DNA from: an uncultured Chlorobiaceae bacterium
GTDB lineage: Bacteria > Bacteroidota > Chlorobiia > Chlorobiales > Chlorobiaceae
Direction: 5' to 3'
Assembly: GCA_903822595.1 (NCBI GenBank)
Contig: CAIJPS010000043.1
Coordinates: forward strand, 1-64,000
Length of the DNA stretch: 64,000 nt
The position numbers and the translations under genes were made by a program. The notes beneath the pieces are model-generated. The model did not search any database, was not told the DNA's origin, and worked only from the letters and a program-made list of their open reading frames with translations. Below, piece after piece: positions 1-64,000 of the stretch; position 1 is the first letter of the stretch, and every line of letters starts with the position of its first letter.

Positions 1-68
1 CTGCCGCTACTGAATGCCTTGATTGCATGTTCAATGCTGAATTTGATTTCGGTGTCGGTCTTTGCCAT
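1..68 (-). CDS. 5' end of an unidentified gene, cut by window edge
   Basis: Only the first 22 codons are visible, reading MAKTDTEIKFSIEHAIKAFS on the minus strand, from an ATG at 68. It starts 4 bases downstream of the stop of the PLD-helicase gene, so the two are almost certainly one transcription unit. Genes next to helicases of this type are often DNA methyltransferases or nucleases, but 22 residues do not identify a family and I do not assign one. Confidence 0.5.
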   Translation of the reverse strand, partial: MAKTDTEIKFSIEHAIKAFSSG

Positions 69-72
69 GAGG

Positions 73-3000
73 TTACTTTATGATAAGCCAGGTAATGAGT
101 TCAAAGTGGCTGAGTTCTTCAATCTGTTTTTTCCGGGGCTGTATTATGGCACCACGGTCGGTGGTCAGTTTTTGTGCTGTGCGTTTTTTAAAGACACGAA
201 TAATCTCTTCGACGGCTTTTTTTAGCAGTAGGGTGTAGTGATCCATGTGCTGGCCGTTGTTGGTCTCGGTATTGAAGAGGTTGCAAAGATCTTCGAAGGG
301 CATGGTGTTTCTTTGGCAGAGCAGGCGGAAAACCTCCAATATCTGTTTGGCATTGACATAGTTATAGCGGACTGTTCCGTCTTTGCGAATATAGACAAGA
401 AAGTAGGGGTTGAGCGGGTTGACCTGCTCGTTACCGTCACTCTCGCCTTTTTGGCGAAGACAAAAGATGGTGCCGGGTTTGATGATATCCTGCTCACTTT
501 GGGAGAACTGTTTTTTTGCAGAGGCTTCTGCATGTTCGCCTGCGGGTGCGGGCACAACGGCATAGAGGCCCAGCGGGGCCTGCATCAGTTTGGTTCTGTT
601 GTTCTCAAGGTAGTTGAGCAGTTCAATCCGGAAATCGTCGAGGGTAAAATCGGTCAATGATACGCTTTCGTCCATGTCTTCCAGATCAAGTACTTCGTTC
701 TGAAGTTTTTTGAGCTGCTGGTTACGGTATTTCAGGTCGTCGGTGATCAGCTCTTCAATTTGCTCGGTGTTCAGGATGTTGTCTTCTCCTGTTGCTGTCA
801 CATCTACCAGCGCCATGCGGGCTTCAACCCGTTCGCGAAGATTTATGTAGTTGTCGAGATCTCGTGTAGGCCAGAAGTTGACCAGTTGGATGGTTTCATT
901 TTTGCTGCCAAGCCGGTCGATACGGCCAAAGCGCTGAATGATCCGGACAGGGTTCCAGTGGATATCGTAGTTGATGAGGTAGTCGCAGTCCTGCAGGTTC
1001 TGGCCTTCGCTGATACAGTCGGTGGCTATGAGAAGATCAATTTCTCTCTCCTGGGAATAGTCCACAAACTTTGAACGGTTTTTGGCAATGGGTGAAAAAT
1101 TGAGCAGAATGGCGCTGTAGTCGTTCTTGCCATAGCTTGTTTTTGTGGTGCTGCCACACACCAGAGCACAATGGAGGTTGAATTCGTGACGGTACCATGT
1201 GCTGATGTTCTCGTAGAGGTATTGGGCGGTATCGGCAAAGGCGGTGAAGACAAGTACCTTTTTATTGGCTTTTATTGATTTGGCGGCGATAAGTTTTTTG
1301 ATTTCGTGCAGCTTGGCGTCCCTGTCTGGCGTTACGGATTTTGCGTTGTTGTAGAGATCGACAAGAGCTTCTTTGTCTTTCTGAAGATCGGCCAGCCAAG
1401 CGTCCAGCCTTAAATCAGCAAGGTCAAACCTGAGTTTTTTACCTACCTGCCACTGCTCCTGTTCATCACCGTTTTCCTCAAGTTCATCATCTCCGGGCTC
1501 AAAGGGCAAAAGGTTTTCTTCATTGGATACGCTTGGGAGAGCAATGAAATTTTGAATTTTCTCTTCAAGCTGTTCAATTTTTTGAATGGTGCGGTCCATC
1601 GAAATTTCAAACGATTTGATGGAGCTTTCAAGGCGTTTGAGAAAGTTGACTTTCATCATGCCGATCAAGAAACTTTCGCGAGAGGCCTGTGAGAAATTCA
1701 GTACCTGAGTACCGGCCATTGCTTCATATTTCTGCTGTCGTTCATCTTTTACGTAAGCAGATGGATTGAAAATCGAGAGCTTGTAATCGAGAATTTGCTT
1801 GTTAAGCCGGTCATAAGAGGGGAAGCGGTTTTTGAGATCAATATCAGGGTAGACTGACTGTGGTTTCTGGCGTTCGGGGAATTTGCCAATCGCCTCAATT
1901 TTGTAAAAGCTTTTAATATGCTTGCGTGATCGGGCTATGGTCAATTCGTCGAGCAGCTTGAAAAATCCTGAATCGAGTCGCTCAAGCAACTGCTTCATAT
2001 TGCGATTGGGGTTCTTTTTTGTATCGGCCCAGTTGGTGAAATGGGTTTGGGCGTTTTTGAGGGTAAAGGCAATATCCTTGATTTTGCAGCACTCAAAAAG
2101 GGCGTCTGGCTTACCTTCTGTGATGAAGGCTATCTGGTTTCGCAAATCTCTGAGTGAGTTGTTAACGGGTGTTGCGGAGAGCATGAGCACCTTCGTTTTG
2201 ATGCCGGAGCGGATGATTTTTTCCATCAGCCATTGAGCCCGGTTCATCTGCGTCGAGCCATCTTCCCTTGTTTTTTCAAGGGGGTTGCCACGGAAGTTGT
2301 GGGATTCGTCTATGACGATGAGATCGTAAGCGCCCCAGTTGAAGTTGCCGAGGTCAATGCCGTTGGCATCGGAACGGCCACTTACCCTTGTCAGATCGGT
2401 ATGGAAAAGAACGGTATAGCTGAAGCGGTCTTTTGCGAATGGGTTGAGTGCGTTGTTTTGGCTTGCCTGGTAAATTGTCCAGTTTCCAGACAGTTTTTTA
2501 GGACAGAGTACGAGGACTTTGGCGTTGAGAAGCTCAAAGTATTTGATAACGGCAAGCGCTTCGTAGGTTTTGCCAAGGCCGACGCTGTCGGCAATGATGC
2601 AGCCGTTGTGTTTCAGGATTTTATTGATGGCACCTTTTACGCCGTCTTTCTGAAACTCGTAGAGTTCGCTCCATATTTCACTGTCGAAAAAACCGGTACG
2701 CTCATTGAGCAGGCCGCCTTGCTTTTGTTCGTCAAGGTAGTGTTCAAAAAGATGAAAGAGCGTTTTGAAGTAAATAAACTCAGGGCTGTTTTCAACATAA
2801 AGCTGTTCAAGGTAGCTGAGTACCTGAACCTTGACATCTTCAATAATTCCCGATTGATCGTTCCAGAGGTTATCAAACCACTCTTTGAGCTCTGTGCGGT
2901 CACGGTCGCTGTCGATAATCATGTTGAGTTCAATATTCCGGTTGCCACCGAGGCCAAGACCGTTGACCGTGAAATTGGAGCTTCCGGCAATGGCTTTTTC

Positions 3001-3399
3001 AACCCCGTTGGGCTGAAGGATGTGGTACATTTTGCCGTGCAGGAAGTTGGGCTTTACCATAGAGCGAATTTCAGCTTTGCTGGCAAGCCATTCGGCGCAT
3101 TCTCTGGCAACGTTTTTTTGGGTAAGGCGGCTCTCGGTGGGAATTACAAGCTGGTCATCCTCGATCTTGAAGTCGCGAGTGTTGACTTTTTCCGGATCAA
3201 GTGACTTGAGAAATGTTGGTTCGCCGAAAAGGAAACGAAGGTTTTCTATGCTGGTTAATTCATCCTTCAGATGGTGGAAAGCATAGATCGTGAAGTAGGC
3301 CGAGACAATTGAGAGACTGGAGGCGTCTGTGATGTTTTTTTTTAGAAAATCTCCGACAGTGCCATGAGAATGGTTATCGCGTATTGAGGAATAGCTCAT
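73..3399 (-). CDS. PLD-like nuclease / SNF2-type helicase fusion protein
   Basis: This 1108-residue protein joins two modules. The N-terminal ~200 residues look like a phospholipase-D-type nuclease domain, with HGKMYH followed about 15 residues later by SSNFT and a downstream NIELN. A full superfamily 2 helicase follows: Walker A GLGKT (Lys277), DESH box, SATPVNN motif III, and a C-terminal helicase domain with ATDCISEGQNLQ and QRFGRIDRLG. Such PLD-helicase fusions occur in restriction-like and phage-defence loci, where the helicase moves along DNA and the PLD domain is presumed to cut it. A second gene begins 4 bases after its stop, suggesting an operon. It lies in the island that ends at the ssrA fragment. 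The ATG at 3399 is followed at once by the PLD domain; the ribosome-binding site is weak. The module assignment is firm; the defence role is inferred. Confidence 0.85.
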   Translation of the reverse strand: MSYSSIRDNHSHGTVGDFLKKNITDASSLSIVSAYFTIYAFHHLKDELTSIENLRFLFGEPTFLKSLDPEKVNTRDFKIEDDQLVIPTESRLTQKNVARECAEWLASKAEIRSMVKPNFLHGKMYHILQPNGVEKAIAGSSNFTVNGLGLGGNRNIELNMIIDSDRDRTELKEWFDNLWNDQSGIIEDVKVQVLSYLEQLYVENSPEFIYFKTLFHLFEHYLDEQKQGGLLNERTGFFDSEIWSELYEFQKDGVKGAINKILKHNGCIIADSVGLGKTYEALAVIKYFELLNAKVLVLCPKKLSGNWTIYQASQNNALNPFAKDRFSYTVLFHTDLTRVSGRSDANGIDLGNFNWGAYDLIVIDESHNFRGNPLEKTREDGSTQMNRAQWLMEKIIRSGIKTKVLMLSATPVNNSLRDLRNQIAFITEGKPDALFECCKIKDIAFTLKNAQTHFTNWADTKKNPNRNMKQLLERLDSGFFKLLDELTIARSRKHIKSFYKIEAIGKFPERQKPQSVYPDIDLKNRFPSYDRLNKQILDYKLSIFNPSAYVKDERQQKYEAMAGTQVLNFSQASRESFLIGMMKVNFLKRLESSIKSFEISMDRTIQKIEQLEEKIQNFIALPSVSNEENLLPFEPGDDELEENGDEQEQWQVGKKLRFDLADLRLDAWLADLQKDKEALVDLYNNAKSVTPDRDAKLHEIKKLIAAKSIKANKKVLVFTAFADTAQYLYENISTWYRHEFNLHCALVCGSTTKTSYGKNDYSAILLNFSPIAKNRSKFVDYSQEREIDLLIATDCISEGQNLQDCDYLINYDIHWNPVRIIQRFGRIDRLGSKNETIQLVNFWPTRDLDNYINLRERVEARMALVDVTATGEDNILNTEQIEELITDDLKYRNQQLKKLQNEVLDLEDMDESVSLTDFTLDDFRIELLNYLENNRTKLMQAPLGLYAVVPAPAGEHAEASAKKQFSQSEQDIIKPGTIFCLRQKGESDGNEQVNPLNPYFLVYIRKDGTVRYNYVNAKQILEVFRLLCQRNTMPFEDLCNLFNTETNNGQHMDHYTLLLKKAVEEIIRVFKKRTAQKLTTDRGAIIQPRKKQIEELSHFELITWLIIK

Positions 3400-3634
3400 G
3401 AAACTTGGCTTCTGGTTGATCTATCACACTTGCCTGCTGCTTAACTCTTAACTGCGTTGATGAGAACTACTCTCAGAGATAAGTGAGTATTAATATACAC
3501 AAGAGCTTTGATTTAGAGCGGTTTGGGGTGCGGGTTTTTTTACGTTGCTTCGATAGATATTTCTTGTTATTTATAAAAAGATTTCGGTATATTTTTATTT
3601 GATATTTGTATCTATAATTTTAAGGGGGTGAGGT
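3400..3634. promoter_or_regulatory. Divergent intergenic region before phage head module
   Basis: This gap separates the minus-strand helicase from the plus-strand phage module and must carry promoters for both. Base composition switches sharply near 3610, from AT-rich to the G/T-rich phage style. A very strong ribosome-binding site (GGGGGTGAGG) sits just before the ATG at 3635. No integrase, repressor or attachment repeat is seen here. Confidence 0.4.
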
Positions 3635-4339
3635 ATGAGTGGTGATGGTGTGGATGGGGGAAAGCCTGGTGCCGGGGATGCCGGGACGGCTTATCAGGGC
3701 GGGAAGGGCTCGCCTGCTCAGGGGCGGAGCTATTCGCAGGCGGAGGTTGATGCGTTGGTGGCCGGGAAGTTGGAGGGGTTTGCGGGGGTTGATGTTGAGG
3801 AGTATCGGGCGTTGAAGGTGGCGAAGGCTCGGCAGGAGCGGGAGGCGCTGGAGAAGCGGGGTGATTTTGAGAAGATTTTGGCGCAGACGGTGAAGGAGAA
3901 GGATGAGGTGATCGGGTTGCGGGAGAAGGATATTTCGGCGCTGGGTGAGCAGTTGCGGACGATCAGGGTGGATAATGCTTTGCTTGCGGCGGCTTCGGCG
4001 GCGAAGGCGATCAGCCCGGCGCAGATTGTGACGTTGTTGAAGGGGTCGGTGCATTATGATCAGAAGTCGGATTCGGTGGAGGTGCGGGAGAACGGGGCTC
4101 CGTTGTACCGGGACGGGAAGCCGGTGTCGGTGGAGTTGTTTGTGCAGGAGTTTTTGCAGGCGAATCCTCATTTTTTGCCGGCGGGTCCGTTGGGGAGCGG
4201 GGCTGGTGGTGGGACGGGGGTGGCCGCTGGTGGGTCGGCGTTTCGGTTGAGTGTGGAGGATGCCCGGGATCCGGCGAAGTATCGGGCGGTGCGGGAGGCG
4301 GCGCTGAAGGCTGGGAGGATGGTGGAGATTGTACGATAA
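3635..4339 (+). CDS. Phage scaffold-like protein
   Basis: This 234-residue protein lies directly upstream of the coat protein, the usual place for a scaffold. It starts with a Gly-rich, low-complexity stretch (residues 1-30), then a charged helical segment (about 60-120, rich in Lys, Glu and Arg, likely coiled coil), and ends with another Gly/Ala-rich linker and a short helix. This layout suits an internal scaffold or minor structural protein of the GP20/DUF4355 kind. No catalytic motif is visible. The start is supported by a strong Shine-Dalgarno sequence. The function is inferred from position and composition rather than from a recognised motif. Confidence 0.6.
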   Translation: MSGDGVDGGKPGAGDAGTAYQGGKGSPAQGRSYSQAEVDALVAGKLEGFAGVDVEEYRALKVAKARQEREALEKRGDFEKILAQTVKEKDEVIGLREKDISALGEQLRTIRVDNALLAAASAAKAISPAQIVTLLKGSVHYDQKSDSVEVRENGAPLYRDGKPVSVELFVQEFLQANPHFLPAGPLGSGAGGGTGVAAGGSAFRLSVEDARDPAKYRAVREAALKAGRMVEIVR

Positions 4340-4357
4340 CTTAAGAGGAGATGAGAG

Positions 4358-5497
4358 ATGGGTACGAATGTGTTGAGTATTTATGATCCTTATTTTTATG
4401 CGAATGAGGGGTTGATTGCGTTGGAGGCTTCGTTGGGGATGGCGGCGCGGGTGCATCGTGGTTATGACAAGGAGTCGAAGGCGAAAGGGAGTACGATTGA
4501 GATTCGCCGTCCGGGTACGTTTGTTGCCCAGGATGCGCCGTCGAGTGACCAGAATGTGGAGGCTTCGGGTATTGAGATGAAGCTTGATTACTGGAAGGAG
4601 GTGAAGTTTTCGCTGACGGACAAGGAGTTGACCTTTACGGGTGAGGAGATTATCAAGGAGCATATTCGTCCGGCGGTGTATGCGCTTTCGAAGGATATTG
4701 ATTCGAAGTTGAATGGGTTGGCGGAGTATGTGCCGTGGTATGTGGATGCGCAGGCGACGACGTCGATTGATGATTTGACGGGGGTGAGCCAGGTGATGTT
4801 TGATAACAGGGTGCCGATGGATAACGGGAATTTGTCGCTGGAGGTGGGTTCGACGCTGCGGGCGGGGTTCCAGAAGTTGTTTGCGAGTAATAATCTGGCT
4901 GGCGCGGCTTCGCAGGAGGTGTTGAAGACGGGGCATATCGGGAATTGGCTGGGGTTTGAGATTTTCGGGAACCAGAATGTGGGGTCGCATGTGAAGGGTA
5001 GCTGTTCGGTTACGGCTCTTGCCATCAATGGTGCGTTTGCGAAGGGGGTGACGACCATTAATCTTGATGCGGCGGCGGTGACGGGGACGCTGGTTGCCGG
5101 GGATTCGTTTGCGATTACGGGTGACGGTCAGCGGTATGTGGTGGTGAACAGTGCTCCGGTGACGGCGTCGGGGAATGCGTTTACGGGGGTGCAGGTTTAT
5201 CCTCCGCTGGCTCAGGCTGTGTCTGATAATGCGGTGGTGACGGTGAGCCTGATGAATTTTACCAATAACCTTGCGTTTCATTCTCATGCGTTTGCACTGG
5301 GTATGGCCCCCCTGTCGGACATTGGCGAGAAGCTGGGCAATGCGAAGGTGGCGAGTGTGGTTGACCAGAGGACGGGTTTGGCGATGCGGTCACGGATTTG
5401 GTATGCGCCGGATGCGTCGGCGGTAAAGGTGGCGCTGGATGTGTTGTACGGGGTGAAGTGCCTGGATGGGAATCTGGCTTGCCGGTTGAGGAAGTAG
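4358..5497 (+). CDS. Major capsid protein, P22 coat type
   Basis: This 379-residue protein resembles the P22 phage coat family (HK97 fold). The N-terminal part has a RRPGTFVAQDAPS segment, followed by the long helical spine (about residues 85-125). A region rich in small residues and beta strands at about 220-300 fits the inserted I-domain-like module of P22 coat, and the chain returns to the capsid core at the C-terminus (LCxxxx-type end YGVKCLDGN). It would form the icosahedral shell around the scaffold encoded just upstream. The ribosome-binding site AAGAGGAG stands before the ATG. Family assignment is from reading motifs and neighbours. Confidence 0.75.
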   Translation: MGTNVLSIYDPYFYANEGLIALEASLGMAARVHRGYDKESKAKGSTIEIRRPGTFVAQDAPSSDQNVEASGIEMKLDYWKEVKFSLTDKELTFTGEEIIKEHIRPAVYALSKDIDSKLNGLAEYVPWYVDAQATTSIDDLTGVSQVMFDNRVPMDNGNLSLEVGSTLRAGFQKLFASNNLAGAASQEVLKTGHIGNWLGFEIFGNQNVGSHVKGSCSVTALAINGAFAKGVTTINLDAAAVTGTLVAGDSFAITGDGQRYVVVNSAPVTASGNAFTGVQVYPPLAQAVSDNAVVTVSLMNFTNNLAFHSHAFALGMAPLSDIGEKLGNAKVASVVDQRTGLAMRSRIWYAPDASAVKVALDVLYGVKCLDGNLACRLRK

Positions 5498-5522
5498 GAG
5501 AAGATCGAGGATGAAACGAAGA

Positions 5523-5541
5523 GGGCGGGATGACCCCGCCC
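5523..5541. repeat. Palindromic repeat copy 1, GGGCGGGATGACCCCGCCC
   Basis: A G/C-rich imperfect palindrome lies between the coat gene and the next phage gene. The same 19 bases occur in reverse orientation at 38455-38473, far outside the island, with extended similarity on both sides (AG before, TAC after). It resembles the short hairpin repeats scattered in many bacterial genomes. It could act as a processing or attenuation hairpin between the two phage genes. Confidence 0.7.
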
Positions 5542-5557
5542 TTACATGGAGGCAGAG

Positions 5558-6007
5558 ATGATTTTTTGTGATGACAGTGATTTGATGCGGGTGCAGCCTT
5601 ATGTGTTTGAGCAGGGGGTGGCTTCGTTTGAGGAGTTGCATGAGGTGGCGGGTGATGAGGTGGTGCGGGATGTGCGGCGGTATTGGGGTGGGGCGTATGG
5701 CGATACGCCCGTACGGGTGATGAATTTTGATGCTGAGAGGCTGAATCCGGTGCAGTGGAACATGGCTGCGGTGTATCGGGTGTTGGGGTGGCATGTGTTG
5801 CCGTTGCTGCATTCGTCGGTGGTGTTGGATGGGACGTCGGTGGCGGTGGATGGGATGGGGCTGAATGAGTTGCGGTTGTTTTACCGGGCGGCTTACGATG
5901 AGGAGTTTGCGGCGGTGTTGGGGGCGGGGCTGGAGTATGATTTGGGGAGTGGGTTCGTGGTGGTGAACCGGCGGTCGGTGGCTGAACTTCAACGGTTGCG
6001 GAGATGA
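5558..6007 (+). CDS. Phage head-tail connector-like protein, unrecognised family
   Basis: This is a protein of about 149 residues in the phage module. The ATG at 5558 is preferred over the ATG at 5546 because GGAGG lies 5-6 bases before it. It is acidic and mixed alpha/beta with no catalytic motif. Its place right after the coat gene and its size fit a head-completion or head-tail adaptor protein. The next gene overlaps its stop codon. A perfect hairpin (stem GGGCGTAT/ATACGCCC, 5691-5710) is embedded in the coding sequence and encodes part of the segment WGGAYGDTP. Confidence 0.5.
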   Translation: MIFCDDSDLMRVQPYVFEQGVASFEELHEVAGDEVVRDVRRYWGGAYGDTPVRVMNFDAERLNPVQWNMAAVYRVLGWHVLPLLHSSVVLDGTSVAVDGMGLNELRLFYRAAYDEEFAAVLGAGLEYDLGSGFVVVNRRSVAELQRLRR

Positions 6008-6348
6008 GTGTTACGGATTTGAGTTATTTGCCTCAGGTGTGCAATACGGGGATTGTGCAGGGTGCTGACCGGGTGCTGGGGTTTTCGTTTGTGGTGGATG
6101 GGGTGCCTTATGATTTGGAGGGGACGGATCCGCTGATTACGATTACGAGTCGGTCGGGGGCGGTGGTTGCGGAGTTTACGGTGGCGGGTGGCGGGCTGGC
6201 GGTGTTGGGGAATGTGCTGGTGTGGTCGGTGTCGGCGGCGGTGTCTGTGGGGTTTGCGGTTGGGAGTTATTCGTATCGGGTGATTTTGCGGATTGGTGAT
6301 GAGTTTCGGCCTTATGTGTATGGGTCGTACAGGGTGGTGGTGCGATGA
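6004..6348 (+). CDS. Small phage structural protein, beta-rich, unrecognised
   Basis: This 114-residue protein overlaps its neighbours at both ends by 4 bases (ATGA), indicating tight translational coupling. The sequence is almost all beta-prone, with short strands separated by Gly and Asp turns, and resembles an immunoglobulin-like domain as found at the N-terminus of baseplate or fibre proteins. It directly precedes the variable receptor-type protein and could be its adaptor or particle-anchoring partner. That link is inferred from gene coupling only. Confidence 0.45.
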   Translation: MSVTDLSYLPQVCNTGIVQGADRVLGFSFVVDGVPYDLEGTDPLITITSRSGAVVAEFTVAGGGLAVLGNVLVWSVSAAVSVGFAVGSYSYRVILRIGDEFRPYVYGSYRVVVR

Positions 6349-7553
6349 GTGTGGATGTTTCAGTTATTCCGGCTTCGTTGTTGGATATTTCGGTGGTGCC
6401 TTCGGCTGTGGTTACGGTTGAGTTGGGGCAGTATGGGTTGCGGGGTGCGCCGGGGGTTCAGGGTGTTCAGGGGGTTTCGGCGGTGATGGTTGAGGGGTAT
6501 TTTTTTCGGGGTTGTGCGTTGTGTGGGGGGAATGACCGTGCTGGCGGGAAGTATGCGGGTTCTGTGTTGGCTGTTGAGCGGCGTTCGGTGTCGGTGCCTT
6601 CGATGTTGGTGAATGTTGGGGGTGTGGCGTTGCTGGCTGAGGTGGGTGTGGCGCTGGATTTGGATGTGGCTGGGTGTTGGGATAGTGGTGGATATGCGAG
6701 TGCCGGGAACAGGGCCGGGAGGGATTTTTTTGTGTATGCGTGTGTGCCGGTGAGTGGGTCGGTGCCTGATTTTGTGGTGTCGGCACAGAGTGCTGTTCCG
6801 TTGGCGATTCCGTCGGGGGCGGTGCCGTCGGTGGCTAATTCGCGCAAAATTGGGGGGTTTCATTGTGTTTGTGTGGGGGTTGGGGTGATTGGTGGTCATG
6901 ATTTGAGTGGCTATCTGGCTGGTGATGTGTTGCCTCGATCGGTGTGGGATTTGGATTTCAGGCCGGTGTGTTCGCCTGGGGGGATGGTGTTTGGGAGGCA
7001 TGGGCAGTGGGTGGATATTTATTTGCCGTCGGTGGGTGGTGGTGAGTTGGTTTCGGTGTTTGGGGGTGGGTTTGTTTCGGGTTCGGGGGGTGAGCGGTTT
7101 CATGGGTATAAGTTTGATCAGTGGTTTGGTCGGGTTGGGAAGAGGCCTATTGGGAGTTTGGAGTTTGTGGCGGCGTCGCTGGGGTCGAATCAGGGGACGA
7201 TTATTAGTCCGTTTGCTCTTCCTGCGGGTGCGGGTGGGCATGTTGATACGGTTGGGCGGAGGATGGTGAGTGGTATTGGGTGTGAGGATATGTGCGGGGT
7301 GGTGTTTCAGTTGGGGCGTGAGGAGGGTGCGAGCCCTGGGAGTGGGTCGTATGGTGCGGCGTTTGATGGTAATGATAGTGGTGTGATGGGGTTTCATGCG
7401 TCGGCTCCTTCGAGGCCGGGGTTTGGGGGGAGCATTTATATTGCGGCTTCGTATTGTGGGTCGCGGTGTGTGAGTTGGTCTTTTACGCCGTTGTCGCTTT
7501 CGGGGAGTTGTTCTTCGCGGGGGGTTTCGGAGTTGGCTCCTTGTCGTTTTTAA
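6345..7553 (+). CDS. Mtd-like receptor-binding protein with DGR variable C-terminus
   Basis: This 402-residue phage protein has three parts. Residues 1-45 end in a short collagen-like glycine repeat (G31 to G43, one glycine every third residue). A central body follows, with the segment AGGHVDTVGRRMVSGIGCED that I associate with C-type-lectin-fold DGR targets. The last 45 residues (GGS..., ...CGSRC..W..., ...RGVSEL) align by eye with the variable domain of Bordetella phage Mtd, in which GG, GSR, W and RGV are fixed and the residues between vary. In this tail the varied positions use codons ending in C or T (agc, att, tat, agt, tct, ttt, ctt, tgt), whereas the rest of the gene writes Ser as tcg; this is what AAC/AAT template codons would leave after adenine mutagenesis. 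The gene overlaps the previous one by 4 bases and lies 10 bases upstream of terminase. It is probably a host-binding tip protein. Confidence 0.75.
   Translation: MSVDVSVIPASLLDISVVPSAVVTVELGQYGLRGAPGVQGVQGVSAVMVEGYFFRGCALCGGNDRAGGKYAGSVLAVERRSVSVPSMLVNVGGVALLAEVGVALDLDVAGCWDSGGYASAGNRAGRDFFVYACVPVSGSVPDFVVSAQSAVPLAIPSGAVPSVANSRKIGGFHCVCVGVGVIGGHDLSGYLAGDVLPRSVWDLDFRPVCSPGGMVFGRHGQWVDIYLPSVGGGELVSVFGGGFVSGSGGERFHGYKFDQWFGRVGKRPIGSLEFVAASLGSNQGTIISPFALPAGAGGHVDTVGRRMVSGIGCEDMCGVVFQLGREEGASPGSGSYGAAFDGNDSGVMGFHASAPSRPGFGGSIYIAASYCGSRCVSWSFTPLSLSGSCSSRGVSELAPCRF
7431..7550 (+). other. Putative DGR variable region (VR)
   Basis: These are the last 40 codons of the receptor-type protein. Fixed residues GG, CGSRC, W, RGVSE frame positions that all have NNC or NNT codons. 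The pattern fits adenine-directed substitution from a template repeat with AAC/AAT codons. No near-copy that could be the template repeat, no Avd gene and no reverse transcriptase are present in the window. Confidence 0.6.
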
Positions 7554-7563
7554 TGGGGGTGTG

Positions 7564-8799
7564 ATGCGGTTTGCGATTGATAAGGGGCGGATGCTCCCCC
7601 ATCAGCGGGCGTTTTGGGAGTTGCCGAATTTTGTGAAGCTGCTGGTTGGGGGGTATGGGTGCGGGAAGACGCGGATTGGGGCGTTGCGGTCGATTTGGAG
7701 TTCGGCGGTGAATGCGCCGATTCCGGCGTTGTATGTGTCGCCGACGTATAAGCAGGCGAAGAAGACGGTTGTGCTTTCGATCAGGGAGATTCTGGACCGA
7801 GGCGGGGTGCGGTACCGGTATAACAAGACGGATCATGAGTTTTTTATTCCGGGGTGGAACGGGACGATCTGGATTGCCAGCGGGGATGAGCCGGAGTCGT
7901 TGAAGGGGCCGAATTTGGCGACGGCGGGGATTGATGAGCCGTTTTTGATGAAGGAGGAGATTTTGCAGGTGGTGTTGTCGAGGCTGCGGCATCCGGATGC
8001 GAGGTTGCGGGAGCTGTTTTTGACGGGGACGCCGGAGCAGTTGAATTGGGGGTATGAGCTGGCTCAGAATGTGGATGGGCGGTATGATTTGGGGACGGTG
8101 ATCGGGCGGACGGCGGATAATGTGCATTTGCCGGGGCAGTTTGTGGCGATGCTGGAGCGGGCGTTTGACGAGAACCAGCGGGCGGCCTATATGGAGGGGC
8201 GGTTTGTGAATCTGGTGGCGGGGCGGGTGTACCGGCATTTTGAGCGCTCGATGGTGGCGGAGCGGGCGGTGCCGGTGGGGGCGGAGGTGATGGCGGGGAT
8301 TGATTTCAATGTGGATTATCTGACGGCGGAGCTGTTTTTTGTTGCGGGTGAGCGGGTGCATTTTTTTGATGAGATCCGCCTGTCGGATGCGACGACGTTT
8401 GAGTTGGCGGAGCGGTTGCATGAGCGGTTCGCGGGTATCAGGGTGTTTCCTGATCCATCGGGCAGGGACAGGCGGACTTCTTCGCTGGCTTCTGATTTTA
8501 CCATTCTGCGGGACAAGGGGTTCAGGGTGGAGGCCCGCCCTGCTCATCCGCCGGTGCGCTCCAGGGTGAATGCGGTGAACCGGCTGTGCCGGGAGGGGCT
8601 GCTGACGGTTTCGGCGAAGTGCGCTCATTTGTTGCGGGATATGGATCTGGTGCGGTGGCGAAACGGGGAGATTGACAAGGTGACGAATCCGGCGCTGACT
8701 CACGCTTCTGACGCGGCGGGGTATGCGGTGGAGAAGTTGTTTCCGGTTCGGCTGCCGGAGCGGGTGTATGGGAGGGAGCCGGGGCATTGGAGGGCTTGA
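7564..8799 (+). CDS. terL: Phage terminase large subunit
   Basis: This 411-residue protein packages DNA into the prohead. The ATPase part has Walker A GGYGCGKT (Lys35) and a Walker B-like segment ending in GIDEP. The coupling motif follows as LTGTPEQ. The nuclease part starts near AGIDFNV and has a second acidic site in FPDPSGRDRR, as in RNase H-fold terminases. The ATG at 7564 is chosen over the GTG at 7561 because a run of five G lies just ahead of it. Unusually, terminase and portal come after the capsid and receptor genes instead of before them. Confidence 0.88.
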   Translation: MRFAIDKGRMLPHQRAFWELPNFVKLLVGGYGCGKTRIGALRSIWSSAVNAPIPALYVSPTYKQAKKTVVLSIREILDRGGVRYRYNKTDHEFFIPGWNGTIWIASGDEPESLKGPNLATAGIDEPFLMKEEILQVVLSRLRHPDARLRELFLTGTPEQLNWGYELAQNVDGRYDLGTVIGRTADNVHLPGQFVAMLERAFDENQRAAYMEGRFVNLVAGRVYRHFERSMVAERAVPVGAEVMAGIDFNVDYLTAELFFVAGERVHFFDEIRLSDATTFELAERLHERFAGIRVFPDPSGRDRRTSSLASDFTILRDKGFRVEARPAHPPVRSRVNAVNRLCREGLLTVSAKCAHLLRDMDLVRWRNGEIDKVTNPALTHASDAAGYAVEKLFPVRLPERVYGREPGHWRA

Positions 8800-8832
8800 G
8801 TTTCGAAGAATAGGATTTATGGGAGGGATAAG

Positions 8833-10206
8833 ATGAGCAAGAGGGCGGAGCTGGAGGGGGTGCACCGGGTGTATCGGGAGCATTGTGGGGAGTGGGAGTT
8901 TTTTCGGACGGCTTATTTGGGTGGCCGTGAGTGGGAGGAGGCTGGGTTGTTGTATCGGTATGTGCATGAGTTGGGGCCGGAGTTTGCGGAGCGGTTACGG
9001 CAGACGCCGATGGAGAATCATTGTAAGTCGGTGGTGCATACGTATAGCGGGTTTATTTGGCGTGTGCCTCCGAAGCGGAGTTTTGGGGCTTTGGAGGGAA
9101 ATCGGGCGGCGGCGGCGTTGAACGGGAATGCGGATAAGGAGGGCGGATCGCTGAATGAGGTTATGAAGGAGGTGCAGATTTGGTCGTCGGTGTTTGGGTG
9201 TGTGTGGGTTGTGATGGATAAGCCTGCGGTTCGGGGGGCGACGAAGGGTGATGAGATCAGCAGGGATATTCGGCCTTATTTGAAGGTTTATTTTCCGGTG
9301 CATGTGCTGGATTGGCGGTTTGAGGAGTCGGGGTCGGGGTGTTATGAACTGACCTATTTGAAGGTGCGGGAGCGGGTTGATGGTGCGGATGGCTCTGTTT
9401 GTGGGGGGTGGGTGTACCGGGTGTGGACGCGGGAGCGGGTTGAGGTTTGGCGGGTTGATGGCAGGGATGATGAGGCGGTGCTGGTTTCGGAGGGGGTGAA
9501 TGAGGTTGGTGTAGTGCCGGCGGTGGTGCATTATAATACGAAGCCGCTTGAGCGTGGGGTTGCGGTGAGTGATTTGCAGGATGTGGCTCGGATGCAGCGG
9601 TCGATGTATAATGATATGTCGGAGCTTGGGCAGATGGTGCGGGGGTCGAACCATAAGACACTGGTGAAGAATCGGGGGGATGATGCTTCGACGGGCGCGG
9701 GCGGGGTGATTGTGATGCATGAGGATACGGTGCCGGAGAAGAAGCCCTATTTGCTGCAGGCGGATGCGGAGGCGCTGCTGGGGTTGTTGCAGGCGCTGGA
9801 GATGAAGGTGGAGATGATTAACCGGATGGCGCATTTGACGCCGGTGCGGACGTATCGGAGCCAGGTGGCGTCGGGGGTGGCAATTGAGACGGAGTTTCAG
9901 ATTTTGAATACGCTCCTGGCGGAGAAGGCGGCTCAGCTTGCTGTTACGGAGAATCAGTTGTTCAAGATTTTTTGCCGCTGGGAGGGGGTGGATTATGATG
10001 CGGCGAATGTGGTGGTGACGTACCCGCAGCGGTTTGAGCTGAGGGATAGAAGGGCTGATCTGGATTTTTTGGTGCGGGCGAAGGAGGTGACGGCGAAGAT
10101 TGGGTCGCCGACGTTGCAGCGGGAGATTGACCGGCAGTTGGCGCGGGTGGTGCTGGAGCGGGATGATGTGTTAGAGGTGGTTGAGGGGGAACTGGGTGGG
10201 GGCTAG
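8833..10206 (+). CDS. Phage portal protein (DUF4055-like)
   Basis: This 457-residue protein matches portal proteins in size, composition and position next to terminase. The N-terminus has helical clip-like segments (YREHCGEWEFFRTAYLGG). The middle has YLKVYFPVHVLDW followed by a beta-rich segment. The C-terminal third has a long helix (LLGLLQALEMKVEMINRMA) and a segment with E-TEFQ-LNTLLAEKA typical of DUF4055 portals. It would form the dodecameric DNA channel at one vertex and receive the terminase. The start is preceded by GGGAGGGA. No tail genes follow: the phage module stops here. Confidence 0.75.
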   Translation: MSKRAELEGVHRVYREHCGEWEFFRTAYLGGREWEEAGLLYRYVHELGPEFAERLRQTPMENHCKSVVHTYSGFIWRVPPKRSFGALEGNRAAAALNGNADKEGGSLNEVMKEVQIWSSVFGCVWVVMDKPAVRGATKGDEISRDIRPYLKVYFPVHVLDWRFEESGSGCYELTYLKVRERVDGADGSVCGGWVYRVWTRERVEVWRVDGRDDEAVLVSEGVNEVGVVPAVVHYNTKPLERGVAVSDLQDVARMQRSMYNDMSELGQMVRGSNHKTLVKNRGDDASTGAGGVIVMHEDTVPEKKPYLLQADAEALLGLLQALEMKVEMINRMAHLTPVRTYRSQVASGVAIETEFQILNTLLAEKAAQLAVTENQLFKIFCRWEGVDYDAANVVVTYPQRFELRDRRADLDFLVRAKEVTAKIGSPTLQREIDRQLARVVLERDDVLEVVEGELGGG

Positions 10207-10382
10207 GCTTCCCTACCCGCAGTTGCAGGCCGCAGCCTAATGTGCCTGTCTGCAATTTGCACTGTTTTTTTTGATCAGGCTGTTTCAAGCGAGCAGTCCG
10301 GCGCAGCTAAGCACCTCGGTAGAAGCGTTGCATTTTGGGCAGATGGAAAAAATCAAAGCATGTGCGGGAATGCACAAAAACA
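10207..10382. other. Gap between phage module and TIR gene, with one copy of a short repeat
   Basis: This convergent gap contains, at 10262-10282, the sequence CTGTTTTTTTTGATCAGGC. It resembles in inverse orientation the repeats at 11821-11860 and 12832-12872. The G/T-rich phage composition ends at the portal stop codon. No terminator with a clear stem and T-run is seen. Confidence 0.4.
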
Positions 10383-11297
10383 CTAGCTTTGCGCGGCTTT
10401 ACACTCAAGGTTCAATGGATTGATGGGTTGTGCATCGGCTGAGGCTCCGAGTGGGGCTTCAGCATCAAGCCATGCCTGATACGCCAAAGATGCAGTAGGC
10501 GTACTCAAAGCAATTGACGATTCCGAAGAGCCGGAACCAGAAAAAGAGAAGCCCAGTAAATCAGTAAATAGATCTCTCTGTTGCTCAGATGGTATGTGAG
10601 CGCGCTGGCACGCAATGAGATAAGCACATGCAATATGCTCCCAAACGGCGACTTCAGACTTAGGATGAACGTCGCGCTGAAAGTTCGTAATCATCTCAGC
10701 AAGATTCATGGGCACGGCCTCACTTAGTACCGCATGAACTAACCGAATTCTGACAAGCAATGATGTTGGGAGCGTAGTGTGCTGTATTGGGCCAAGTTTC
10801 AGACCAGCGATTGGCACATCTGACGGGGTTGCCCTCTTTATAGCTTCCCGCCACAGTAACCAGCGCTGAAGATTGGCGAAAATTTCTGGACGAGCAACTT
10901 TGACAATTCGCAGACCAATTTGCTCGATCGAAAGCGAGTCGGTGGCAACTGCCACTTTGTCGGCGAGCGTTGGGCTAACTTTTCGAATATCGCTGGCGCC
11001 AACTTTGTGCCACACAGGAAGAATCGTCTTTCCGTAGGCAATTTCCTTCGAGACAAGGCCGGCAAGTTCTTGCTTAGGCCACCCTTTCAAAAAAAATGAC
11101 GGGCTAAGGATAACAACTCCGAAACGTGAAGCGGCAAGCCCCATATCTATCGAGCGAGAGAGGCTGTCACCCATGCCCAGTGTGAATTCATCATACCAAA
11201 CAGCTACACCAAGAGATCGAAGAAATACACTCAGCGGACGAGCGACTTCCGCTTTGTCTTCAGAGGCGTGTGAGATGAATACATCGTATGGAGTCAT
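10383..11297 (-). CDS. TIR-domain protein
   Basis: This 304-residue protein starts with a TIR domain (residues 4-135): the first strand motif YDVFISHASEDK, the region WYDEFTLGMGDSL, and SPSFFLKGWPKQEL in which Glu77 sits at the position of the catalytic glutamate of NAD-degrading TIR enzymes. The remaining ~165 residues are helical and belong to no family I recognise; they may sense the trigger. Bacterial TIR proteins of this kind act in antiphage systems by depleting NAD or producing cyclic ADP-ribose signals. It lies beside a phage module and two other accessory genes on the same strand. The start follows no strong ribosome-binding site. TIR identity is firm; a defence role is inferred. Confidence 0.85.
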   Translation of the reverse strand: MTPYDVFISHASEDKAEVARPLSVFLRSLGVAVWYDEFTLGMGDSLSRSIDMGLAASRFGVVILSPSFFLKGWPKQELAGLVSKEIAYGKTILPVWHKVGASDIRKVSPTLADKVAVATDSLSIEQIGLRIVKVARPEIFANLQRWLLWREAIKRATPSDVPIAGLKLGPIQHTTLPTSLLVRIRLVHAVLSEAVPMNLAEMITNFQRDVHPKSEVAVWEHIACAYLIACQRAHIPSEQQRDLFTDLLGFSFSGSGSSESSIALSTPTASLAYQAWLDAEAPLGASADAQPINPLNLECKAAQS

Positions 11298-11358
11298 TGG
11301 AGAACGCTTTTGTAAAATAAGTGACGCCAGAAGAGACCTTTTGACAAACTTGTTATCC

Positions 11359-11784
11359 CTACTTAACTAAAGCTTCTGCTTGAATCCAAAGCTCATCAGC
11401 ATTGCCAACTCTGAAATAAACATCTTCTGTTCCTCCACCAGACCCATGAAGTATTTCCCATTGCGATACCGAAGGATTATTCCCAAACGCTGCTCCACCA
11501 TCCGCTTGCCATTGCCCATTTTCATCTGTGATATCATAAACGTAAGAAAGGCAAGGATGCCCATTAAATTTCTTTATATCTGACATTGGGAGAATTGCTA
11601 TCAATAATGAGTGTTGGCCGTTGCACTCAGAATGATCACATTTAAAGGCCACTTTAAAATCTGGTCGCCAATCATCTATAGCTATCGGATTTACCCACCA
11701 TGACCAGCCAGCCAAATCAAAGAATGCCGCCCATTTTGCTTCAAGACGAGTTTTGAACTCAAGTCCTTTATATTGTGAAGACAT
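11359..11784 (-). CDS. Unrecognised 141-residue protein, possibly nuclease-like
   Basis: The N-terminus reads YKGLEFKTRLEAKWAAFF, then WRPDFKVAFKC. A start with R-L-E-A-(K/R)-W followed some 25 residues later by a (R/P)-P-D segment is typical of small phage and accessory proteins with a restriction-endonuclease-like fold, in which Glu15 and Asp42 would bind metal. The usual final (D/E)xK is not clear (AFK at 46-48), so the nuclease idea is weak. Two cysteines and a histidine (CDHSEC at 50-55) could bind zinc. It lies 61 bases upstream of the TIR gene on the same strand, so they may be cotranscribed. An AGAGG motif precedes the ATG. Confidence 0.5.
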   Translation of the reverse strand: MSSQYKGLEFKTRLEAKWAAFFDLAGWSWWVNPIAIDDWRPDFKVAFKCDHSECNGQHSLLIAILPMSDIKKFNGHPCLSYVYDITDENGQWQADGGAAFGNNPSVSQWEILHGSGGGTEDVYFRVGNADELWIQAEALVK

Positions 11785-11820
11785 AATATTATACCCTCTG
11801 ATTATTTGTGATAAAATTGC

Positions 11821-11860
11821 TTAGACTAATCCGCCTGATTTTGAAAAAACAGACAGCTTC
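11821..11860. repeat. Short intergenic repeat, copy A
   Basis: The segment begins TTAGACTAATCCGCCTGATT and continues with a run of A and CAGACAGC. It shares most positions with the segment at 12832-12872 and, inverted, with 10262-10282. All three lie between genes of the TIR / TerB-BRCT array. Just beyond it, at 11886-11898, GGTTAGCCGCGCG resembles one arm of an integron attC site, but the second arm is not convincing. Confidence 0.5.
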
Positions 11861-11910
11861 AGGACCGTCGCGCCTGCAATGAATGGTTAGCCGCGCGCCA
11901 TTTCAATGCA

Positions 11911-12798
11911 CTATTGATCTGATACTGCATCGTGAAAGTCATTTTCATGAACGATTACTATCGTGTGCCCTGCCCTTCTAAGCTCTACTGCCTTCTCGAC
12001 TTTGCGCCCGTAACAGGCATATGCCCAACACGGATTTCCGTCTGCACCAACGACCAGATAGTTAACCTTCTTGGAGACCCCGCTTGCAGCCTTCCCGCCG
12101 AGGCTGAAGATTAGTTCTTCAAACTCAATCCGTGTGTACTTATGAGATTGTCCGGTAAGGCAAAAGACAGCGTCAGAAAACGCTATTTCCGGACATACAG
12201 CGCAGAGACCAACGATATTTGAACCCTCAAGGAATACCGGGCTAACAATCGTTTTGTTATCGAGGATAGATACAAACTCACCGAAGAAAGTCATTAGTAT
12301 CTTGTGCTCATCGGGATCGATCTTCTTGTCAGATAGAACGCTGGTGACGAGACTTTCAATTTCATCATATGGCCAGCACCGCCTCAGGTGTTCATGCTTT
12401 TCTAACCACACGGACAGACCCTTTAGCTCTTCAACAGATATTTCGCCATCTGAAGCGATGCCCGCAACAAGGGCGTGAAGCTTTTGCATATCCGCGGTAG
12501 CGGCATTGAAATACTCCGCAGAAGTTAGGCGTTTGCATAGCCACGATATATCCGCTCTTTCATCCTCGGTAAGGACGCCATCGGCAACGGCTTGCTCAAC
12601 TACCGGAAAGAGCTCATTGAAAGGATGTCTTCCAGAATTAATTCGATGGTCGTCTAACCATGCCCGAAGGAAGTCGATTTCGTTGTCGTTTATTTTGGCA
12701 TCAATGGCAATGCCTTCTACCAAGCCCATGAGGGAATTGACCGCCTTCTCAAACTCAGCCTTTCCTGTGAACTTCCTGTATGCGTCATGGTCGCTCAT
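11911..12798 (-). CDS. TerB-like / BRCT-domain protein
   Basis: This 295-residue protein has, by reading, two TerB-like helical units. One covers about residues 10-90 (EGIAIDAKINDNEIDFLRAWL) and the other about 95-190 (AGIASDGEISVEELKGLSVWL); both show the acidic D-G/A-x-I-x-x-x-E loop. The C-terminal ~85 residues form a BRCT domain (FCLTGQSHKYTRIEFEELIFSLGGK, then VNYLVVGAD and KVEKAVELRRAG), like that of NAD-dependent DNA ligase. The ATG at 12798 is chosen because GGAGAGAG stands 5 bases before it; a longer frame reaches 12825 without such a site. BRCT-TerB proteins occur in accessory and defence islands and may recognise DNA ends or stress signals, but the function is not established. Confidence 0.8.
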   Translation of the reverse strand: MSDHDAYRKFTGKAEFEKAVNSLMGLVEGIAIDAKINDNEIDFLRAWLDDHRINSGRHPFNELFPVVEQAVADGVLTEDERADISWLCKRLTSAEYFNAATADMQKLHALVAGIASDGEISVEELKGLSVWLEKHEHLRRCWPYDEIESLVTSVLSDKKIDPDEHKILMTFFGEFVSILDNKTIVSPVFLEGSNIVGLCAVCPEIAFSDAVFCLTGQSHKYTRIEFEELIFSLGGKAASGVSKKVNYLVVGADGNPCWAYACYGRKVEKAVELRRAGHTIVIVHENDFHDAVSDQ

Positions 12799-12831
12799 AT
12801 CTCTCTCCATTGCGTAAAGCGGCAAACATTA

Positions 12832-12872
12832 TTTAGCCTGATCCGCCTAATTCTAAAAAAGCAGGCCGTTCC
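12832..12872. repeat. Short intergenic repeat, copy B
   Basis: The segment starts TTTAGCCTGATCCGCCTAAT and continues with a run of A and GCAGGCC. It matches copy A at 11821-11860 over about 28 of 36 positions. It lies immediately upstream of the TerB-BRCT gene, on the other side of that gene from copy A, so the gene is bracketed by direct repeats. Confidence 0.5.
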
Positions 12873-13029
12873 TCTCTGTTTAAAACCTACATACCCGATG
12901 GCCACAGCCCTACTTCATCCTTCAACAAGTCGGGACAGTAGCTCCCGTTTGCATTTTTATCTACAGGCAAGATATTGCTGAAACAGCACAATAAGAAAGG
13001 ATCAGCAAAAGAATTACCGGTTTTTGTGC

Positions 13030-13195
13030 TCAAAATAGCGAATTGTGTACGTCGAGGAGGTAGTCGGCGAGGTCGAGGCCCTGGGTTCGGTCGGTAGGGG
13101 GGTGGCTTGTTTTTCGAGGATGGAGAAGCGGAAGCTGGGGGCTCTCGTCAGTTCTGGAAGCGGCGGGTGAGGGGAGGGGAGCGGCTGATAACAAA
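13030..13195. other. G-rich remnant, probable decayed gene end
   Basis: The plus strand of this stretch is strongly G-rich like the phage module, although the flanks are AT-rich. On the minus strand, two frames joined by one shift give a plausible protein C-terminus (FRFSILEKQATPLP, then GLDLADYLLDVHNSLF and a stop). No family is recognised. It may be the decayed end of a phage or integration gene next to the island boundary. Confidence 0.3.
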
Positions 13196-13298
13196 TAAGG
13201 CATCTACTGAACTTTGCAAAAATTCGACAATAATTTTAGGTATAGATTTAGGTATAACATTTTTTCATTATTCATTAAAAGCCTATGAATAAAAGCTT

Positions 13299-13320
13299 TT
13301 CGACTCCCGCCATCTCCACA
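13299..13320 (+). pseudogene. ssrA: 3' end fragment of tmRNA gene (ssrA), island attachment site
   Basis: The fragment contains the T-loop TTCGACT, the 3' T-stem strand CCCGC, the acceptor strand CATCTCC, and a discriminator A. The acceptor strand would pair with GGGGATG, giving the G3-U70 wobble that marks tmRNA. The complementary 5' T-stem strand is missing just upstream, so the gene is broken exactly at 13299. A strong terminator follows at 13324. Integrating elements commonly use the ssrA 3' end as attB, so this is read as one att half-site. The intact gene should lie left of the window. Confidence 0.72.
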
Positions 13321-13323
13321 AAA

Positions 13324-13351
13324 GGCCCGTCTGACAAGGACGGGCTTTTTT
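13324..13351 (+). terminator. Rho-independent terminator, probably of ssrA
   Basis: Stem GCCCGTC/GACGGGC (13325-13331 with 13339-13345), loop TGACAAG, and six T. It lies directly after the ssrA 3' fragment and is probably its native terminator, left behind when the island entered. Confidence 0.85.
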
Positions 13352-13607
13352 GTTGGCAAGTTGAAGTAATTGTATCTGATTTCCGGAAAAAAGCTTTGTT
13401 ATTTCCGTGAAATTTATTACTATTTTAACGTAATTTTTCTGGTTTGCGTTCAAGGTGACAAAAACCATAAGAACTTAATTATACAGGTAGCTGCAAGATT
13501 TTGTGGTTATCGGTTTTTCCTCTCAGCTTGAACTTCCGATTAAGAGAAATTGCTTTGGCTCCGGCTGGAGTAGCATAAAGCATTTTTAAGACGTATCATA
13601 CCCAAAA

Positions 13608-15770
13608 GTGAGTCCGGAAATTTTCAACCTCCTGAAAATTACTGATATGCCTATTTCTCCCCCATCAACTCCCCGGCATTACATTGTTGTTGTTCATGGC
13701 ATAGGTGAACAGAGGCTGAACGAGACAATTCCTCCGTTTGTACATCGCTTTGCCGAGGTAAGGCAGAACAAAGAGGAAAAATATGACATTATTCTTCCTG
13801 CCACGCAATCCTCACAATCAGTACGTTCTGCAACAGAGCTGCATGGATGGGCTGAATATCGGGGAATTCCGATAGCGGACAAGGGGGGAAAGCCGGATGA
13901 AAAATTTGACGGCTCACACGCAACAGAAACAGCCGGTGAGAACTTCCGGTTTGTTGAACTGTATTGGCAGGATATTCTCAAGCGCCATCAGGAGCTTTTT
14001 GCATCGGAGACCGAAGTGTGGGCCAAGGCATTGCTCAATCGTCTTAATGACGAAAACATGACACCTCCCGAATGGTTACCCTCCTGGGCCGTTCCGATGC
14101 TCGAATCAATTGTCAACACAGCTATTCCTCTCAAACAAATGCTGGTGCTGAAATATGCGCCGCTGGTGAAAACAATTTTTGACGGTTATCTCGGAGATGT
14201 ACATCTGTATGGCGATTATGCCCGTACGAGAGGTGAGGCGGTCCGGCTTTTTCATCTCGAACTCGACAGGATCATCTTCAATGATTTTCTCGATTGGCGA
14301 AAACGTGAGCTTGATGCAGGCAAGCTTAATGGAGGGTTGTTCAGCCCAGTCCCCTATCAGAAACCCGATATAACCATTATCGCTCACAGTCTTGGTAGTA
14401 TTATGAGTTTTGATGCGCTTGTCTATGCTTTTATAACAGAAGAGATACGAATGGCATCAGCAGAAAGCATCAGATTTTTTTCAAGTCTGCCGTTTCAGGG
14501 TTATACAACACCATTGCCAGGTGAGGAGGATATTCATGACATAAAGAGAAAAAAAATCGAGGCGTTTGTTCGTGATGTGGAAGCGTTGCTGAATGAAGAG
14601 CATGCCGAAAAGGTTCAGTGCAGCATTCAGCAATATTGGGAACATTTTCTTGATGGATTCAGAGACCAGAGTCTTATGAGTCAGTCAAAACCAGAAATAC
14701 CACCATTGTTTAATAGACTGACGCCAGAGGGAATTCCTCTTCTTCTTTGGAGGACTCAGGTGAAAAATTTCATCACTCTCGGCGCTCCCATCGATAAATA
14801 TGTGGTGATGTGGCACAAGAATTATCTGCATCTTGATTTGATGATCGAACGGTACGACAAGCTCCGGTCCAGTGAACGCCAGTATGACTTTCCTGAACCA
14901 TCCAACACCATAAGGCATTATAATTTCTGTGACGAGCAGGACCCGGTCGGTCATCATCTTGATCTGACCAGAAACAAAACAAGGGTCTATAAAAAGTTGT
15001 TCGATATATCCGATACAGAAGGTCGTGACGTTGTTTATCGGCGTTACGCAGTGCCGGGTGTTGCTCACCTTATGTACTGGAAAGACAAGGAGTTGTTCAG
15101 AAATATACTGTGGGAAATTATTGACAGGAAACCGGGGAAAGAAGAGGATGCCGAGAAGTTTCGCAACGTAAAGAACGCGAATGTACAGGCTATGGTATGG
15201 GCTTATTTTCGTGTCCCTTTTATTGCGGCTCTCATTACCGGAATAATTATTGCACTCGGTATTCATGCCCATTTTACCGATGAGCCGTTAAAAATGATTC
15301 TATCGTTTTTGATGGCCTTGTTTTTGTGGATAATACCTGCGTTTCTGACCTACTACAAAGAAAAAACAAGCTATCACGGGGTGCATCAGTCAAGATTTAA
15401 GCTATTTAGGAATAACATTGTTAATCCCGGGATATTTACAAGACTGATTGTTGCAGCTGTTGAATGGAGGCGAATACTCTTGACTCAAAGTGAGGGAGAA
15501 AGCGATTGCACTGATAAAAATAGCCGCCTGGTTTTCCAGAAAAAAGGGGACAAGGGTATTTGGTGGCCTTTTGCATGGCGCTGGTTATACAGAATGGCGG
15601 TAACAGCCCTTTTGCTTTATTTTACGATTGGAATGATTGATTTTCCTGATTTATTTCATAATGAAGTACGGTTGGGGATTGCAGGGGGCTTGTTATGTTA
15701 TGTGATTTCAATGATGATTGTCCTGGTTCAATATATCTCATTGATGAGAAAATATGCCGGAAAAAACTGA
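13608..15770 (+). CDS. Membrane-anchored alpha/beta hydrolase-like protein
   Basis: This 720-residue protein starts with a hydrolase strand and oxyanion-loop motif (YIVVVHGIGEQR, about residues 24-35). A nucleophile elbow reads IIAHSLGSIMSFDAL near residue 260. A later segment (PVGHHLDLTRN and AVPGVAHLMYW) may supply the acid and histidine. The C-terminus has hydrophobic helices at about 525-575 and 660-715, so the enzyme is likely tethered to the inner membrane. It resembles lipase/PGAP1-like hydrolases; the substrate is unknown. It starts with GTG at 13608; an ATG at 13647 lies just before the first strand and is an alternative. It is the first gene right of the ssrA boundary. Confidence 0.65.
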   Translation: MSPEIFNLLKITDMPISPPSTPRHYIVVVHGIGEQRLNETIPPFVHRFAEVRQNKEEKYDIILPATQSSQSVRSATELHGWAEYRGIPIADKGGKPDEKFDGSHATETAGENFRFVELYWQDILKRHQELFASETEVWAKALLNRLNDENMTPPEWLPSWAVPMLESIVNTAIPLKQMLVLKYAPLVKTIFDGYLGDVHLYGDYARTRGEAVRLFHLELDRIIFNDFLDWRKRELDAGKLNGGLFSPVPYQKPDITIIAHSLGSIMSFDALVYAFITEEIRMASAESIRFFSSLPFQGYTTPLPGEEDIHDIKRKKIEAFVRDVEALLNEEHAEKVQCSIQQYWEHFLDGFRDQSLMSQSKPEIPPLFNRLTPEGIPLLLWRTQVKNFITLGAPIDKYVVMWHKNYLHLDLMIERYDKLRSSERQYDFPEPSNTIRHYNFCDEQDPVGHHLDLTRNKTRVYKKLFDISDTEGRDVVYRRYAVPGVAHLMYWKDKELFRNILWEIIDRKPGKEEDAEKFRNVKNANVQAMVWAYFRVPFIAALITGIIIALGIHAHFTDEPLKMILSFLMALFLWIIPAFLTYYKEKTSYHGVHQSRFKLFRNNIVNPGIFTRLIVAAVEWRRILLTQSEGESDCTDKNSRLVFQKKGDKGIWWPFAWRWLYRMAVTALLLYFTIGMIDFPDLFHNEVRLGIAGGLLCYVISMMIVLVQYISLMRKYAGKN

Positions 15771-15886
15771 AATCGATGTTTCTTGTTTCAACACCGGATG
15801 CGGATTCCCTGTGACCTCTTTTGTTTTTCGCTGTGCGCTATCTATTTTGTACTTTGTTGTTTACAATGAGGTAACGCAACTGATGC

Positions 15887-15958
15887 ATGAACAAAAAACA
15901 GCTCACCGAACGCGACATCTGCACCAAGTACATTACCCCTGCGCTTGAACGGGCAGGG
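15887..15958 (+). pseudogene. hsdR: 5' remnant of type I restriction gene hsdR
   Basis: The reading MNKKQLTERDICTKYITPAL followed by ERAG is the characteristic N-terminus of EcoEI/EcoR124-like HsdR. After about 24 codons the similarity stops and a short out-of-family tail precedes a stop at about 16040. The rest of the gene has been lost next to an IS element. Confidence 0.72.
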
Positions 15959-16059
15959 GTGGTGGTATTGGTGTGCATACAAATGATTACTGTGAAAACA
16001 TCAATAACTCTTTTTATTCGAATGTTGTTTCATTATGATTGACATTTTTCTCAGTTATG

Positions 16060-17302
16060 CTAGCAGCCTGTCGGACTAACAATAGAGAAGCTGGGCGCAA
16101 AAAATGCCCCAAGCCCCTTTTTTACGTTCATTTTTGCGATAGAAAACCATATCAAGCGCATATTAGACCAAATAAGCCCCAATTGGCAGCCTTGTACTCT
16201 TGATTTTGCCTTACAAGCGGCCATTACTTGTGTTTTCGGGCGTGGCTTCGCCAAGATATGCAGTCTTTTCAGATTCCAGGCAAGGCTTACCAGCGTCCAT
16301 TCTGCATCGACATCTTCCAATCCTCGACGCATAAATTGTCGATACCCAAGCACTGATTTAATAATCCCAAATACCGGTTCGACCGTGCTCTTACGCACGC
16401 CATAAATAGCTTTCCCTTCCGGGGTTTTCAACCGGTACTTCATTTTGGCAACACTGTCTGCATCTTCCGCCAAAGGCTCCGGTTTACTGAGTCGTTCTTC
16501 AAGGTTTCGATTGTGCTTGTCTCTGCCAACAGCTATCAACGGACTGATTCCCGCATCTTCACAGGCATCGACATTGGACTTGCTGAAATATCCTGCATCA
16601 GCTATGATTTCATTGACTTGACCGAGTTGTTCGGGTAATTGTTCCAGTATTTCAATTGCTGGCTCGATTTGCTGTTTATCGTTGGGTTGTTGGGTCACAT
16701 GAGTTGCAACAATCAGCATGGTGTCGACATCAACGCATGTTTGGGCATTGAACGCCTGCATGAATCCACCTCCACTTGTCGGCATAATCCGGGATTCTTC
16801 ATCGGTCAGGTTAACCTGATCGTGAGGTTTTGGCCCTGGCTCTGACGGCTTGGGTGCTTTACCTCCTGGTTTCCTGCCTCGCTCTTTGGCTTTCTGTTCC
16901 CGTTCCGCAAGCTTGTTCTCGTGGGCTTGCTTTTCCTGCTCATAGCGTTCTGCCGCCCGTGCTTCTATTTTTTTCTTGGCGTCTGCTATCGTTGCAAGAC
17001 GTTGTTCTCGCCGCTCAAGCTCTTCCGGAATTTTCATGCCATCAGGAATCAATGCTTGATCGGCCTGATCGGCCAGTAACCATAATTGCTCGACCTCTTT
17101 TTGGAGTTGCAGTTCAATTTTACACGCATGTTGCCAGCTCAGCGCCTGATGCTTCGATGCATTGGCCTTGACTTTCGTGCCATCAAGACTCACGGTTCCA
17201 AGCTTCAGAATCCCCATTTCATGGGCAATGATGAGAATCTGGTTGAACAAATCCTTCAGCTCTGCTGAAAACCGTTTTCTGAACATCGCGATGGTATCAT
17301 GA
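16060..17302 (-). mobile_element. IS1182-like element, 5' part lost to a second IS
   Basis: The left limit is near the transposase stop, where GCAGCCTGTCGGACT is typical of the terminal sequence of such elements. The right end is cut at 17303 by the IS1634-like element. The missing transposase N-terminus is not found beyond that element, so this is a partial copy. Confidence 0.7.
16060..17302 (-). pseudogene. IS1182-family transposase, N-terminally truncated
   Basis: About 413 codons remain. The DDE core is visible: SLDGTKVKANASKH, then IIADAGYFSKSN, then STVEPVFGIIKSVLGYRQF with the final glutamate. A long charged linker lies between the first and second blocks. The frame extends upstream of the internal ATG at 17286 as SHDTIAMFRKRF, matching the family, and is then broken by the end of the next IS, where a TAG appears. 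Without the N-terminal part it is unlikely to be active. Confidence 0.85.
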
Positions 17303-19236
17303 CTGATCTTCTACAGTTGGGGTTGATTTTTGCCCTAAAAAATCCTGTAACCTATTGTTTTTCCTTATCCGATGTTTTGAAAACCTCAAAAAGGTGGTGC
17401 CACAGATCTTTTGATATCCTGTTGTAATAAAGAAGATTGATTGTTGTTTTGAAGGTGTCCTAAATGAAAGGAGGCTTTCATGTTTGCTCGAATCAAAACA
17501 TCTGGCCGTTACCAGTACCTGCAACTGGTGGCAAACCGCAAAGAACAGGGCAAGACAAAACAACAGGTCATTGCGACGCTTGGCCGTCTTGATCAACTTC
17601 AGGCCAAGGGTGACATTGAGAAAATTATTCACTCTCTTGCCAAATTTTCAGAAAACACCCTGCTGATTCTTTCCGGTAAAGGCGAAGCTGATGCTCATGC
17701 TGTCAGTATTGGGCCCGCTCTCATTTTTGACCGGCTTTGGCATGAGCTTGGACTACCCAAAATTATTGGCGAACTCCTTGATGGACGGAAGTTTGAGTTC
17801 AATATGGAGCGCACAATTTTTCTCACGGTACTCCATAGGCTTTTCTCTTCCGGATCTGACCGGAGTTGTGATCGCTGGCGACGAGATTATGCGATCAGTG
17901 GAGTGGATGGTATCGCCCTGCACCACCAATACCGTGCCATGGCTTTTCTGGGTGAAACTCTGACAGAACAGGATGGTGCCACACCGTTTTCACCTCGATG
18001 CAATAAAGACCTTGTTGAGGAGAGTCTTTTTGGGAGACATCGCGATCTTTTCACCGGCCTTGATCTGGTATTTTTCGATACCACATCAATCTACTTTGAG
18101 GGTGAAGGTGGAAAAACAATTGGTCGACGCGGACACACAAAAGGCTTTCGGCCAGATCTTCGCCAGATGGTAGTCGGAGCATTGCTTGATAGTAACGGTC
18201 GTCCTCTTTGCAGTGAAATGTGGCCAGGCAATACCGCCGATGTCACAACGCTTTTGCCTGTGGTTGCCAGGCTTCAGAGCCGCTTCCATATCAAGAGCTT
18301 TTGTATTGTGGCTGATCGTGGTATGATAAGCGCTGATACCATGAAGAAGCTTGAACATCCTGATTGCAACATGCCCTATATTTTGGGAGTCAGGATGCGG
18401 AATGTGAAAGAGGTTCGGGATACCGTCATGTCTGATATGGCTCCTTGTCTGGAGGTATACCCTGAAAGCGATCTCCTCAAAGATCCATCACCTCTTGCGG
18501 TCAAAGAGGTTTTCGTGGAAGGGAGACGTTACATTCTCTGCCAGAACTCTCGCCAGGCAAGAAAAGATAAAGCCACCCGTGAAGCCATGATTGCTGCGTT
18601 GACGGAGCGAGTCAAAAGTAACCCAAAAGGATTAATCGGTAATAAAGGTTATTCTCGTTATCTCAAAGTCAATTCAGGAGGTATGAGTATCAATCAGAAC
18701 AAGATTGAAGAAGAAGCTCTGTTCGATGGCAAGTGGGTGCTGCGTACCAATATAATGGAGCTATCCGCCGAAGAGGTTGCACTCAAATACAAGGAACTGT
18801 GGCAGGTAGAGCAGGTTTTTCGTGATATAAAATCAGTATTTGACACTCGCCCAGTCTTCCATAAACGGGATGAGACCATACGGGGCCACGTCTTCTGTAG
18901 TTTTCTTGCGCTGGTACTTCGCAAAGAGCTTGATCAACGCTTGGAAAAAGTTGGTCATCAGTTTGAATGGGAGGACATTAAACGCGACCTGATGGCTCTC
19001 CAGGAGGTAACCATTGAGGAGAGCGGACGCAAGCTTGCTATCAGAACTGCCAGTGTTGGAGCTTGCGGCAAGGTTTTTCAAGCTGTACATGTCGCGATGC
19101 CACAAAGTATTCGTAACGTGTAAAGTGATGGCGGATTTATGAATAAAAAACACACCATGGTGGTGCCAACACTTTTTTTAAAAACGCCAACTTGTTGTAA
19201 TAGAGATACTTATTTTTGTGAACTGTAGAAGATCAG
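17303..19236 (+). mobile_element. Complete IS1634-like insertion sequence
   Basis: The element spans 1934 bp and is bounded by perfect 16-bp inverted repeats, CTGATCTTCTACAGTT at 17303-17318 and its complement at 19221-19236. One transposase gene fills it. The flanking bases (ATCATGA left, CCTAAGG right) do not form a target duplication, and the two flanks belong to different genes (IS1182 transposase left, hsdS right). A deletion or recombination therefore followed insertion. Confidence 0.88.
17480..19123 (+). CDS. IS1634-family transposase
   Basis: This 547-residue DDE transposase belongs to the IS4 superfamily. Candidate catalytic residues are Asp200 (VFFDTTSIYF), Asp279 (CIVADRGMIS) and Glu444 (WQVEQVFRDIKSVF), with the long beta insertion between the second Asp and the Glu that is usual for this group. 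The start is supported by AAAGGAGG upstream of the ATG. The gene is full length and both inverted repeats are intact, so the element may still move. Confidence 0.92.
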   Translation: MFARIKTSGRYQYLQLVANRKEQGKTKQQVIATLGRLDQLQAKGDIEKIIHSLAKFSENTLLILSGKGEADAHAVSIGPALIFDRLWHELGLPKIIGELLDGRKFEFNMERTIFLTVLHRLFSSGSDRSCDRWRRDYAISGVDGIALHHQYRAMAFLGETLTEQDGATPFSPRCNKDLVEESLFGRHRDLFTGLDLVFFDTTSIYFEGEGGKTIGRRGHTKGFRPDLRQMVVGALLDSNGRPLCSEMWPGNTADVTTLLPVVARLQSRFHIKSFCIVADRGMISADTMKKLEHPDCNMPYILGVRMRNVKEVRDTVMSDMAPCLEVYPESDLLKDPSPLAVKEVFVEGRRYILCQNSRQARKDKATREAMIAALTERVKSNPKGLIGNKGYSRYLKVNSGGMSINQNKIEEEALFDGKWVLRTNIMELSAEEVALKYKELWQVEQVFRDIKSVFDTRPVFHKRDETIRGHVFCSFLALVLRKELDQRLEKVGHQFEWEDIKRDLMALQEVTIEESGRKLAIRTASVGACGKVFQAVHVAMPQSIRNV

Positions 19237-19429
19237 CCTAAGGGAGCTTGAGCAGGATATAAAACAACTGAAGTCTACTCGTCATGAGAGTGACAACGAT
19301 GTGTGACAACACCGCATCGTCGCCAAAATCAGCCAGCTTATGGCTCTCTGTTACCAACTTGAATTGCAGATCAATGCAGCTTCATACACACAGTCTGCTT
19401 TGCTCAATGCTGTGATGGCAGAGAGATGA
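19237..19429 (+). pseudogene. hsdS: 3' remnant of type I restriction specificity gene hsdS
   Basis: The plus strand reads LRELEQDIKQLKSTR, then a TGA stop, then QHRIVAKISQLMALCYQLEL and INAASYTQSALLNAVMAER before the final stop. (E)QHRIVAKxxxLMALCxQLE is the typical C-terminal coiled coil of HsdS. The 5' portion is removed by the IS element and an in-frame stop lies within the remnant. With the hsdR start at 15887 it marks a former hsdRMS locus. Confidence 0.78.
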
Positions 19430-19435
19430 TGGACT

Positions 19436-19696
19436 TTAGCGGTAGCCCTCTTTGCGATGAGCCACTCGAATGACCAGAACGGTAACCTCGGCATCCCTGA
19501 TTTCACACAACACGCGATAATCGCCAATCCGGTAGCGCCACAAAGCGGAAAGATCACCCTGTAAAGCCTTACCCCACTGCCTTGGATTTAATGCTGCCCG
19601 ATTTCGCAAATAGCTGATAATCCGTTTTGCCTCTTGCTTGTCTATCCGGGCCAACTCTTTCTCCGCTTCACGGGTAACCTCAATCTTCCAGGCCAA
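19436..19696 (-). CDS. relE: RelE/ParE-family mRNA interferase toxin
   Basis: This 86-residue protein has the RelE fold layout: the N-terminal strand [13 protein letters not shown], two helices ([13 protein letters not shown]), and [15 protein letters not shown] followed by [14 protein letters not shown]. The Arg residues in RYRIGDYR and the terminal HRKEGYR segment match the site that cuts mRNA in the ribosomal A site. The gene overlaps its antitoxin by 17 bases and lies downstream of it, so the pair is translated together. It follows the hsdS remnant on the opposite strand. Confidence 0.9.
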
Positions 19697-19928
19697 GGCG
19701 GTGCTCCACTTCGTTTAAACTGGACACCTTCTCTTCACCACTTCTTACCCGTTCCAATACCTTCTCGGCAAAATAGATATCCTCAAGATCATCGAGGTGC
19801 TCAAGAATGGCCTCCCGAATATAAAATGTTTTAGTCCTGCCGGTTCTCCGGGCAAGGGTATCAAGCCGTTGTCCGATGCTTTTCGGAATACGAATACCGA
19901 TAATTTGATCCGCTTTTTCTTTTTCCAT
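19680..19928 (-). CDS. Ribbon-helix-helix antitoxin of the RelE pair
   Basis: This 82-residue protein has an N-terminal ribbon-helix-helix DNA-binding unit ([33 protein letters not shown], about residues 9-42) and a charged C-terminal tail that would wrap the toxin. Antitoxins of this type dimerise and repress their own promoter, most likely in the 200-bp gap at 19929-20133. It precedes and overlaps the toxin gene. Confidence 0.88.
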
Positions 19929-20133
19929 TACTCTTTTTATTTATTCTGCCTGCTCACTCAGTCGAATAACATGTTAAACAAGTTTTGCCGGATCTCAAAA
20001 AGAAGCTTTCAGGAGCAGCAAATCAAGTGCGTCAAAATCCTTTTTTTCTGCGTTGACTTATAACCTATCTTTCAATGTCAGAAGGTGAACGTCTCTATTA
20101 TCAGTGTAATAACAGTATACGACGAAACACTCA

Positions 20134-20421
20134 ATGAGACTCAGCGCAACACTGCAGCAATGCATACTTCAGGCAACCCGGCAGAACTTCGGAGAAGATG
20201 CGAAGGTTTGGCTCTTTGGCTCTCGCGTTGACGATACGCGTCGAGGTGGAGATGTTGATTTGTACGTGGAAACGACACACAGAAACAACCTGATGGCTGA
20301 ACTACAGTGCAAAATAGCTATCGAAGAGAGTCTTGATCTGCATGTTGATCTTGTCGTAAATGACCCCGGCAAGGATAAGCCTATCTATAAAATCGCCAAA
20401 AAGCAGGGTGTGCTGTTATGA
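20134..20421 (+). CDS. mntA: Minimal nucleotidyltransferase (MNT) antitoxin-like protein
   Basis: This 95-residue protein has the polymerase-beta-like signature: G29-S30, then Asp40 and Asp42 in GGDVDLYVE, and a third acidic residue in DLHVDLVV. MntA-type enzymes inactivate a partner HEPN toxin by adding AMP to a tyrosine. The stop overlaps the start of the next gene (ATGA), so the two are coupled. It looks complete and active. Confidence 0.85.
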   Translation: MRLSATLQQCILQATRQNFGEDAKVWLFGSRVDDTRRGGDVDLYVETTHRNNLMAELQCKIAIEESLDLHVDLVVNDPGKDKPIYKIAKKQGVLL

Positions 20422-20891
20422 CTGAGCATTTACATCTTATAACGATGCAGCTCAATCATTTACAGCGGATGCGCCACTATCTTGAACACTCTTACGAACG
20501 CTGCGATGAGATGTTTCCTGTTACGAATTGGCAGGAAATGAGCATGGAGCAGCATGAAATGCTCGCGGCTTTTCGTGTCCGGTTCAGTGAATTTCAGGAA
20601 CATCTGGTTAAGACCATGAGAGCTGTGGCCATTGAGGAAGAGGTTGATGCGGAACGATTTGGATCCGTACTTGCTTTTATGGAAAAACTTGGCGTATTGG
20701 ACTCGGTAGAGCGCTGGAAGATGATTCGGGAAATACGAAATTCTGTGAATCGTGAATATGAAGAGGATGCAGTTCGAATCACAGAATTTTTTTCCGAAAT
20801 GTTCAGTGCGATGCCAGAGTTATTTGCCTGTCATGATAAATTATTTGCTTTTTGCAATGATGCCTACGGGCCTGGCCACTCGACTGACTGA
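20418..20891 (+). CDS. HEPN-like partner protein with an altered catalytic motif
   Basis: This 157-residue, mostly helical protein is coupled to an MNT gene, as HepT-like toxins are. The expected R-x4-H-x-Y RNase motif appears as R107-N-S-V-N-R112-E-Y114: the first arginine and the tyrosine (the AMPylation site in HepT) are kept, but the histidine is replaced by arginine. Asn111 next to it cannot simply replace it. The protein may be an inactive or re-purposed toxin. Context makes the HEPN assignment likely; activity is uncertain. Confidence 0.7.
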   Translation: MTEHLHLITMQLNHLQRMRHYLEHSYERCDEMFPVTNWQEMSMEQHEMLAAFRVRFSEFQEHLVKTMRAVAIEEEVDAERFGSVLAFMEKLGVLDSVERWKMIREIRNSVNREYEEDAVRITEFFSEMFSAMPELFACHDKLFAFCNDAYGPGHSTD

Positions 20892-20957
20892 ACTTCGGGG
20901 TTGACTGATGAGCTGTTTTGATCCGCTTGACAACGGTTTTTAAAGTTTGATGAGATC

Positions 20958-22643
20958 ATGAAACTCAAACCATTAGGTGACGGGTGGCGAGGCTTGACCT
21001 TGCGGTTATTGTTTCTTGCAGCAGTTGCGGGATTGAATCCTTCGCTTGTCGGCGCGGCTGACTGGCGAATCCTGATGCCGCCGATCGGCAGTGAAAATAC
21101 CCCTTTCCTTGTGGATCCGGCAGTGCTGAATGCATCGTATGCGATTGGCCAAGGACCTTGGGAATTGTCAACAACGGTTACCAGTACCAGAACGACGGTA
21201 CCCCAGTTTTTTATCCGCTTTTATAATCCGACAGCGTCATCAAATGCCTCCGGTCAGGAGGGAAGCTGGGTGATGCGGGCAAGTTCGGTTCGCGGATTGA
21301 ATGCTCAGCAGATCCGTGCTCTTTTTGCCTTGCCGAATACTCCAACCCTGATGACTCTTGGACTATCCGTTCCGGGCGAATCATTCTATACCGGACTTGC
21401 CGCCCCGATCGATGGGTGGGGAGAGGGTGGCGGTCAGCAATTCCAGTCAAGCGGTACCCCGTACACCATTTTTTTTAATGGTCAATCCGTGATGGATGCC
21501 GTACTCTTTTACCCGGCAATGGCAACCTCCGATGATGGCCGCACTCTTGCTGCCTACCTTGTTTCGTATATTCCAGGGCCTTATTCTGATATGGAATCTG
21601 TTTTCAACAGCCTTGACGTACTCTATAATCCGGCAAGTCAAGGATTGTTCAACAGTGCTCTCAACAGCATATCTCCTCGGCGCTTTGACAATCTTGCTGC
21701 ATCCGGATACCATGTTGTTGCCATGCAAAATGAGGCTATTGATGACCGTATTGACCGTCTGGTCGTGAACAGATCGACATCAGGTTTATGGGCACAAGCT
21801 GCAAGGAGGGTTCAAAAATGCCCTGCGTCAGGGTTTGAGGCTGATATTAATGGAATGATAATCGGTTTCGATAAAAACAGTTCTGAAAAGACGACCTCAG
21901 GCTTTTCTCTCGCATGGATGCAGGGAACTGTTGACTGGTATGACGGTGGCGGAGAGGCCGTTACAGACTACTATCGCGCTGCGGCATATTCAGTTCTCTA
22001 TCTTGATCACGCATTTCTACAGGCTGCTGTCAGTGCCGGATCAGCGGATGGCAGTACCTTGCGGAATATCAATATCGCCACCTTCTACCTACCGTCGGCG
22101 CATGGACCGAATCTTTCGCCGCTCTCTTCGTTCTCAAGAACAGCAAGGGCAACGCATAAAGCTTGGGATGCTGATATCGCTCTGCGAAGCGGTCTTTTGC
22201 TCTCTGCAGGTACCCTGAAACTTATTCCCGGTTTTGGCCTCGGCTATGCGTATCAGTCAAGAAACGGATTTACTGAAACCGGAGCCGGAAGTCTTGACTG
22301 GACGGTAAGGGCTGCTCATGGCCAAACCGTTCACTGTCGGGCGGATCTGCTTATCGAAAGAGAGTTTGTGTTGCATAACCACCATAAAATCACTCCCTAT
22401 GCGGTAATTGACTGGGCTTATGCAAAACGCCTCGATGCACAGGCCGTAACCGCTTCCATGAATGGCTGGGAAGAGAGCGTTACAACATCTTCTTCCCCGA
22501 GCGACACTCATTTCTTCACCGGTACTCTCGGTGTTGAAATAGCGGCCACCAAAGAGCTGCTCATTCATGCCGACTATTCCCGTCAGACACAGGCTAACGC
22601 CGGCCAGACCGGTTTTGTTGTCGCATTGAATTATGCTTTTTGA
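20958..22643 (+). CDS. Autotransporter-like outer membrane protein
   Basis: This 561-residue protein has a signal peptide (residues 1-33, with LRLLFLAAVAGLNPSLVGA and cleavage probably after GAA). A passenger of about 250 residues follows. The C-terminal ~270 residues carry alternating beta strands with aromatic residues and end in ALNYAF, the terminal Phe typical of outer membrane barrels. The segment SGLWAQAARRVQKCPASGF followed by MIIGFDK resembles the start of an autotransporter beta domain. The ligand or function of the passenger is not recognisable. No partner gene is visible. Confidence 0.72.
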   Translation: MKLKPLGDGWRGLTLRLLFLAAVAGLNPSLVGAADWRILMPPIGSENTPFLVDPAVLNASYAIGQGPWELSTTVTSTRTTVPQFFIRFYNPTASSNASGQEGSWVMRASSVRGLNAQQIRALFALPNTPTLMTLGLSVPGESFYTGLAAPIDGWGEGGGQQFQSSGTPYTIFFNGQSVMDAVLFYPAMATSDDGRTLAAYLVSYIPGPYSDMESVFNSLDVLYNPASQGLFNSALNSISPRRFDNLAASGYHVVAMQNEAIDDRIDRLVVNRSTSGLWAQAARRVQKCPASGFEADINGMIIGFDKNSSEKTTSGFSLAWMQGTVDWYDGGGEAVTDYYRAAAYSVLYLDHAFLQAAVSAGSADGSTLRNINIATFYLPSAHGPNLSPLSSFSRTARATHKAWDADIALRSGLLLSAGTLKLIPGFGLGYAYQSRNGFTETGAGSLDWTVRAAHGQTVHCRADLLIEREFVLHNHHKITPYAVIDWAYAKRLDAQAVTASMNGWEESVTTSSSPSDTHFFTGTLGVEIAATKELLIHADYSRQTQANAGQTGFVVALNYAF

Positions 22644-22807
22644 TGTTCCCGGGGCGGGTTTGGCCACCGATACATTTTTTGAAACTGCTGAGCGAATGGG
22701 TGCGACAACCAACAAAAACACTATGGAGTGACTGAGCGATTTGCATTATTCCTTCTGAAGTCTTACCTTAACAATCGTTATACGTTCTTTAAATCCATGT
22801 TGCTGGT

Positions 22808-22946
22808 CATCAAGAAAGGCTGAGGGAATAGACCCGATGACGCCTTGACAACCGACTCCGTTCAATAACGGGACACGGTGCCACATTCTACTTTTGCACT
22901 CTATGCATCTGGCTTTTTCGCCCGGATGAAGCAGAAGAACGATGAG
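22808..22946 (+). promoter_or_regulatory. SAM-I (S-box) riboswitch
   Basis: The S-box core is readable in order: ATCAAGAAAGGCTGAGGGAA, then GACCCGATGA, then CAACC, then CACGGTGCCA, closing with GATGAG, which pairs with CATC near the start (P1). It controls the cystathionine gamma-synthase gene that follows. A terminator lies at 23032-23066. The sequence CTCATC (23045-23050) in that terminator's loop is complementary to the P1 3' strand GATGAG (22941-22946), which suggests how ligand binding and termination are linked. Confidence 0.88.
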
Positions 22947-22981
22947 TGAAAAAGAGCTATCATGCTTCTCTTTTCAAAACA

Positions 22982-23006
22982 GGTATGGCGGCTTTTGGCC
23001 CATACC
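22982..23006 (+). other. Stem-loop between riboswitch and terminator
   Basis: A perfect 7-bp stem GGTATGG/CCATACC with an 11-base loop. It has no T-run, so it is not itself a terminator. It may be a spacer helix of the riboswitch expression platform. Confidence 0.5.
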
Positions 23007-23031
23007 GTAAAGAAACAGAGTTTCATTTTTT

Positions 23032-23066
23032 AACCTCTTCCATGCTCATCAGGGAAGAGGTTTTTT
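23032..23066 (+). terminator. Riboswitch-controlled terminator
   Basis: Stem ACCTCTTCC/GGAAGAGGT with loop ATGCTCATCA, then seven T, 38 bases before the coding start. Together with the S-box upstream this is a transcription-attenuation switch: high SAM would favour termination. Confidence 0.85.
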
Positions 23067-23103
23067 TATTTTGTATATCTTTAATTTTTTAAAAGAGCTA
23101 TTC

Positions 23104-24240
23104 ATGAGTTTTCAGACTGATACCATTCATGCCGGTGTGGGCCCTGACAAGGCTTACGGTGCAATCATGACCCCGATTTACCAGAGTTCGACCTTTGTGT
23201 TCGAGGATATCGGGAAACATCGGGGATTTGATTACACGAGGAGCGGCAATCCGACACGCAAGGCGCTTGAAGACAACCTTTGTGCTCTTGAAGGGTGCTC
23301 TTTTGCTGTCGCGGTAACGACCGGCATGGCGGCGATTACCTCAACCCTCAATATCTTTAAATCCGGTGACGAGATCATCTGCACCGATGACTGCTATGGT
23401 GGTACGTCGCGGCTGATGAAGACGGTCGAGGAGCATTTTGGCATCAAGGTGCATTTTGTTAATCTTCAGGAGGTGGCCAATCTTCTTCCGTATGTGAATG
23501 AGAAGACGAAAGCGGTATGGGTTGAGACTCCGTCCAATCCGCTCCTGAACCTGGTCGATATTCATGCTGTCGCCTTGCTGGCAAAAACTCATGGATTGCT
23601 GACGATTGTCGATAACACCTTCCTCTCACCTTATGGTCAGAAGCCATTCGAGCTTGGAGCTGACATTGTGGTGCATTCGACCACCAAGTACCTTAACGGC
23701 CATTCTGATGTGGTTGGGGGAGCGGTGCTTTCCAACAGTGAAGATCTTGATGCCCGGCTGAAGTTTATTGTCAATGCTTTGGGTACCTGTGCCCAGCCTT
23801 TCGACTGCTGGCTGGTGCTTCGTGGCATTAAAACATTGGTGGTGCGCATGAGAGAGCATGAACGGAATGCCCAGGCTGTGGCTGAGTTTCTGGAGAAGCA
23901 TCCGAAAGTGAGCCGGGTATTTTATCCTGGTCTTCCGGCGCATCCACAGCATGAGCTTGCCAGGCTTCAGCAGAAAAGTTTCGGAGGAATGGTCTCTTTT
24001 GAGCTTGACGGCTCCATTGAGGATGTCAACCGGGTGTTAACGGGAACCAGGCTCTTTGCGCTTGCTGAAAGCCTTGGTGGTGTGGAGTCGCTGATTGAGC
24101 ATCCTGCAACTATGAGTCACGCATCAATGGATCTCGAACATCGTGAGGCAGCAGGGATCACTGATACGGTTATTCGGCTTTCGGTAGGTATAGAAGATTG
24201 CGATGACCTCATTGAGGATTTGCGGAATGCACTTGGCTGA
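23104..24240 (+). CDS. metB: Cystathionine gamma-synthase / PLP-dependent trans-sulfuration enzyme
   Basis: This 378-residue PLP enzyme joins an activated homoserine with cysteine to make cystathionine on the way to methionine. The cofactor lysine is Lys195 in STTKYLNGHSDVVGG. Other family marks are YTRSGNPTR, the glycine loop around TTGMAAI, WVETPSNPLL and the C-terminal SxGxED. The ATG at 23104 is preferred to the in-frame ATG at 23071, which lies just behind the terminator T-run. Regulation by a SAM riboswitch supports a methionine role, so gamma-synthase is favoured over cystathionine gamma-lyase, which is similar in sequence. Confidence 0.85.
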   Translation: MSFQTDTIHAGVGPDKAYGAIMTPIYQSSTFVFEDIGKHRGFDYTRSGNPTRKALEDNLCALEGCSFAVAVTTGMAAITSTLNIFKSGDEIICTDDCYGGTSRLMKTVEEHFGIKVHFVNLQEVANLLPYVNEKTKAVWVETPSNPLLNLVDIHAVALLAKTHGLLTIVDNTFLSPYGQKPFELGADIVVHSTTKYLNGHSDVVGGAVLSNSEDLDARLKFIVNALGTCAQPFDCWLVLRGIKTLVVRMREHERNAQAVAEFLEKHPKVSRVFYPGLPAHPQHELARLQQKSFGGMVSFELDGSIEDVNRVLTGTRLFALAESLGGVESLIEHPATMSHASMDLEHREAAGITDTVIRLSVGIEDCDDLIEDLRNALG

Positions 24241-24297
24241 AGCTGATTTTTTGTACTTGGCGTGCACATGGTTCGATACTCATCAGTACATTAAGGC

Positions 24298-25047
24298 ATG
24301 AAAACGCATCATGAGGCCCCGACCGGGATCGCCCCTTTTCCTTATACGCTTAAGGTGAGTCCGAGGGCGAAGTCAGTCCGTCTGAAAATGACGCCGCATG
24401 GCGGACTTGTGGTGGTTGTTCCTCCGGGATTTGATAAAAAAAAGATTGTATCGCTGCTGCTGCATCACGAGGAGTGGATAAAAAAAGTTACAGCAAAATT
24501 TGATGCCCATCGCCCGGCCCTGCCATTTCTCTCTGACAACGGTCTGCCCGCAACGATTGCATTTCCTGATTTTACGGAATTGTGGTCGGTGGTCTACACG
24601 CAAATCGGAATCGGGGAGGTGGAGATGGTTGAGCGACCAGGCAACCAGTTGCTTGTTTCTGGCGATGTTGCCAATACCGCGCTCTCGTGCAAGTTGCTCT
24701 GTTCGTGGCTGAAGCACCGGGCTCAAGTGCATCTCCTTCCCGCACTTGAAAAACTGGCACTTGCGCATGATTTCAGTTATGATGCTGCCGGTATTCGCCT
24801 GCAGCACACCCGATGGGGGAGTTGTTCATCGCGTCGTTCGATTACTCTGAACAGTAAACTCCTTTTTTTGCCAGAGCATCTTGTCCGCTACATCATGGTG
24901 CATGAGCTTTGCCATACCGTACATCTGAATCATTCACGGGCATTCTGGTCGCTGGTTCATGAGCACGATCCTTCGTGTCACCGCAGCAATCTGGAAATGA
25001 AAAGTGCCTGGAAATATGTGCCTCAGTGGGTTTCCGCTAAACGTTAG
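24298..25047 (+). CDS. YgjP-like zinc metalloprotease-fold protein (M48/DUF45)
   Basis: This 249-residue protein belongs to the YgjP/WLM group. The N-terminus has the KSVRLKMTPHGGLVVVVPPG strand pair typical of the family. The metal site is H202-E-L-C-H206 followed by HLNHSRAFW, which gives the third ligand region, and HEHDP near the end. WGSCSSRRSITLNSKL is the usual conserved block before the helix. Cellular substrates of this family are unknown. It starts 58 bases after metB and may be cotranscribed with it. Confidence 0.85.
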   Translation: MKTHHEAPTGIAPFPYTLKVSPRAKSVRLKMTPHGGLVVVVPPGFDKKKIVSLLLHHEEWIKKVTAKFDAHRPALPFLSDNGLPATIAFPDFTELWSVVYTQIGIGEVEMVERPGNQLLVSGDVANTALSCKLLCSWLKHRAQVHLLPALEKLALAHDFSYDAAGIRLQHTRWGSCSSRRSITLNSKLLFLPEHLVRYIMVHELCHTVHLNHSRAFWSLVHEHDPSCHRSNLEMKSAWKYVPQWVSAKR

Positions 25048-25400
25048 CGTCTGTTTGCAATTTGCCGCAGTCTGGAAAAGATGAGCGCAAAGAACATCGC
25101 AAGCATACCCCAGAACACCGCAGTGATTTCAATTGGCTCATTATTCTCTGTTTGATATGTTGATGGTGCTATACTGGTACTGGAATTTTCTTCAGTAGTA
25201 ATACTGGTACTGGAATTTTCTTCAGTACTTTTAATGGTGTTCAGACTACTTTGATTGGTCGGATTGGAAGTCGAAAAGACAAAAAAGGCAAAGATAAGTC
25301 CAAACACAGTTAAGACTATAACACCGACTAAACTCCATGCGACCAAACGAGACTTTTTTGCGCGTTTGGCAATTTTTTCAAAGATAATGGCTTTCGACAT
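25044..25400 (-). CDS. Small membrane protein with a Ser/Thr-rich repeat linker
   Basis: This is a protein of about 118 residues on the minus strand, converging with the metalloprotease gene (stop codons overlap by 4 bases). A basic N-terminus (FEKIAKRAKKSRL) is followed by a transmembrane helix (VIVLTVFGLIFAFFVF). A linker then has two copies of a 10-residue unit TEENSSTSI(T/A), encoded by a 30-bp direct repeat at 25171-25227. A second helix (VFWGMLAMFFALIF) follows. The start at 25400 is chosen for the basic N-terminus; a longer frame reaches 25451. No function is recognised. Confidence 0.5.
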   Translation of the reverse strand: MSKAIIFEKIAKRAKKSRLVAWSLVGVIVLTVFGLIFAFFVFSTSNPTNQSSLNTIKSTEENSSTSITTEENSSTSIAPSTYQTENNEPIEITAVFWGMLAMFFALIFSRLRQIANRR

Positions 25401-25820
25401 AGTGAACTTTTTTAATATGGACCCCAAGTAGACCAGCATCATTGGTGTCATCTACCCCAATTTAAGCAATACACATTATTATAAACGAAAAAGATTCGTG
25501 ATAGTGTTTTTCCACGATAGTTTCCGTTCAGTCGTGAATCTTTTTGTACCGGTTGTAAAGCAAATGCTGTAATCCGAATGGAATCGTTATATTGCGCTGA
25601 TCTGATTTTGTGGCCCCGTTAGCGATTCATTCCGCCCGACAAAAGCGCTCTTTACGGCTAACAACTTATAACATCCCCGCATTTTGCAGATACCCGGGTC
25701 TCCCTTTTTGAAACAGGGAGAGTTCACTCCGTGGTGTTACCGACGAGCGTGCTTGACGTGCAGCGCATTTCACGCATAGTCGTTTCTCTTATAACAAACA
25801 GTTCAACAATTACATACCGT
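25401..25820. other. Gap before the DEAD-box helicase, probable long leader
   Basis: No gene is seen in these 420 bases. A 7-bp stem TCTCCCT/AGGGAGA lies at 25699-25721 without a T-run. The open frame continues upstream of the helicase start to 25731, but that part has no helicase similarity. The stretch is more likely the 5' leader of the RNA helicase mRNA. Confidence 0.35.
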
Positions 25821-27077
25821 ATGGAATTTCAGACACTAAACATCATTGATCCAATTTTACAAGCATTGCAGGAAGAGGGTTATACGACTCCGACACCGAT
25901 TCAGGCAGAAGCCATACCCATTATTTTACAAGGCACAGACCTGCTCGGCTGTGCACAGACAGGAACAGGAAAGACAGCCGCATTTGCCATTCCTATTCTG
26001 CAACTCTTGAGTGAGAACAAGGTTTATGATAAAAAACGAAAAATACGCAGTCTGATTGTTACTCCTACACGGGAGCTGGCTATTCAGATCGGTGAAAGTT
26101 TTAATGCTTATGGCAGGCATACAGGATTGACGAATACGGTGATTTTTGGCGGTGTCAACCAGAACCCGCAGACCTCTGCATTGATTCGAGGTGTTGACAT
26201 CGTTATTGCCACACCGGGTCGGCTGCTCGATCTCCTGAATCAGGGATTTTTAAGTTTACGCCATGTGGAAATACTCGTGCTCGATGAAGCCGATCGTATG
26301 CTCGATATGGGTTTTATTCACGATATCAGAAAATTATTGACCGTGCTTCCAAAACAGAAGCAATCACTTTTCTTTTCTGCCACCATGCCTGCTGAAATTG
26401 TCAGGCTTGCCGCTACCATTCTCCATAACCCTTCGAAGGTTTCGGTAACGCCGGTTTCTTCAACGGTCGAGATTATCAATCAATCGATCTACTTTGTCGA
26501 TAAAGGAAATAAAAACAACCTGCTTGTCGATATTTTAAAGGATCAGAAGATTAAAACAGCACTGGTTTTTACGCGAACCAAGCATGGTGCCGATAAAGTT
26601 GTGAAAATCCTTGAGAAGCACAATATCAAGGCAGAGGCGATACATGGCAACAAGGCGCAAAATGCCCGTCAGCGAGCCTTGGTGAATTTCAAGGCACAGA
26701 AGACGCGTGTTCTGGTGGCGACCGATATTGCTGCACGCGGTATAGATGTTGATGATCTGGAGTATGTGATCAATTTTGAAATGCCCAATATTGCTGAAAC
26801 ATACGTTCATCGTATCGGGCGAACGGGCAGAGCAGGAGCTAAAGGAACCGCCCTGTCCTTTTGTGATGCCGAAGAGAAAGAGTACCTGCGCGATATTGAA
26901 AAGCTGATAGCTAAAAAAATTCCGGTTAATGATGATCATTCCTTCCCGTTGATGGATCATAACCCGGTGAAGACTCCCAAGCAGCAGGGAAGAGGAAACT
27001 CTGGTCACCCGGGAGCGAAACCTTTAGCAAAGAGCACGTCAAAAAGATGGGCAGAAAAACCTCGTAGCGGTCGATAA
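25821..27077 (+). CDS. rhlE: DEAD-box ATP-dependent RNA helicase, RhlE type
   Basis: This 418-residue helicase unwinds short RNA duplexes in ribosome assembly or mRNA turnover. All motifs are visible: Q motif ([12 protein letters not shown]), Walker [34 protein letters not shown], then [21 protein letters not shown] and [10 protein letters not shown]. The C-terminal tail is short and basic ([11 protein letters not shown]). The ATG at 25821 begins right at the conserved MEFQTLNI N-terminus. It is a single gene on its strand. Confidence 0.9.
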
Positions 27078-27110
27078 TCATCGAGCCGTATTTCCGGGGA
27101 GGGCTTTTCT

Positions 27111-27554
27111 TCAGGGCTCAAGGAGCTTGAAGCCGGTGTTGGGATCATGCTGACGGGTAGCCGTATTCTCAAGCAATTCGGTCAGGATGATTTCCATTAC
27201 CTGCCATACCTTTACACCGTTACGGATGCAGCCTGTGACGGTGTTTTCTTCCCTTCCGCATGCCATGTGCATATGGAGTATCGGGTTCCCCTTTTCATCA
27301 GGAAAAAGAGTGCCGCTACCCGTGATTTCATGAGCGTCGTCGAGTTCAAAAGTGACAGGTTTTAACGGATTTGAACGACTCTCTCCAGGACTCACAACAA
27401 TCAAGCTTCCCTTGTCAGCGCCGCCAACTGCAAAGAGCGTGGCGCGCTGGATGGCATGATCTTTTACAAACTGTTCGATTTTTTCGTGGACTATTTCTCC
27501 GTCTTCAAGTCTGATAACAAAGATTCTTCCCTGTTTCGCCTCTGAATATTTCAT
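27111..27554 (-). CDS. PPC/DUF296 domain protein
   Basis: This protein of about 147 residues is made up of one PPC (DUF296) domain, known from plant AT-hook proteins and stand-alone bacterial trimers. Marks are the strand RIFVIRLEDGEIVHEKIEQF, the ATLFAVGGADKGSL glycine block, and ILHMHMACGREENTVTGCI with the two His and Cys positions at the putative metal site. The ATG at 27554 is used; a TTG 15 bases upstream is possible. The bacterial role is unknown. It converges with rhlE. Confidence 0.8.
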   Translation of the reverse strand: MKYSEAKQGRIFVIRLEDGEIVHEKIEQFVKDHAIQRATLFAVGGADKGSLIVVSPGESRSNPLKPVTFELDDAHEITGSGTLFPDEKGNPILHMHMACGREENTVTGCIRNGVKVWQVMEIILTELLENTATRQHDPNTGFKLLEP

Positions 27555-27647
27555 TGCCCAATGACTCAAAATAGTTTCGATGGTGGGCTGACTCTATCCT
27601 GAGGGTGAGGCGGCCCGATTCTTGATGAGCAAGGTAGCAAAATGGTC

Positions 27648-27956
27648 TCAGTTGTCGAAAAACTCTATGCGCAGGGTTTCATCGGCTTGCCCGGTTACAA
27701 TGTAGTGTCCTTTTTTTACAATCGAAAGCCCTTTTCTGTCGGCCGCAGGTATGATACTCTGCTCAACGTTATCTGCATCTGCTTTCAGGCAGCTTTGGTT
27801 GAAAAAGAGGTTCACTGTAGGGCCTGTATTTTCGAACTGAAGAAGAAAATCATTGTCGTTGACAAAAACAAGATCATCATAGGCATAGGTTACATCATGG
27901 CCGAGCTCCTCGAGAAGCTGCATGACTGTTCCAAGTGGACGTAATATGTGTTTCAT
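27648..27956 (-). CDS. Unrecognised small cytosolic protein
   Basis: This is a 102-residue acidic protein with alternating strands and helices and no signal peptide or membrane segment. It contains a hydrophobic strand pair (DLVFVNDNDFLLQFE and VNLFFN). I do not recognise a family. It lies 94 bases upstream of the PPC protein gene on the same strand and could be cotranscribed with it. Confidence 0.55.
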   Translation of the reverse strand: MKHILRPLGTVMQLLEELGHDVTYAYDDLVFVNDNDFLLQFENTGPTVNLFFNQSCLKADADNVEQSIIPAADRKGLSIVKKGHYIVTGQADETLRIEFFDN

Positions 27957-28186
27957 AGTTTTAATGCTTCTGTTTTGTAAGAATAGGGGTTATGATAATC
28001 CCATTGGTTTTGAATATACCTTCAATATTAAGGAAAAATTTTTTTATTGCATAATAAAATAAGGTAAAGTATCGTGTTTTGTTAACAAAACATTTTTTTT
28101 GTGTGGTGGTGTAATTAATTAAGGTGTGTGCGTTATGGTCGGGAGTCACCTGTTGATGGTTGCGCTTCCTTGAGTTGCAAAAATTC
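27957..28186. other. AT-rich gap with a palindrome
   Basis: The gap contains GTTTTGTTAACAAAAC at about 28076-28091, a perfect palindrome followed by eight T on the plus strand. It could be a terminator for plus-strand transcripts or an operator. No gene is seen. Confidence 0.35.
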
Positions 28187-30685
28187 TCAATCACTGCACG
28201 AGACGTTTTCATGTGGAGAAGGGTGCACAGATGCGAGTGTTTTATGCACGGCAAGAAAAAGTGATTTGAAGCGGAAGGGCTTCTGGATAAAATCGATACT
28301 TTCACCCAGGAGATCGAGACCGGCAATGACGTCAGGGGTGTAACCGGACATAAAGAGCGCCTTAAGATTCGGGATGGCAGGCAGCAGTTTTTTGTAGAGA
28401 TCGCATCCGTTCATCTCTTGTAACACTACATCGCTCAGGAGGAGGTCAATCTTGCCATTGTGTTGTTCAGCAAGCGCGATTGCCTCATTGGGTGTTGCGG
28501 CGGCAAGAACCGTATAGCCGTTTTCTTCAAACATCTCCTTGCAGAGAATCAGGATATCGGGTTCATCTTCAACAAGAAGAATTGTTGCGTCGCTATGGCT
28601 GATTGCTATCTGAGCATATGGTTCATTCTCAGCAAGTTCGCACGCATCGTCATGCATCGGCAGATAGATTGTAAAGGTGGTTCCTTTTTGGGGGATACTT
28701 TCGCATTCGATATATCCTTTATTTTGTTTGACAATACTTTGGATGATTGACAGCCCGAGACCCGTGCCTTTACCAAATTCCTTGGTGGTAAAGAAGGTTT
28801 CGAAAATATGGGAAAAATCTTTTTTTGCGATACCTCTGCCGTTATCAGTCACGGAAAGAATCACGTAGCTTCCGGGTACCTTGCTGTTGTGGCCAGTAGC
28901 ACCATCAGTCTGATTGAGATGAACGAGGCTTGTTTTAATGGTGATAAGACCATTTTTTTGCATTGCATCGCGTGCATTGATACAGAGGTTTGCAAGAATC
29001 TGGTCGAGATGCACCGGATCGATCTTTACCTTTGCATTTTCTTTATCGGGGATCCAGGTGAGCATGATATGTTCACCGATCAGTCGTCGAAGCAGCGTGA
29101 TCATACCCTCAACCATGCTGTTCAGGGTGAGAATTTTCGGTGTTACGCTCTTGTTTCTGGCAAAGGCAAGCAATTGCTGGCTGAGATCAACAGATCGGAT
29201 TGCTGCATCATGGATGATCTTAAGGTCAGCATGGAGCGGCAACTCGGGTTCAACATCCTGGAGGGCCAGTTCGGTATACCCAAGAATGAGACAGAGCATG
29301 TTGCTGAAGTCGTGGGCTATGCCTCCGGTAAGCTGGCCAACAATCTCCATTTTCTGCGACTGTATCAGCGCCTCAAGTGTTGTCTTTTCCCTTAATCTGG
29401 CCAGCTTGCCATTGATGACATCACGGGCAATGTAGGCAAGCGCACTCACCCATCGGATATCGTCCTCGTTATAGAAAAAAGGCTTGTTGCCCACTCCCAT
29501 GAAAGCGATCACACTTTTGCCTTTTATGATTGGTACTACCAGCGTTCGAGTGAAGCCTGTATGCTCAGTAGGATTACCTTGCTGTTTCAGGAGCGCTTTG
29601 TAATCGTTTTGAATTACCGCTTTTTTTTCCAGCAGGGCGTCGGCCCATATACCAGATTTTTTCAGTAGGGATTGATCACCCTTATACCGCTTCATCCAGT
29701 CGTGTTTCCTGTTGGAGTTGGTTGACCATACCTCAAGCGAGGGTACCGTTGTGTCATCCGTAAGCTGCTGGCAGAATCCAATCGAGCTTTCCGTCAATTG
29801 CTCGGCTTCGTCGAGTGTTGCCCGGAGCAACTCTTCTACTGAGTGGCTTTCAGCCATTTTGAAAAGGCGAAAGCGAAATGCGGTGATGGCTTCCAGCCGT
29901 TTGCGTTCGGTGATATCGTGAATGATGGCATAGAGAAGATTGCTTCCTGCTGTCTCGATCATGTTGCTGAAGACCTCAACATCACGAGTTGAGCCGTCTT
30001 TGCGGCGGTGAGAGAAAAAAAAATGGTTTTGCTTTGATGAACGGATTTTTTCCAGATTCTTTTTTACCGTTTTAGGCGGGAGTATACTGAGTTGCTCTAT
30101 TTTCATCTGGCGGAGTTCATCAACTGGCCAGCCATAAAAATTCTCTGCCGCTGCATTGGCATCAACAATATTGCCAGTATCCGGATCAATGACAAGCTGG
30201 ATTGCAGCATGACTTTCGAAGAGTTTCCTGAACCGTTCCTCGCTCTCTTTCAGCTTTTGTTCTGCTTGTTTGCGTGTGGTGATATCTTCGAACACAGCGA
30301 AGAACTCCCCTTTCTTTGAACTGAAGGCTGAAATGTCATGCCAAGCCTTCAAGGGAGCGATGTAAATTTCAAAGCGGTCAGCAATGCCGCTCTCTGCAAC
30401 CTTTGCAAGTCGTTCAAAAAGCTCAGGAGTTGACTGATGAAGAGTGGGAAGAAGCTCGGAGGCTCTTCGTCCGCCAATATTTTTCAATCCTGTTCGTTGC
30501 GTGAAGGCTGGGTTGACTACTACATGAACAAAATCAACAGGAATGCCCTCTTTGTATATTATTCGGCAGTAGGCGCATCCGTTCAACAGGCTGTCAAAGA
30601 GACGAAGAAATATCTCGGGACTTACGAAGAGCGAATCAACGTTATTCTCGTGGGCAGAATTATTGCAGCCTTTGTTGCTCAGCAT
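28187..30685 (-). CDS. Soluble hybrid histidine kinase, PAS-PAS-GAF-HisKA-HATPase-REC
   Basis: This 832-residue kinase has no membrane helix, so it senses an internal signal. Domains in order are PAS (about 15-130), PAS (145-265), GAF (285-430), HisKA with phospho-acceptor His458 (GGIAHDFSNML), HATPase (NARD N-box, DNGRGI, GKGTGLGLS), and a C-terminal receiver with Asp752 (LLLSDVVLQEMNG). Its closest relative is probably the kinase at 50406-52865, which has the same architecture and many shared segments such as EERFRKLFESHAA and IDPDTG. The ATG at 30685 is chosen because residues upstream of it look unlike a domain. No output regulator gene is adjacent. Confidence 0.85.
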   Translation of the reverse strand: MLSNKGCNNSAHENNVDSLFVSPEIFLRLFDSLLNGCAYCRIIYKEGIPVDFVHVVVNPAFTQRTGLKNIGGRRASELLPTLHQSTPELFERLAKVAESGIADRFEIYIAPLKAWHDISAFSSKKGEFFAVFEDITTRKQAEQKLKESEERFRKLFESHAAIQLVIDPDTGNIVDANAAAENFYGWPVDELRQMKIEQLSILPPKTVKKNLEKIRSSKQNHFFFSHRRKDGSTRDVEVFSNMIETAGSNLLYAIIHDITERKRLEAITAFRFRLFKMAESHSVEELLRATLDEAEQLTESSIGFCQQLTDDTTVPSLEVWSTNSNRKHDWMKRYKGDQSLLKKSGIWADALLEKKAVIQNDYKALLKQQGNPTEHTGFTRTLVVPIIKGKSVIAFMGVGNKPFFYNEDDIRWVSALAYIARDVINGKLARLREKTTLEALIQSQKMEIVGQLTGGIAHDFSNMLCLILGYTELALQDVEPELPLHADLKIIHDAAIRSVDLSQQLLAFARNKSVTPKILTLNSMVEGMITLLRRLIGEHIMLTWIPDKENAKVKIDPVHLDQILANLCINARDAMQKNGLITIKTSLVHLNQTDGATGHNSKVPGSYVILSVTDNGRGIAKKDFSHIFETFFTTKEFGKGTGLGLSIIQSIVKQNKGYIECESIPQKGTTFTIYLPMHDDACELAENEPYAQIAISHSDATILLVEDEPDILILCKEMFEENGYTVLAAATPNEAIALAEQHNGKIDLLLSDVVLQEMNGCDLYKKLLPAIPNLKALFMSGYTPDVIAGLDLLGESIDFIQKPFRFKSLFLAVHKTLASVHPSPHENVSCSD

Positions 30686-30712
30686 TGAGGGGGATCGTTT
30701 TTTGCGTCGTGA

Positions 30713-30741
30713 TTGACAGGCAATGTTGAGTACAATATAAA
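30713..30741 (+). promoter_or_regulatory. Consensus-like sigma70 promoter facing an antisense direction
   Basis: TTGACA (30713-30718), a 17-base spacer, and TATAAA (30736-30741) on the plus strand. Both neighbouring genes are on the minus strand, so this promoter would transcribe into the 3' end of the SulP gene or make a short RNA ending near the hairpin at 30806-30842. Confidence 0.45.
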
Positions 30742-30805
30742 GACTGTACCCACATTTTAGTATAAGCAACGTATCTCTTCGCTGATTGTGTTCTTGCCAG
30801 TTGGA

Positions 30806-30842
30806 GGTAACCGCCAATCCTCATACCTGATGAGCGGTTACC
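30806..30842. other. Strong intergenic stem-loop
   Basis: Stem GGTAACCGC/GCGGTTACC with an inner CTCAT/ATGAG helix. It lies between the SulP stop and the kinase start. There is no T-run on either strand, so it is not a classical terminator. Confidence 0.55.
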
Positions 30843-30857
30843 CCCGGGCGGTGGAGC

Positions 30858-32565
30858 TCAGCTTTTTTCGCGCTGCACTGTTGGAACGAAGTTTTGCTGC
30901 CGTCCCACTTTTGGCAGGCCGAGAATCTCTCTTGCATGGTCGAGAGCATCGTCAATATTGCCGAAAATATTCTCTTCACCCAAGTCGTCGTACAATCCGT
31001 ATTGCTGCAGGGCAAAGAGGGGCTGGGCATGAACGCCTGAAAGGATAAGCCTGGTCTCTGTTTTTCTGCAGTCTTTGAGCAGCTCTTTCATCATGTTCAG
31101 CCCAGTGGCATCGATGGAAAGGACGCTCCGCATTCTGATGATCCTGATTTTTGGTGCTTTTTCAACAATGTGCATCGCTTCCCTGAATTTGCTGGCAGCT
31201 CCAAAGAAAAAGGGTCCACCTATTTCAAAGACCTCGACGCCATCAGGCACTTTTCGTGTTACAATCGTATTTGGGTCATCCTCTTCATCGCGGTCAATCA
31301 GCTCCTTTGTAATGACGCCGACATTGGAGAGCTGGGCCATGCGCTGCATGAAGAGGATAACGGCGAGAAGCATTCCGATCTCAATGGCGAGTGTCAAATC
31401 AAAAACAACGGTCAAGCCGAAAGTGGTCAGCAGGACAATGACATCGCTTCGCGGGCTTTTGAGGAGTTGCCGGAATACCTGGATTTCGCTCATGTTCCAG
31501 GCAACAATAATGAGTATTGCCGCCAGAGAAGGCATCGGAATAAGCTTTGCCCATTTGCCGAAGAGCAGCATGATCAGGAGCAGTGTGATGGCGTGAACAA
31601 TTCCGGCTACAGGGGTTCTGCCGCCGTTCTTGACATTGGTCGCTGTTCTTGCGATTGCTCCGGTGACGGGTATGCCGCCAAAGAGGGGGGGTAATGATAT
31701 TTGCTGCCCCTTGGGCAATGAGCTCCATATTTGACTTGTGTCGGCTGCCTATCATACCGTCAGCAACAACGGCCGAGAGCAGCGCTTCAATTGCTCCAAG
31801 TAAGGCGATGGTGGTTGCTGGCATGATGAGGTGCTGTATGGTGGCGAAATCAACCGACGGGAGTGTCGGGGCAGGAATCATGGAGGGGATCTCTCCGAAA
31901 CGGGACTGAATGGTTGCTACATCGAGATGAAAGTATTGCACAATCACGGTTGTTGCGACAATAGCAATGAGCGAGCCGGGAATCTTTCGTGAAATTTTTG
32001 GCCAGAAGAGGATAATCAACAGGGCAAGTATGCCGATCATGAAGCTTGCAAGATCGAATGTTGACAGGTGACCGGCGTAGGATGACCATTTGCCGATAAA
32101 ATCTGCTGGCACAGTGGCGATGTCGAGACCAAGAAAATCCTTGACCTGGCTGGAGAAAATAATGACCGCAATACCGCTGGTAAATCCGACAATCACCGGA
32201 TAGGGGATAAACTTGATCAGTGAACCGAACTGGGCGAAGCCCATGATCATAAGGATGATGCCTGACATGATGGTTGCTACTACCAGGCCGTTAATACCGT
32301 ATTGCTGGACAATCCCGTAAAGGATTACAATAAAAGCTCCTGTCGGGCCTCCTATCTGTACCCGGCTTCCACCAAGAAAGGAGACAAGAAAGCCGCCGAT
32401 TACAGCAGTGATCAGCCCCTTTTCAGGGGATACTCCGGATGCAATAGCAAAAGCTATCGCCAGTGGCAGTGCAACAATGCCGACCATAATACCGGCAATG
32501 ACATCTTTCATAATCCGATCCGGGGTAAGCTCCGGCAGGATTGAAAATAATTTTGGTTTGAACAT
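30858..32565 (-). pseudogene. SulP-family anion transporter with STAS domain, split by a frameshift
   Basis: Two overlapping frames together make one SulP transporter of about 569 residues. The first (from 32565) gives the N-terminal membrane domain ([37 protein letters not shown]). It shifts after AANIITPPL. The second continues [20 protein letters not shown], more membrane helices, and a C-terminal STAS domain ([13 protein letters not shown]). The break falls in a run of seven C on the coding strand (G at 31685-31691); six C would restore ITPLFGGIP. The cause may be phase variation, real inactivation or a sequencing error. SulP proteins move sulfate, bicarbonate or other anions across the inner membrane. 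Confidence 0.85.
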
Positions 32566-32781
32566 GGTGTGTCTTTGAAAAAGAAAATGAACAAGTAGCC
32601 CTTTGCAGGCTTGGGTTTCTATATAATCTTTTTGTATTATTTTATCAACGCGTAGCGCTTTTGTGGCGAGAAAACCGATTTTTTGTTCTCAACCCGTCAT
32701 TGCAGGCGGAGGGTTTCCAGGTTTTTTTTAAACATATCGGTCAGCAAATTGTCCATTTTCCACTGTAAACAGTCCACTCTC

Positions 32782-33372
32782 ATGAACCTATCTGATCCGT
32801 TGCAGCGACCGCTCTCCGATGAAGATTTCGAAAAACTGGAGAGCTTTCTCGTCTCTGATTCGACCCCGGAGGATTGCCTGTTTTCCATTGAAATGATTGA
32901 CGGTTATATGACCGCACTGGTTGTTGGTCCAGAAGTGATTCCACCTGACAGATGGATTGCCTTTATCTGGGATCAGGAAACCAATAATGAGCCCTGTTTT
33001 TCTTCGGAAGCAGAAGCAAGAACAATACGCGAGCTGCTTGTTCGCCACATGAGCTCTATTGCCCGGCAATTTGATGAAGATCCGGATGAATTTTTTCCAG
33101 TATTTGAACAATTCGCCTATGCTGATGAGGAAGAGAAGAGTATCGCCGTTGAAAACTGGGCACTTGGATTTACCGTGGGTATGGAGTTGGCACATGCCTC
33201 ATGGCGGCCTTTCCTTGAAGATGAAGAGACGGCACAACTTGTGCTGCCGATGTTTCTTCTTGCTAAAATAACAGACGATTTTGATGAATTGACGGAGGAT
33301 GATTTGGTCAACTTGACACTCTTGATGCCAGAATTTATCATCAAGATATACGATTTCTGGAGTGAGGCTTAG
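32782..33372 (+). CDS. YecA/UPF0149-family protein
   Basis: This 196-residue acidic protein matches the YecA/YgfB group: PLSDEDFEKLESFL, then FSIEMIDGYMTALVVGP, and GFTVGMELAHASWRPFL near the middle. The family is helical; its role is not established. The SEC-C zinc tail found in some YecA members is absent. The ATG at 32782 fits the family start. It precedes rubrerythrin by about 50 bases and may share its transcript. Confidence 0.82.
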   Translation: MNLSDPLQRPLSDEDFEKLESFLVSDSTPEDCLFSIEMIDGYMTALVVGPEVIPPDRWIAFIWDQETNNEPCFSSEAEARTIRELLVRHMSSIARQFDEDPDEFFPVFEQFAYADEEEKSIAVENWALGFTVGMELAHASWRPFLEDEETAQLVLPMFLLAKITDDFDELTEDDLVNLTLLMPEFIIKIYDFWSEA

Positions 33373-33421
33373 ACAGGCAACACCAGTATAATGGATAAAC
33401 AAAATAAATGAGAGAAGTGTT

Positions 33422-33919
33422 ATGGCTACAACGAAAGAGAATCTGAGAGAGGCATTTGCCGGTGAGAGTCAAGCTAACCAGAAGTACCTTGCTTTTGCCA
33501 AAGAGGCTGAACGTGCGGGTTTTGGTAATGTTGCGAAGTTGTTCCGTACGACAGCCCAGGCAGAGCGTATCCATGCTGAGGGTCATTTTGAGGCACTTGG
33601 TGGAGTCGGTTCAACCGCCGAGAATCTTGCTGCGGCAATCGGTGGAGAAACATTTGAGCATACCGAGATGTATCCGCCGATGCTTGAGCAGGCTGAAGCC
33701 GATGGCCATCCTGCAAAGCGGATGTTTGCGTTTGCGCTCAAGGCTGAACAGGTTCATGCCGAACTCTATAAAAAAGCACTCGAAGCGGTTCGCAACGGTC
33801 AGGATATCACGGCAACCGAGGTTTGGCTCTGTCCATTCTGTGGTCATATCGAGCTTGGCACTCCACCGGAAACCTGCCCTGTCTGCGGTGCAAAGGCTGC
33901 GCAGTATGTGCAGGTTTAA
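33422..33919 (+). CDS. rbr: Rubrerythrin
   Basis: This 165-residue non-heme iron protein reduces hydrogen peroxide in anaerobes. The N-terminal four-helix bundle carries the diiron ligands in FAGESQANQKYLAF, ERIHAEGHF, FEHTEMYPPM and EQVHAELY. The C-terminal rubredoxin-like domain has CPFCGH and CPVCGA for one FeCys4 site. Length and domain order are normal. GAGAGAAG precedes the ATG. Its presence fits a strict anaerobe such as a green sulfur bacterium. Confidence 0.95.
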   Translation: MATTKENLREAFAGESQANQKYLAFAKEAERAGFGNVAKLFRTTAQAERIHAEGHFEALGGVGSTAENLAAAIGGETFEHTEMYPPMLEQAEADGHPAKRMFAFALKAEQVHAELYKKALEAVRNGQDITATEVWLCPFCGHIELGTPPETCPVCGAKAAQYVQV

Positions 33920-33966
33920 GACATTGTGCCAGTTGTATTAAAGCCACGGACATCTTGCAATCGTCC

Positions 33967-34254
33967 TTATTCTGCTATCTGTTTTTTTGTTGCAAGCAGG
34001 AGTATTGCTGCTGCGAGGTCAACGGCTATCCCGATTTCTTTTGGAAGGTTGATTTCCATTACCGGATTGAAGATTATGGCGAAAAGGGTATAGGCAAGGG
34101 GCAAGAGCAGCACTCTCTTTGCGAAGTTTCGGTATGCTCCCCAGGCAAAGGTCCCCGCAGCAACAATTCGCAGCAAAGCGTAGAAATCGGCAGGCATTGG
34201 AAGTATGGCGAGAAAGAGAAGCACTGCGGTAATGTAGATGACTTGTACAGGCAT
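33967..34254 (-). CDS. Small multi-pass membrane protein (DUF6804-like)
   Basis: This protein of about 95 residues has three predicted membrane segments (VIYITAVLLFLAILP, a middle Ala/Gly-rich helix, and AAAILLLATKK). The motif PMPADFYALLRI and the LAYTLFAIIFNPVMEI segment resemble DUF6804 proteins. The ATG at 34254 is chosen because the longer frame to 34299 would run through the terminator of the upstream gene. The function is unknown. Confidence 0.6.
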   Translation of the reverse strand: MPVQVIYITAVLLFLAILPMPADFYALLRIVAAGTFAWGAYRNFAKRVLLLPLAYTLFAIIFNPVMEINLPKEIGIAVDLAAAILLLATKKQIAE

Positions 34255-34275
34255 AAAGGGCTGTATGGGATAAAT

Positions 34276-34310
34276 TAAAAAGCCAGACAGAACTTGCATT
34301 CTGTCTGGCT
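34276..34310 (-). terminator. Rho-independent terminator of the RRM gene
   Basis: A perfect 10-bp stem AGCCAGACAG/CTGTCTGGCT followed, on the minus strand, by a short T-run. It lies 31 bases after the stop of the RRM protein gene and before the next gene. Confidence 0.85.
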
Positions 34311-34340
34311 TAAGAGAAAAATGGCTTTAAAGATTAAGGC

Positions 34341-34613
34341 TTAGTAGCGATCTCTTCTTGCTGGTCGTTCTTCACGGGGCTTTGCTTCGTTCACCTTGAT
34401 GGTGCGGCCGTTCAAATCCTTCTCATTCATTGATTCGATGGCTTCACGAGCTTCACTGTCGTTAGGCATGTCAACAAATCCGAACCCTTTGGAACGCCCT
34501 GAAAACTTGTCATTAATGATGCTTGCGCTATCGACCTGCCCGAATTCGGAGAAGGCATCGCGCAGATCATCTTCAGTAACCGTGTAAGCCAAATTGCCAA
34601 TGTAAATATTCAT
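34341..34613 (-). CDS. RRM-domain RNA-binding protein
   Basis: This 90-residue protein is a single RNA recognition motif with a short Arg-rich tail. RNP2 is IYIGNL at residues 3-8 and RNP1 is KGFGFVDM near residue 42. Cyanobacteria and Chlorobi carry such small RRM proteins, often cold-induced. The ATG at 34613 starts right at the domain. The leader contains a stem-loop (34691-34711), consistent with the Chlorobi-RRM leader type known upstream of such genes. A terminator follows the gene, so it is monocistronic. Confidence 0.93.
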   Translation of the reverse strand: MNIYIGNLAYTVTEDDLRDAFSEFGQVDSASIINDKFSGRSKGFGFVDMPNDSEAREAIESMNEKDLNGRTIKVNEAKPREERPARRDRY

Positions 34614-34760
34614 TGTTAGTCTCTGTATGCATGTGCATTGATAGGAGGAGATACCTTCAAGTAACCAAAGCACAAATTACCTGAAAAGCGATCAGTCAAC
34701 CATTGACTGATTTCTGTACCAAGTTTAAAGTAATTATTGCTCATTTTCAAACATATTATT
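34614..34760 (-). promoter_or_regulatory. Structured leader of the RRM gene (Chlorobi-RRM candidate)
   Basis: The leader contains a perfect 9-bp stem ATCAGTCAA/TTGACTGAT with a three-base loop at 34691-34711. A strong ribosome-binding site (AGGAGG) occurs about 30 bases upstream of the start. Chlorobi RRM genes are known to carry a conserved leader motif; the match here is by context and presence of the stem only. Confidence 0.45.
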
Positions 34761-34904
34761 TATGCCGTTCACAATTTTCAATATTGGCATTTCCCCCTTT
34801 CTCTCTTGCGATTTACCTCTTGTTTTGATTTGTTGATAGATATAGATACAATAAGTAAATATGCCTCCTGTTTGCTGGCCGTTTTTCCCGGATAACGTAC
34901 TCTC

Positions 34905-36659
34905 ATGCATGAATTTGATTTTTTAGGCGAACTGGTGCTTATAGGGGCATTTGCTGTCGCTATTATTCTGATTTTCCAGCGGTTGAAGATTCCGCCGGTC
35001 ATCGGTCTGATTTTTACGGGCATTCTTCTTGGTCCGTCGGGTATCGGCGCGGTCTATGACCAGAAAATGATTTCAACGCTTGCCGAGCTTGGCGTTGTTC
35101 TCCTCTTGTTTACGATCGGTCTCGAATTTTCGCTCGATGATCTTAAAAAACTGAAAAAAATTGTGCTGGTTGGCGGTGTTGTCCAGATTCTTGTGACCGG
35201 TCTTGCGATCAGTTTTCTGTCTTACTGGTTTATGCTTGCCATAGGACGGGGAATTACTGTTTCAGCCGCAGTGTTTCTCGGGTTTACCTTTTCTGTCAGC
35301 AGTACGGCAATATGTCTGAAAATTCTGACTGACCGTGATGAGCTGACTTTGCCGCATGGCCGTATCGCTTTAGGAATCCTGATTTTTCAGGATCTCGCAA
35401 TTGTTCCCTTGATGATTGGCATTAATTTTTTACATCCTGATGCCGCCCCCTCTTTTGCAACGGTGGTAAATAAAATTGGCCTCATTGTGCTCTTCGCTAC
35501 GGGGATTTTTCTCGGCTTCAGGCTTCTTATGCCGAAAATGGTTCGTCTTATTGCATCCCTTCATGCGCGAGAGGTTCTTGTTATCGGAGCGCTTGTTATC
35601 TGTTTCGGAGCGGCTTATCTCACCTCCCTGGTTGGTTTGTCGCTTGCTCTTGGTTCATTTGTAGCCGGTATGGTGATTGCCAGTACCGATGAAAGTCATC
35701 AGATAAGCGTGACTATTGACCCCTTTCGTGAGGCGTTCAGCAGCATTTTTTTTATATCAGTCGGGCTTCTGCTTGACGTCAAGATGATCCATCTGCCTCT
35801 TTTTGTTGGAATTGCCCTTGTGGTGCTTTTTGTAAAAGGGCTGCTTGTTGCGGGGGTCTCCCTTTTTCTCGGTCACTCTCTCAGGGTCAGCATGATGGCA
35901 GGTATGGCGCTTGCACAGATAGGGGAGTTTTCCTTTGTACTGGCTGAGAGTGGTCTGAAAAACAGCGTTATCAATCACGAAGTATTTCAGGCCATGCTCG
36001 CCATCATTGTTGTAACCATGATCGTCACTCCGGCCATGATAGCCATTGCGCCGAAAATTGCCGACCAGGTAGCGCCTGCACTCGGATTTATTCCTCTGGT
36101 CTCAAGGGACTCCTCTACCTCTGCGGTGCGTCCTCCCGATAGTACGATTATCTGCGCAGGGGAGATTCATGCTGCAATTATCGGTTTTGGCATTAATGGC
36201 CAGAATGTAGCAGCAGTGCTCCATGCCACCAATATCTCTTATTCCGTGCTTGAAATTGAGCGGGAAATGGTTAAAGTTATGAAAAGAAGAGGTGAGCCTA
36301 TTTTTTATGGCGACTGTACAGAAAAAAAAGCACTGATTCGGGCTGGAATAGATCATGCCCGTGCGGTGGTGCTCGGGATTTCAGATACCACTGCTATTGG
36401 CAAAAGTATTGCCATGATTCGCGAAATCAATAAAAAAGCGTTTGTGATTGTCAGAGCAAGAACTCTTGATGATGTTGCCGCGCTCTACAGGGCTGGCGCT
36501 GATGTTGTCGTTACAGAAAAATTTGAAACATCTATCCAGATTTTCTCACAGCTCCTGAACCATTTTACGGTTGATCCGGAACTGATTCTCGAACAGCAGG
36601 AAATTATCCGGCGCGAATGTGAAAAGATTTTTCTTCGGGGTCAGACTTCTGGCCAGTAA
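34905..36659 (+). CDS. KefB-type CPA2 cation/proton antiporter with RCK domain
   Basis: This 584-residue inner-membrane protein has an N-terminal Na/H exchanger domain of about 12 helices (residues 5-385, with GLIFTGILLGPSGIG and LLLFTIGLEFS near the start). A cytosolic RCK/TrkA-N domain (about 420-535) has the nucleotide-binding loop GFGINGQN and the acidic residue in YSVLEIE. CPA2 proteins exchange K+ or Na+ for protons, gated by the RCK ligand. No KefG-type partner gene is adjacent. Confidence 0.9.
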   Translation: MHEFDFLGELVLIGAFAVAIILIFQRLKIPPVIGLIFTGILLGPSGIGAVYDQKMISTLAELGVVLLLFTIGLEFSLDDLKKLKKIVLVGGVVQILVTGLAISFLSYWFMLAIGRGITVSAAVFLGFTFSVSSTAICLKILTDRDELTLPHGRIALGILIFQDLAIVPLMIGINFLHPDAAPSFATVVNKIGLIVLFATGIFLGFRLLMPKMVRLIASLHAREVLVIGALVICFGAAYLTSLVGLSLALGSFVAGMVIASTDESHQISVTIDPFREAFSSIFFISVGLLLDVKMIHLPLFVGIALVVLFVKGLLVAGVSLFLGHSLRVSMMAGMALAQIGEFSFVLAESGLKNSVINHEVFQAMLAIIVVTMIVTPAMIAIAPKIADQVAPALGFIPLVSRDSSTSAVRPPDSTIICAGEIHAAIIGFGINGQNVAAVLHATNISYSVLEIEREMVKVMKRRGEPIFYGDCTEKKALIRAGIDHARAVVLGISDTTAIGKSIAMIREINKKAFVIVRARTLDDVAALYRAGADVVVTEKFETSIQIFSQLLNHFTVDPELILEQQEIIRRECEKIFLRGQTSGQ

Positions 36660-36804
36660 ACAATGATCGTTTTGCGCTGCACAGCCGCAACAAAAACAAT
36701 ACCATGATGCCTAACCTGTTTTTTTCCGGTCAAGGTAAAATTTTTCTTATCTTTAGGAATAATATGAGACCATATCTCAACTCACCATTCAGATGATACG
36801 TGTT

Positions 36805-37767
36805 ATGGCATACCCATCGTCATCCCCGACACAAAAATTTACCCGTTACCGTCAGGAGCTTCTTGATCTTCAGGCGTCGCAAGACGTTGCTGCGGCAAAA
36901 CGTGCCTCCTACGAGCTTTCGTTAATGGAGCAGAGTTGCTTTATTGAGCTGAACGGTATTGTTCACCATTATCACGATTCTGGCCCCAAAGATGCAGCCC
37001 AGACAGTATTGCTCATTCATGGATGGGATTGCTGGTGGATGTGGTGGCATCATGTGATCAACTCTCTCAACAAGAGCGGTATACGCACCATAGCCTACGA
37101 TATGCGTGGACATGGATGGTCAGACAATGATCCAAAGAACCACTATCATATCGATTTTTTTGCGCATGACCTGGATGAACTGGTCACTAAACTTCAGCTT
37201 GGCAAATTTCATATAGCGGCATTTTCTTTCGGACCTTTCGTTGCGCTTGATTATGCCCGCGTTCATCCTGATCTTATTCAGTCGATGACCTTTTTCAATT
37301 TCGGTTATCTGCCGAACAGTGCCTTCATCCAGGCATTTGCCACAAACACGATTACTTTTGTTTTCAACAATCTTTTGCGCAAACTCACCTGGTGGCTTCC
37401 CGCCTATATGTTTGCCCGGTGGGTTCTGTCAAAGAATACGATTTTGCTGCACGATATTCTTATTGGATTTAAAAGTCTTGGCCTGTGTGCACCGGAGGCT
37501 ATTGATCAAACAACCCGCCATATAACCTCCTTTCAGACGACAGATTCCGTTCCTGAGATGGTCAAGTCTATGGGTATGCCTATCCTTTTTGTGGCAGGTG
37601 CGGGGGATACGATCATGACCTGCGAGAATACGAAAAAACTGGTGGAGTTGACCCATAAGGGTACTTATGTCGAAGTGCCTGAATGTGGGCATCTGATTAC
37701 GGTTGAATTGCCGGAAACAGCTTCGGCGCTGATTCTTGGACAGGTAAATGCTTGCAGCGGTTTTTAA
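36805..37767 (+). CDS. Alpha/beta hydrolase
   Basis: This 320-residue protein has the hydrolase fold: the oxyanion-loop region LLIHGWDCWWMWWHHV, DMRGHGWSDND, a nucleophile elbow AFSFGPF with the serine flanked by Phe, and the histidine in PECGHLITVELPE. The first glycine of the usual GxSxG is replaced by alanine. Family and substrate cannot be told. The ATG at 36805 is one of two close starts (36793 is the other). Confidence 0.8.
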   Translation: MAYPSSSPTQKFTRYRQELLDLQASQDVAAAKRASYELSLMEQSCFIELNGIVHHYHDSGPKDAAQTVLLIHGWDCWWMWWHHVINSLNKSGIRTIAYDMRGHGWSDNDPKNHYHIDFFAHDLDELVTKLQLGKFHIAAFSFGPFVALDYARVHPDLIQSMTFFNFGYLPNSAFIQAFATNTITFVFNNLLRKLTWWLPAYMFARWVLSKNTILLHDILIGFKSLGLCAPEAIDQTTRHITSFQTTDSVPEMVKSMGMPILFVAGAGDTIMTCENTKKLVELTHKGTYVEVPECGHLITVELPETASALILGQVNACSGF

Positions 37768-38411
37768 GAACTTGCAAGATGTACGGTCTTGATAAATGAG
37801 TGGATTTTTTTGCTGTCCTTGATTCCGGGCAGCATCTCCACTCCGCTTGAGGTATCGACACCATAGGGCTGAACATGGCGGATTGCTTCGCCAACGTTGG
37901 TTTCGTTCAGCCCTCCGGCCAGAATGGCATAACAGGAATTTTCCAGTTCATTGAAGATTCGGGCTGCAAGAGAGCGTCCGATAGTTTCTCCCGTTCCTCC
38001 CGCCATGTCGGGCCGAAAAGCGTCGAAAAGGAAAGCGTTGACGCCGCTTTTTTTTGCAAACGCCAAAACCTCCTCCACCGCAAAATTTTCTTCAGGCCGA
38101 AAAACCTTGATTACCCTGGCCTCTGTTATGGAGCGTGCATGATCCGGGTTGTATTGCTCGCTGTGCAGTTGCGCTATCTGGAGCTTGCAAAAGCGGCAGA
38201 TGGCATTGATCTCTTCGGGTGACTGATCAACGAAAATGCCTGCTGACTGAACAAGAGGCGGTAATTTTTCGATGATTGCCCTTGCCTGTTCAGGCGCAAT
38301 TACTCGCGGACTCATGCGACTGAAATTGAAGCCAAGAGCATCTGCCCCGGCATGGCAAGCATCAAGCGCGTCCTGAAGGCGGGTTATTCCGCAGATTTTT
38401 ATTTTTACCAT
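37764..38411 (-). CDS. trpF: Phosphoribosylanthranilate isomerase
   Basis: This 215-residue (beta/alpha)8 enzyme converts phosphoribosylanthranilate to CdRP in tryptophan synthesis. The general base Cys7 is in KICGITR and the general acid Asp lies in AFRPDMAGGTGET (or the equivalent). The phosphate-binding end reads GVDTSSGVE. Length is normal. Its stop overlaps the end of the converging hydrolase gene by 4 bases. No other trp gene is in the window, so it stands apart from a trp operon. Confidence 0.93.
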   Translation of the reverse strand: MVKIKICGITRLQDALDACHAGADALGFNFSRMSPRVIAPEQARAIIEKLPPLVQSAGIFVDQSPEEINAICRFCKLQIAQLHSEQYNPDHARSITEARVIKVFRPEENFAVEEVLAFAKKSGVNAFLFDAFRPDMAGGTGETIGRSLAARIFNELENSCYAILAGGLNETNVGEAIRHVQPYGVDTSSGVEMLPGIKDSKKIHSFIKTVHLASS

Positions 38412-38630
38412 CGCCTGTCAATAATATTTTATTATTCCCTCAACAAATCCGTAGGGGCGGGGTCATCCCGCCCTATCCGTATCCGTAATGTATCCCGTGC
38501 CCCATTTCGCCCGATGGGTCATTCCACCATTATATTCCGTATTTATCCCATCCCAATATTCGTAAATATAATTTTTGCGAACCACAAGGTATATCTTATC
38601 CCGCGAAGTCAGCCCCGTAAGTTGTTGTGA
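38412..38630. other. Gap with palindromic repeat
   Basis: The gap between trpF and the tRNA-Gln promoter contains the G/C-rich repeat at 38455-38473. No coding sequence is supported here. Confidence 0.4.
38455..38473. repeat. Palindromic repeat copy 2
   Basis: GGGCGGGGTCATCCCGCCC is the exact reverse complement of the repeat at 5523-5541 in the phage module, with similarity extending a few bases outward (GTAG before it, matching CTTAC inverted). Confidence 0.7.
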
Positions 38631-38659
38631 TTGTCTCATATTGTACGTATATTTAAAAT
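38631..38659 (+). promoter_or_regulatory. Promoter of tRNA-Gln
   Basis: TTGTCT, a 17-base spacer, TAAAAT, then a tRNA gene 26 bases further. The inverted repeat GGTTACAA/TTGTAACC lies between the -10 box and the tRNA. Confidence 0.5.
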
Positions 38660-38685
38660 CGGTTACAAATTTATTGTAACCGCAT

Positions 38686-38757
38686 TGGGGCGTCGCCAAG
38701 TGGTAAGGCATCGGCCTTTGGAGCCGACATCCGCAGGTTCGAATCCTGCCGCCCCAG
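38686..38757 (+). tRNA. tRNA-Gln (UUG)
   Basis: The acceptor stem TGGGGCG pairs with CGCCCCA. The anticodon stem TCGGC/GCCGA holds the loop CTTTGGA with anticodon TTG. The T-arm is GCAGG TTCGAAT CCTGC. CCA is not fully encoded. A terminator follows. Confidence 0.93.
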
Positions 38758-38769
38758 CAAAACAAAAAA

Positions 38770-38796
38770 GGCAACCTTTCCGGGGTTGCCTTTTTT
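38770..38796 (+). terminator. Terminator of tRNA-Gln
   Basis: Stem GGCAACC/GGTTGCC with loop TTTCCGG and six T. The upstream A-run makes it work on the minus strand too, as an end signal for ahcY, which stops at 38828. Confidence 0.88.
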
Positions 38797-38827
38797 GTTT
38801 GTGTCAGTCCTCTTTCCGCCAAATCAA

Positions 38828-40243
38828 TCAATAGCGGTAATGTTCTGGTTTGTAGGGTCCATCCTGTGGTACACCGATGTATGCAGCCTGTTCGTCGGTT
38901 AATCTGGTGAGTTTTACGCCGAGCTGTTCAAGGTGCAGTCTTGCAACCTCTTCATCAAGCTCTTTTGGCAGACGGTAGACGCCAATTGCATATTCCTTGG
39001 TCCAGAGTTCGATTTGTGCCAGTGTCTGGTTGGTGAAGGAGTTGCTCATCACAAACGAAGGGTGTCCGGTTGCGCACCCGAGGTTGACAAGGCGTCCTTC
39101 TGCAAGCAGATAGATGCAGTTGCCATTCTCGAAGGTATACTTGTCGACCTGTGGCTTGATATTCAGTCTTTTTGCACCTGCGTAGGCATAAAGCTGTTCA
39201 ACCTGGATTTCGTTGTCGAAGTGGCCGATGTTACAGACAATGGCTTCATCCTTCATCTGCTTCATGTGCTCAAGAGTGATGACATCTTTATTGCCGGTAG
39301 TGGTGACAAAAATGTTTCCTTCTTTGACAGCTTCATCCATGGTGGAGACTTCGTAGCCTTCCATTGCGGCCTGCAGCGCACAGATCGGGTCAATTTCCGT
39401 AACGATTACCCTGGCACCGTAAGCGCGCATTGAGCGAGCTGAGCCTTTGCCCACATCCCCATAACCAAGCACCACAACAACCTTGCCGGCAACCATCACA
39501 TCGGTTGCACGCTTGATACCGTCAGCCAGTGACTCGCGGCATCCGTAGAGGTTGTCGAACTTTGACTTGGTGACCGAGTCGTTGACGTTGATGGCAGGGA
39601 AGAGCAGTTCGCCCTTTTCCATCATCTGGTAGAGGCGATGAACACCGGTGGTGGTCTCTTCAGAAACACCTTTCATTTCTGCGGCAACCTTGTGCCAACG
39701 CTGGCTGTCCTCTGCAAAGACCTCTTTGAACTGCTGATAAAGAGCTTTCTCCTCCAGATTGGCGGGAGTTTTTTCGAGCAGTTCAGGACTGTTCTCAATT
39801 TTATAACCGAGAATGATCATAAGGGTTGCGTCACCGCCATCATCGACGATGAGGTTTGGCCCTTTTCCCCCTTCAAACTCAAGGATCTGGCGGGTACACC
39901 ACCAGTACTCTTCAAGGCTTTCTCCCTTCCATGCAAAAACCGGGACACCGGTTACTGCTATGGCTGCTGCCGCATGATCCTGTGTGGAAAAAATGTTGCA
40001 GCTTGCCCAGCGAACCTCGGCTCCGAGTTCCACAAGGGTTTCGATCAGCACAGCCGTCTGGATGGTCATGTGCAGTGATCCTGCGATACGGGCGCCTTTC
40101 AGCGGGTATTGCCCTGCATATTTGCGCCTGGTAGCCATAAGGCCCGGCATCTCTTTTTCGGCGACCTCAATTTCCTTGCGTCCCCATTCTGCAAGGGAGA
40201 TATCGGCTACTTTATAATCAAGCACATCTGAGACTGTTGTCAT
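38828..40243 (-). CDS. ahcY: S-adenosylhomocysteine hydrolase
   Basis: This 471-residue enzyme splits S-adenosylhomocysteine into adenosine and homocysteine, using tightly bound NAD. The NAD loop is [18 protein letters not shown]. Substrate-site segments include [30 protein letters not shown] and [21 protein letters not shown]. The C-terminus KPEHYRY carries the Lys-Tyr pair that reaches the NAD of the neighbouring subunit. The gene lies 32 bases downstream of metK, and both are expected to be controlled by the leader before metK. Confidence 0.97.
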
Positions 40244-40275
40244 ATTGTCATCTGGTTTTAATGTGTTGCGATTGT

Positions 40276-41490
40276 TTATGCAAGATCGAAGGCTGTTTTC
40301 AGCTCTGCAACCTTTTCAGTTTTTTCCCATGGGAAGATATCACGACCGAAATGGCCGTAGGCTGCGGTCTGCTGATAGCTCCATCCTTCTGGCTTGTCGA
40401 GGCTGAAACGTTTGATGATGGCTGCCGGACGAAGATCAAAAATCACTTCAGCTTTTTCCTGGATCTGGGCATCGTTGAGGCCGTGTTTTGCCGTGTCGTG
40501 GGTATTGATGTAGATCGAAACCGGCCGAGCAACACCGATGGCATAGGATACCTGAACGGTGCATTTGTCGGCCAGACCTGCTGCAACAATGTTCTTTGCA
40601 ACGTGACGCGATGCGTAGGCTGCGCTACGGTCAACCTTGGAAGGATCTTTGCCACTGAACGCGCCGCCGCCGTGGGGAGCTGCACCACCGTAGGTATCGA
40701 CAATGATCTTGCGTCCAGTCAAACCGGTATCCCCGTGTGGTCCACCGATGACAAAACGTCCTGTCGGATTGATATGAAACTTGGTCTTTTCGTCGATCAG
40801 GTTTGCGGGAATGACCACCTTGATCACATGTTCAATGATGTCATGCTTGATAACTTCCTGCCATGCGGCTTCGCTCACGCCTTCCGGTTCCGGATCATGC
40901 TGGGTTGAAACAACAACAGCATCAACGCGGATAACTTTTTCGTTTTCATATTCAAGTGTTACCTGGCTTTTTGCATCCGGGCGAAGGTAGGTCATGATTT
41001 TGCCTTCCTTGCGGATTTCAGCAAGTTTTTTGACCAACTGCTGCGCAAACTGGATTGCCGCTGGCATAAGCTCGGGAGTTTCCGTGCATGCGTAGCCGAA
41101 CATCATACCCTGGTCACCTGCGCCGACACGGTCAAACTCGTCAGCAATCTCTTCCTTGCGGTCAACACCGCGGTTGATATCGGGTGACTGGCTGTGGAGC
41201 GCTGAAAGCACACCGCAGGAGTTGGCTTCAAACATGTACTCGCCCTTGGTGTAGCCGATTTCGCTGACTACCTGACGGGCTATTTTCTGGATATCAACAA
41301 TTCCTTTCGTCGTGACTTCTCCACCGACAATCACCTGACCGGTTGTGACAAAGGTTTCACAGGCAACGCGTGAGCTCGGGTCCTGGCGGAGAAAATCATC
41401 AAGTACAGCATCGGAAATCTGATCGGCAACCTTGTCCGGGTGTCCTTCTGAGACGGATTCTGAGGTAAAGAAATACCTTGTTTGTGACAT
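40276..41490 (-). CDS. metK: S-adenosylmethionine synthetase
   Basis: This 404-residue enzyme makes SAM from methionine and ATP. Signatures are [34 protein letters not shown], and [19 protein letters not shown]. Length and order are standard. With ahcY it forms a two-gene methyl-cycle operon. A structured leader of the SAM-Chlorobi kind precedes it. Confidence 0.97.
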
Positions 41491-41587
41491 GTTCTGAAAG
41501 GTTTTGGTTAAACGAATGAGAGTAACAACAAAAAAAGTGAAGCAATGGAAAGTTTTTCAGTGAGAGGATGTCAAAAAGAGATGACTC

Positions 41588-41656
41588 GGGACACGGAAAA
41601 ACTTCCGGCAAGCTCGGGGAAATAACCCCTGCTGAGAGCTTGCGACACCGTGTCCA
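41588..41656 (-). promoter_or_regulatory. SAM-Chlorobi-type leader RNA of the metK-ahcY operon
   Basis: On the minus strand the leader folds as an outer stem GGACACGG/CCGTGTCC (41648-41655 with 41589-41596). Inside it, a GCAAGCTC/GAGCTTGC stem (41636-41643 with 41608-41615) is capped by GGGG/CCCC, and a small CGGAAG...TTCCG hairpin follows. Weinberg and colleagues described the SAM-Chlorobi motif upstream of metK and ahcY in Chlorobi as a candidate SAM-responsive RNA. Genomic position and pairing fit; exact consensus match was not computed. Confidence 0.65.
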
Positions 41657-41732
41657 TAGGTAATGGGGATGTCGATGAAAAATAAAGCCAAAATGTAACT
41701 ATTCGTTTTCTTCTATGCAAAAAATCTCTTGC

Positions 41733-42710
41733 CTATCCCACCCGTATTTCAGAGTAGTCGCCAATGTTGATCTCTTGGGAGCTTCCTGTAATGAAGGCAC
41801 TGTTTCCCACAATTGAGTGACTGAGCATGATATGGGCAACCCGTGCACTGTATCCAATAATAGAATTTTTGATAATGACATTTTTAATGATGGCATGTTC
41901 ACCGATGGTGGTATAGGGACCGATAATGGAGTTTTCAAGAACGGCATTATCAGCGATAAAGACTGGATCATTGATAATGCAGCCAGGATATTCTTTTGTT
42001 GAAACGTTGTTCTTGAGAAGAATCTCATTGGTGGAGAGCAGTGTTTCAGGCTTGCCGCAGTCATACCAGCCGTGAACAGGGAAGGTGGTAAAATGTTCTC
42101 CACCCTCAATCATGAACTGCAGGGCGTCGGTGAGCTGGTACTCTCCCTTTGTCTTTATCTTATTGCTGATCAGATAATCGATACTTGCAAAGAGGGTTCC
42201 TGCATGTTGCAGAAAATAGAGACCGACAATGGCAAGGTTACTGACGGGAGTATCGGGTTTCTCAACCAGTTTCAGTATTTTCCCTTCCCCGGTTACAGCA
42301 ACGCCGAATCGCCTGGGGTCTTCAACCTCTTTGACTCCAAGAGTGGAAAAGGGGCTCTGGAGTACTGGCTGAAGATCAACATCAAAAATGGTGTCGCCCA
42401 GAATGATGAACAACGGTTCATTATCGGTGACGTAAGGCTTGCACATCCAGATAGCATGGGCAAGTCCGAGGATCTCTGTCTGGGTGACAAAGGTGAACTT
42501 GATACTGTAATTCTTTACCATCCACTCTTCAACCATGTCGCCCAAATAGCCGACAATGACAATGGCTTCATCGATTCCTGCGGCGATAAGCTTGTCCATG
42601 ATATGGCCGATAATAGGTTTGCCAGCCACGTTGAGCAATACTTTGGGACGGGAAAAGGTATGGGGTCGTAAACGGGTGCCGACACCGGCAACAGGAATGA
42701 TTGCTTTCAT
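41733..42710 (-). CDS. Sugar-phosphate nucleotidyltransferase
   Basis: This 325-residue enzyme makes a nucleotide sugar for cell-envelope polysaccharide. The N-terminal Rossmann-like domain has MKAIIPVAGVGTRLRPHTFS, KPVLL-type KVLLNVAGKPII, and ILGDTIFDVD with the metal-binding Asp. The C-terminal part (about 240-325) is a left-handed beta helix of hexapeptides (NSIIGPYTTIGEHAIIKNVIIK). This arrangement suits glucose-1-phosphate thymidylyltransferase-like or mannose-1-phosphate guanylyltransferase-like enzymes; the base and sugar cannot be told. Confidence 0.85.
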   Translation of the reverse strand: MKAIIPVAGVGTRLRPHTFSRPKVLLNVAGKPIIGHIMDKLIAAGIDEAIVIVGYLGDMVEEWMVKNYSIKFTFVTQTEILGLAHAIWMCKPYVTDNEPLFIILGDTIFDVDLQPVLQSPFSTLGVKEVEDPRRFGVAVTGEGKILKLVEKPDTPVSNLAIVGLYFLQHAGTLFASIDYLISNKIKTKGEYQLTDALQFMIEGGEHFTTFPVHGWYDCGKPETLLSTNEILLKNNVSTKEYPGCIINDPVFIADNAVLENSIIGPYTTIGEHAIIKNVIIKNSIIGYSARVAHIMLSHSIVGNSAFITGSSQEINIGDYSEIRVG

Positions 42711-42936
42711 GTTTTCTCAATGATTTTGGTTATAAAATCAAACACCCGGATATGCTTCTTCCTATGTTACAAAAAAGCATGACAAAATTAAATACTCCAA
42801 TTAGTGGCAAAGAGCTATTAAATAAACAAATCAGTTGTATTTTGTGTTTCAGCAGTCATATTTTCATTTTTCAGCGAAAGCTGTTTGGTTGCAGAATGGA
42901 GACGACGAGCCAGAAACAATTCTTATCAAGTGTGCT

Positions 42937-43335
42937 ATGGCAGGGAGGTTCAAGGGAGTATTCAGGCAGTCCGGGGTAATTCCAGTCCTCGATGGCAGGC
43001 TTGTGCTTATTACTTCCAGAAAATCTGAACGTTGGATTATTCCCAAGGGATATGTCGAGAAAGGGCTCTCTCCAGCGGAATCAGCAGCAAAAGAGGCTTA
43101 TGAGGAGGCTGGCCTGATTGGTCTTGTCCATCATAAAGAGGCTGGCAAGTACCGTTACCGTAAGTTCGGAAAAAACTTTTCGGTTCAGGTCTATCCGCTT
43201 TTCATTGAGACCATGCTTGATGAGTGGGATGAAATGCATGATCGCCGGCGAAAGCTTGTTACTCCATCTGAGGCTATCGAAATGGTTTGCCATGAAGAGC
43301 TCCGCCGTATCATTGCGGATTTTTTTTCTGAATAA
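42937..43335 (+). CDS. NUDIX hydrolase
   Basis: This protein of about 132 residues contains the Nudix box GYVEKGLSPAESAAKEAYEE followed by AGLIG; the usual Arg of REUxEE is Lys. Upstream SERWIIPKG is the typical lead-in strand. It resembles diadenosine/diphosphoinositol polyphosphate hydrolases of the small DIPP type. The ATG at 42937 begins just before the fold; the frame runs further up to 42835 without similarity. It is divergent from the nucleotidyltransferase gene. Confidence 0.85.
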   Translation: MAGRFKGVFRQSGVIPVLDGRLVLITSRKSERWIIPKGYVEKGLSPAESAAKEAYEEAGLIGLVHHKEAGKYRYRKFGKNFSVQVYPLFIETMLDEWDEMHDRRRKLVTPSEAIEMVCHEELRRIIADFFSE

Positions 43336-43408
43336 ATCTTTATGGTGCCAAGAAATATTTTTTTGTAATTAATCTTCTTGTGCTATATTGGGCCTTCCGT
43401 TAAGGCAG

Positions 43409-43481
43409 CGGGGTGTGGCGCAGTTGGTAGCGTGCCTGCTTTGGGAGCAGGAGGCCCCGAGTTCGAGTCTCGGCACCCCGA
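43409..43481 (+). tRNA. tRNA-Pro (UGG)
   Basis: The acceptor CGGGGTG pairs with CACCCCG. The anticodon arm CCTGC TTTGGGA GCAGG has anticodon TGG. The T-arm is CCGAG TTCGAGT CTCGG. It is the first of four tandem tRNA genes; TATATT about 25-30 bases upstream may be the -10 box. Confidence 0.93.
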
Positions 43482-43507
43482 CAGGTAGAGGTCTGATGAT
43501 TGAAGCT

Positions 43508-43580
<73 letters not shown>

Positions 43581-43606
43581 CAAGTAAAAGTCCGTAAGTT
43601 TTACAC

Positions 43607-43681
43607 GGTGATTGTAGCTCAGTTGGTTAGAGCGCCAGGTTGTGGCCCTGGAGGCCGGGGGTTCGAGTCCCCTCATTCACC
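43607..43681 (+). tRNA. tRNA-His (GUG)
   Basis: The anticodon arm CCAGG TTGTGGC CCTGG has anticodon GTG. The extra G at position -1 and the C discriminator typical of tRNA-His are encoded. One acceptor pair is a T-T mismatch. Confidence 0.92.
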
Positions 43682-43688
43682 CATATAA

Positions 43689-43760
43689 GGCCCCATCGAC
43701 TAGTGGTTAGGTCATCACCCTTTCAAGGTGGTAGCACGGGTTCGAATCCCGTTGGGGTCA
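43689..43760 (+). tRNA. tRNA-Glu (UUC)
   Basis: The acceptor GGCCCCA pairs with TGGGGTC. The anticodon arm TCACC CTTTCAA GGTGG has anticodon TTC. This tRNA also supplies glutamate for tetrapyrrole synthesis in bacteria that use the C5 pathway, including green sulfur bacteria. Confidence 0.93.
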
Positions 43761-43767
43761 CTCATAA

Positions 43768-43801
43768 AAGCTCTGTTCATTACCGGTACAGGGCTTTTTT
43801 T
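43768..43801 (+). terminator. Terminator of the tRNA cluster
   Basis: Stem AAGCTCTG/CAGGGCTT with one G-T pair, 13-base loop and a T-run. It separates the tRNAs from pheT. Confidence 0.8.
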
Positions 43802-43830
43802 CATTCATCAAAGCAGATTTCCTTCTCCTT

Positions 43831-46245
43831 ATGAAAATATCTGTCAGTTGGCTTAAAGATTTTTTTCCCTCCTTTTCTACAGAAACACCTGCACTTGTTG
43901 AAAAACTGACGTTTCTCGGTTTTGAGGTAGAGGAGGTTCAGGAGCTCTCTATGCCTGACGATCTTGTTGTTGTCGGGCGAATCGAGGAGGTTCTGGCGCA
44001 TCCGAATGCCGAGCGGTTGACGATTTGCCGGGTTGATGTTGGCCGTGAATCTCCACTTCAGATTGTATGCGGTGCGCCAAATGTCAAAGCTGGAATGGTT
44101 GTTCCTGTTGCGACGGAAAAAGCCAGGCTTACATGCTCTGACGGTCAAACCATGACCATCAAGCCTTCAAAAATACGTGGCGAACGCTCTTTCGGCATGA
44201 TTTGCGCTTCTGATGAACTCGGGCTCTCTGGTGACCATTCAGGCGTTATGGAGCTTGACCCTTCCTGCCAGCCTGGCGTGCCTGTCGCCCGTTATCTTGA
44301 TAGTGATGTTGTTCTTGATATTGCCGTTACACCAAACCGCCCTGATGTCCTCTCTCATCTTGGTGTGGCAAGGGAGCTTGCAGGAGGTGAAGAGTTGCAC
44401 TATCCGGAACGGAGCGCTATGGCGTTTTCAAATACCGGTACACGGGTCGAAGTTATGGATGCGGTTGCCTGTCCCTATTATTCTGGCGTGGTCATACGAG
44501 GCATTAGAGTTGCCGAATCTCCCGCATGGCTTCGAAAAAAGCTTGAAAGTATCGGATTGAGGCCGAAGAACAACATCGTTGATATTACCAACTATATTCT
44601 TCACGGGCTTGGTCAGCCGCTTCATGCCTTTGACCTTGGCAAGCTTGCCGGTGAGCGGGTTGTGGTTAGAACGGATTGTCATGCCGATTTTATTGCTCTG
44701 AATAATAGTGCTTATGATGTATCTCCTGGAATGACAGCAATTTGTGATGGTGATGGAACTGTTGCTGCAATTGCCGGGATAATGGGAGGATTGAATTCAG
44801 CGGTTAGTGATACCACAACGGATATCCTGCTGGAATCGGCATATTTTAATGCTTCATCAGTTCGTAAGACATCAAAAGAATTAGGGATTTCCTCTGATGC
44901 CTCTTATCGCTATGAGCGAGGCATTGACCCGAATAATGTCAAAAGAGCGGCAGAGTGCGCCGTCACCCTGATTCTGGAACTTGCTGGCGGAAGTGTTGAA
45001 GGGGCTCAGGAGTGTGGCTTTCCGGAGTCAGCGTTGCGCCAGGTAACCTTGCGGCCTGAACGGGTCAACGCTCTTCTTGGCAGTTTGATATCTGTTTCTG
45101 AAATGGTGAAGATGCTCGAAGGGATCGGTTTTTCTGCTGACGGAATTGAAGGGAAGTCGATTACGTTTATGGTTCCTTCCTTCAGGGTTGATGTTTCGGA
45201 GGAGATTGATCTTGTCGAGGAGATTGCCCGCCTGTACGGTTATGACAATATTCAGCCTTCTGCCCAGATGGCGACCATCTATCCGCAGTCCCGCAACTTT
45301 CCGGAGTATTTCCCTGATTTCCTTCGTTCTCTTATGGTTGGCTTGAATTTCCGGGAAATTCTCACCAATCCGCTCATGAAAAAAGATGAGGCCACATTGT
45401 TCAGCGACAAGCTTGTTGGGGTACTTAATCCTATCAGTGAGGGGCTTGAGGTGCTCAGGCCGGGGCTGGTTCCCGGATTTTTGAAGGTGATCAGTCATAA
45501 TATCCGCCATGGGAACAGGGAATTAAGACTTTTTGAGGTTGCGAGGGGATTTCAGAGTGTTCCCGAAGGTGAGCGAAGCGGGAAATCGTCGCTTGAAGGC
45601 TACAGGGAAAAGGAGTATCTCGTTCTTGCCATGACGGGAAGCCGTTTCCCCAGAATCTGGAATCAGTCCTCCGAAAAGGTTGATTTTTACGATCTTATGG
45701 GTGCTGTCGAGATGCTTCTGGAGAAGCTGAATTTGCTTGATAAATCAGCGGTGAATATTTATAATGAAGCCACTGTCAATATTGAGGTAACGTTGACAGA
45801 AAATGAAAAGAGTTGCGTGTACAGGGTTGGGGTGGTTCAGCAGCTCGGTTCAGACCTTTTGGGCAAATTTGATATTGGACAGGATGTTTATATAGCGGAG
45901 ATTGATGCAGCAGCTCTTGAGTGCTGTTTTCAGTCAGGTGTAACGTATGAACCACCGTCCAGATTTCCAGTTGTTCAGAGGGATATATCGCTTGTTCTTC
46001 CGCCAGATGTTTCGGTTCAGTCACTTGTCGAACTTGTGCGTTCAAGTGATGCTTTGATCAGGGAAGTTTCTGTGTTTGATCTCTTCGAGCGCACCCATGA
46101 GGATGGGGGAGAGCGTAGCGTAGCACTCTCTCTTGAAATTGCTGATCATACCGGGACGTTGCAGGATGAAAGAATCAACGATATTATTTCGAAGGTCGGC
46201 AGTAATGCCGAGAGTAAGCTTGGTGCGGTAATTCGACAAGTCTGA
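43831..46245 (+). CDS. pheT: Phenylalanyl-tRNA synthetase beta subunit
   Basis: This 804-residue subunit forms the (alpha-beta)2 enzyme that charges tRNA-Phe. The N-terminal B1 (MKISVSWLKDFFP) is followed by a tRNA-binding EMAP/OB region (VVVGRIEEVLAHPNAERLTICRV), the B3/B4 editing domain (near residues 205-385), B5, the catalytic-like core (EIDLVEEIARLYGYDNI), and a C-terminal FDX-ACB domain (PSRFPVVQRDISLV). Length is normal. pheS is not in the window, so the subunit genes are separated. Small genes of the zapB/zapA region follow closely. Confidence 0.96.
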   Translation: MKISVSWLKDFFPSFSTETPALVEKLTFLGFEVEEVQELSMPDDLVVVGRIEEVLAHPNAERLTICRVDVGRESPLQIVCGAPNVKAGMVVPVATEKARLTCSDGQTMTIKPSKIRGERSFGMICASDELGLSGDHSGVMELDPSCQPGVPVARYLDSDVVLDIAVTPNRPDVLSHLGVARELAGGEELHYPERSAMAFSNTGTRVEVMDAVACPYYSGVVIRGIRVAESPAWLRKKLESIGLRPKNNIVDITNYILHGLGQPLHAFDLGKLAGERVVVRTDCHADFIALNNSAYDVSPGMTAICDGDGTVAAIAGIMGGLNSAVSDTTTDILLESAYFNASSVRKTSKELGISSDASYRYERGIDPNNVKRAAECAVTLILELAGGSVEGAQECGFPESALRQVTLRPERVNALLGSLISVSEMVKMLEGIGFSADGIEGKSITFMVPSFRVDVSEEIDLVEEIARLYGYDNIQPSAQMATIYPQSRNFPEYFPDFLRSLMVGLNFREILTNPLMKKDEATLFSDKLVGVLNPISEGLEVLRPGLVPGFLKVISHNIRHGNRELRLFEVARGFQSVPEGERSGKSSLEGYREKEYLVLAMTGSRFPRIWNQSSEKVDFYDLMGAVEMLLEKLNLLDKSAVNIYNEATVNIEVTLTENEKSCVYRVGVVQQLGSDLLGKFDIGQDVYIAEIDAAALECCFQSGVTYEPPSRFPVVQRDISLVLPPDVSVQSLVELVRSSDALIREVSVFDLFERTHEDGGERSVALSLEIADHTGTLQDERINDIISKVGSNAESKLGAVIRQV

Positions 46246-46258
46246 TACTCTTTGTTCT

Positions 46259-46564
46259 ATGCAAGATTTAGATGCGCAAAATAGTAACGGTGATGTTAAC
46301 CTGCTTGAGAAAAATATTCAACTTCTTGTTGACCGGTTGACTGACTGCCGGAAAGAGAATGATGTATTGCGATCTGAACTCTCAAGTCTGCAGAATATTT
46401 TGAGGAATTACAAGCTGCCCGGAACGGTTGGTTCCACTCCCATGGATGCGGGGGGGACTCCGGTTGGAGTACTTGACTATGCAGAAAAAGTGCAGGTAAA
46501 ACAGAAGCTGGTCATGATTTTGCAGAAAATAGAGATGGAACTCAGAAACAATCAGGCATTGTAA
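46259..46564 (+). CDS. Small coiled-coil protein, ZapB-like
   Basis: This 101-residue protein has an N-terminal coiled coil (NVNLLEKNIQLLVDRLTDC then RKENDVLRSELSSLQNIL) and a Pro/Gly-rich C-terminal part. It sits 13 bases after pheT and 7 bases before zapA, so it belongs to the same unit. Small coiled-coil proteins in this place are ZapB-like cell division factors; here the call rests on context and coiled-coil pattern. Confidence 0.65.
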   Translation: MQDLDAQNSNGDVNLLEKNIQLLVDRLTDCRKENDVLRSELSSLQNILRNYKLPGTVGSTPMDAGGTPVGVLDYAEKVQVKQKLVMILQKIEMELRNNQAL

Positions 46565-46571
46565 GTCTGCG

Positions 46572-46832
46572 ATGGAGAAAATTGATGTAAATGTTTATGG
46601 TTACAGCTATCCCTTAAGGGTCGAGCGGCGGGAAGTGACCGAAAAAGCAGCCCGTGATGTTGATGGAGTGATGCGGCTTTTTGCCGAAAAGGCACCGACA
46701 TTTGAGCCTGTCAAACTCGCGGTACTTGCTGCAATTTCATTTGCCGAAAAAAAGGTCGAACTTGAAGAGGAGATGGCGTTGTTAAGGCAGAATATTGCCC
46801 GTCTGAATGTTTTTATCGGGCAAAATCTGTAA
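46572..46832 (+). CDS. zapA: Cell division protein ZapA
   Basis: This 86-residue protein has the ZapA layout: an N-terminal strand pair (KIDVNVYGYSYPLRV), then the helices that dimerise (MRLFAEKAP, LAVLAAISFAEKKVELEEEM). ZapA crosslinks FtsZ filaments. It is followed by a 6S RNA gene, an arrangement also known from other bacteria. Confidence 0.85.
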   Translation: MEKIDVNVYGYSYPLRVERREVTEKAARDVDGVMRLFAEKAPTFEPVKLAVLAAISFAEKKVELEEEMALLRQNIARLNVFIGQNL

Positions 46833-46854
46833 TAAACCGTTACATTGAGGATGA

Positions 46855-47091
46855 ATATCCGCACCGGTTGATTGGGGTGATTGTAAGTAAAAGAACTAAC
46901 ATCAAAAAACAGGGAACCAAACTCTTCTCTTTGATTGCAGGCCTTGCTGAATTTTCCGGCCTTTTTCAGGTCAGGTATTTTCGGGAGCAGTGGAAGCATT
47001 GTTCCATTGGAAGCAAAAAATCTGAAGGAGGTACCCACCGTGTAACACGGGTTCTTGGATCTTACGCACCTCGTCATGGTGCGGTTTTTTT
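46855..47091 (+). ncRNA. ssrS: 6S RNA (ssrS)
   Basis: The ~235-nt gap between zapA and rny has the 6S RNA layout. The ends pair as CCGCACC (46859-46865) with GGTGCGG (47078-47084). The next inner helix is GGGGTG/CACCTC and GTAAG/CTTAC. The 3' half has the phrase CACGGGTTCTTGGATC, much like the conserved GGTTCAAGGA region. A seven-T run follows. 6S RNA binds sigma70 RNA polymerase and dampens transcription. A shorter hairpin CGCACC/GGTGCG (47065-47083) can form as an alternative and serves as the terminator. Confidence 0.72.
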
Positions 47092-47105
47092 GTTTAAAAC
47101 GGTGC

Positions 47106-47125
47106 CTCATAATCGAGATTATGAG
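47106..47125 (+). promoter_or_regulatory. Inverted repeat in the rny leader
   Basis: A perfect 9-bp inverted repeat CTCATAATC/GATTATGAG with a GA centre, 24 bases before the rny ATG. It may be an operator or an RNA hairpin. The ribosome-binding site GGAGG follows. Confidence 0.5.
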
Positions 47126-47148
47126 AGCATGAAAATGGAGGTAGTTTA

Positions 47149-48723
47149 ATGGGTATAGTTATAAACCTGTTTTTGATTGTTTTCGCTTCAGTTATTTTTT
47201 TCGCGGCAGGTTTTTTGGTTGGACGTTATTTTCTCGAACGGATCGGCACGACCAAAGTGCTTGAAGCAGAAGAACGTGCAGTGCAGATAGTGCAGGAGGC
47301 CCAGAAAGAGGCCAACGAGTACAAAGAACTTAAGGTCAGTGAAGTAAACCAGGAGTGGAAAAAGAAGCGCCGGGAGTTTGATCAGGAAGTTGTGATCAAA
47401 AACAACAAGTACACCCAGTTGCAGAAGCAGACACAGCAGAAGGAGGCTCAGTTGAAAAAACAGAGTCAGGATGTCAAGGATATTGAGCGGAAACTTCAGG
47501 ATCAGCGCAAGGAGATCGATCAGATATCGACATCGCTTACCCTTCGTTCGACAGAGCTTGAGCGGATTATTGTCGAGCAGAACCAGCGTCTTGAAAGTAT
47601 CAGCAACCTTCAGGCTGAAGAGGCGCGCCAGATGCTGATTGACAATATGGTTGCCAAGGCAAAGGAGGAAGCGACTGAAACCATTCATCAGATTCACGAA
47701 GAGGCTGAGCAGAAAGCAGGACGACTGGCGGAAAAAACACTTCTTACGGCTATTCAGCGCATCTCTTTTGAGCAGGCTACCGAAAATGCCCTTTCCGTCG
47801 TTCATATCCAGAGCGATGAACTCAAGGGACGTATCATTGGCAGGGAGGGACGCAACATCAAGGCATTTGAAAATGCAACCGGAGTCGATATCATTGTTGA
47901 TGACACTCCAGAGGTCGTTATTCTCTCCTGTTTTGATCCCCTTCGTCGCGAGCTTGCCAAGCTTACCCTCCAGAAACTTCTTGTTGATGGCATCATCCAT
48001 CCTGTGGCTATTGAAAAAGCCTATGAAGATGCAAAAAAGGAGATTGACGATGTCATCATCAGTGCCGGTGAGGAGGCGCTCTCATCGTTGCAGATTCCTG
48101 ATATGCCTGCCGAGATTGTCGCGCTTATCGGTAAAATGAAATTTTATACCGTTTACGGCCAGAACTTGCTGCAGCACAGTCGTGAAGTTGCCATGTTAGC
48201 CGGTCTTATGGCTGCAGAACTCAAGCTTGATGCCCGACTTGCCAAGCGCGCCGGTCTTTTGCACGACATTGGCCTTGTACTGCCGGAAAGCGATGAACCT
48301 CATGCAATCACCGCCATGAATTTTCTCAAAAAATTCAACGAATCTCATGTGGTGCTCAATGCAATTGCTGCTCATCACGGAGATGTGAACAAAGAGTCAC
48401 CACTCGCAGATCTCGTTGATGCAGCCAACACTATTTCGCTTTCGCGGCCAGGTGCCCGTGGTGCGGTAACGGCTGACGGCAACGTTAAACGTCTTGAGAG
48501 TCTTGAGGAGATCGCCAAAGGATTTCCTGGGGTTCTGAAAACCTATGCATTGCAGGCAGGACGGGAGATCAGGGTGATTGTTGAAGGCGATAATGTCAGC
48601 GATTCACAGGCAGATGTACTTGCTCATGATATCGCCCACAAAATCGAATCCGAGGCACAATATCCCGGACAGATTAAGGTATCCATTATTCGCGAAAAAC
48701 GCTCAATTGCCTACGCAAAATAA
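47149..48723 (+). CDS. rny: Ribonuclease Y
   Basis: This 524-residue membrane-anchored endoribonuclease starts mRNA decay. Domains are an N-terminal membrane helix (IVINLFLIVFASVIFFAAGFL), a long coiled coil (about 35-200), a KH domain (IGREGRNIKAFENATGVDIIVDDTPE), and an HD domain (AGLLHDIGLV, HHGDVN). The HD pair is present. In the usual AGLLHDIGKA the lysine is Leu here. The ATG at 47149 is preceded by GGAGG. Confidence 0.95.
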   Translation: MGIVINLFLIVFASVIFFAAGFLVGRYFLERIGTTKVLEAEERAVQIVQEAQKEANEYKELKVSEVNQEWKKKRREFDQEVVIKNNKYTQLQKQTQQKEAQLKKQSQDVKDIERKLQDQRKEIDQISTSLTLRSTELERIIVEQNQRLESISNLQAEEARQMLIDNMVAKAKEEATETIHQIHEEAEQKAGRLAEKTLLTAIQRISFEQATENALSVVHIQSDELKGRIIGREGRNIKAFENATGVDIIVDDTPEVVILSCFDPLRRELAKLTLQKLLVDGIIHPVAIEKAYEDAKKEIDDVIISAGEEALSSLQIPDMPAEIVALIGKMKFYTVYGQNLLQHSREVAMLAGLMAAELKLDARLAKRAGLLHDIGLVLPESDEPHAITAMNFLKKFNESHVVLNAIAAHHGDVNKESPLADLVDAANTISLSRPGARGAVTADGNVKRLESLEEIAKGFPGVLKTYALQAGREIRVIVEGDNVSDSQADVLAHDIAHKIESEAQYPGQIKVSIIREKRSIAYAK

Positions 48724-48773
48724 TTGGTTATCAATAGTTACAAGACTGTTTTCTGAAAAACGGCGATCTGAAA

Positions 48774-48811
48774 TGACAAAAGGGCTCCCTGTAGAGGCAG
48801 CCCTTTTGTCA
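48774..48811. terminator. Bidirectional terminator between rny and hisB
   Basis: A 12-bp stem GACAAAAGGGCT/AGCCCTTTTGTC (48775-48786 with 48799-48810). T- and A-runs within the stem allow it to end transcription from both rny (plus) and hisB (minus). Confidence 0.88.
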
Positions 48812-48824
48812 TTGGAGAAAAAAC

Positions 48825-49427
48825 TCAAATTTCCCCTTTGGTTGACGGGATTTCTGTGCCGGTTATGGCAACAGCCGCCTTCATGGCATAGGCAAACGAT
48901 TTGAAAAGTGCCTCTATTTTGTGATGCGTATTCTCTCCCTCAAGGATTGAAAGGTGGATATTGGCTTTCAATGTTGCAGCAAGCGAGATAAAGAAATGCT
49001 CCACCATCTCCGTTGAAAAACCCTGAATAACCGGACGGTTGAACTCCGCATGGAAGACACACCAGCTTCTTCCCCCGAGGTCAAGGGCACAACGTGCCAA
49101 AGCTTCATCCATCGGGATGATTGCCCAGCCATAGCGTTCTATTCCCCGCTTGTCGCCAAGTGCCTCGGCAATAGTGCTCCCAAGTACGAGAGCAATGTCT
49201 TCAACAGTGTGATGATCATCAACCTCCAGGTCTCCCCGGCACTCCAGTACAAGGTCAAAACCGGAGTGTTTACAGAAATTGATCAACATGTGATCAAGAA
49301 AGAGAACCCCGGAGTTGACAGAGCTTTTTCCGGTACCGTCAAGCGTCACCGTTGCCGTGATGTCGGTCTCTTTTGTCGTTCGGCTTGCCGTTGCGCTGCG
49401 CGCTGCTCTTTTAATTTCTTCTGGCAT
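48825..49427 (-). CDS. hisB: Imidazoleglycerol-phosphate dehydratase
   Basis: This 200-residue manganese enzyme catalyses the dehydration step of histidine synthesis. The two metal sites are visible as [17 protein letters not shown] and [15 protein letters not shown], with FLDHML near the start. It is monofunctional and of normal length. Neighbours are not his genes; DUF2905 lies 7 bases upstream. Confidence 0.95.
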
Positions 49428-49433
49428 GGGTGC

Positions 49434-49676
49434 TTATCGGATAAATTTGTTGAAAAGGTAAAGGAACAGGCTGAGCAGCAGAGAGAGCAGCACTGAACTG
49501 CCGAGAGGAAAAGAGAAACGAAAGTTTTCCCGCTCTATTTTAAAATCAAAAGGAAGATTGCCGAACCAGTTGACCCAGTTCCATGAGCCGGACTTGCCGG
49601 AAGCCATCATGAAAAGGCCAAAAATAACGATGGTGATGCCAGTTATCACAACTATTTTGGCAGCATCTGCAAACAC
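49434..49676 (-). CDS. DUF2905-family membrane protein
   Basis: This 80-residue protein has two membrane helices ([17 protein letters not shown] and [22 protein letters not shown]) around the conserved block [21 protein letters not shown]. It starts with GTG. The family is widespread and of unknown function. It stands directly upstream of hisB with a 6-base gap. Confidence 0.82.
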
Positions 49677-49762
49677 GGTTTGGATATTTTTTAAAAGTTG
49701 CTAAATTAAGGCCTTCTTCACAGGAAGATACGATATTTGCAAATTTATTAAAGCGGCTGGAA

Positions 49763-50116
49763 ATGCATGTTTTCATTGTCATTGTCGGTTTACTTGCATC
49801 GATTCTGCTGATCGGAGTCATTTTGTTGCAGAGCCCCAAAAGCGGCAGCGGCTTGACTGGAGGTATTGCCAGTATGGGCACTGTTCAGACGCTTGGAGTG
49901 AGAAGGACAGGTGACTTTTTAAGCAAGATGACGGCGATTCTTGCAGCAGCAGTGATGCTGATCTGTTTTATAGCTGAATTTACTCTACCTGGCAGATCAG
50001 CAAAAAGTTCTCCGGAAAGTATTTTGCAGCGGAGTGTGCCAGCACAGCCCGCAGCTCCAGCTCCAGCGAAAACGGTACCTTCCATACCGTTGGTTCCTGC
50101 ACTGCCGGTAAAATAG
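49763..50116 (+). CDS. secG: Preprotein translocase subunit SecG
   Basis: This 117-residue SecG has two membrane helices ([20 protein letters not shown] and [18 protein letters not shown]) flanking the conserved cytosolic loop [12 protein letters not shown]. The C-terminal Pro/Ala-rich tail (about residues 90-117) is longer than in the E. coli protein. It joins SecY and SecE in the export channel. It is followed directly by tRNA-Lys. Confidence 0.9.
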
Positions 50117-50123
50117 ATTTTCT

Positions 50124-50199
50124 GCACCCGTGGCTCAATCGGTAGAGCAATTGACTCTTAATCAATGGGTTGGAGGTTCGAGTCCTCCCGGGTGCACCA
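50124..50199 (+). tRNA. tRNA-Lys (CUU)
   Basis: The acceptor GCACCCG pairs with CGGGTGC, and the 3' ACCA is encoded. The anticodon arm ATTGA CTCTTAA TCAAT has anticodon CTT. The T-arm is GGAGG TTCGAGT CCTCC. It is the only tRNA here with a fully encoded CCA. Confidence 0.95.
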
Positions 50200-50209
50200 T
50201 AAAAAAGAA

Positions 50210-50245
50210 AGACTTGCAGGTTTCGGCTTGCAAGTCTTTTTTTTT
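50210..50245 (+). terminator. Terminator of tRNA-Lys
   Basis: A 9-bp stem AGACTTGCA/TGCAAGTCT with a 10-base loop and at least eight T. Confidence 0.9.
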
Positions 50246-50405
50246 GTGCTGCACACTCTTCTGCATGGTTGCCATACAAACTGTAGTATATTACGCTTGC
50301 GAAGTGGTCTGTTCTTGCCGCTCAGGTTGGTTTACGATTGTTGTGTAATATTGTTTCCATGCCGACTGGAAAATCCATGATTGTCCGGAATATCGAAGAG
50401 GTCTT

Positions 50406-52865
50406 ATGCAAAACGATAAAAGCGTCGAGCAGCCCACTGAAAAGCCTGTTTTCATCCGGCAATCGCCTTATCGCACTCTTGTTGAGCAAATGCGGAATGG
50501 CTACGCTTACTGCCGGATGATTGTTGAAGGAGGTCTGCCTGTTGATTTCATATTCGAATCGGTCAACCCTGCATTTACTGAACTTACCGGCCTGACAAAC
50601 GTTGCCGGCCGAAAAATATCAGAGCTTTTTCCAGAGATACTTGAGACAAATCCGGAGTTGATCGAACGACTTGGACGGATTGCTGAAACTGGCATCGCTG
50701 AATGCTTTGAATATTATCTGAAGCCATTGAAAAGATTGTATGGCATTACCGCCTACAGCCACAAAAAAGGGTGCTTTGTCGTTTTGTTCGACGACATCCC
50801 CGAACGCAAGCAGGCTGCGGAAGAGCTCAGACACAGCGAGGAGCAGTTCAGAAAACTCTTTGAAAGCCATTCCGCAGTCCAGCTTCATATTGATCCTGAT
50901 ACAGGCAAAATCATGAATGCCAATCATGCGGCAGCAGAATTTTATGGATGGTCAATTGAAGAGCTTCGCAAGATGCGGATAGGAGATATCAATACTCTCC
51001 GCCTCGACATTATCCTTAATAAAATGCAAAACACCATTGCAGGCAGGCAAAACAAATTTTCATTCCGCCACCGAAGAGCAAACCGTTCAATTCGTGATGT
51101 TGAAGTTTATTGCAGTAAAATCTGGATAAACGGCAAATTTATCATCAATTCAATTGTTCATGATGTAACAGAACGCAAACGCTTCGAGGCTTTATCGGCA
51201 TTCCGTCGCAAACAACTTGTCATGGTGGAGAGTTGTTCGGTTGAAGAACTCCTGAGGAGTACTCTGGACGAAGCCGAAAGGGTGACAGGAAGCTCAATAG
51301 GCTTTGTCCATTTTATTGCAGATGATCAGCAGACACGGTTACCCTGGATATGGTCGAGCAACACACAAAATAAAATAGGTCTGGCAGAAGGAACGGCACA
51401 GCTCTTTTCACGTTACGAAACCGGGATTTGGGCTGATCTTATCGGCGAGAAAAAACCGGTGATCCGGAATGATTTCTGCATATTTTCCCCTGACACCGGT
51501 ATGCCTGAAGCCCGTGCTGAAGTTAGGCGTCTCATGTTTGTTCCTGTCAGTCGCGGCAAAGTAGTCATGGTGATTCTTGGAATCGGAAGCAGGCCTGATG
51601 ATTATGATGAGGATGATGCTCGATGGGTAATTACTCTGGCAGATATTACCTGGGATATTGTCGCAAAAAAAAGAGCCGAAGAGGATCGTGAAAAACTTCA
51701 GGGTGAGCTTCAGCACTCACAGAAAATGGAGATGCTCGGTAAACTTGCCGGAGGCATTGCCCACGATTTCAACAACATGCTCGGTGTTATTCTTGGACAC
51801 ACCGAAATGGCTATCGAAAGCGGCAAGTTCTCCCTTGATGACCTGGAGTGCATCCAGAATGCAGCTTCACGCTCCGCTGCTTTGACCCACCAGCTTCTCG
51901 CCTTTGCCCGGAAACAATTCATGATGTTGCAGATTCTTGAGCTGAACACCATGGTTGAGGAGATGCGCCCGATGCTGGGCCGACTGATAGGTGAAAACAT
52001 TACACTCCTCTGGATTCCTGGAACAGGGCAAAGCAGGGTAAAGATTGATCCTTCACAGATCGATCAGATTCTGATCAATCTCTGTGTCAACTCTCGCGAT
52101 GCCATTGATGGCACAGGAGTCATCACCATCGAAACAAGCCTGCTTCATGTTGATAAAACCAGAAGGAATGCCGCTCATCCCTGCAGGGTACCCGGAGACT
52201 ATGTCATGCTTGCTGTCAGCGATGACGGTTGCGGAATTGAGAAAAAGTATCTTGCAAATATTTTTGAGCCCTTCTTTACTACCAAAGGGGTTGGGAACGG
52301 GACGGGTCTGGGTTTGTCGACGGTTTATGGTATTGTGAAACAGAATAACGGTTATATCGAATGCAACAGCTCGTCCGGCAAAGGTACCACATTCAATATC
52401 TATCTTCCCCTGCATTTGGGCGAAACTGATGAGATTGAGCATGAACCAACGGAACCTGATCAGGTACCATTGGTATGTCATGACAAAAAGACGATACTTC
52501 TTGTTGAAGATGAGGCAGATATTCTCTACGTTTGCAAAAATATACTTGAAGAAAACGGCTATGCGGTGCTCGAAGCATCTAAACCTGCAGCAGCAATTCA
52601 GATTGCAGAAAAATACAAAGAAGCCATAGACCTGCTCCTGACCGATGTGATTATGCCTGAGATGAATGGTAGTGATCTTTCCAAAAAGCTGCAATCGATC
52701 TCTCCAAACCTTAAAACGCTTTTTATGTCGGGCTATACGGCTGACGTTATAGCGCCTCATGGCATCTTCGATGATGGTATACATTTTATCGAAAAACCCT
52801 TTACCGGTAAAAAGCTCATCAAAACTGTGGAGAAAACCCTCAAAGCTCATAAGAGTCATATCTGA
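50406..52865 (+). CDS. Soluble hybrid histidine kinase, paralog of the 28-30 kb kinase
   Basis: This 819-residue protein has no membrane helix. Domains are PAS (about 20-135), PAS (150-270), GAF (290-430), HisKA with His453 (GGIAHDFNNML), HATPase with NSRDAI, DDGCGI and GNGTGLGLS, and a receiver with Asp747 (LLLTDVIMPEMNG). The HFIADDQQT part is GAF-like. It shares domain order and local sequence with the kinase at 28187-30685. No response regulator gene is close, so output may pass through its own receiver to an unlinked phosphotransfer protein. Confidence 0.88.
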   Translation: MQNDKSVEQPTEKPVFIRQSPYRTLVEQMRNGYAYCRMIVEGGLPVDFIFESVNPAFTELTGLTNVAGRKISELFPEILETNPELIERLGRIAETGIAECFEYYLKPLKRLYGITAYSHKKGCFVVLFDDIPERKQAAEELRHSEEQFRKLFESHSAVQLHIDPDTGKIMNANHAAAEFYGWSIEELRKMRIGDINTLRLDIILNKMQNTIAGRQNKFSFRHRRANRSIRDVEVYCSKIWINGKFIINSIVHDVTERKRFEALSAFRRKQLVMVESCSVEELLRSTLDEAERVTGSSIGFVHFIADDQQTRLPWIWSSNTQNKIGLAEGTAQLFSRYETGIWADLIGEKKPVIRNDFCIFSPDTGMPEARAEVRRLMFVPVSRGKVVMVILGIGSRPDDYDEDDARWVITLADITWDIVAKKRAEEDREKLQGELQHSQKMEMLGKLAGGIAHDFNNMLGVILGHTEMAIESGKFSLDDLECIQNAASRSAALTHQLLAFARKQFMMLQILELNTMVEEMRPMLGRLIGENITLLWIPGTGQSRVKIDPSQIDQILINLCVNSRDAIDGTGVITIETSLLHVDKTRRNAAHPCRVPGDYVMLAVSDDGCGIEKKYLANIFEPFFTTKGVGNGTGLGLSTVYGIVKQNNGYIECNSSSGKGTTFNIYLPLHLGETDEIEHEPTEPDQVPLVCHDKKTILLVEDEADILYVCKNILEENGYAVLEASKPAAAIQIAEKYKEAIDLLLTDVIMPEMNGSDLSKKLQSISPNLKTLFMSGYTADVIAPHGIFDDGIHFIEKPFTGKKLIKTVEKTLKAHKSHI

Positions 52866-53005
52866 AGGGTGCACGATTCAAGGTTGCAGCATTAACCTCC
52901 TGTGCATCATCGCTATTATCGGTTATATTCTCTTGCTTCGGACTGTCCGAACCAGGCCGTCAGGGTCGTCATTGCAACAAGGGGGAGCCAAAGAGACAAC
53001 TTTTT

Positions 53006-54262
53006 ATGAAAATCATCGATCGCTATATCCTGAAATCGCTCATAGGGCCCTTCATTTTTGCTTTTGTCACCATTATTTTTGTCCTGATTCTCCAGTTCTT
53101 TGCCACCTTTGCCGATCGTTTTATCGGTAAGGGTATCGGATTTTCTGCTATGATGGAACTCATTCTGCTGCAGTCTGCGTGGATGGTCGGGCTTGCGGCA
53201 CCCATGTCCGTGCTTGTTGCAGTCGTCATGGCATTCGGCTCTTTGACAACCACCTCTGAAATGACCGTTTTAAGGGCATCCGGTATTTCTCTTTACCGGC
53301 TCATGATTCCTGTACTCTTTGCTGGCCTGCTTCTATCCTTCTTTGTTGAACGTTTCAATAATATCGTGCTTCCCCAGGCAAACTATTATGCCAAATCGAT
53401 GATGGTCGATATCGCACGCTCAAAACCGGCCTTTGGATTAACGGAAAACGCTTTTTCAACCCTTGCGGATGGTTACTCCATCTTCGTTCGCAGCACCGAT
53501 GAGCGCTCAAAGGAGCTCAGGGGTATTGTCATCTATGATGCCACAAGGCGGGATTATAATACCATGGTGACAGCCCGGAAAGGCACCATTGAATTTACCG
53601 GTGATGCTCAGTATCTGGTCATGACGCTCTTCAATGGTGAAATTCACCAGGTACGCCAACCCGATCACAAAAGCTACCGTATCATGAGTTTTCAGAAGCA
53701 CCGCTTTGTTTTTGAGTCATCAGGCTTTGGTTTTTCACGCTCTTCGGAAAGCCGAATGCGCTCAGGCGATACCGAGCTTTCCGCAAAAGAGCTGCTTGCC
53801 ATCGGCGATGAATTCAGGAAAAGAATTTCGGAATCCGAAAAACGTATCACAACAGAGAAGTTGCCCGCCAAACCGGGAGCGGGTATCGCAGGTTTTGTCG
53901 ATCGCCAGCCTCTTCAGCTTGCGGCTGAACTCAAAAGCATCGAAGCCGACCGGAACATGTACAATCGCTATATGGCGGCTTATCATAAAAAATATGCGCT
54001 CTCTCTTGCCTGCTTTGTCTTTGTCCTTGTTGGTGCTCCCCTTGGCGTTCTTGCGAGACGGGGCGGGTTCGGTGTTGGAGCGGCCATTTCGCTATTCCTC
54101 TTTGTGCTCTACTGGATGATCATGATTTCCGGAGAAAAAATTGCCGAAAGAGGCATCCTAGACCCCATGATCTCCATGTGGCTGGCTAATATTGTCATGG
54201 CCACGGTCGGGATCACTCTTGTGGCGAGTTTGAATGGTTCGGTTTTCAATACCTCCCGGTAG
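53006..54262 (+). CDS. LptF/LptG-family permease of lipopolysaccharide export
   Basis: This 418-residue protein has the LptF/G pattern: IIDRYILKSLIGPFIFA start, MSVLVAVVMAFGSLTTTSEMTVLRASGIS motif, a periplasmic beta-jellyroll region (about 130-300), and three C-terminal helices with LACFVFVLVGAPLGVLARRGG. It is half of the inner-membrane part of the Lpt ATP-driven bridge that brings LPS to the outer membrane. Whether it is F or G cannot be told. No other lpt gene is in the window. Confidence 0.88.
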   Translation: MKIIDRYILKSLIGPFIFAFVTIIFVLILQFFATFADRFIGKGIGFSAMMELILLQSAWMVGLAAPMSVLVAVVMAFGSLTTTSEMTVLRASGISLYRLMIPVLFAGLLLSFFVERFNNIVLPQANYYAKSMMVDIARSKPAFGLTENAFSTLADGYSIFVRSTDERSKELRGIVIYDATRRDYNTMVTARKGTIEFTGDAQYLVMTLFNGEIHQVRQPDHKSYRIMSFQKHRFVFESSGFGFSRSSESRMRSGDTELSAKELLAIGDEFRKRISESEKRITTEKLPAKPGAGIAGFVDRQPLQLAAELKSIEADRNMYNRYMAAYHKKYALSLACFVFVLVGAPLGVLARRGGFGVGAAISLFLFVLYWMIMISGEKIAERGILDPMISMWLANIVMATVGITLVASLNGSVFNTSR

Positions 54263-54283
54263 CGGGATGAGGTGCAAAAGAGA

Positions 54284-54676
54284 TCACACGCAGTTGTTTC
54301 CTTCACCCTTCTCTTTATAGCCGCAGCAAAGTTCTTTTTTTAGCCCCTTGTCATCAAGACAGACAAAGGTGATATGCGTACTGAAAGCCATAACTCGTTC
54401 ACCGGTCTCAATACTTTTCTTGTAAACACGCACGGTGTACTCGATAGAGGTATGGCCGATTTTACTTTTCTCAGTCACAAAACAGAGGATAGAGCCGCCT
54501 CGTATACTTTTTTTGAACTCTACCTTGTCCATACCAACGGTCACGAAGTTGCAGCCGGGATAATCCAGAGAGACCGTGATATATCCGATTTCGTCAATCC
54601 ATTTCAAAAGATTGCCGCCGAAGAGAAAACCGTAATGGTTGAGATGTTCAGGAAGGACAAGTTTATAGGTTTCCAT
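54284..54676 (-). CDS. Hot-dog-fold acyl-CoA thioesterase
   Basis: This 130-residue hot-dog protein carries [19 protein letters not shown], the central helix with the active-site Asp of the BACH/YciA group, and strands [15 protein letters not shown] and [10 protein letters not shown]. It would hydrolyse acyl-CoA in the cytosol. The C-terminal tail has two adjacent Cys ([15 protein letters not shown]) that are not part of the fold. It converges with the lpt permease gene. Confidence 0.87.
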
Positions 54677-54912
54677 AATTCAAGAGATCCAGGTTAGGGT
54701 GAGGCACGAACCTTATCAAGGTAAATCCGGCAGCACTCATAAACAAAAAAACCTTGCTTTATAAAATTGCGACAGTGATTCGATGGAGCCTGACACCTCT
54801 TTTATCAGGTTGTAAGAATCTTGCATGCGGTGCGGCAAATTTCTGTACATTTATAGTAATTTTATAAGGCAATGGAGCGCACGTCAATTCCAATCATCAA
54901 ACAAAAACCATC

Positions 54913-56355
54913 ATGAAGCTCCGTGTAAAAGCCCGCTTCGGGCGGCTATGGATTCTGATGACCTTTGTGCTCGGCGTGCTATGCTCAGTTCTCTTTTTCG
55001 AGACGGTATGGGCAAATGATGCCGAAGAATTTGAGGTATTCAGGAAAAAAGCTGAACAAGGAGACGTTGCATCTCAATTTTGGGTCGGCTACTCTTATTC
55101 CAATGGAAAAGGCGTTACAAAAGACGATGCCGAAGCCGTGAAATGGTATCGTATGGCGGCTGATCAGGGAAATGCATCTGCTCAGTGCAATCTTGGAGTT
55201 ATGTACTACAATGGTCAAGGTGTCACAAAAGACGATGCCGAGGCCGTGAAATGGTATCGTATGGCGGCTGATCAGGGAGATGCATGTGCTCAGAGCAATC
55301 TTGGGGGGGTATACTGGCATGGTGTCGGTGTCGAAAAAAACTATCCCGAAGCTTTGAAGTGGTATCGTATGGCGGCTGATCAGGGATATGCAGGTGCCGA
55401 CAAAAACTATGCCGAACTTCTACAATGGTATCGCCTTATAGCTGATCGAGGAGATGCGGATGCACAGTATCGTCTTGGGTTTATGTATTACAATGGTCAA
55501 GGTGTCACAAAAGACGATGCCGAGGCCGTGAAATGGTATCGTATGGCGGCTGACCAGGGAGATGTACCGGCCCAGAGCAATCTTGGGAGTATATATTTGC
55601 ATGGTGTTGGTGTCGAAAAAAATTATTCCGAAGCTGTGAAATGGTATCGCATGGCGGCTGATCAGGGAGATGCAAAAGCTCAATGTTGTCTCGGAAACAT
55701 CTACGTTGAAGGTACGGGTGTCGAAAAAAACTATGCCGAAGCCGTGAAATGGTATCGCATGGCGGCTGATCAGGGAGATGCACCTGCCCAGAGCAATCTT
55801 GGGAGTATATATTTGCATGGTGCCGGTGTTGAAATAAACTATTCTGAAGCAGTGAAGTGGTATCGTATGGCGGCTGATCAGGGATATGCAAAAGCTCAGC
55901 ATAACCTCGGATGGTTATACTCCAAAGGCAAAGGTGTTGATAAAAACGATGCTGATGCGGCGAAATGGTATCGCCTTGCTGCTGTTCAGGGACTTGCAGA
56001 AGCTCAGAACAATCTTGGGTTTATGTACTCCAATGGTCAAGGAGTGACAAAAAACGATGCCGAGGCAGTGAAATGGTATCGCATGGCGGCTGATCAGGGT
56101 CGTGCAAGTGCTCAGTATAATCTTGGTTATCACTACATGTATGGTCAAGGTGTCGAACAAAACAAAGCTGAAGCGATGAAATGGTATCAGCTTTCGGCTG
56201 ATCAGGGATATGAAGAGGCCAAAAAGGCTATCAGCAGTTCCGGCTCATCATCCCGTGCATCAACGAACTTCCGGCACGATTCTCCACTCTCTCGCTCACA
56301 GTCGATGAATGGAGCTGCATTATCACATCAACGAGTCAAACAAACAGCATACTGA
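54913..56355 (+). CDS. Secreted Sel1-repeat protein
   Basis: This 480-residue protein has a signal or anchor helix (LWILMTFVLGVLCSVLFFETVWA) and about 11 Sel1-type repeats of 36 residues (A-EAVKWYRMAADQGxAxAQxNLGxMYxxGxGV). Many copies differ by only a few bases. One unit near residues 155-165 is shortened so that GYAG runs straight into ADKNYAELLQWY. Sel1 proteins are alpha-solenoid scaffolds for protein-protein contact, probably in the periplasm here. The C-terminus is Ser/Arg-rich. The partner is unknown. Confidence 0.88.
   Translation: MKLRVKARFGRLWILMTFVLGVLCSVLFFETVWANDAEEFEVFRKKAEQGDVASQFWVGYSYSNGKGVTKDDAEAVKWYRMAADQGNASAQCNLGVMYYNGQGVTKDDAEAVKWYRMAADQGDACAQSNLGGVYWHGVGVEKNYPEALKWYRMAADQGYAGADKNYAELLQWYRLIADRGDADAQYRLGFMYYNGQGVTKDDAEAVKWYRMAADQGDVPAQSNLGSIYLHGVGVEKNYSEAVKWYRMAADQGDAKAQCCLGNIYVEGTGVEKNYAEAVKWYRMAADQGDAPAQSNLGSIYLHGAGVEINYSEAVKWYRMAADQGYAKAQHNLGWLYSKGKGVDKNDADAAKWYRLAAVQGLAEAQNNLGFMYSNGQGVTKNDAEAVKWYRMAADQGRASAQYNLGYHYMYGQGVEQNKAEAMKWYQLSADQGYEEAKKAISSSGSSSRASTNFRHDSPLSRSQSMNGAALSHQRVKQTAY
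55060..56225 (+). repeat. Tandem 108-bp Sel1 repeats
   Basis: About eleven in-frame units, each with the near-invariant core AAATGGTATCG-ATGGCGGCTGATCAGGG. High base identity between copies would allow expansion and contraction by recombination. Confidence 0.85.
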
Positions 56356-56500
56356 ACGACAGTATTCGTAGAACATAACCTTTTTCATCTATTGGAAATA
56401 ACAATAATTTGTCGTTAACTTGTGATTAAAAAATCGTTGCCGAGTAGGCTTTCCCCCTCTGATATCACTTAAAAGTAATATCTCTGGCATTGCAAGAGCA

Positions 56501-57355
56501 ATGACGCATTCCAAAAATCCGGATATTCCGAAGGTAAAGATGGACAACGCTGATGATGACAATAAAGAGCTGAAAATACACCAACCGTTGCATGAGGTTC
56601 TGGAATGTCACGCGACATCGGAGGGCGACGTCGGAAGCAGGATACTCATCGTCGAAGATGACGTGGCTATCTTGAAATGTGTACAACAATACCTGACGCA
56701 AAATGGGTATGAGGTCACAGCGGTTAGCTCAGCTCATGAGTTTTACCAGCACATTTTCAGAGAGTCCTATGCGGTTGTTGTGCTCGATGTCGGTCTGCCC
56801 GACCAGAATGGCCTGATTCTCGCAGAATATGCCAGAAAGAACACGGAAATGCGCATCATCATCTATTCCGGGCACGATACCATTGATGACCAGCTTGCTG
56901 GTCATTATGCCGGTGCTGATCTTTATCTGGTTAAACCGATCGATTTTCGTCAACTCTCCGCCTCCATCGCCGGGCTGCTCAGCCGTATGGTCGAACCAGC
57001 CATACCACAGCACATTCTTGCCGAGCAACCACCACCACCTTTGCCGAAACAACAGGAACACTGGAGACTTATAAGCCGTAGATGGGTATTGCAATCCCCC
57101 CAAGGCAACGAGATCAAGCTTACCAACAAAGAGCTTGACTTTATGATCCAGCTCATCTCAAACTCCAACACCGTTGTTCCGCGGTTTGAACTGCTGGTGA
57201 AACTCGGCTATCTCAACAACGAATCCGGTCACCACTCTCTGCAATCTCTTGTTAACCGTTTGCGCAAAAAAATAGAATTTCATAACACGCAATCTCCAAT
57301 CCAGACATCCTATGGTATCGGTTATACGTTTCTGGACGACATAACCCTCGAGTAA
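56501..57355 (+). CDS. OmpR-family response regulator
   Basis: This 284-residue regulator has a receiver domain (about 46-165: ILIVEDDVAILK, phospho-acceptor in VVVLDVGLPDQNG, and LVKPIDF) and a C-terminal winged-helix DNA-binding domain (about 185-280: KLTNKELDFMIQLISNSN and VNRLRKKIEF, ending YGIGYTFLDD). A 45-residue hydrophilic extension precedes the receiver. No kinase gene is adjacent. Confidence 0.9.
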   Translation: MTHSKNPDIPKVKMDNADDDNKELKIHQPLHEVLECHATSEGDVGSRILIVEDDVAILKCVQQYLTQNGYEVTAVSSAHEFYQHIFRESYAVVVLDVGLPDQNGLILAEYARKNTEMRIIIYSGHDTIDDQLAGHYAGADLYLVKPIDFRQLSASIAGLLSRMVEPAIPQHILAEQPPPPLPKQQEHWRLISRRWVLQSPQGNEIKLTNKELDFMIQLISNSNTVVPRFELLVKLGYLNNESGHHSLQSLVNRLRKKIEFHNTQSPIQTSYGIGYTFLDDITLE

Positions 57356-58122
57356 CCCCCTGCAAAGTACCCACGGCAATTCCAGATTTGAAAATGCGAA
57401 ATAAAATTTTATCGATTAAGCTCCTCTATCAATTTTATGGCATAAGCTTTTAACTACAAGTTTTTCCGTAATGACGGGTCGGTTTGACCTGATTTCTTGT
57501 TGTTCGGCCTTGTCTTTACTTCGGAAGTAATTCTTGTTGAGCGCTTATAGATTTCCATTACCATAAAAAAAGTGGTTGTTCGGAGAGATTAATCGAAAAA
57601 TAGAAATAAAATATAATTAATGTGTTTGTTATAAACGAATGCCTCAGTTGTCAATTTAACTTGATTCTGTATATAAAATCATAGGCTTTTGTTTTTGGAT
57701 ACCATATACAATAGCCTCATAAATTTTATTCATGCCCTCAAATATATAACCGAAAAAAAACAGCGAACTATATGCCGCTGTTTTTATACGTTACTATTTA
57801 CCTATTTACCTCAATGACCCACGCATAATTAAAATCAAATAAGTTCTCGCAAAATTCTCGCAAAATTCTCACAAATCAGTTGTTCCGAGGGAGTTTTTTT
57901 GGGAATTATACATCGCTTAATTGCCTGTTACGGTTATTGAATATGATGATTAATGATTTTTTATTGCCTTTAAACAGTGTATCTTAGTAGTGATAAAGTG
58001 CGTTTGTATGAACAGGGTTTAAACTTACCTCTTTTACTGTTTTGTCAAAGGGCTCACTTTAGTTGATTCAACATCGGATTATTCTAATAACTGTAAAATT
58101 TGGATATAACAGGGGATAGATT
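57356..58122. other. AT-rich 770-bp gap
   Basis: No gene is supported. It contains a bidirectional terminator-like stem AAAAACAGCG/CGCTGTTTTT at 57756-57785 and three tandem copies of an 11-base unit TTCTCGCAAAA (the last altered) at about 57844-57876. The sequence is much richer in A and T than the flanking core genes. Confidence 0.5.
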
Positions 58123-58689
58123 ATGGATTGGCAAAAAGAATTATTGAATCAGCAACACCAAGAACGAAATAATGATGAGGCAAAAAAAATATTAGAAGAT
58201 ATTTGCAAAAAGAAAATTAATGATTATTGGGATAAGATTATTCTGGCAAATAAGAATGTGCACCATGATATTCGATTGGTTATACAGAAATCAAATAAAG
58301 GAGATTTAATTCTATTTCCACAAAAAGAGCAGCAGAAGATTGGAAAAGGTTTGTTCAAATCTGATATGCGTATAGACTATAAGTATGATTATCCTGATGG
58401 AAATTGCTCGGGTTCAATAAGTTTTGATGGCACTTATTTTGTGCTTGATTATTATAATTCAATAGGTTGTGACCATGGTAGAAATCATTTTCAACACAAG
58501 CTTGCCGAAAACGACATTGACATAATTCTCGAAAATGTATGCATGCAAAGAGATATAAGTTACCAACTTCAAAGTAATAAGGATCTGATCCTCCAGCAAT
58601 CTTGCTCAAAAAGAGAATATTTGCGTTATAAGAATAGTGTCACACAAACAACTTCTTTTTTTAATAAAATCTTGAATATTTTTGCATAA
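58123..58689 (+). CDS. Unrecognised accessory protein
   Basis: This 188-residue protein is rich in Lys, Asn, Asp and Ile and is encoded by AT-rich DNA unlike neighbouring core genes, which suggests recent transfer. The N-terminus is helical (WQKELLNQQHQERNNDEAKK); the middle has strands (KYDYPDGNCSGSISFDGTYFVLDYY) with a possible CDHGRNH metal-like cluster. No signal peptide or membrane helix is seen. No family is recognised. It lies between the AT-rich gap and the FGE-fold gene. Confidence 0.6.
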   Translation: MDWQKELLNQQHQERNNDEAKKILEDICKKKINDYWDKIILANKNVHHDIRLVIQKSNKGDLILFPQKEQQKIGKGLFKSDMRIDYKYDYPDGNCSGSISFDGTYFVLDYYNSIGCDHGRNHFQHKLAENDIDIILENVCMQRDISYQLQSNKDLILQQSCSKREYLRYKNSVTQTTSFFNKILNIFA

Positions 58690-58951
58690 ATAACCTGAAC
58701 GGATGAGCCTGTTTTTTTTACTATTAAAATGTCAGGAATAAAATTGCAGTGGTAAAAGCAAAATACTATGTGATCTCTGGGCGACTTGAATAAGTCATCG
58801 CTAAGGATACGGTCAGCGATGGAAGCTCAAAGCTTGGGAAAAGGTGAAGTGTCTAATGTTGCTAAAGAATTAGCCATTTAAGCAACAGAAACAAACCAAC
58901 TCTTTGCTTCAACATCACACACGAGTGAGATAACTGATAACTGGAGATAAG
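58690..58951. other. Gap before the FGE-fold gene
   Basis: No gene is supported. Short frames here, such as the stretch around 58780-58870, are broken by stops and may be a remnant. The ribosome-binding site GGAGAT of the next gene lies at the right end. Confidence 0.3.
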
Positions 58952-59917
58952 ATGAATCTGGTTACTAAAATCTTGGGCCGCAAACAGGAACTCACCCGTG
59001 AGGTATCACCTGAACAGCTTTGCCTGGGTGTAAATGCGAGCACTCTTAACATGAGTGACGACTCTCTCCTCCGAAACTTCGTTGTAATTCGCGGTGGTGA
59101 GTTTGCGATGGGCAGTCCAGCGATTGAATTGCTTCGCGGCAACGATGAAACCCGGCATCAGGTATGGGTGAGTGATTTTTCTCTATCCAGATATGCTGTG
59201 ACCGTTGCCGAGTTCAGGAGATTTGCGGAAGCGTGTGGTTATCTGACTGATGTTTCAAAAGGTCTCTTTCACTTTATTCACCGTCATGATGAAGAAAAAG
59301 CGGAAGAGGGAGTAAACTGGTTTAAAGGAGCATCGGGCAAAGTGCGGCACCAGAGCAAAGATAATCATCCTGTTTTGCACGTGAGCTGGCATGATGCTGT
59401 TGCCTACTGCCAGTGGTTGACGGAAAAAACAGGGAAGGTGTTTCGGCTGCCGACTGAAGCTGAGTGGGAATATGCTTGCCGTGCTGAAACTACAACGCCT
59501 TTTCATAGCGGAGAGAAACTGGAGACTGGGCAGGCAAACTATAAAGTAGGCAATCCATACCACAAGCATCAAAATGAAGTTTACCAACAGAACACTGGTG
59601 CTGTTCACAGGTTTGTTCCAAATGAACAGAACACCGTTGCGGTTAACAGTTTTGTTCCAAATGCGTGGGGGTTGTACAACATGCACGGTAATGTCTGGGA
59701 GTGGTGCAGTGACTGGTACGGCGCAAGCTACTATAATGAATGTAAATCAAAAGGTACTGTTGCCAATCCTGCGGGGCCTGCAACGGGTTTGGTCCGTGTG
59801 CTTCGTGGTGGGGGTTGGAATTGCGAGCCGAGGCTCTGTCGGTCGGCTTATCGTTATAATACGCGCCCTTACTTGCGTAAAAATTTCGTTGGCTTCCGCT
59901 TGGTCTTTGAGCCGTAG
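58952..59917 (+). CDS. Formylglycine-generating-enzyme-fold (SUMF1) protein, DGR-target-like
   Basis: This 321-residue protein has the FGE/C-type-lectin fold: VIRGGEFAMGS at the start, HPVLHVSWHDAVAYCQWLTEKTGKVFRLPTEAEWEYACR in the middle, and NAWGLYNMHGNVWEWCSDWY. The end reads RVLRGGGWNCEPRLCRSAYR then YNTRPYLRKNFVGFRL. This family includes true formylglycine-generating enzymes (two catalytic Cys; here a C-x4-C in WNCEPRLCRS occupies the right place) and DGR variable proteins in which Asn codons of this segment are mutated. A 39-bp tandem duplication (59588-59662) repeats the segment NT-AV--FVPN. No sulfatase gene is adjacent and the protein is cytosolic as read. Confidence 0.78.
   Translation: MNLVTKILGRKQELTREVSPEQLCLGVNASTLNMSDDSLLRNFVVIRGGEFAMGSPAIELLRGNDETRHQVWVSDFSLSRYAVTVAEFRRFAEACGYLTDVSKGLFHFIHRHDEEKAEEGVNWFKGASGKVRHQSKDNHPVLHVSWHDAVAYCQWLTEKTGKVFRLPTEAEWEYACRAETTTPFHSGEKLETGQANYKVGNPYHKHQNEVYQQNTGAVHRFVPNEQNTVAVNSFVPNAWGLYNMHGNVWEWCSDWYGASYYNECKSKGTVANPAGPATGLVRVLRGGGWNCEPRLCRSAYRYNTRPYLRKNFVGFRLVFEP
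59806..59905 (+). other. Possible DGR variable region in the FGE-fold gene
   Basis: Fixed residues RVLRGG, P, RSA, R, P, GFR alternate with positions coded tgc, ctc, tat, tat, tac, ttg and ttc where related proteins often have AAC/AAT. The pattern suits adenine mutagenesis, but normal divergence of this fold could give the same look. No template repeat is present in the window. Confidence 0.4.
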
Positions 59918-60045
59918 TCATTTGGCTGCTCATTTTGATGTCCGCTGAATTGTAAGGATCACTATATTGTCCTTTCAGGGAAGAAAAAAAGATAAGCCTG
60001 TCATCATTATTTATTGATAACTAACATGAATAAAGGACAATAGTT

Positions 60046-60996
60046 ATGGGCCTGCAGCTTGGTCAAGCCATAAAAATTGTGGCACAAACAAAGGTATATC
60101 TTCTTTACCGTACCTTGGTTTACAGTGCTATCGCCGGTGTTGTTGCACTCTTTCTTGCTGTTCTTGTGCTTTTCGGCACTGTTTTCGGGAGCGGTGCCGC
60201 GGTAGTGCTGTTTTTTATTGCGCTCTTTGCCGGTGGCTTTGGCTTCAGGCTACTGCGAGAATATGTGCTTTATCTCCTGCAGGCTGGCCATATTGCCCTG
60301 ATTACCGAGATTGCCGAAAAAGGGAGTTTGCCGACAGGTATTTCCCAGACGGTGTGGGCAAAAGAGCGGGTAATGAAATACTACAAAGAGGTGAGTGTTC
60401 TTGCACTTGTCGATCAACTGGTCAAGGGTGTGCTTGTTTCGCTCAACCGGACGCTTTTCAACGTGATGAATGCTTTGCCGATACCAGCGCTTGAAGGTCT
60501 TGCGAGCATGGTGCAGCGCATCGTGAATTTCAGCCTTACCTATATTGATGAGTCCGTAATCGCCTATACTTTCCGTACCGGGAACGAGAATGTTTTTGAT
60601 GCTGCCAGATCCGGTATCATCATCTATTGCCAGTCATGGAAGTCGTTACTGAAGAATGCTGTGGCGCTGACGCTGCTCAGTTATTTCTTCGTTATGGTGA
60701 CAACCATTGTTTTTATGATCCCCCTTGGCACTCTTGCCTTGTTTCTTCCCTCTTCCTGGGGATTTGTAAAGTTTGCGCTTTTTGTGCTCTCGCTTTTTCT
60801 TGGTATATCGGCAAAATGGATACTCTTCGATCCGATTGCCTGCACATCGACCTTGCTGACTTTTCTGAAGGAGGCTGAATCGACGAAGCCTGATCCTGCA
60901 TGGGAAGCAAAAATCGAAGCTGTCAGCGACAAGTTTCGCACCCTGAAGGAAAAAGCGGGGGAAGCGATACGTACTCCGGCAACATCGAGGTTATAA
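60046..60996 (+). CDS. Polytopic inner-membrane protein, unrecognised family
   Basis: This 316-residue protein has five to six predicted helices: two near the N-terminus (about 23-75), one amphipathic pair in the middle (120-165), and two to three at 205-265. The segment DESVIAYTFR-GNENVFDAAR followed by GIIIYCQSWK is conserved-looking and lies between helices. The C-terminus is hydrophilic and helical. No transport motif is recognised. It precedes the Nramp gene by 32 bases and may be in one operon with it. Confidence 0.6.
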   Translation: MGLQLGQAIKIVAQTKVYLLYRTLVYSAIAGVVALFLAVLVLFGTVFGSGAAVVLFFIALFAGGFGFRLLREYVLYLLQAGHIALITEIAEKGSLPTGISQTVWAKERVMKYYKEVSVLALVDQLVKGVLVSLNRTLFNVMNALPIPALEGLASMVQRIVNFSLTYIDESVIAYTFRTGNENVFDAARSGIIIYCQSWKSLLKNAVALTLLSYFFVMVTTIVFMIPLGTLALFLPSSWGFVKFALFVLSLFLGISAKWILFDPIACTSTLLTFLKEAESTKPDPAWEAKIEAVSDKFRTLKEKAGEAIRTPATSRL

Positions 60997-61028
60997 GACA
61001 AAGAAAAACCTTTTAATCAGGAAAGACG

Positions 61029-62276
61029 GTGAGTCAATATCCGGAAAGGAAGGCTTTTTCGTTCAAGACACTTCTCGGTTTTCTTGGCCCCGGTTTTCTT
61101 GTGACGGTAGGCTTTGTTGATCCAGGTAATTGGGCAACGAATATTGAGGGAGGGTCGAAGTTCGGCTATGAATTGCTCTGGGTGGTTACTCTTGGCACTT
61201 TCATGCTGGTGCTTATTCAGCATATGGCTGCAAAGCTTGGCATTGCTACCGGAAAATCACTGGCGGTCAACATCCGCGACAATTTTCCGAAGCCGGTTAC
61301 CGCTTTTCTTGGGGTGAGTGTGGTGCTTGCCTGTATTGCAACGGATGTTGCCGAGCTTCTGGGGGGCGGGATAGGCTTTAGTCTGCTTTTCGGTATGCCT
61401 CTCTGGATGGGAGCGCTGCTGACGCTGCTTCTTGAGGTGTTCCTGATCATCAGCCAGCGCTACCACAGGGTTGAAACCATTATTGTGGGTTTCCTTGGCA
61501 TTATCACCCTCTGTTATCTTGCCGAACTTTTCATTGTCAGGCCGGAGTGGTCAGGAGTTGTGACAGGGCTTTTTGTGCCGAAGGTTGGCCGGGAGAGCAT
61601 TTATGTTGCTCTGGCCATTCTCGGGGCGCTGGTGATGCCACACAATATCTTTCTCCATTCAAACGTCATTCACAGTCGGGAGTGGGGAATTTCGGAGGAC
61701 GAGAAGAGGGAGTTGCTTCGCTATGAAAAGATGGATACCATCCTCGCCATGACACTCGGGTGGGTGGTGAACTCTTCGATGATCATTGTTGCTTCCGCTG
61801 TGTTTTTCCATAATCATTTGTCGGTAAACAGTATCGAGCAGGCATCGGCAACACTGAAGCCTCTTGCCGGAGCGCTTGCCGGTTTGCTGTTTGCCGTTGC
61901 TCTTGTTTTTTCAGGTATTGGCTCTTCCATCACCTCCTCCATGGCGGAAGCCGATGTGATAACAGGTTTCCTGGGCAAGCCGGAGGATCCGCGAACGACG
62001 CTCTACCGGGTTTCGGTCTTTGTTACTGCCATTCCGGCCCTTCTTGTCATTCTCCTGAGTTTTGACAGCTTCCACATCCTGATTTTAAGCCAGGTGGTTT
62101 TGAGCCTGCAGCTTCCCTTTACCCTTTTGCCACTGTTGATGCTTTGCCGTAACCGAAAAGTGATGGGCGGTTTCAGAAGCGGAAATGCCGAGTTTGTTGC
62201 AGCCCTTCTCATTTCTCTGCTTGTTATCGCTCTCAACGGCTATTTTTTTTACACTACCATGACAGGAGAAGGCTGA
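61029..62276 (+). CDS. Nramp-family divalent metal transporter
   Basis: This 415-residue transporter of the Nramp/MntH group imports Mn2+ or Fe2+ with protons. The metal site is visible in helix 1 (VGFVDPGNWATNIEGGS) and helix 6 (LVMPHNIFLHSNVI). It has about 11 helices. It starts with GTG at 61029. The UspA gene follows two bases after its stop, so the two are coupled. Confidence 0.9.
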   Translation: MSQYPERKAFSFKTLLGFLGPGFLVTVGFVDPGNWATNIEGGSKFGYELLWVVTLGTFMLVLIQHMAAKLGIATGKSLAVNIRDNFPKPVTAFLGVSVVLACIATDVAELLGGGIGFSLLFGMPLWMGALLTLLLEVFLIISQRYHRVETIIVGFLGIITLCYLAELFIVRPEWSGVVTGLFVPKVGRESIYVALAILGALVMPHNIFLHSNVIHSREWGISEDEKRELLRYEKMDTILAMTLGWVVNSSMIIVASAVFFHNHLSVNSIEQASATLKPLAGALAGLLFAVALVFSGIGSSITSSMAEADVITGFLGKPEDPRTTLYRVSVFVTAIPALLVILLSFDSFHILILSQVVLSLQLPFTLLPLLMLCRNRKVMGGFRSGNAEFVAALLISLLVIALNGYFFYTTMTGEG

Positions 62277-62277
62277 G

Positions 62278-62688
62278 ATGAAGGTTTACCGGGAGATTCT
62301 TGTTGCCATTGACTGCTCGAGGGTTGATGATTTTCTTGTCGAAGAGGTATCAGCACTCGCTCTTCAGCTTGGTGCCACACTGCATTTGCTTCATGTCATC
62401 CATTCCCATACCCTTGACCAGGAAAGGTTTCTCCGTGAAGAGGCTACGTATATACTCGACCGTTATCGCAAAAAACTAGAGGCAGAGGGGCTTGAGGTTA
62501 ATGTTGTGATCAGAAGCGGAGAGCCGGAGCGTGAGATTCTCCGGGAGATTGAGGAGAAGAGCTATGATCTTGTAGCAATGGCTGCCCATGGCCACAGTTT
62601 GCCGGAAAGAATACTTTTCGGTAGCGTTTCAAGGACTCTTCGTCAAAACATCTCCATACCGTTGTTTCTGATCAAGCCTGATCGCTGA
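62278..62688 (+). CDS. Universal stress protein (UspA family)
   Basis: This 136-residue alpha/beta protein has the UspA ATP-binding loop in AAHGHSLPERILFGSVSRTL (G-x2-G-x9-GS type) and an N-terminal ILVAIDCS. It is coupled to the Nramp transporter; such pairing suggests regulation of the transporter under metal or envelope stress. Its end overlaps the convergent NFACT gene by 17 bases. Confidence 0.9.
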   Translation: MKVYREILVAIDCSRVDDFLVEEVSALALQLGATLHLLHVIHSHTLDQERFLREEATYILDRYRKKLEAEGLEVNVVIRSGEPEREILREIEEKSYDLVAMAAHGHSLPERILFGSVSRTLRQNISIPLFLIKPDR

Positions 62689-64000
62689 ACAGCCTGTTTG
62701 AGGGTTTTACGAGCAGCACTTCTTCGCGTTCGACGATAACCTGGCCGGGAGCAAGCTTTTTGCCGCGTCGTACGTACTTTTTCAGGGTGTAGATTACCGG
62801 AACAAGTGCCGAGTGTTTTGCCGAAGAGTACCAAGCTGCAATTTCTGCTGCTTGCCGGATTACCTGGAGGTTGTTGAGCGTTGTGCCTTTCAGGACACAG
62901 TGAGAGCCTGCGGTTCCCCGGGCATGAAGCCAGATGTCGTTGGGTTTGGTGTTGGAAAATGTGAGCAGTTCATTGTTTGTTGCATTTTTCCCGACAAAAA
63001 GGGTGATTGATGATGAGAGGTTCACGGTTCTGAATAGCGGTGCGGTGCGGATATTTTTCAGCGTGGAATCGCCTGATTTGCCTGGTTTTGCGCATTGTTT
63101 TTCGATAAAGCGGCGTGCCTCTTTGGGGCTGGAAATGTTCTCTGTTGCGGCAAGAAGCTTTTCAAGTGCGGCCTTTTCTGTCCGAAGCAGTGTATGCCTC
63201 GCCACCATTATTTTGAGTTTTCCTCGGGTTTTTGATGCTTTTGAAAAGTACTCTTCCGCATTTTTCTGCAACGTCAGCGCCTCCTTTAAAGGAATGATTT
63301 TGTCTGGTGCTCCGGGTTCAAAAATGTTCTCGACGGTGATGTTCTGCCGATCGGTTCTTGGCTGGTAGAGAGCCGCCATAAGCAGGTGGCCGCATTGCTC
63401 ATAGTTCCTGGCAAACTCTTCAAGCAATGCGGGGCTGAACCCTTCAAGCGCTTTTTGGTTTTTTTTTAGTTGCCGCAGCAGTTTTGAGCGTACTCCTTTC
63501 AGCTCCTCTCTTGTTTCAAGAAAGCGCTGCATGATGATGCTGTAAGAGGTAAGCCCTTCAAGAACGGAGTCAAAAGAGTGGCTGGTTACATGGACGTTGT
63601 GCAGAAGGGAGAATCCTGGCTCTCCATCCTCTTTTTCCAAAACCCCTGGCTGCGGGTCGAGCAGTTCGAAAAAAATCGATTGAAACGCACTGAAGAGTGT
63701 TTCCGGGTTCTCGCTGTTTCCTGCCCGGTTCACCACTTCACGCACCAGTGTTCCATCAAAGCCTGGAAGTATTGCCGAAACTTTTTCGGTAAGACTTTCA
63801 GCTTTCAGGTTATTGAATCGCTCAACAAAAAGGGGGCCGTTGAGGGCGAGTGTTTCAAGTTCCCTTAAAAGTCCGGGAGCGTCATGAACTGACTGGTATG
63901 GTTTGTCGACGAGTGAGCTTTTATGCTTGAAGGCATCGGCAATGCGGTTTTCTTTGACAAGGAAGAGGTTTGTGTTTGCACTGAAGAGCTGTAGCACCAG
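62672..64000 (-). CDS. NFACT/RqcH-like protein, C-terminal part, cut by window edge
   Basis: About 443 C-terminal codons are visible and the frame runs off the window. Marks of the NFACT (FbpA/Rqc2) family are the coiled coil around residues 165-290 (REELKGVRSKLLRQLKKNQKALEG) and the C-terminal NFACT-R domain with NDIWLHARGTAGSHCVLKG and VPVIYTLKKYVRRGKKLAPGQV. These proteins bind stalled large ribosomal subunits and recruit tRNA-Ala to add alanine tails. Only the N-terminal part of the NFACT-N domain is missing from view. Confidence 0.88.
   Translation of the reverse strand: MVLQLFSANTNLFLVKENRIADAFKHKSSLVDKPYQSVHDAPGLLRELETLALNGPLFVERFNNLKAESLTEKVSAILPGFDGTLVREVVNRAGNSENPETLFSAFQSIFFELLDPQPGVLEKEDGEPGFSLLHNVHVTSHSFDSVLEGLTSYSIIMQRFLETREELKGVRSKLLRQLKKNQKALEGFSPALLEEFARNYEQCGHLLMAALYQPRTDRQNITVENIFEPGAPDKIIPLKEALTLQKNAEEYFSKASKTRGKLKIMVARHTLLRTEKAALEKLLAATENISSPKEARRFIEKQCAKPGKSGDSTLKNIRTAPLFRTVNLSSSITLFVGKNATNNELLTFSNTKPNDIWLHARGTAGSHCVLKGTTLNNLQVIRQAAEIAAWYSSAKHSALVPVIYTLKKYVRRGKKLAPGQVIVEREEVLLVKPSNRLFSDQA

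Follow-up and report, generated by a model that had tools for sequence, protein, structure and literature searches.

A probable orphaned target of a diversity-generating retroelement, an Mtd-like gene, in the adhesin slot of a Chlorobium phage module

The major tropism determinant (Mtd) is the textbook gene kept changeable by a diversity-generating retroelement (DGR): Bordetella phage reshuffles Mtd by means of a reverse transcriptase (RT). Related to the gene described here are 80 loci in IMG/VR, of which 55 carry a template repeat just downstream of mtd, with mismatches to the end of mtd falling on template adenines. Such template/variable pairs also occur in three further IMG/VR loci and in the phage record Caudoviricetes sp. 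vir525 (BK063673). Downstream sequence of 1.5 kb or more is available for 56 relatives: an RT gene lies shortly downstream of mtd in 46 of them and is absent in 10 (about seven of these independent); no RVT_1 match was found on the whole records of these ten. Four of the RT-less loci (L028/L029 and L055/L056) align with the loci L026/L030 on either side of exactly the 1.2 kb template–RT stretch. As judged from these alignments, they represent clean deletions of template and RT, in two lineages, that left the variable region fixed. In another RT-less locus, L046, two variable-region-like segments stand in tandem behind the Mtd gene (~6780–7000).

The window, which is the whole 64-kb stretch of DNA that was analysed, shares its left end with contig C43, which is 104 kb long and belongs to a draft Chlorobium genome of 3.04 Mb (109 contigs, 97.6% complete). 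An intact open reading frame of 402 codons occupies positions 6345–7553 of the plus strand, inside a phage module with the following features:

3530–10206, plus strand: the entire phage module, delimited by DNA similarity to a second copy on contig C53 and by skew boundaries
3635–4339, plus strand: head scaffolding protein (PHROG 206, 5e-14)
4358–5497, plus strand: major capsid protein of P22 coat type (PF11651, 7.5e-32; PHROG 283, 3.4e-66)
5546–6007, plus strand: small module gene, present in all module copies, without a family match
6004–6348, plus strand: small module gene preceding the adhesin slot (PHROG 1084, 1.2e-4; weak BppU_N)
6345–7553, plus strand: Mtd-like receptor-binding protein gene, 402 amino acids (PF21916, PHROG 11262, family profile, predicted fold)
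6345–6377, plus strand: start of the mtd gene, DNA common to the slot gene of C53 (end of the blastn block 3530–6377)
7425–7532, plus strand: variable-region-like segment, residues 361–396, GGSIYIAASYCGSRCVSWSFTPLSLSGSCSSRGVSE, aligned to relatives' variable regions that have verified template repeats
7561–8799, plus strand: terminase large subunit (PF03237, 1.5e-13; PHROG 2, 5.9e-33)
8833–10206, plus strand: portal protein (PHROG 145, 5.3e-52)

The gene at 5546–6007 is possibly a head–tail adaptor. No tail, integrase or replication genes were recognised in the ~6.7 kb module, and its flanks are free of phage structural genes, with a PLD-helicase gene on the left and a TIR-domain gene on the right. 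The phage head context described in an earlier, sequence-only reading of this DNA was correct: a P22-like coat and scaffold lie on one side of the gene, and terminase and portal on the other. Because 7 bases separate the mtd stop codon (last base 7553) from the terminase gene (first base 7561), there is no room downstream for a template–RT cassette.

By direct family match, profile comparison and predicted fold, the gene is a true Mtd homologue, in agreement with the Mtd-type receptor gene that the sequence-only reading had proposed. The Pfam family mtd_2nd (PF21916) matches the product directly (1.2e-8; 35.7 bits, cut-off 24.6), and the PHROG 11262 'tail protein' profile matches residues 124–396 (1.7e-34). 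A PDB search with the single sequence gave no match; there, Mtd was reached only by a family profile built from 23 members, which retrieved six Bordetella Mtd chains over positions 120–398 with E values of 2e-37 to 1.2e-35 (1yu4 at 2e-37). The AlphaFold model, with a mean pLDDT of 67, is good at residues ~70–240 and poor in the variable segment, and its five best PDB matches are all Mtd (1yu0–1yu4; E values of 1.1e-11 to 6e-10).

The protein shares with Mtd of Bordetella phage BPP-1 (PDB 1yu0–1yu4, 2iou) profile homology over residues ~120–398, a predicted fold aligned over ~360–380 columns at 20% identity, and a C-terminal variable segment. It differs in having another N-terminus, and its locus differs in being without template, avd and brt and in having no hairpin that was found downstream of the gene. 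Four members of the same Mtd family, in vir525 and the loci L017, L025 and L030, are ~40–53% identical to it, and the last three share the pattern GG..CGSR..W..PL.L...SRGV with the Chlorobium protein; unlike the Chlorobium gene, all four have template and RT directly downstream. The RT-less IMG/VR genes L018, L028/L029, L032/L033, L046, L047 and L055/L056 resemble it in having an Mtd body and a variable segment with no RT on record; L083 resembles it in its Mtd body, likewise with no RT. These genes lie in other phage backgrounds and retain a conserved Trp; in L018/L032 a small hairpin persists downstream. The product is probably used as an adhesin, that is, as a host-receptor-binding protein.

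The fixed residues of the variable-region-like segment (GG, CGSR, W and RGV) are kept in 21–22 of 22 relatives (the V in 17 of 22), which bears out the Mtd-like tail with fixed GG, GSR, W and RGV that had been recognised by eye. Identity to the Chlorobium segment is 0.11 at the 11 sites that read AAC/AAT in the relatives' templates and 0.62 elsewhere in the segment (label permutation, P = 5e-5), a contrast that leaves mutagenesis of the Chlorobium copy itself unproven because the relatives as a whole also agree poorly at variable sites. On this alignment, the likeness of the segment to a DGR variable region exceeds chance, and the segment probably descends from a mutated template. It is one codon longer than the segments of the relatives, whose conserved first Trp is absent.

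The codon endings proved less telling. In 11 relatives with templates, 100% of the AAY-derived codons end in C or T. The variable residues of the Chlorobium copy had been described as all NNC/NNT, which holds for 9 of the 11 AAY-site codons; the exceptions, codons 384 and 386, both read TCG, a codon not obtainable from AAC/AAT by adenine mutagenesis. The contrast claimed with a gene body rich in tcg, gcg and ccg exists but is slight (excess at the 11 sites, binomial P = 0.014; C/T-ending contrast inside the segment, Fisher P = 0.016), as 45% of gene-body codons already end in T or C. Over the whole mtd gene, third letters are G in 53%, T in 42%, C in 3% and A in 1% of codons. As a fingerprint of adenine mutagenesis, the codon endings are confounded by a module-wide bias, 90–96% of third positions in this copy being G or T. 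Such a fingerprint alone can mislead in genome segments of strong strand bias.

This bias belongs to a strand asymmetry of the entire module. In both copies present in the genome, GC skew reaches approximately +0.3 to +0.55 over most of the module, together with an excess of T, and the edges of the asymmetry are sharp at the module ends (3530–10206 in the window; 7110–14614 in the C53 copy, L110). Third codon positions of the shared module genes are G or T at 89–96% in both copies. The value is highest in the mtd gene, at 0.96 against 0.50–0.61 in the phage relatives, a strong bias that suggests a long residence of mtd in the module. Elsewhere it is milder (0.68–0.80 in genome G014) or neutral (G051 and G038), and in the terminase gene of C. 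phaeovibrioides it is reversed, with a third-position G/T of 0.17.

The second module of the same genome, identified on contig C53 by blastn, aligns with the window in two blocks, 3530–6377 (85%) and 7561–10202 (90%), with no alignment between them, and its slot carries another adhesin gene in place of mtd. In a further Chlorobium genome, the similarity of the slot protein extends to about residue 40 (tblastn, 53% over residues 10–41); the slot genes of C53 and of that genome are different genes with a related N-terminus. The six genes common to both module copies have dN/dS values of 0.10–0.52, and are therefore under purifying selection. Modules of other Chlorobium (for example C. phaeovibrioides BrKhr17 and Chlorobium sp. 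N1) have the same order of scaffold, coat, small genes, adhesin slot, terminase and portal; they differ in having Lcl_C-domain or GP38-adhesin-like slot genes, often a holin or CHAP lysin, and no Mtd. No other Mtd-bearing copy of the locus was found in 198 related genomes or by a single-protein scan of the genome contigs. A search with the coat protein led to same-genus genomes of Chlorobium and of uncultured Chlorobiaceae. The compact module is present in about ten Chlorobium genomes, where its neighbours are often restriction genes or others of defence-like character. The copies are as follows:

L110 to L117 and L014: module copies in the present genome (G000, contig C53) and genomes G051, G014, G037, G005, G052, G061, G011 and G038

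The reading that we favour, with a probability of about 0.8, is that the gene is an orphaned, frozen DGR-target Mtd that was swapped into the adhesin slot of a podovirus-like Chlorobium module. The C-terminal lectin-type binding surface of its ancestor would have been the DGR target; template and RT would have been lost or never transferred, the binding face then being fixed and used as is. The Mtd body replaced another adhesin between the gene at 6004–6348 and the terminase gene, with the module's own N-terminal end kept, so that the module would combine a constant N-terminal anchor with an exchangeable receptor-binding body and change specificity by swapping whole adhesins rather than by adenine mutagenesis. 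The sequence data show the membership in the Mtd family, the fold, the variable-region motif, the lack of template and RT in the assembly and the slot swap, whereas we infer the adhesin function, the past diversification of this copy and the order of loss and transfer; loss of the template–RT cassette and a frozen copy are favoured because of the comparison with the relatives. The Chlorobium locus and the orphan relatives indicate that DGR targets deprived of their machinery can survive as fixed adhesins and are exchanged like cartridges by phage modules.

As far as the assembled genome allows it to be judged, the gene is not part of a working DGR. The sequence-only reading had found neither RT nor template in the 64 kb, which stands and now extends to the whole assembly: no template repeat for 7425–7532 was found by BLAST or by a pattern search with 3 mismatches in this 97.6% complete draft, where a search for a near-copy differing only at A positions had been advised, and contig C43, the window included, has no RVT_1 match. 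Nor is there an avd or HRDC gene near mtd. A bAvd search gave a sub-threshold match on contig C74, which was rejected as an accessory gene, its region consisting of kinase–Lcl_C genes with no RVT_1 match. That the machinery acts in trans on a target still active, from an unassembled part of the genome, a plasmid or another phage, is improbable. The assembly is a draft, remote DGR targets are on record (Nat Commun 2021, PMC8144416), and a template could lie on a piece missing from the 109 contigs, whose completeness is 97.6%. Against this, the RT lies directly behind mtd in most relatives, no near-copy of the segment with up to 3 mismatches exists in 65 same-genus genomes (64 and its own), and the two TCG codons are incompatible with adenine mutagenesis. 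The A content of the mtd gene, ~0.11, also makes its element an unfavourable place for a template rich in adenine. A source beyond the left edge of the window, as had been envisaged, finds no support; that edge is the contig end and nothing is visible beyond it. A search for a DGR-type RT had been recommended; the genome has five RT matches, all on other contigs and none assignable to mtd. One is an RT–Cas1 fusion (L002, 1294–3474, contig C83), two at contig ends are, by appearance, probably group II intron RTs, and two are DGR-type RTs, L005 (C63) and L006 (C28). Each of the latter has an HRDC gene, a template and an FGE-sulfatase-type target of its own, a full set that could in principle diversify mtd in trans; their templates match the FGE-sulfatase variable regions and not mtd, and an adenine-mismatch scan of the mtd segment against the other compared contigs, C63 and C28 included, gave no template. 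Their action in trans was rejected on the basis of these templates and targets and is highly improbable.

It is likewise unlikely that the segment was never a DGR target here, the Mtd-like lectin fold having diverged in the ordinary way and the match to templates reflecting family likeness. The extra codon, the missing first Trp, TCG at 384 and 386 and the weak codon statistics would fit such a history, but DGR targets make up nearly all of the relatives for which enough sequence is available, and divergence is concentrated at template-adenine sites. For its target to be recognised, BPP-1 depends on a hairpin downstream as well as on the IMH (PMC3240598). The Chlorobium gene has no convincing hairpin and little space for one before the terminase gene; none is detectable in most RT-bearing relatives either, which makes a hairpin of little use as a discriminator, and one is present in the two nearest relatives. 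An orphaned, frozen Mtd also has a place in a broader and more tentative proposal, which we consider somewhat doubtful: that the ~6.7 kb module is a distinct mobile or satellite-like Chlorobium element that alters its target specificity by swapping adhesins, the captured frozen Mtd among them, and passes through a strongly strand-biased mutational phase. Such a phase, if true, would explain G or T at ~90% or more of third positions and the sharp boundaries at the module ends.

Lcl_C domains, which occur in slot genes of other Chlorobium copies, also form a separate cluster on contig C74 (L131, L132). No RT is present there and the Avd-like open reading frame is sub-threshold; the Lcl_C copies show weak adenine-biased differences, and some are fused to Ser/Thr kinases with 'YYWSSTEDGAGNAWYQ'-like ends.
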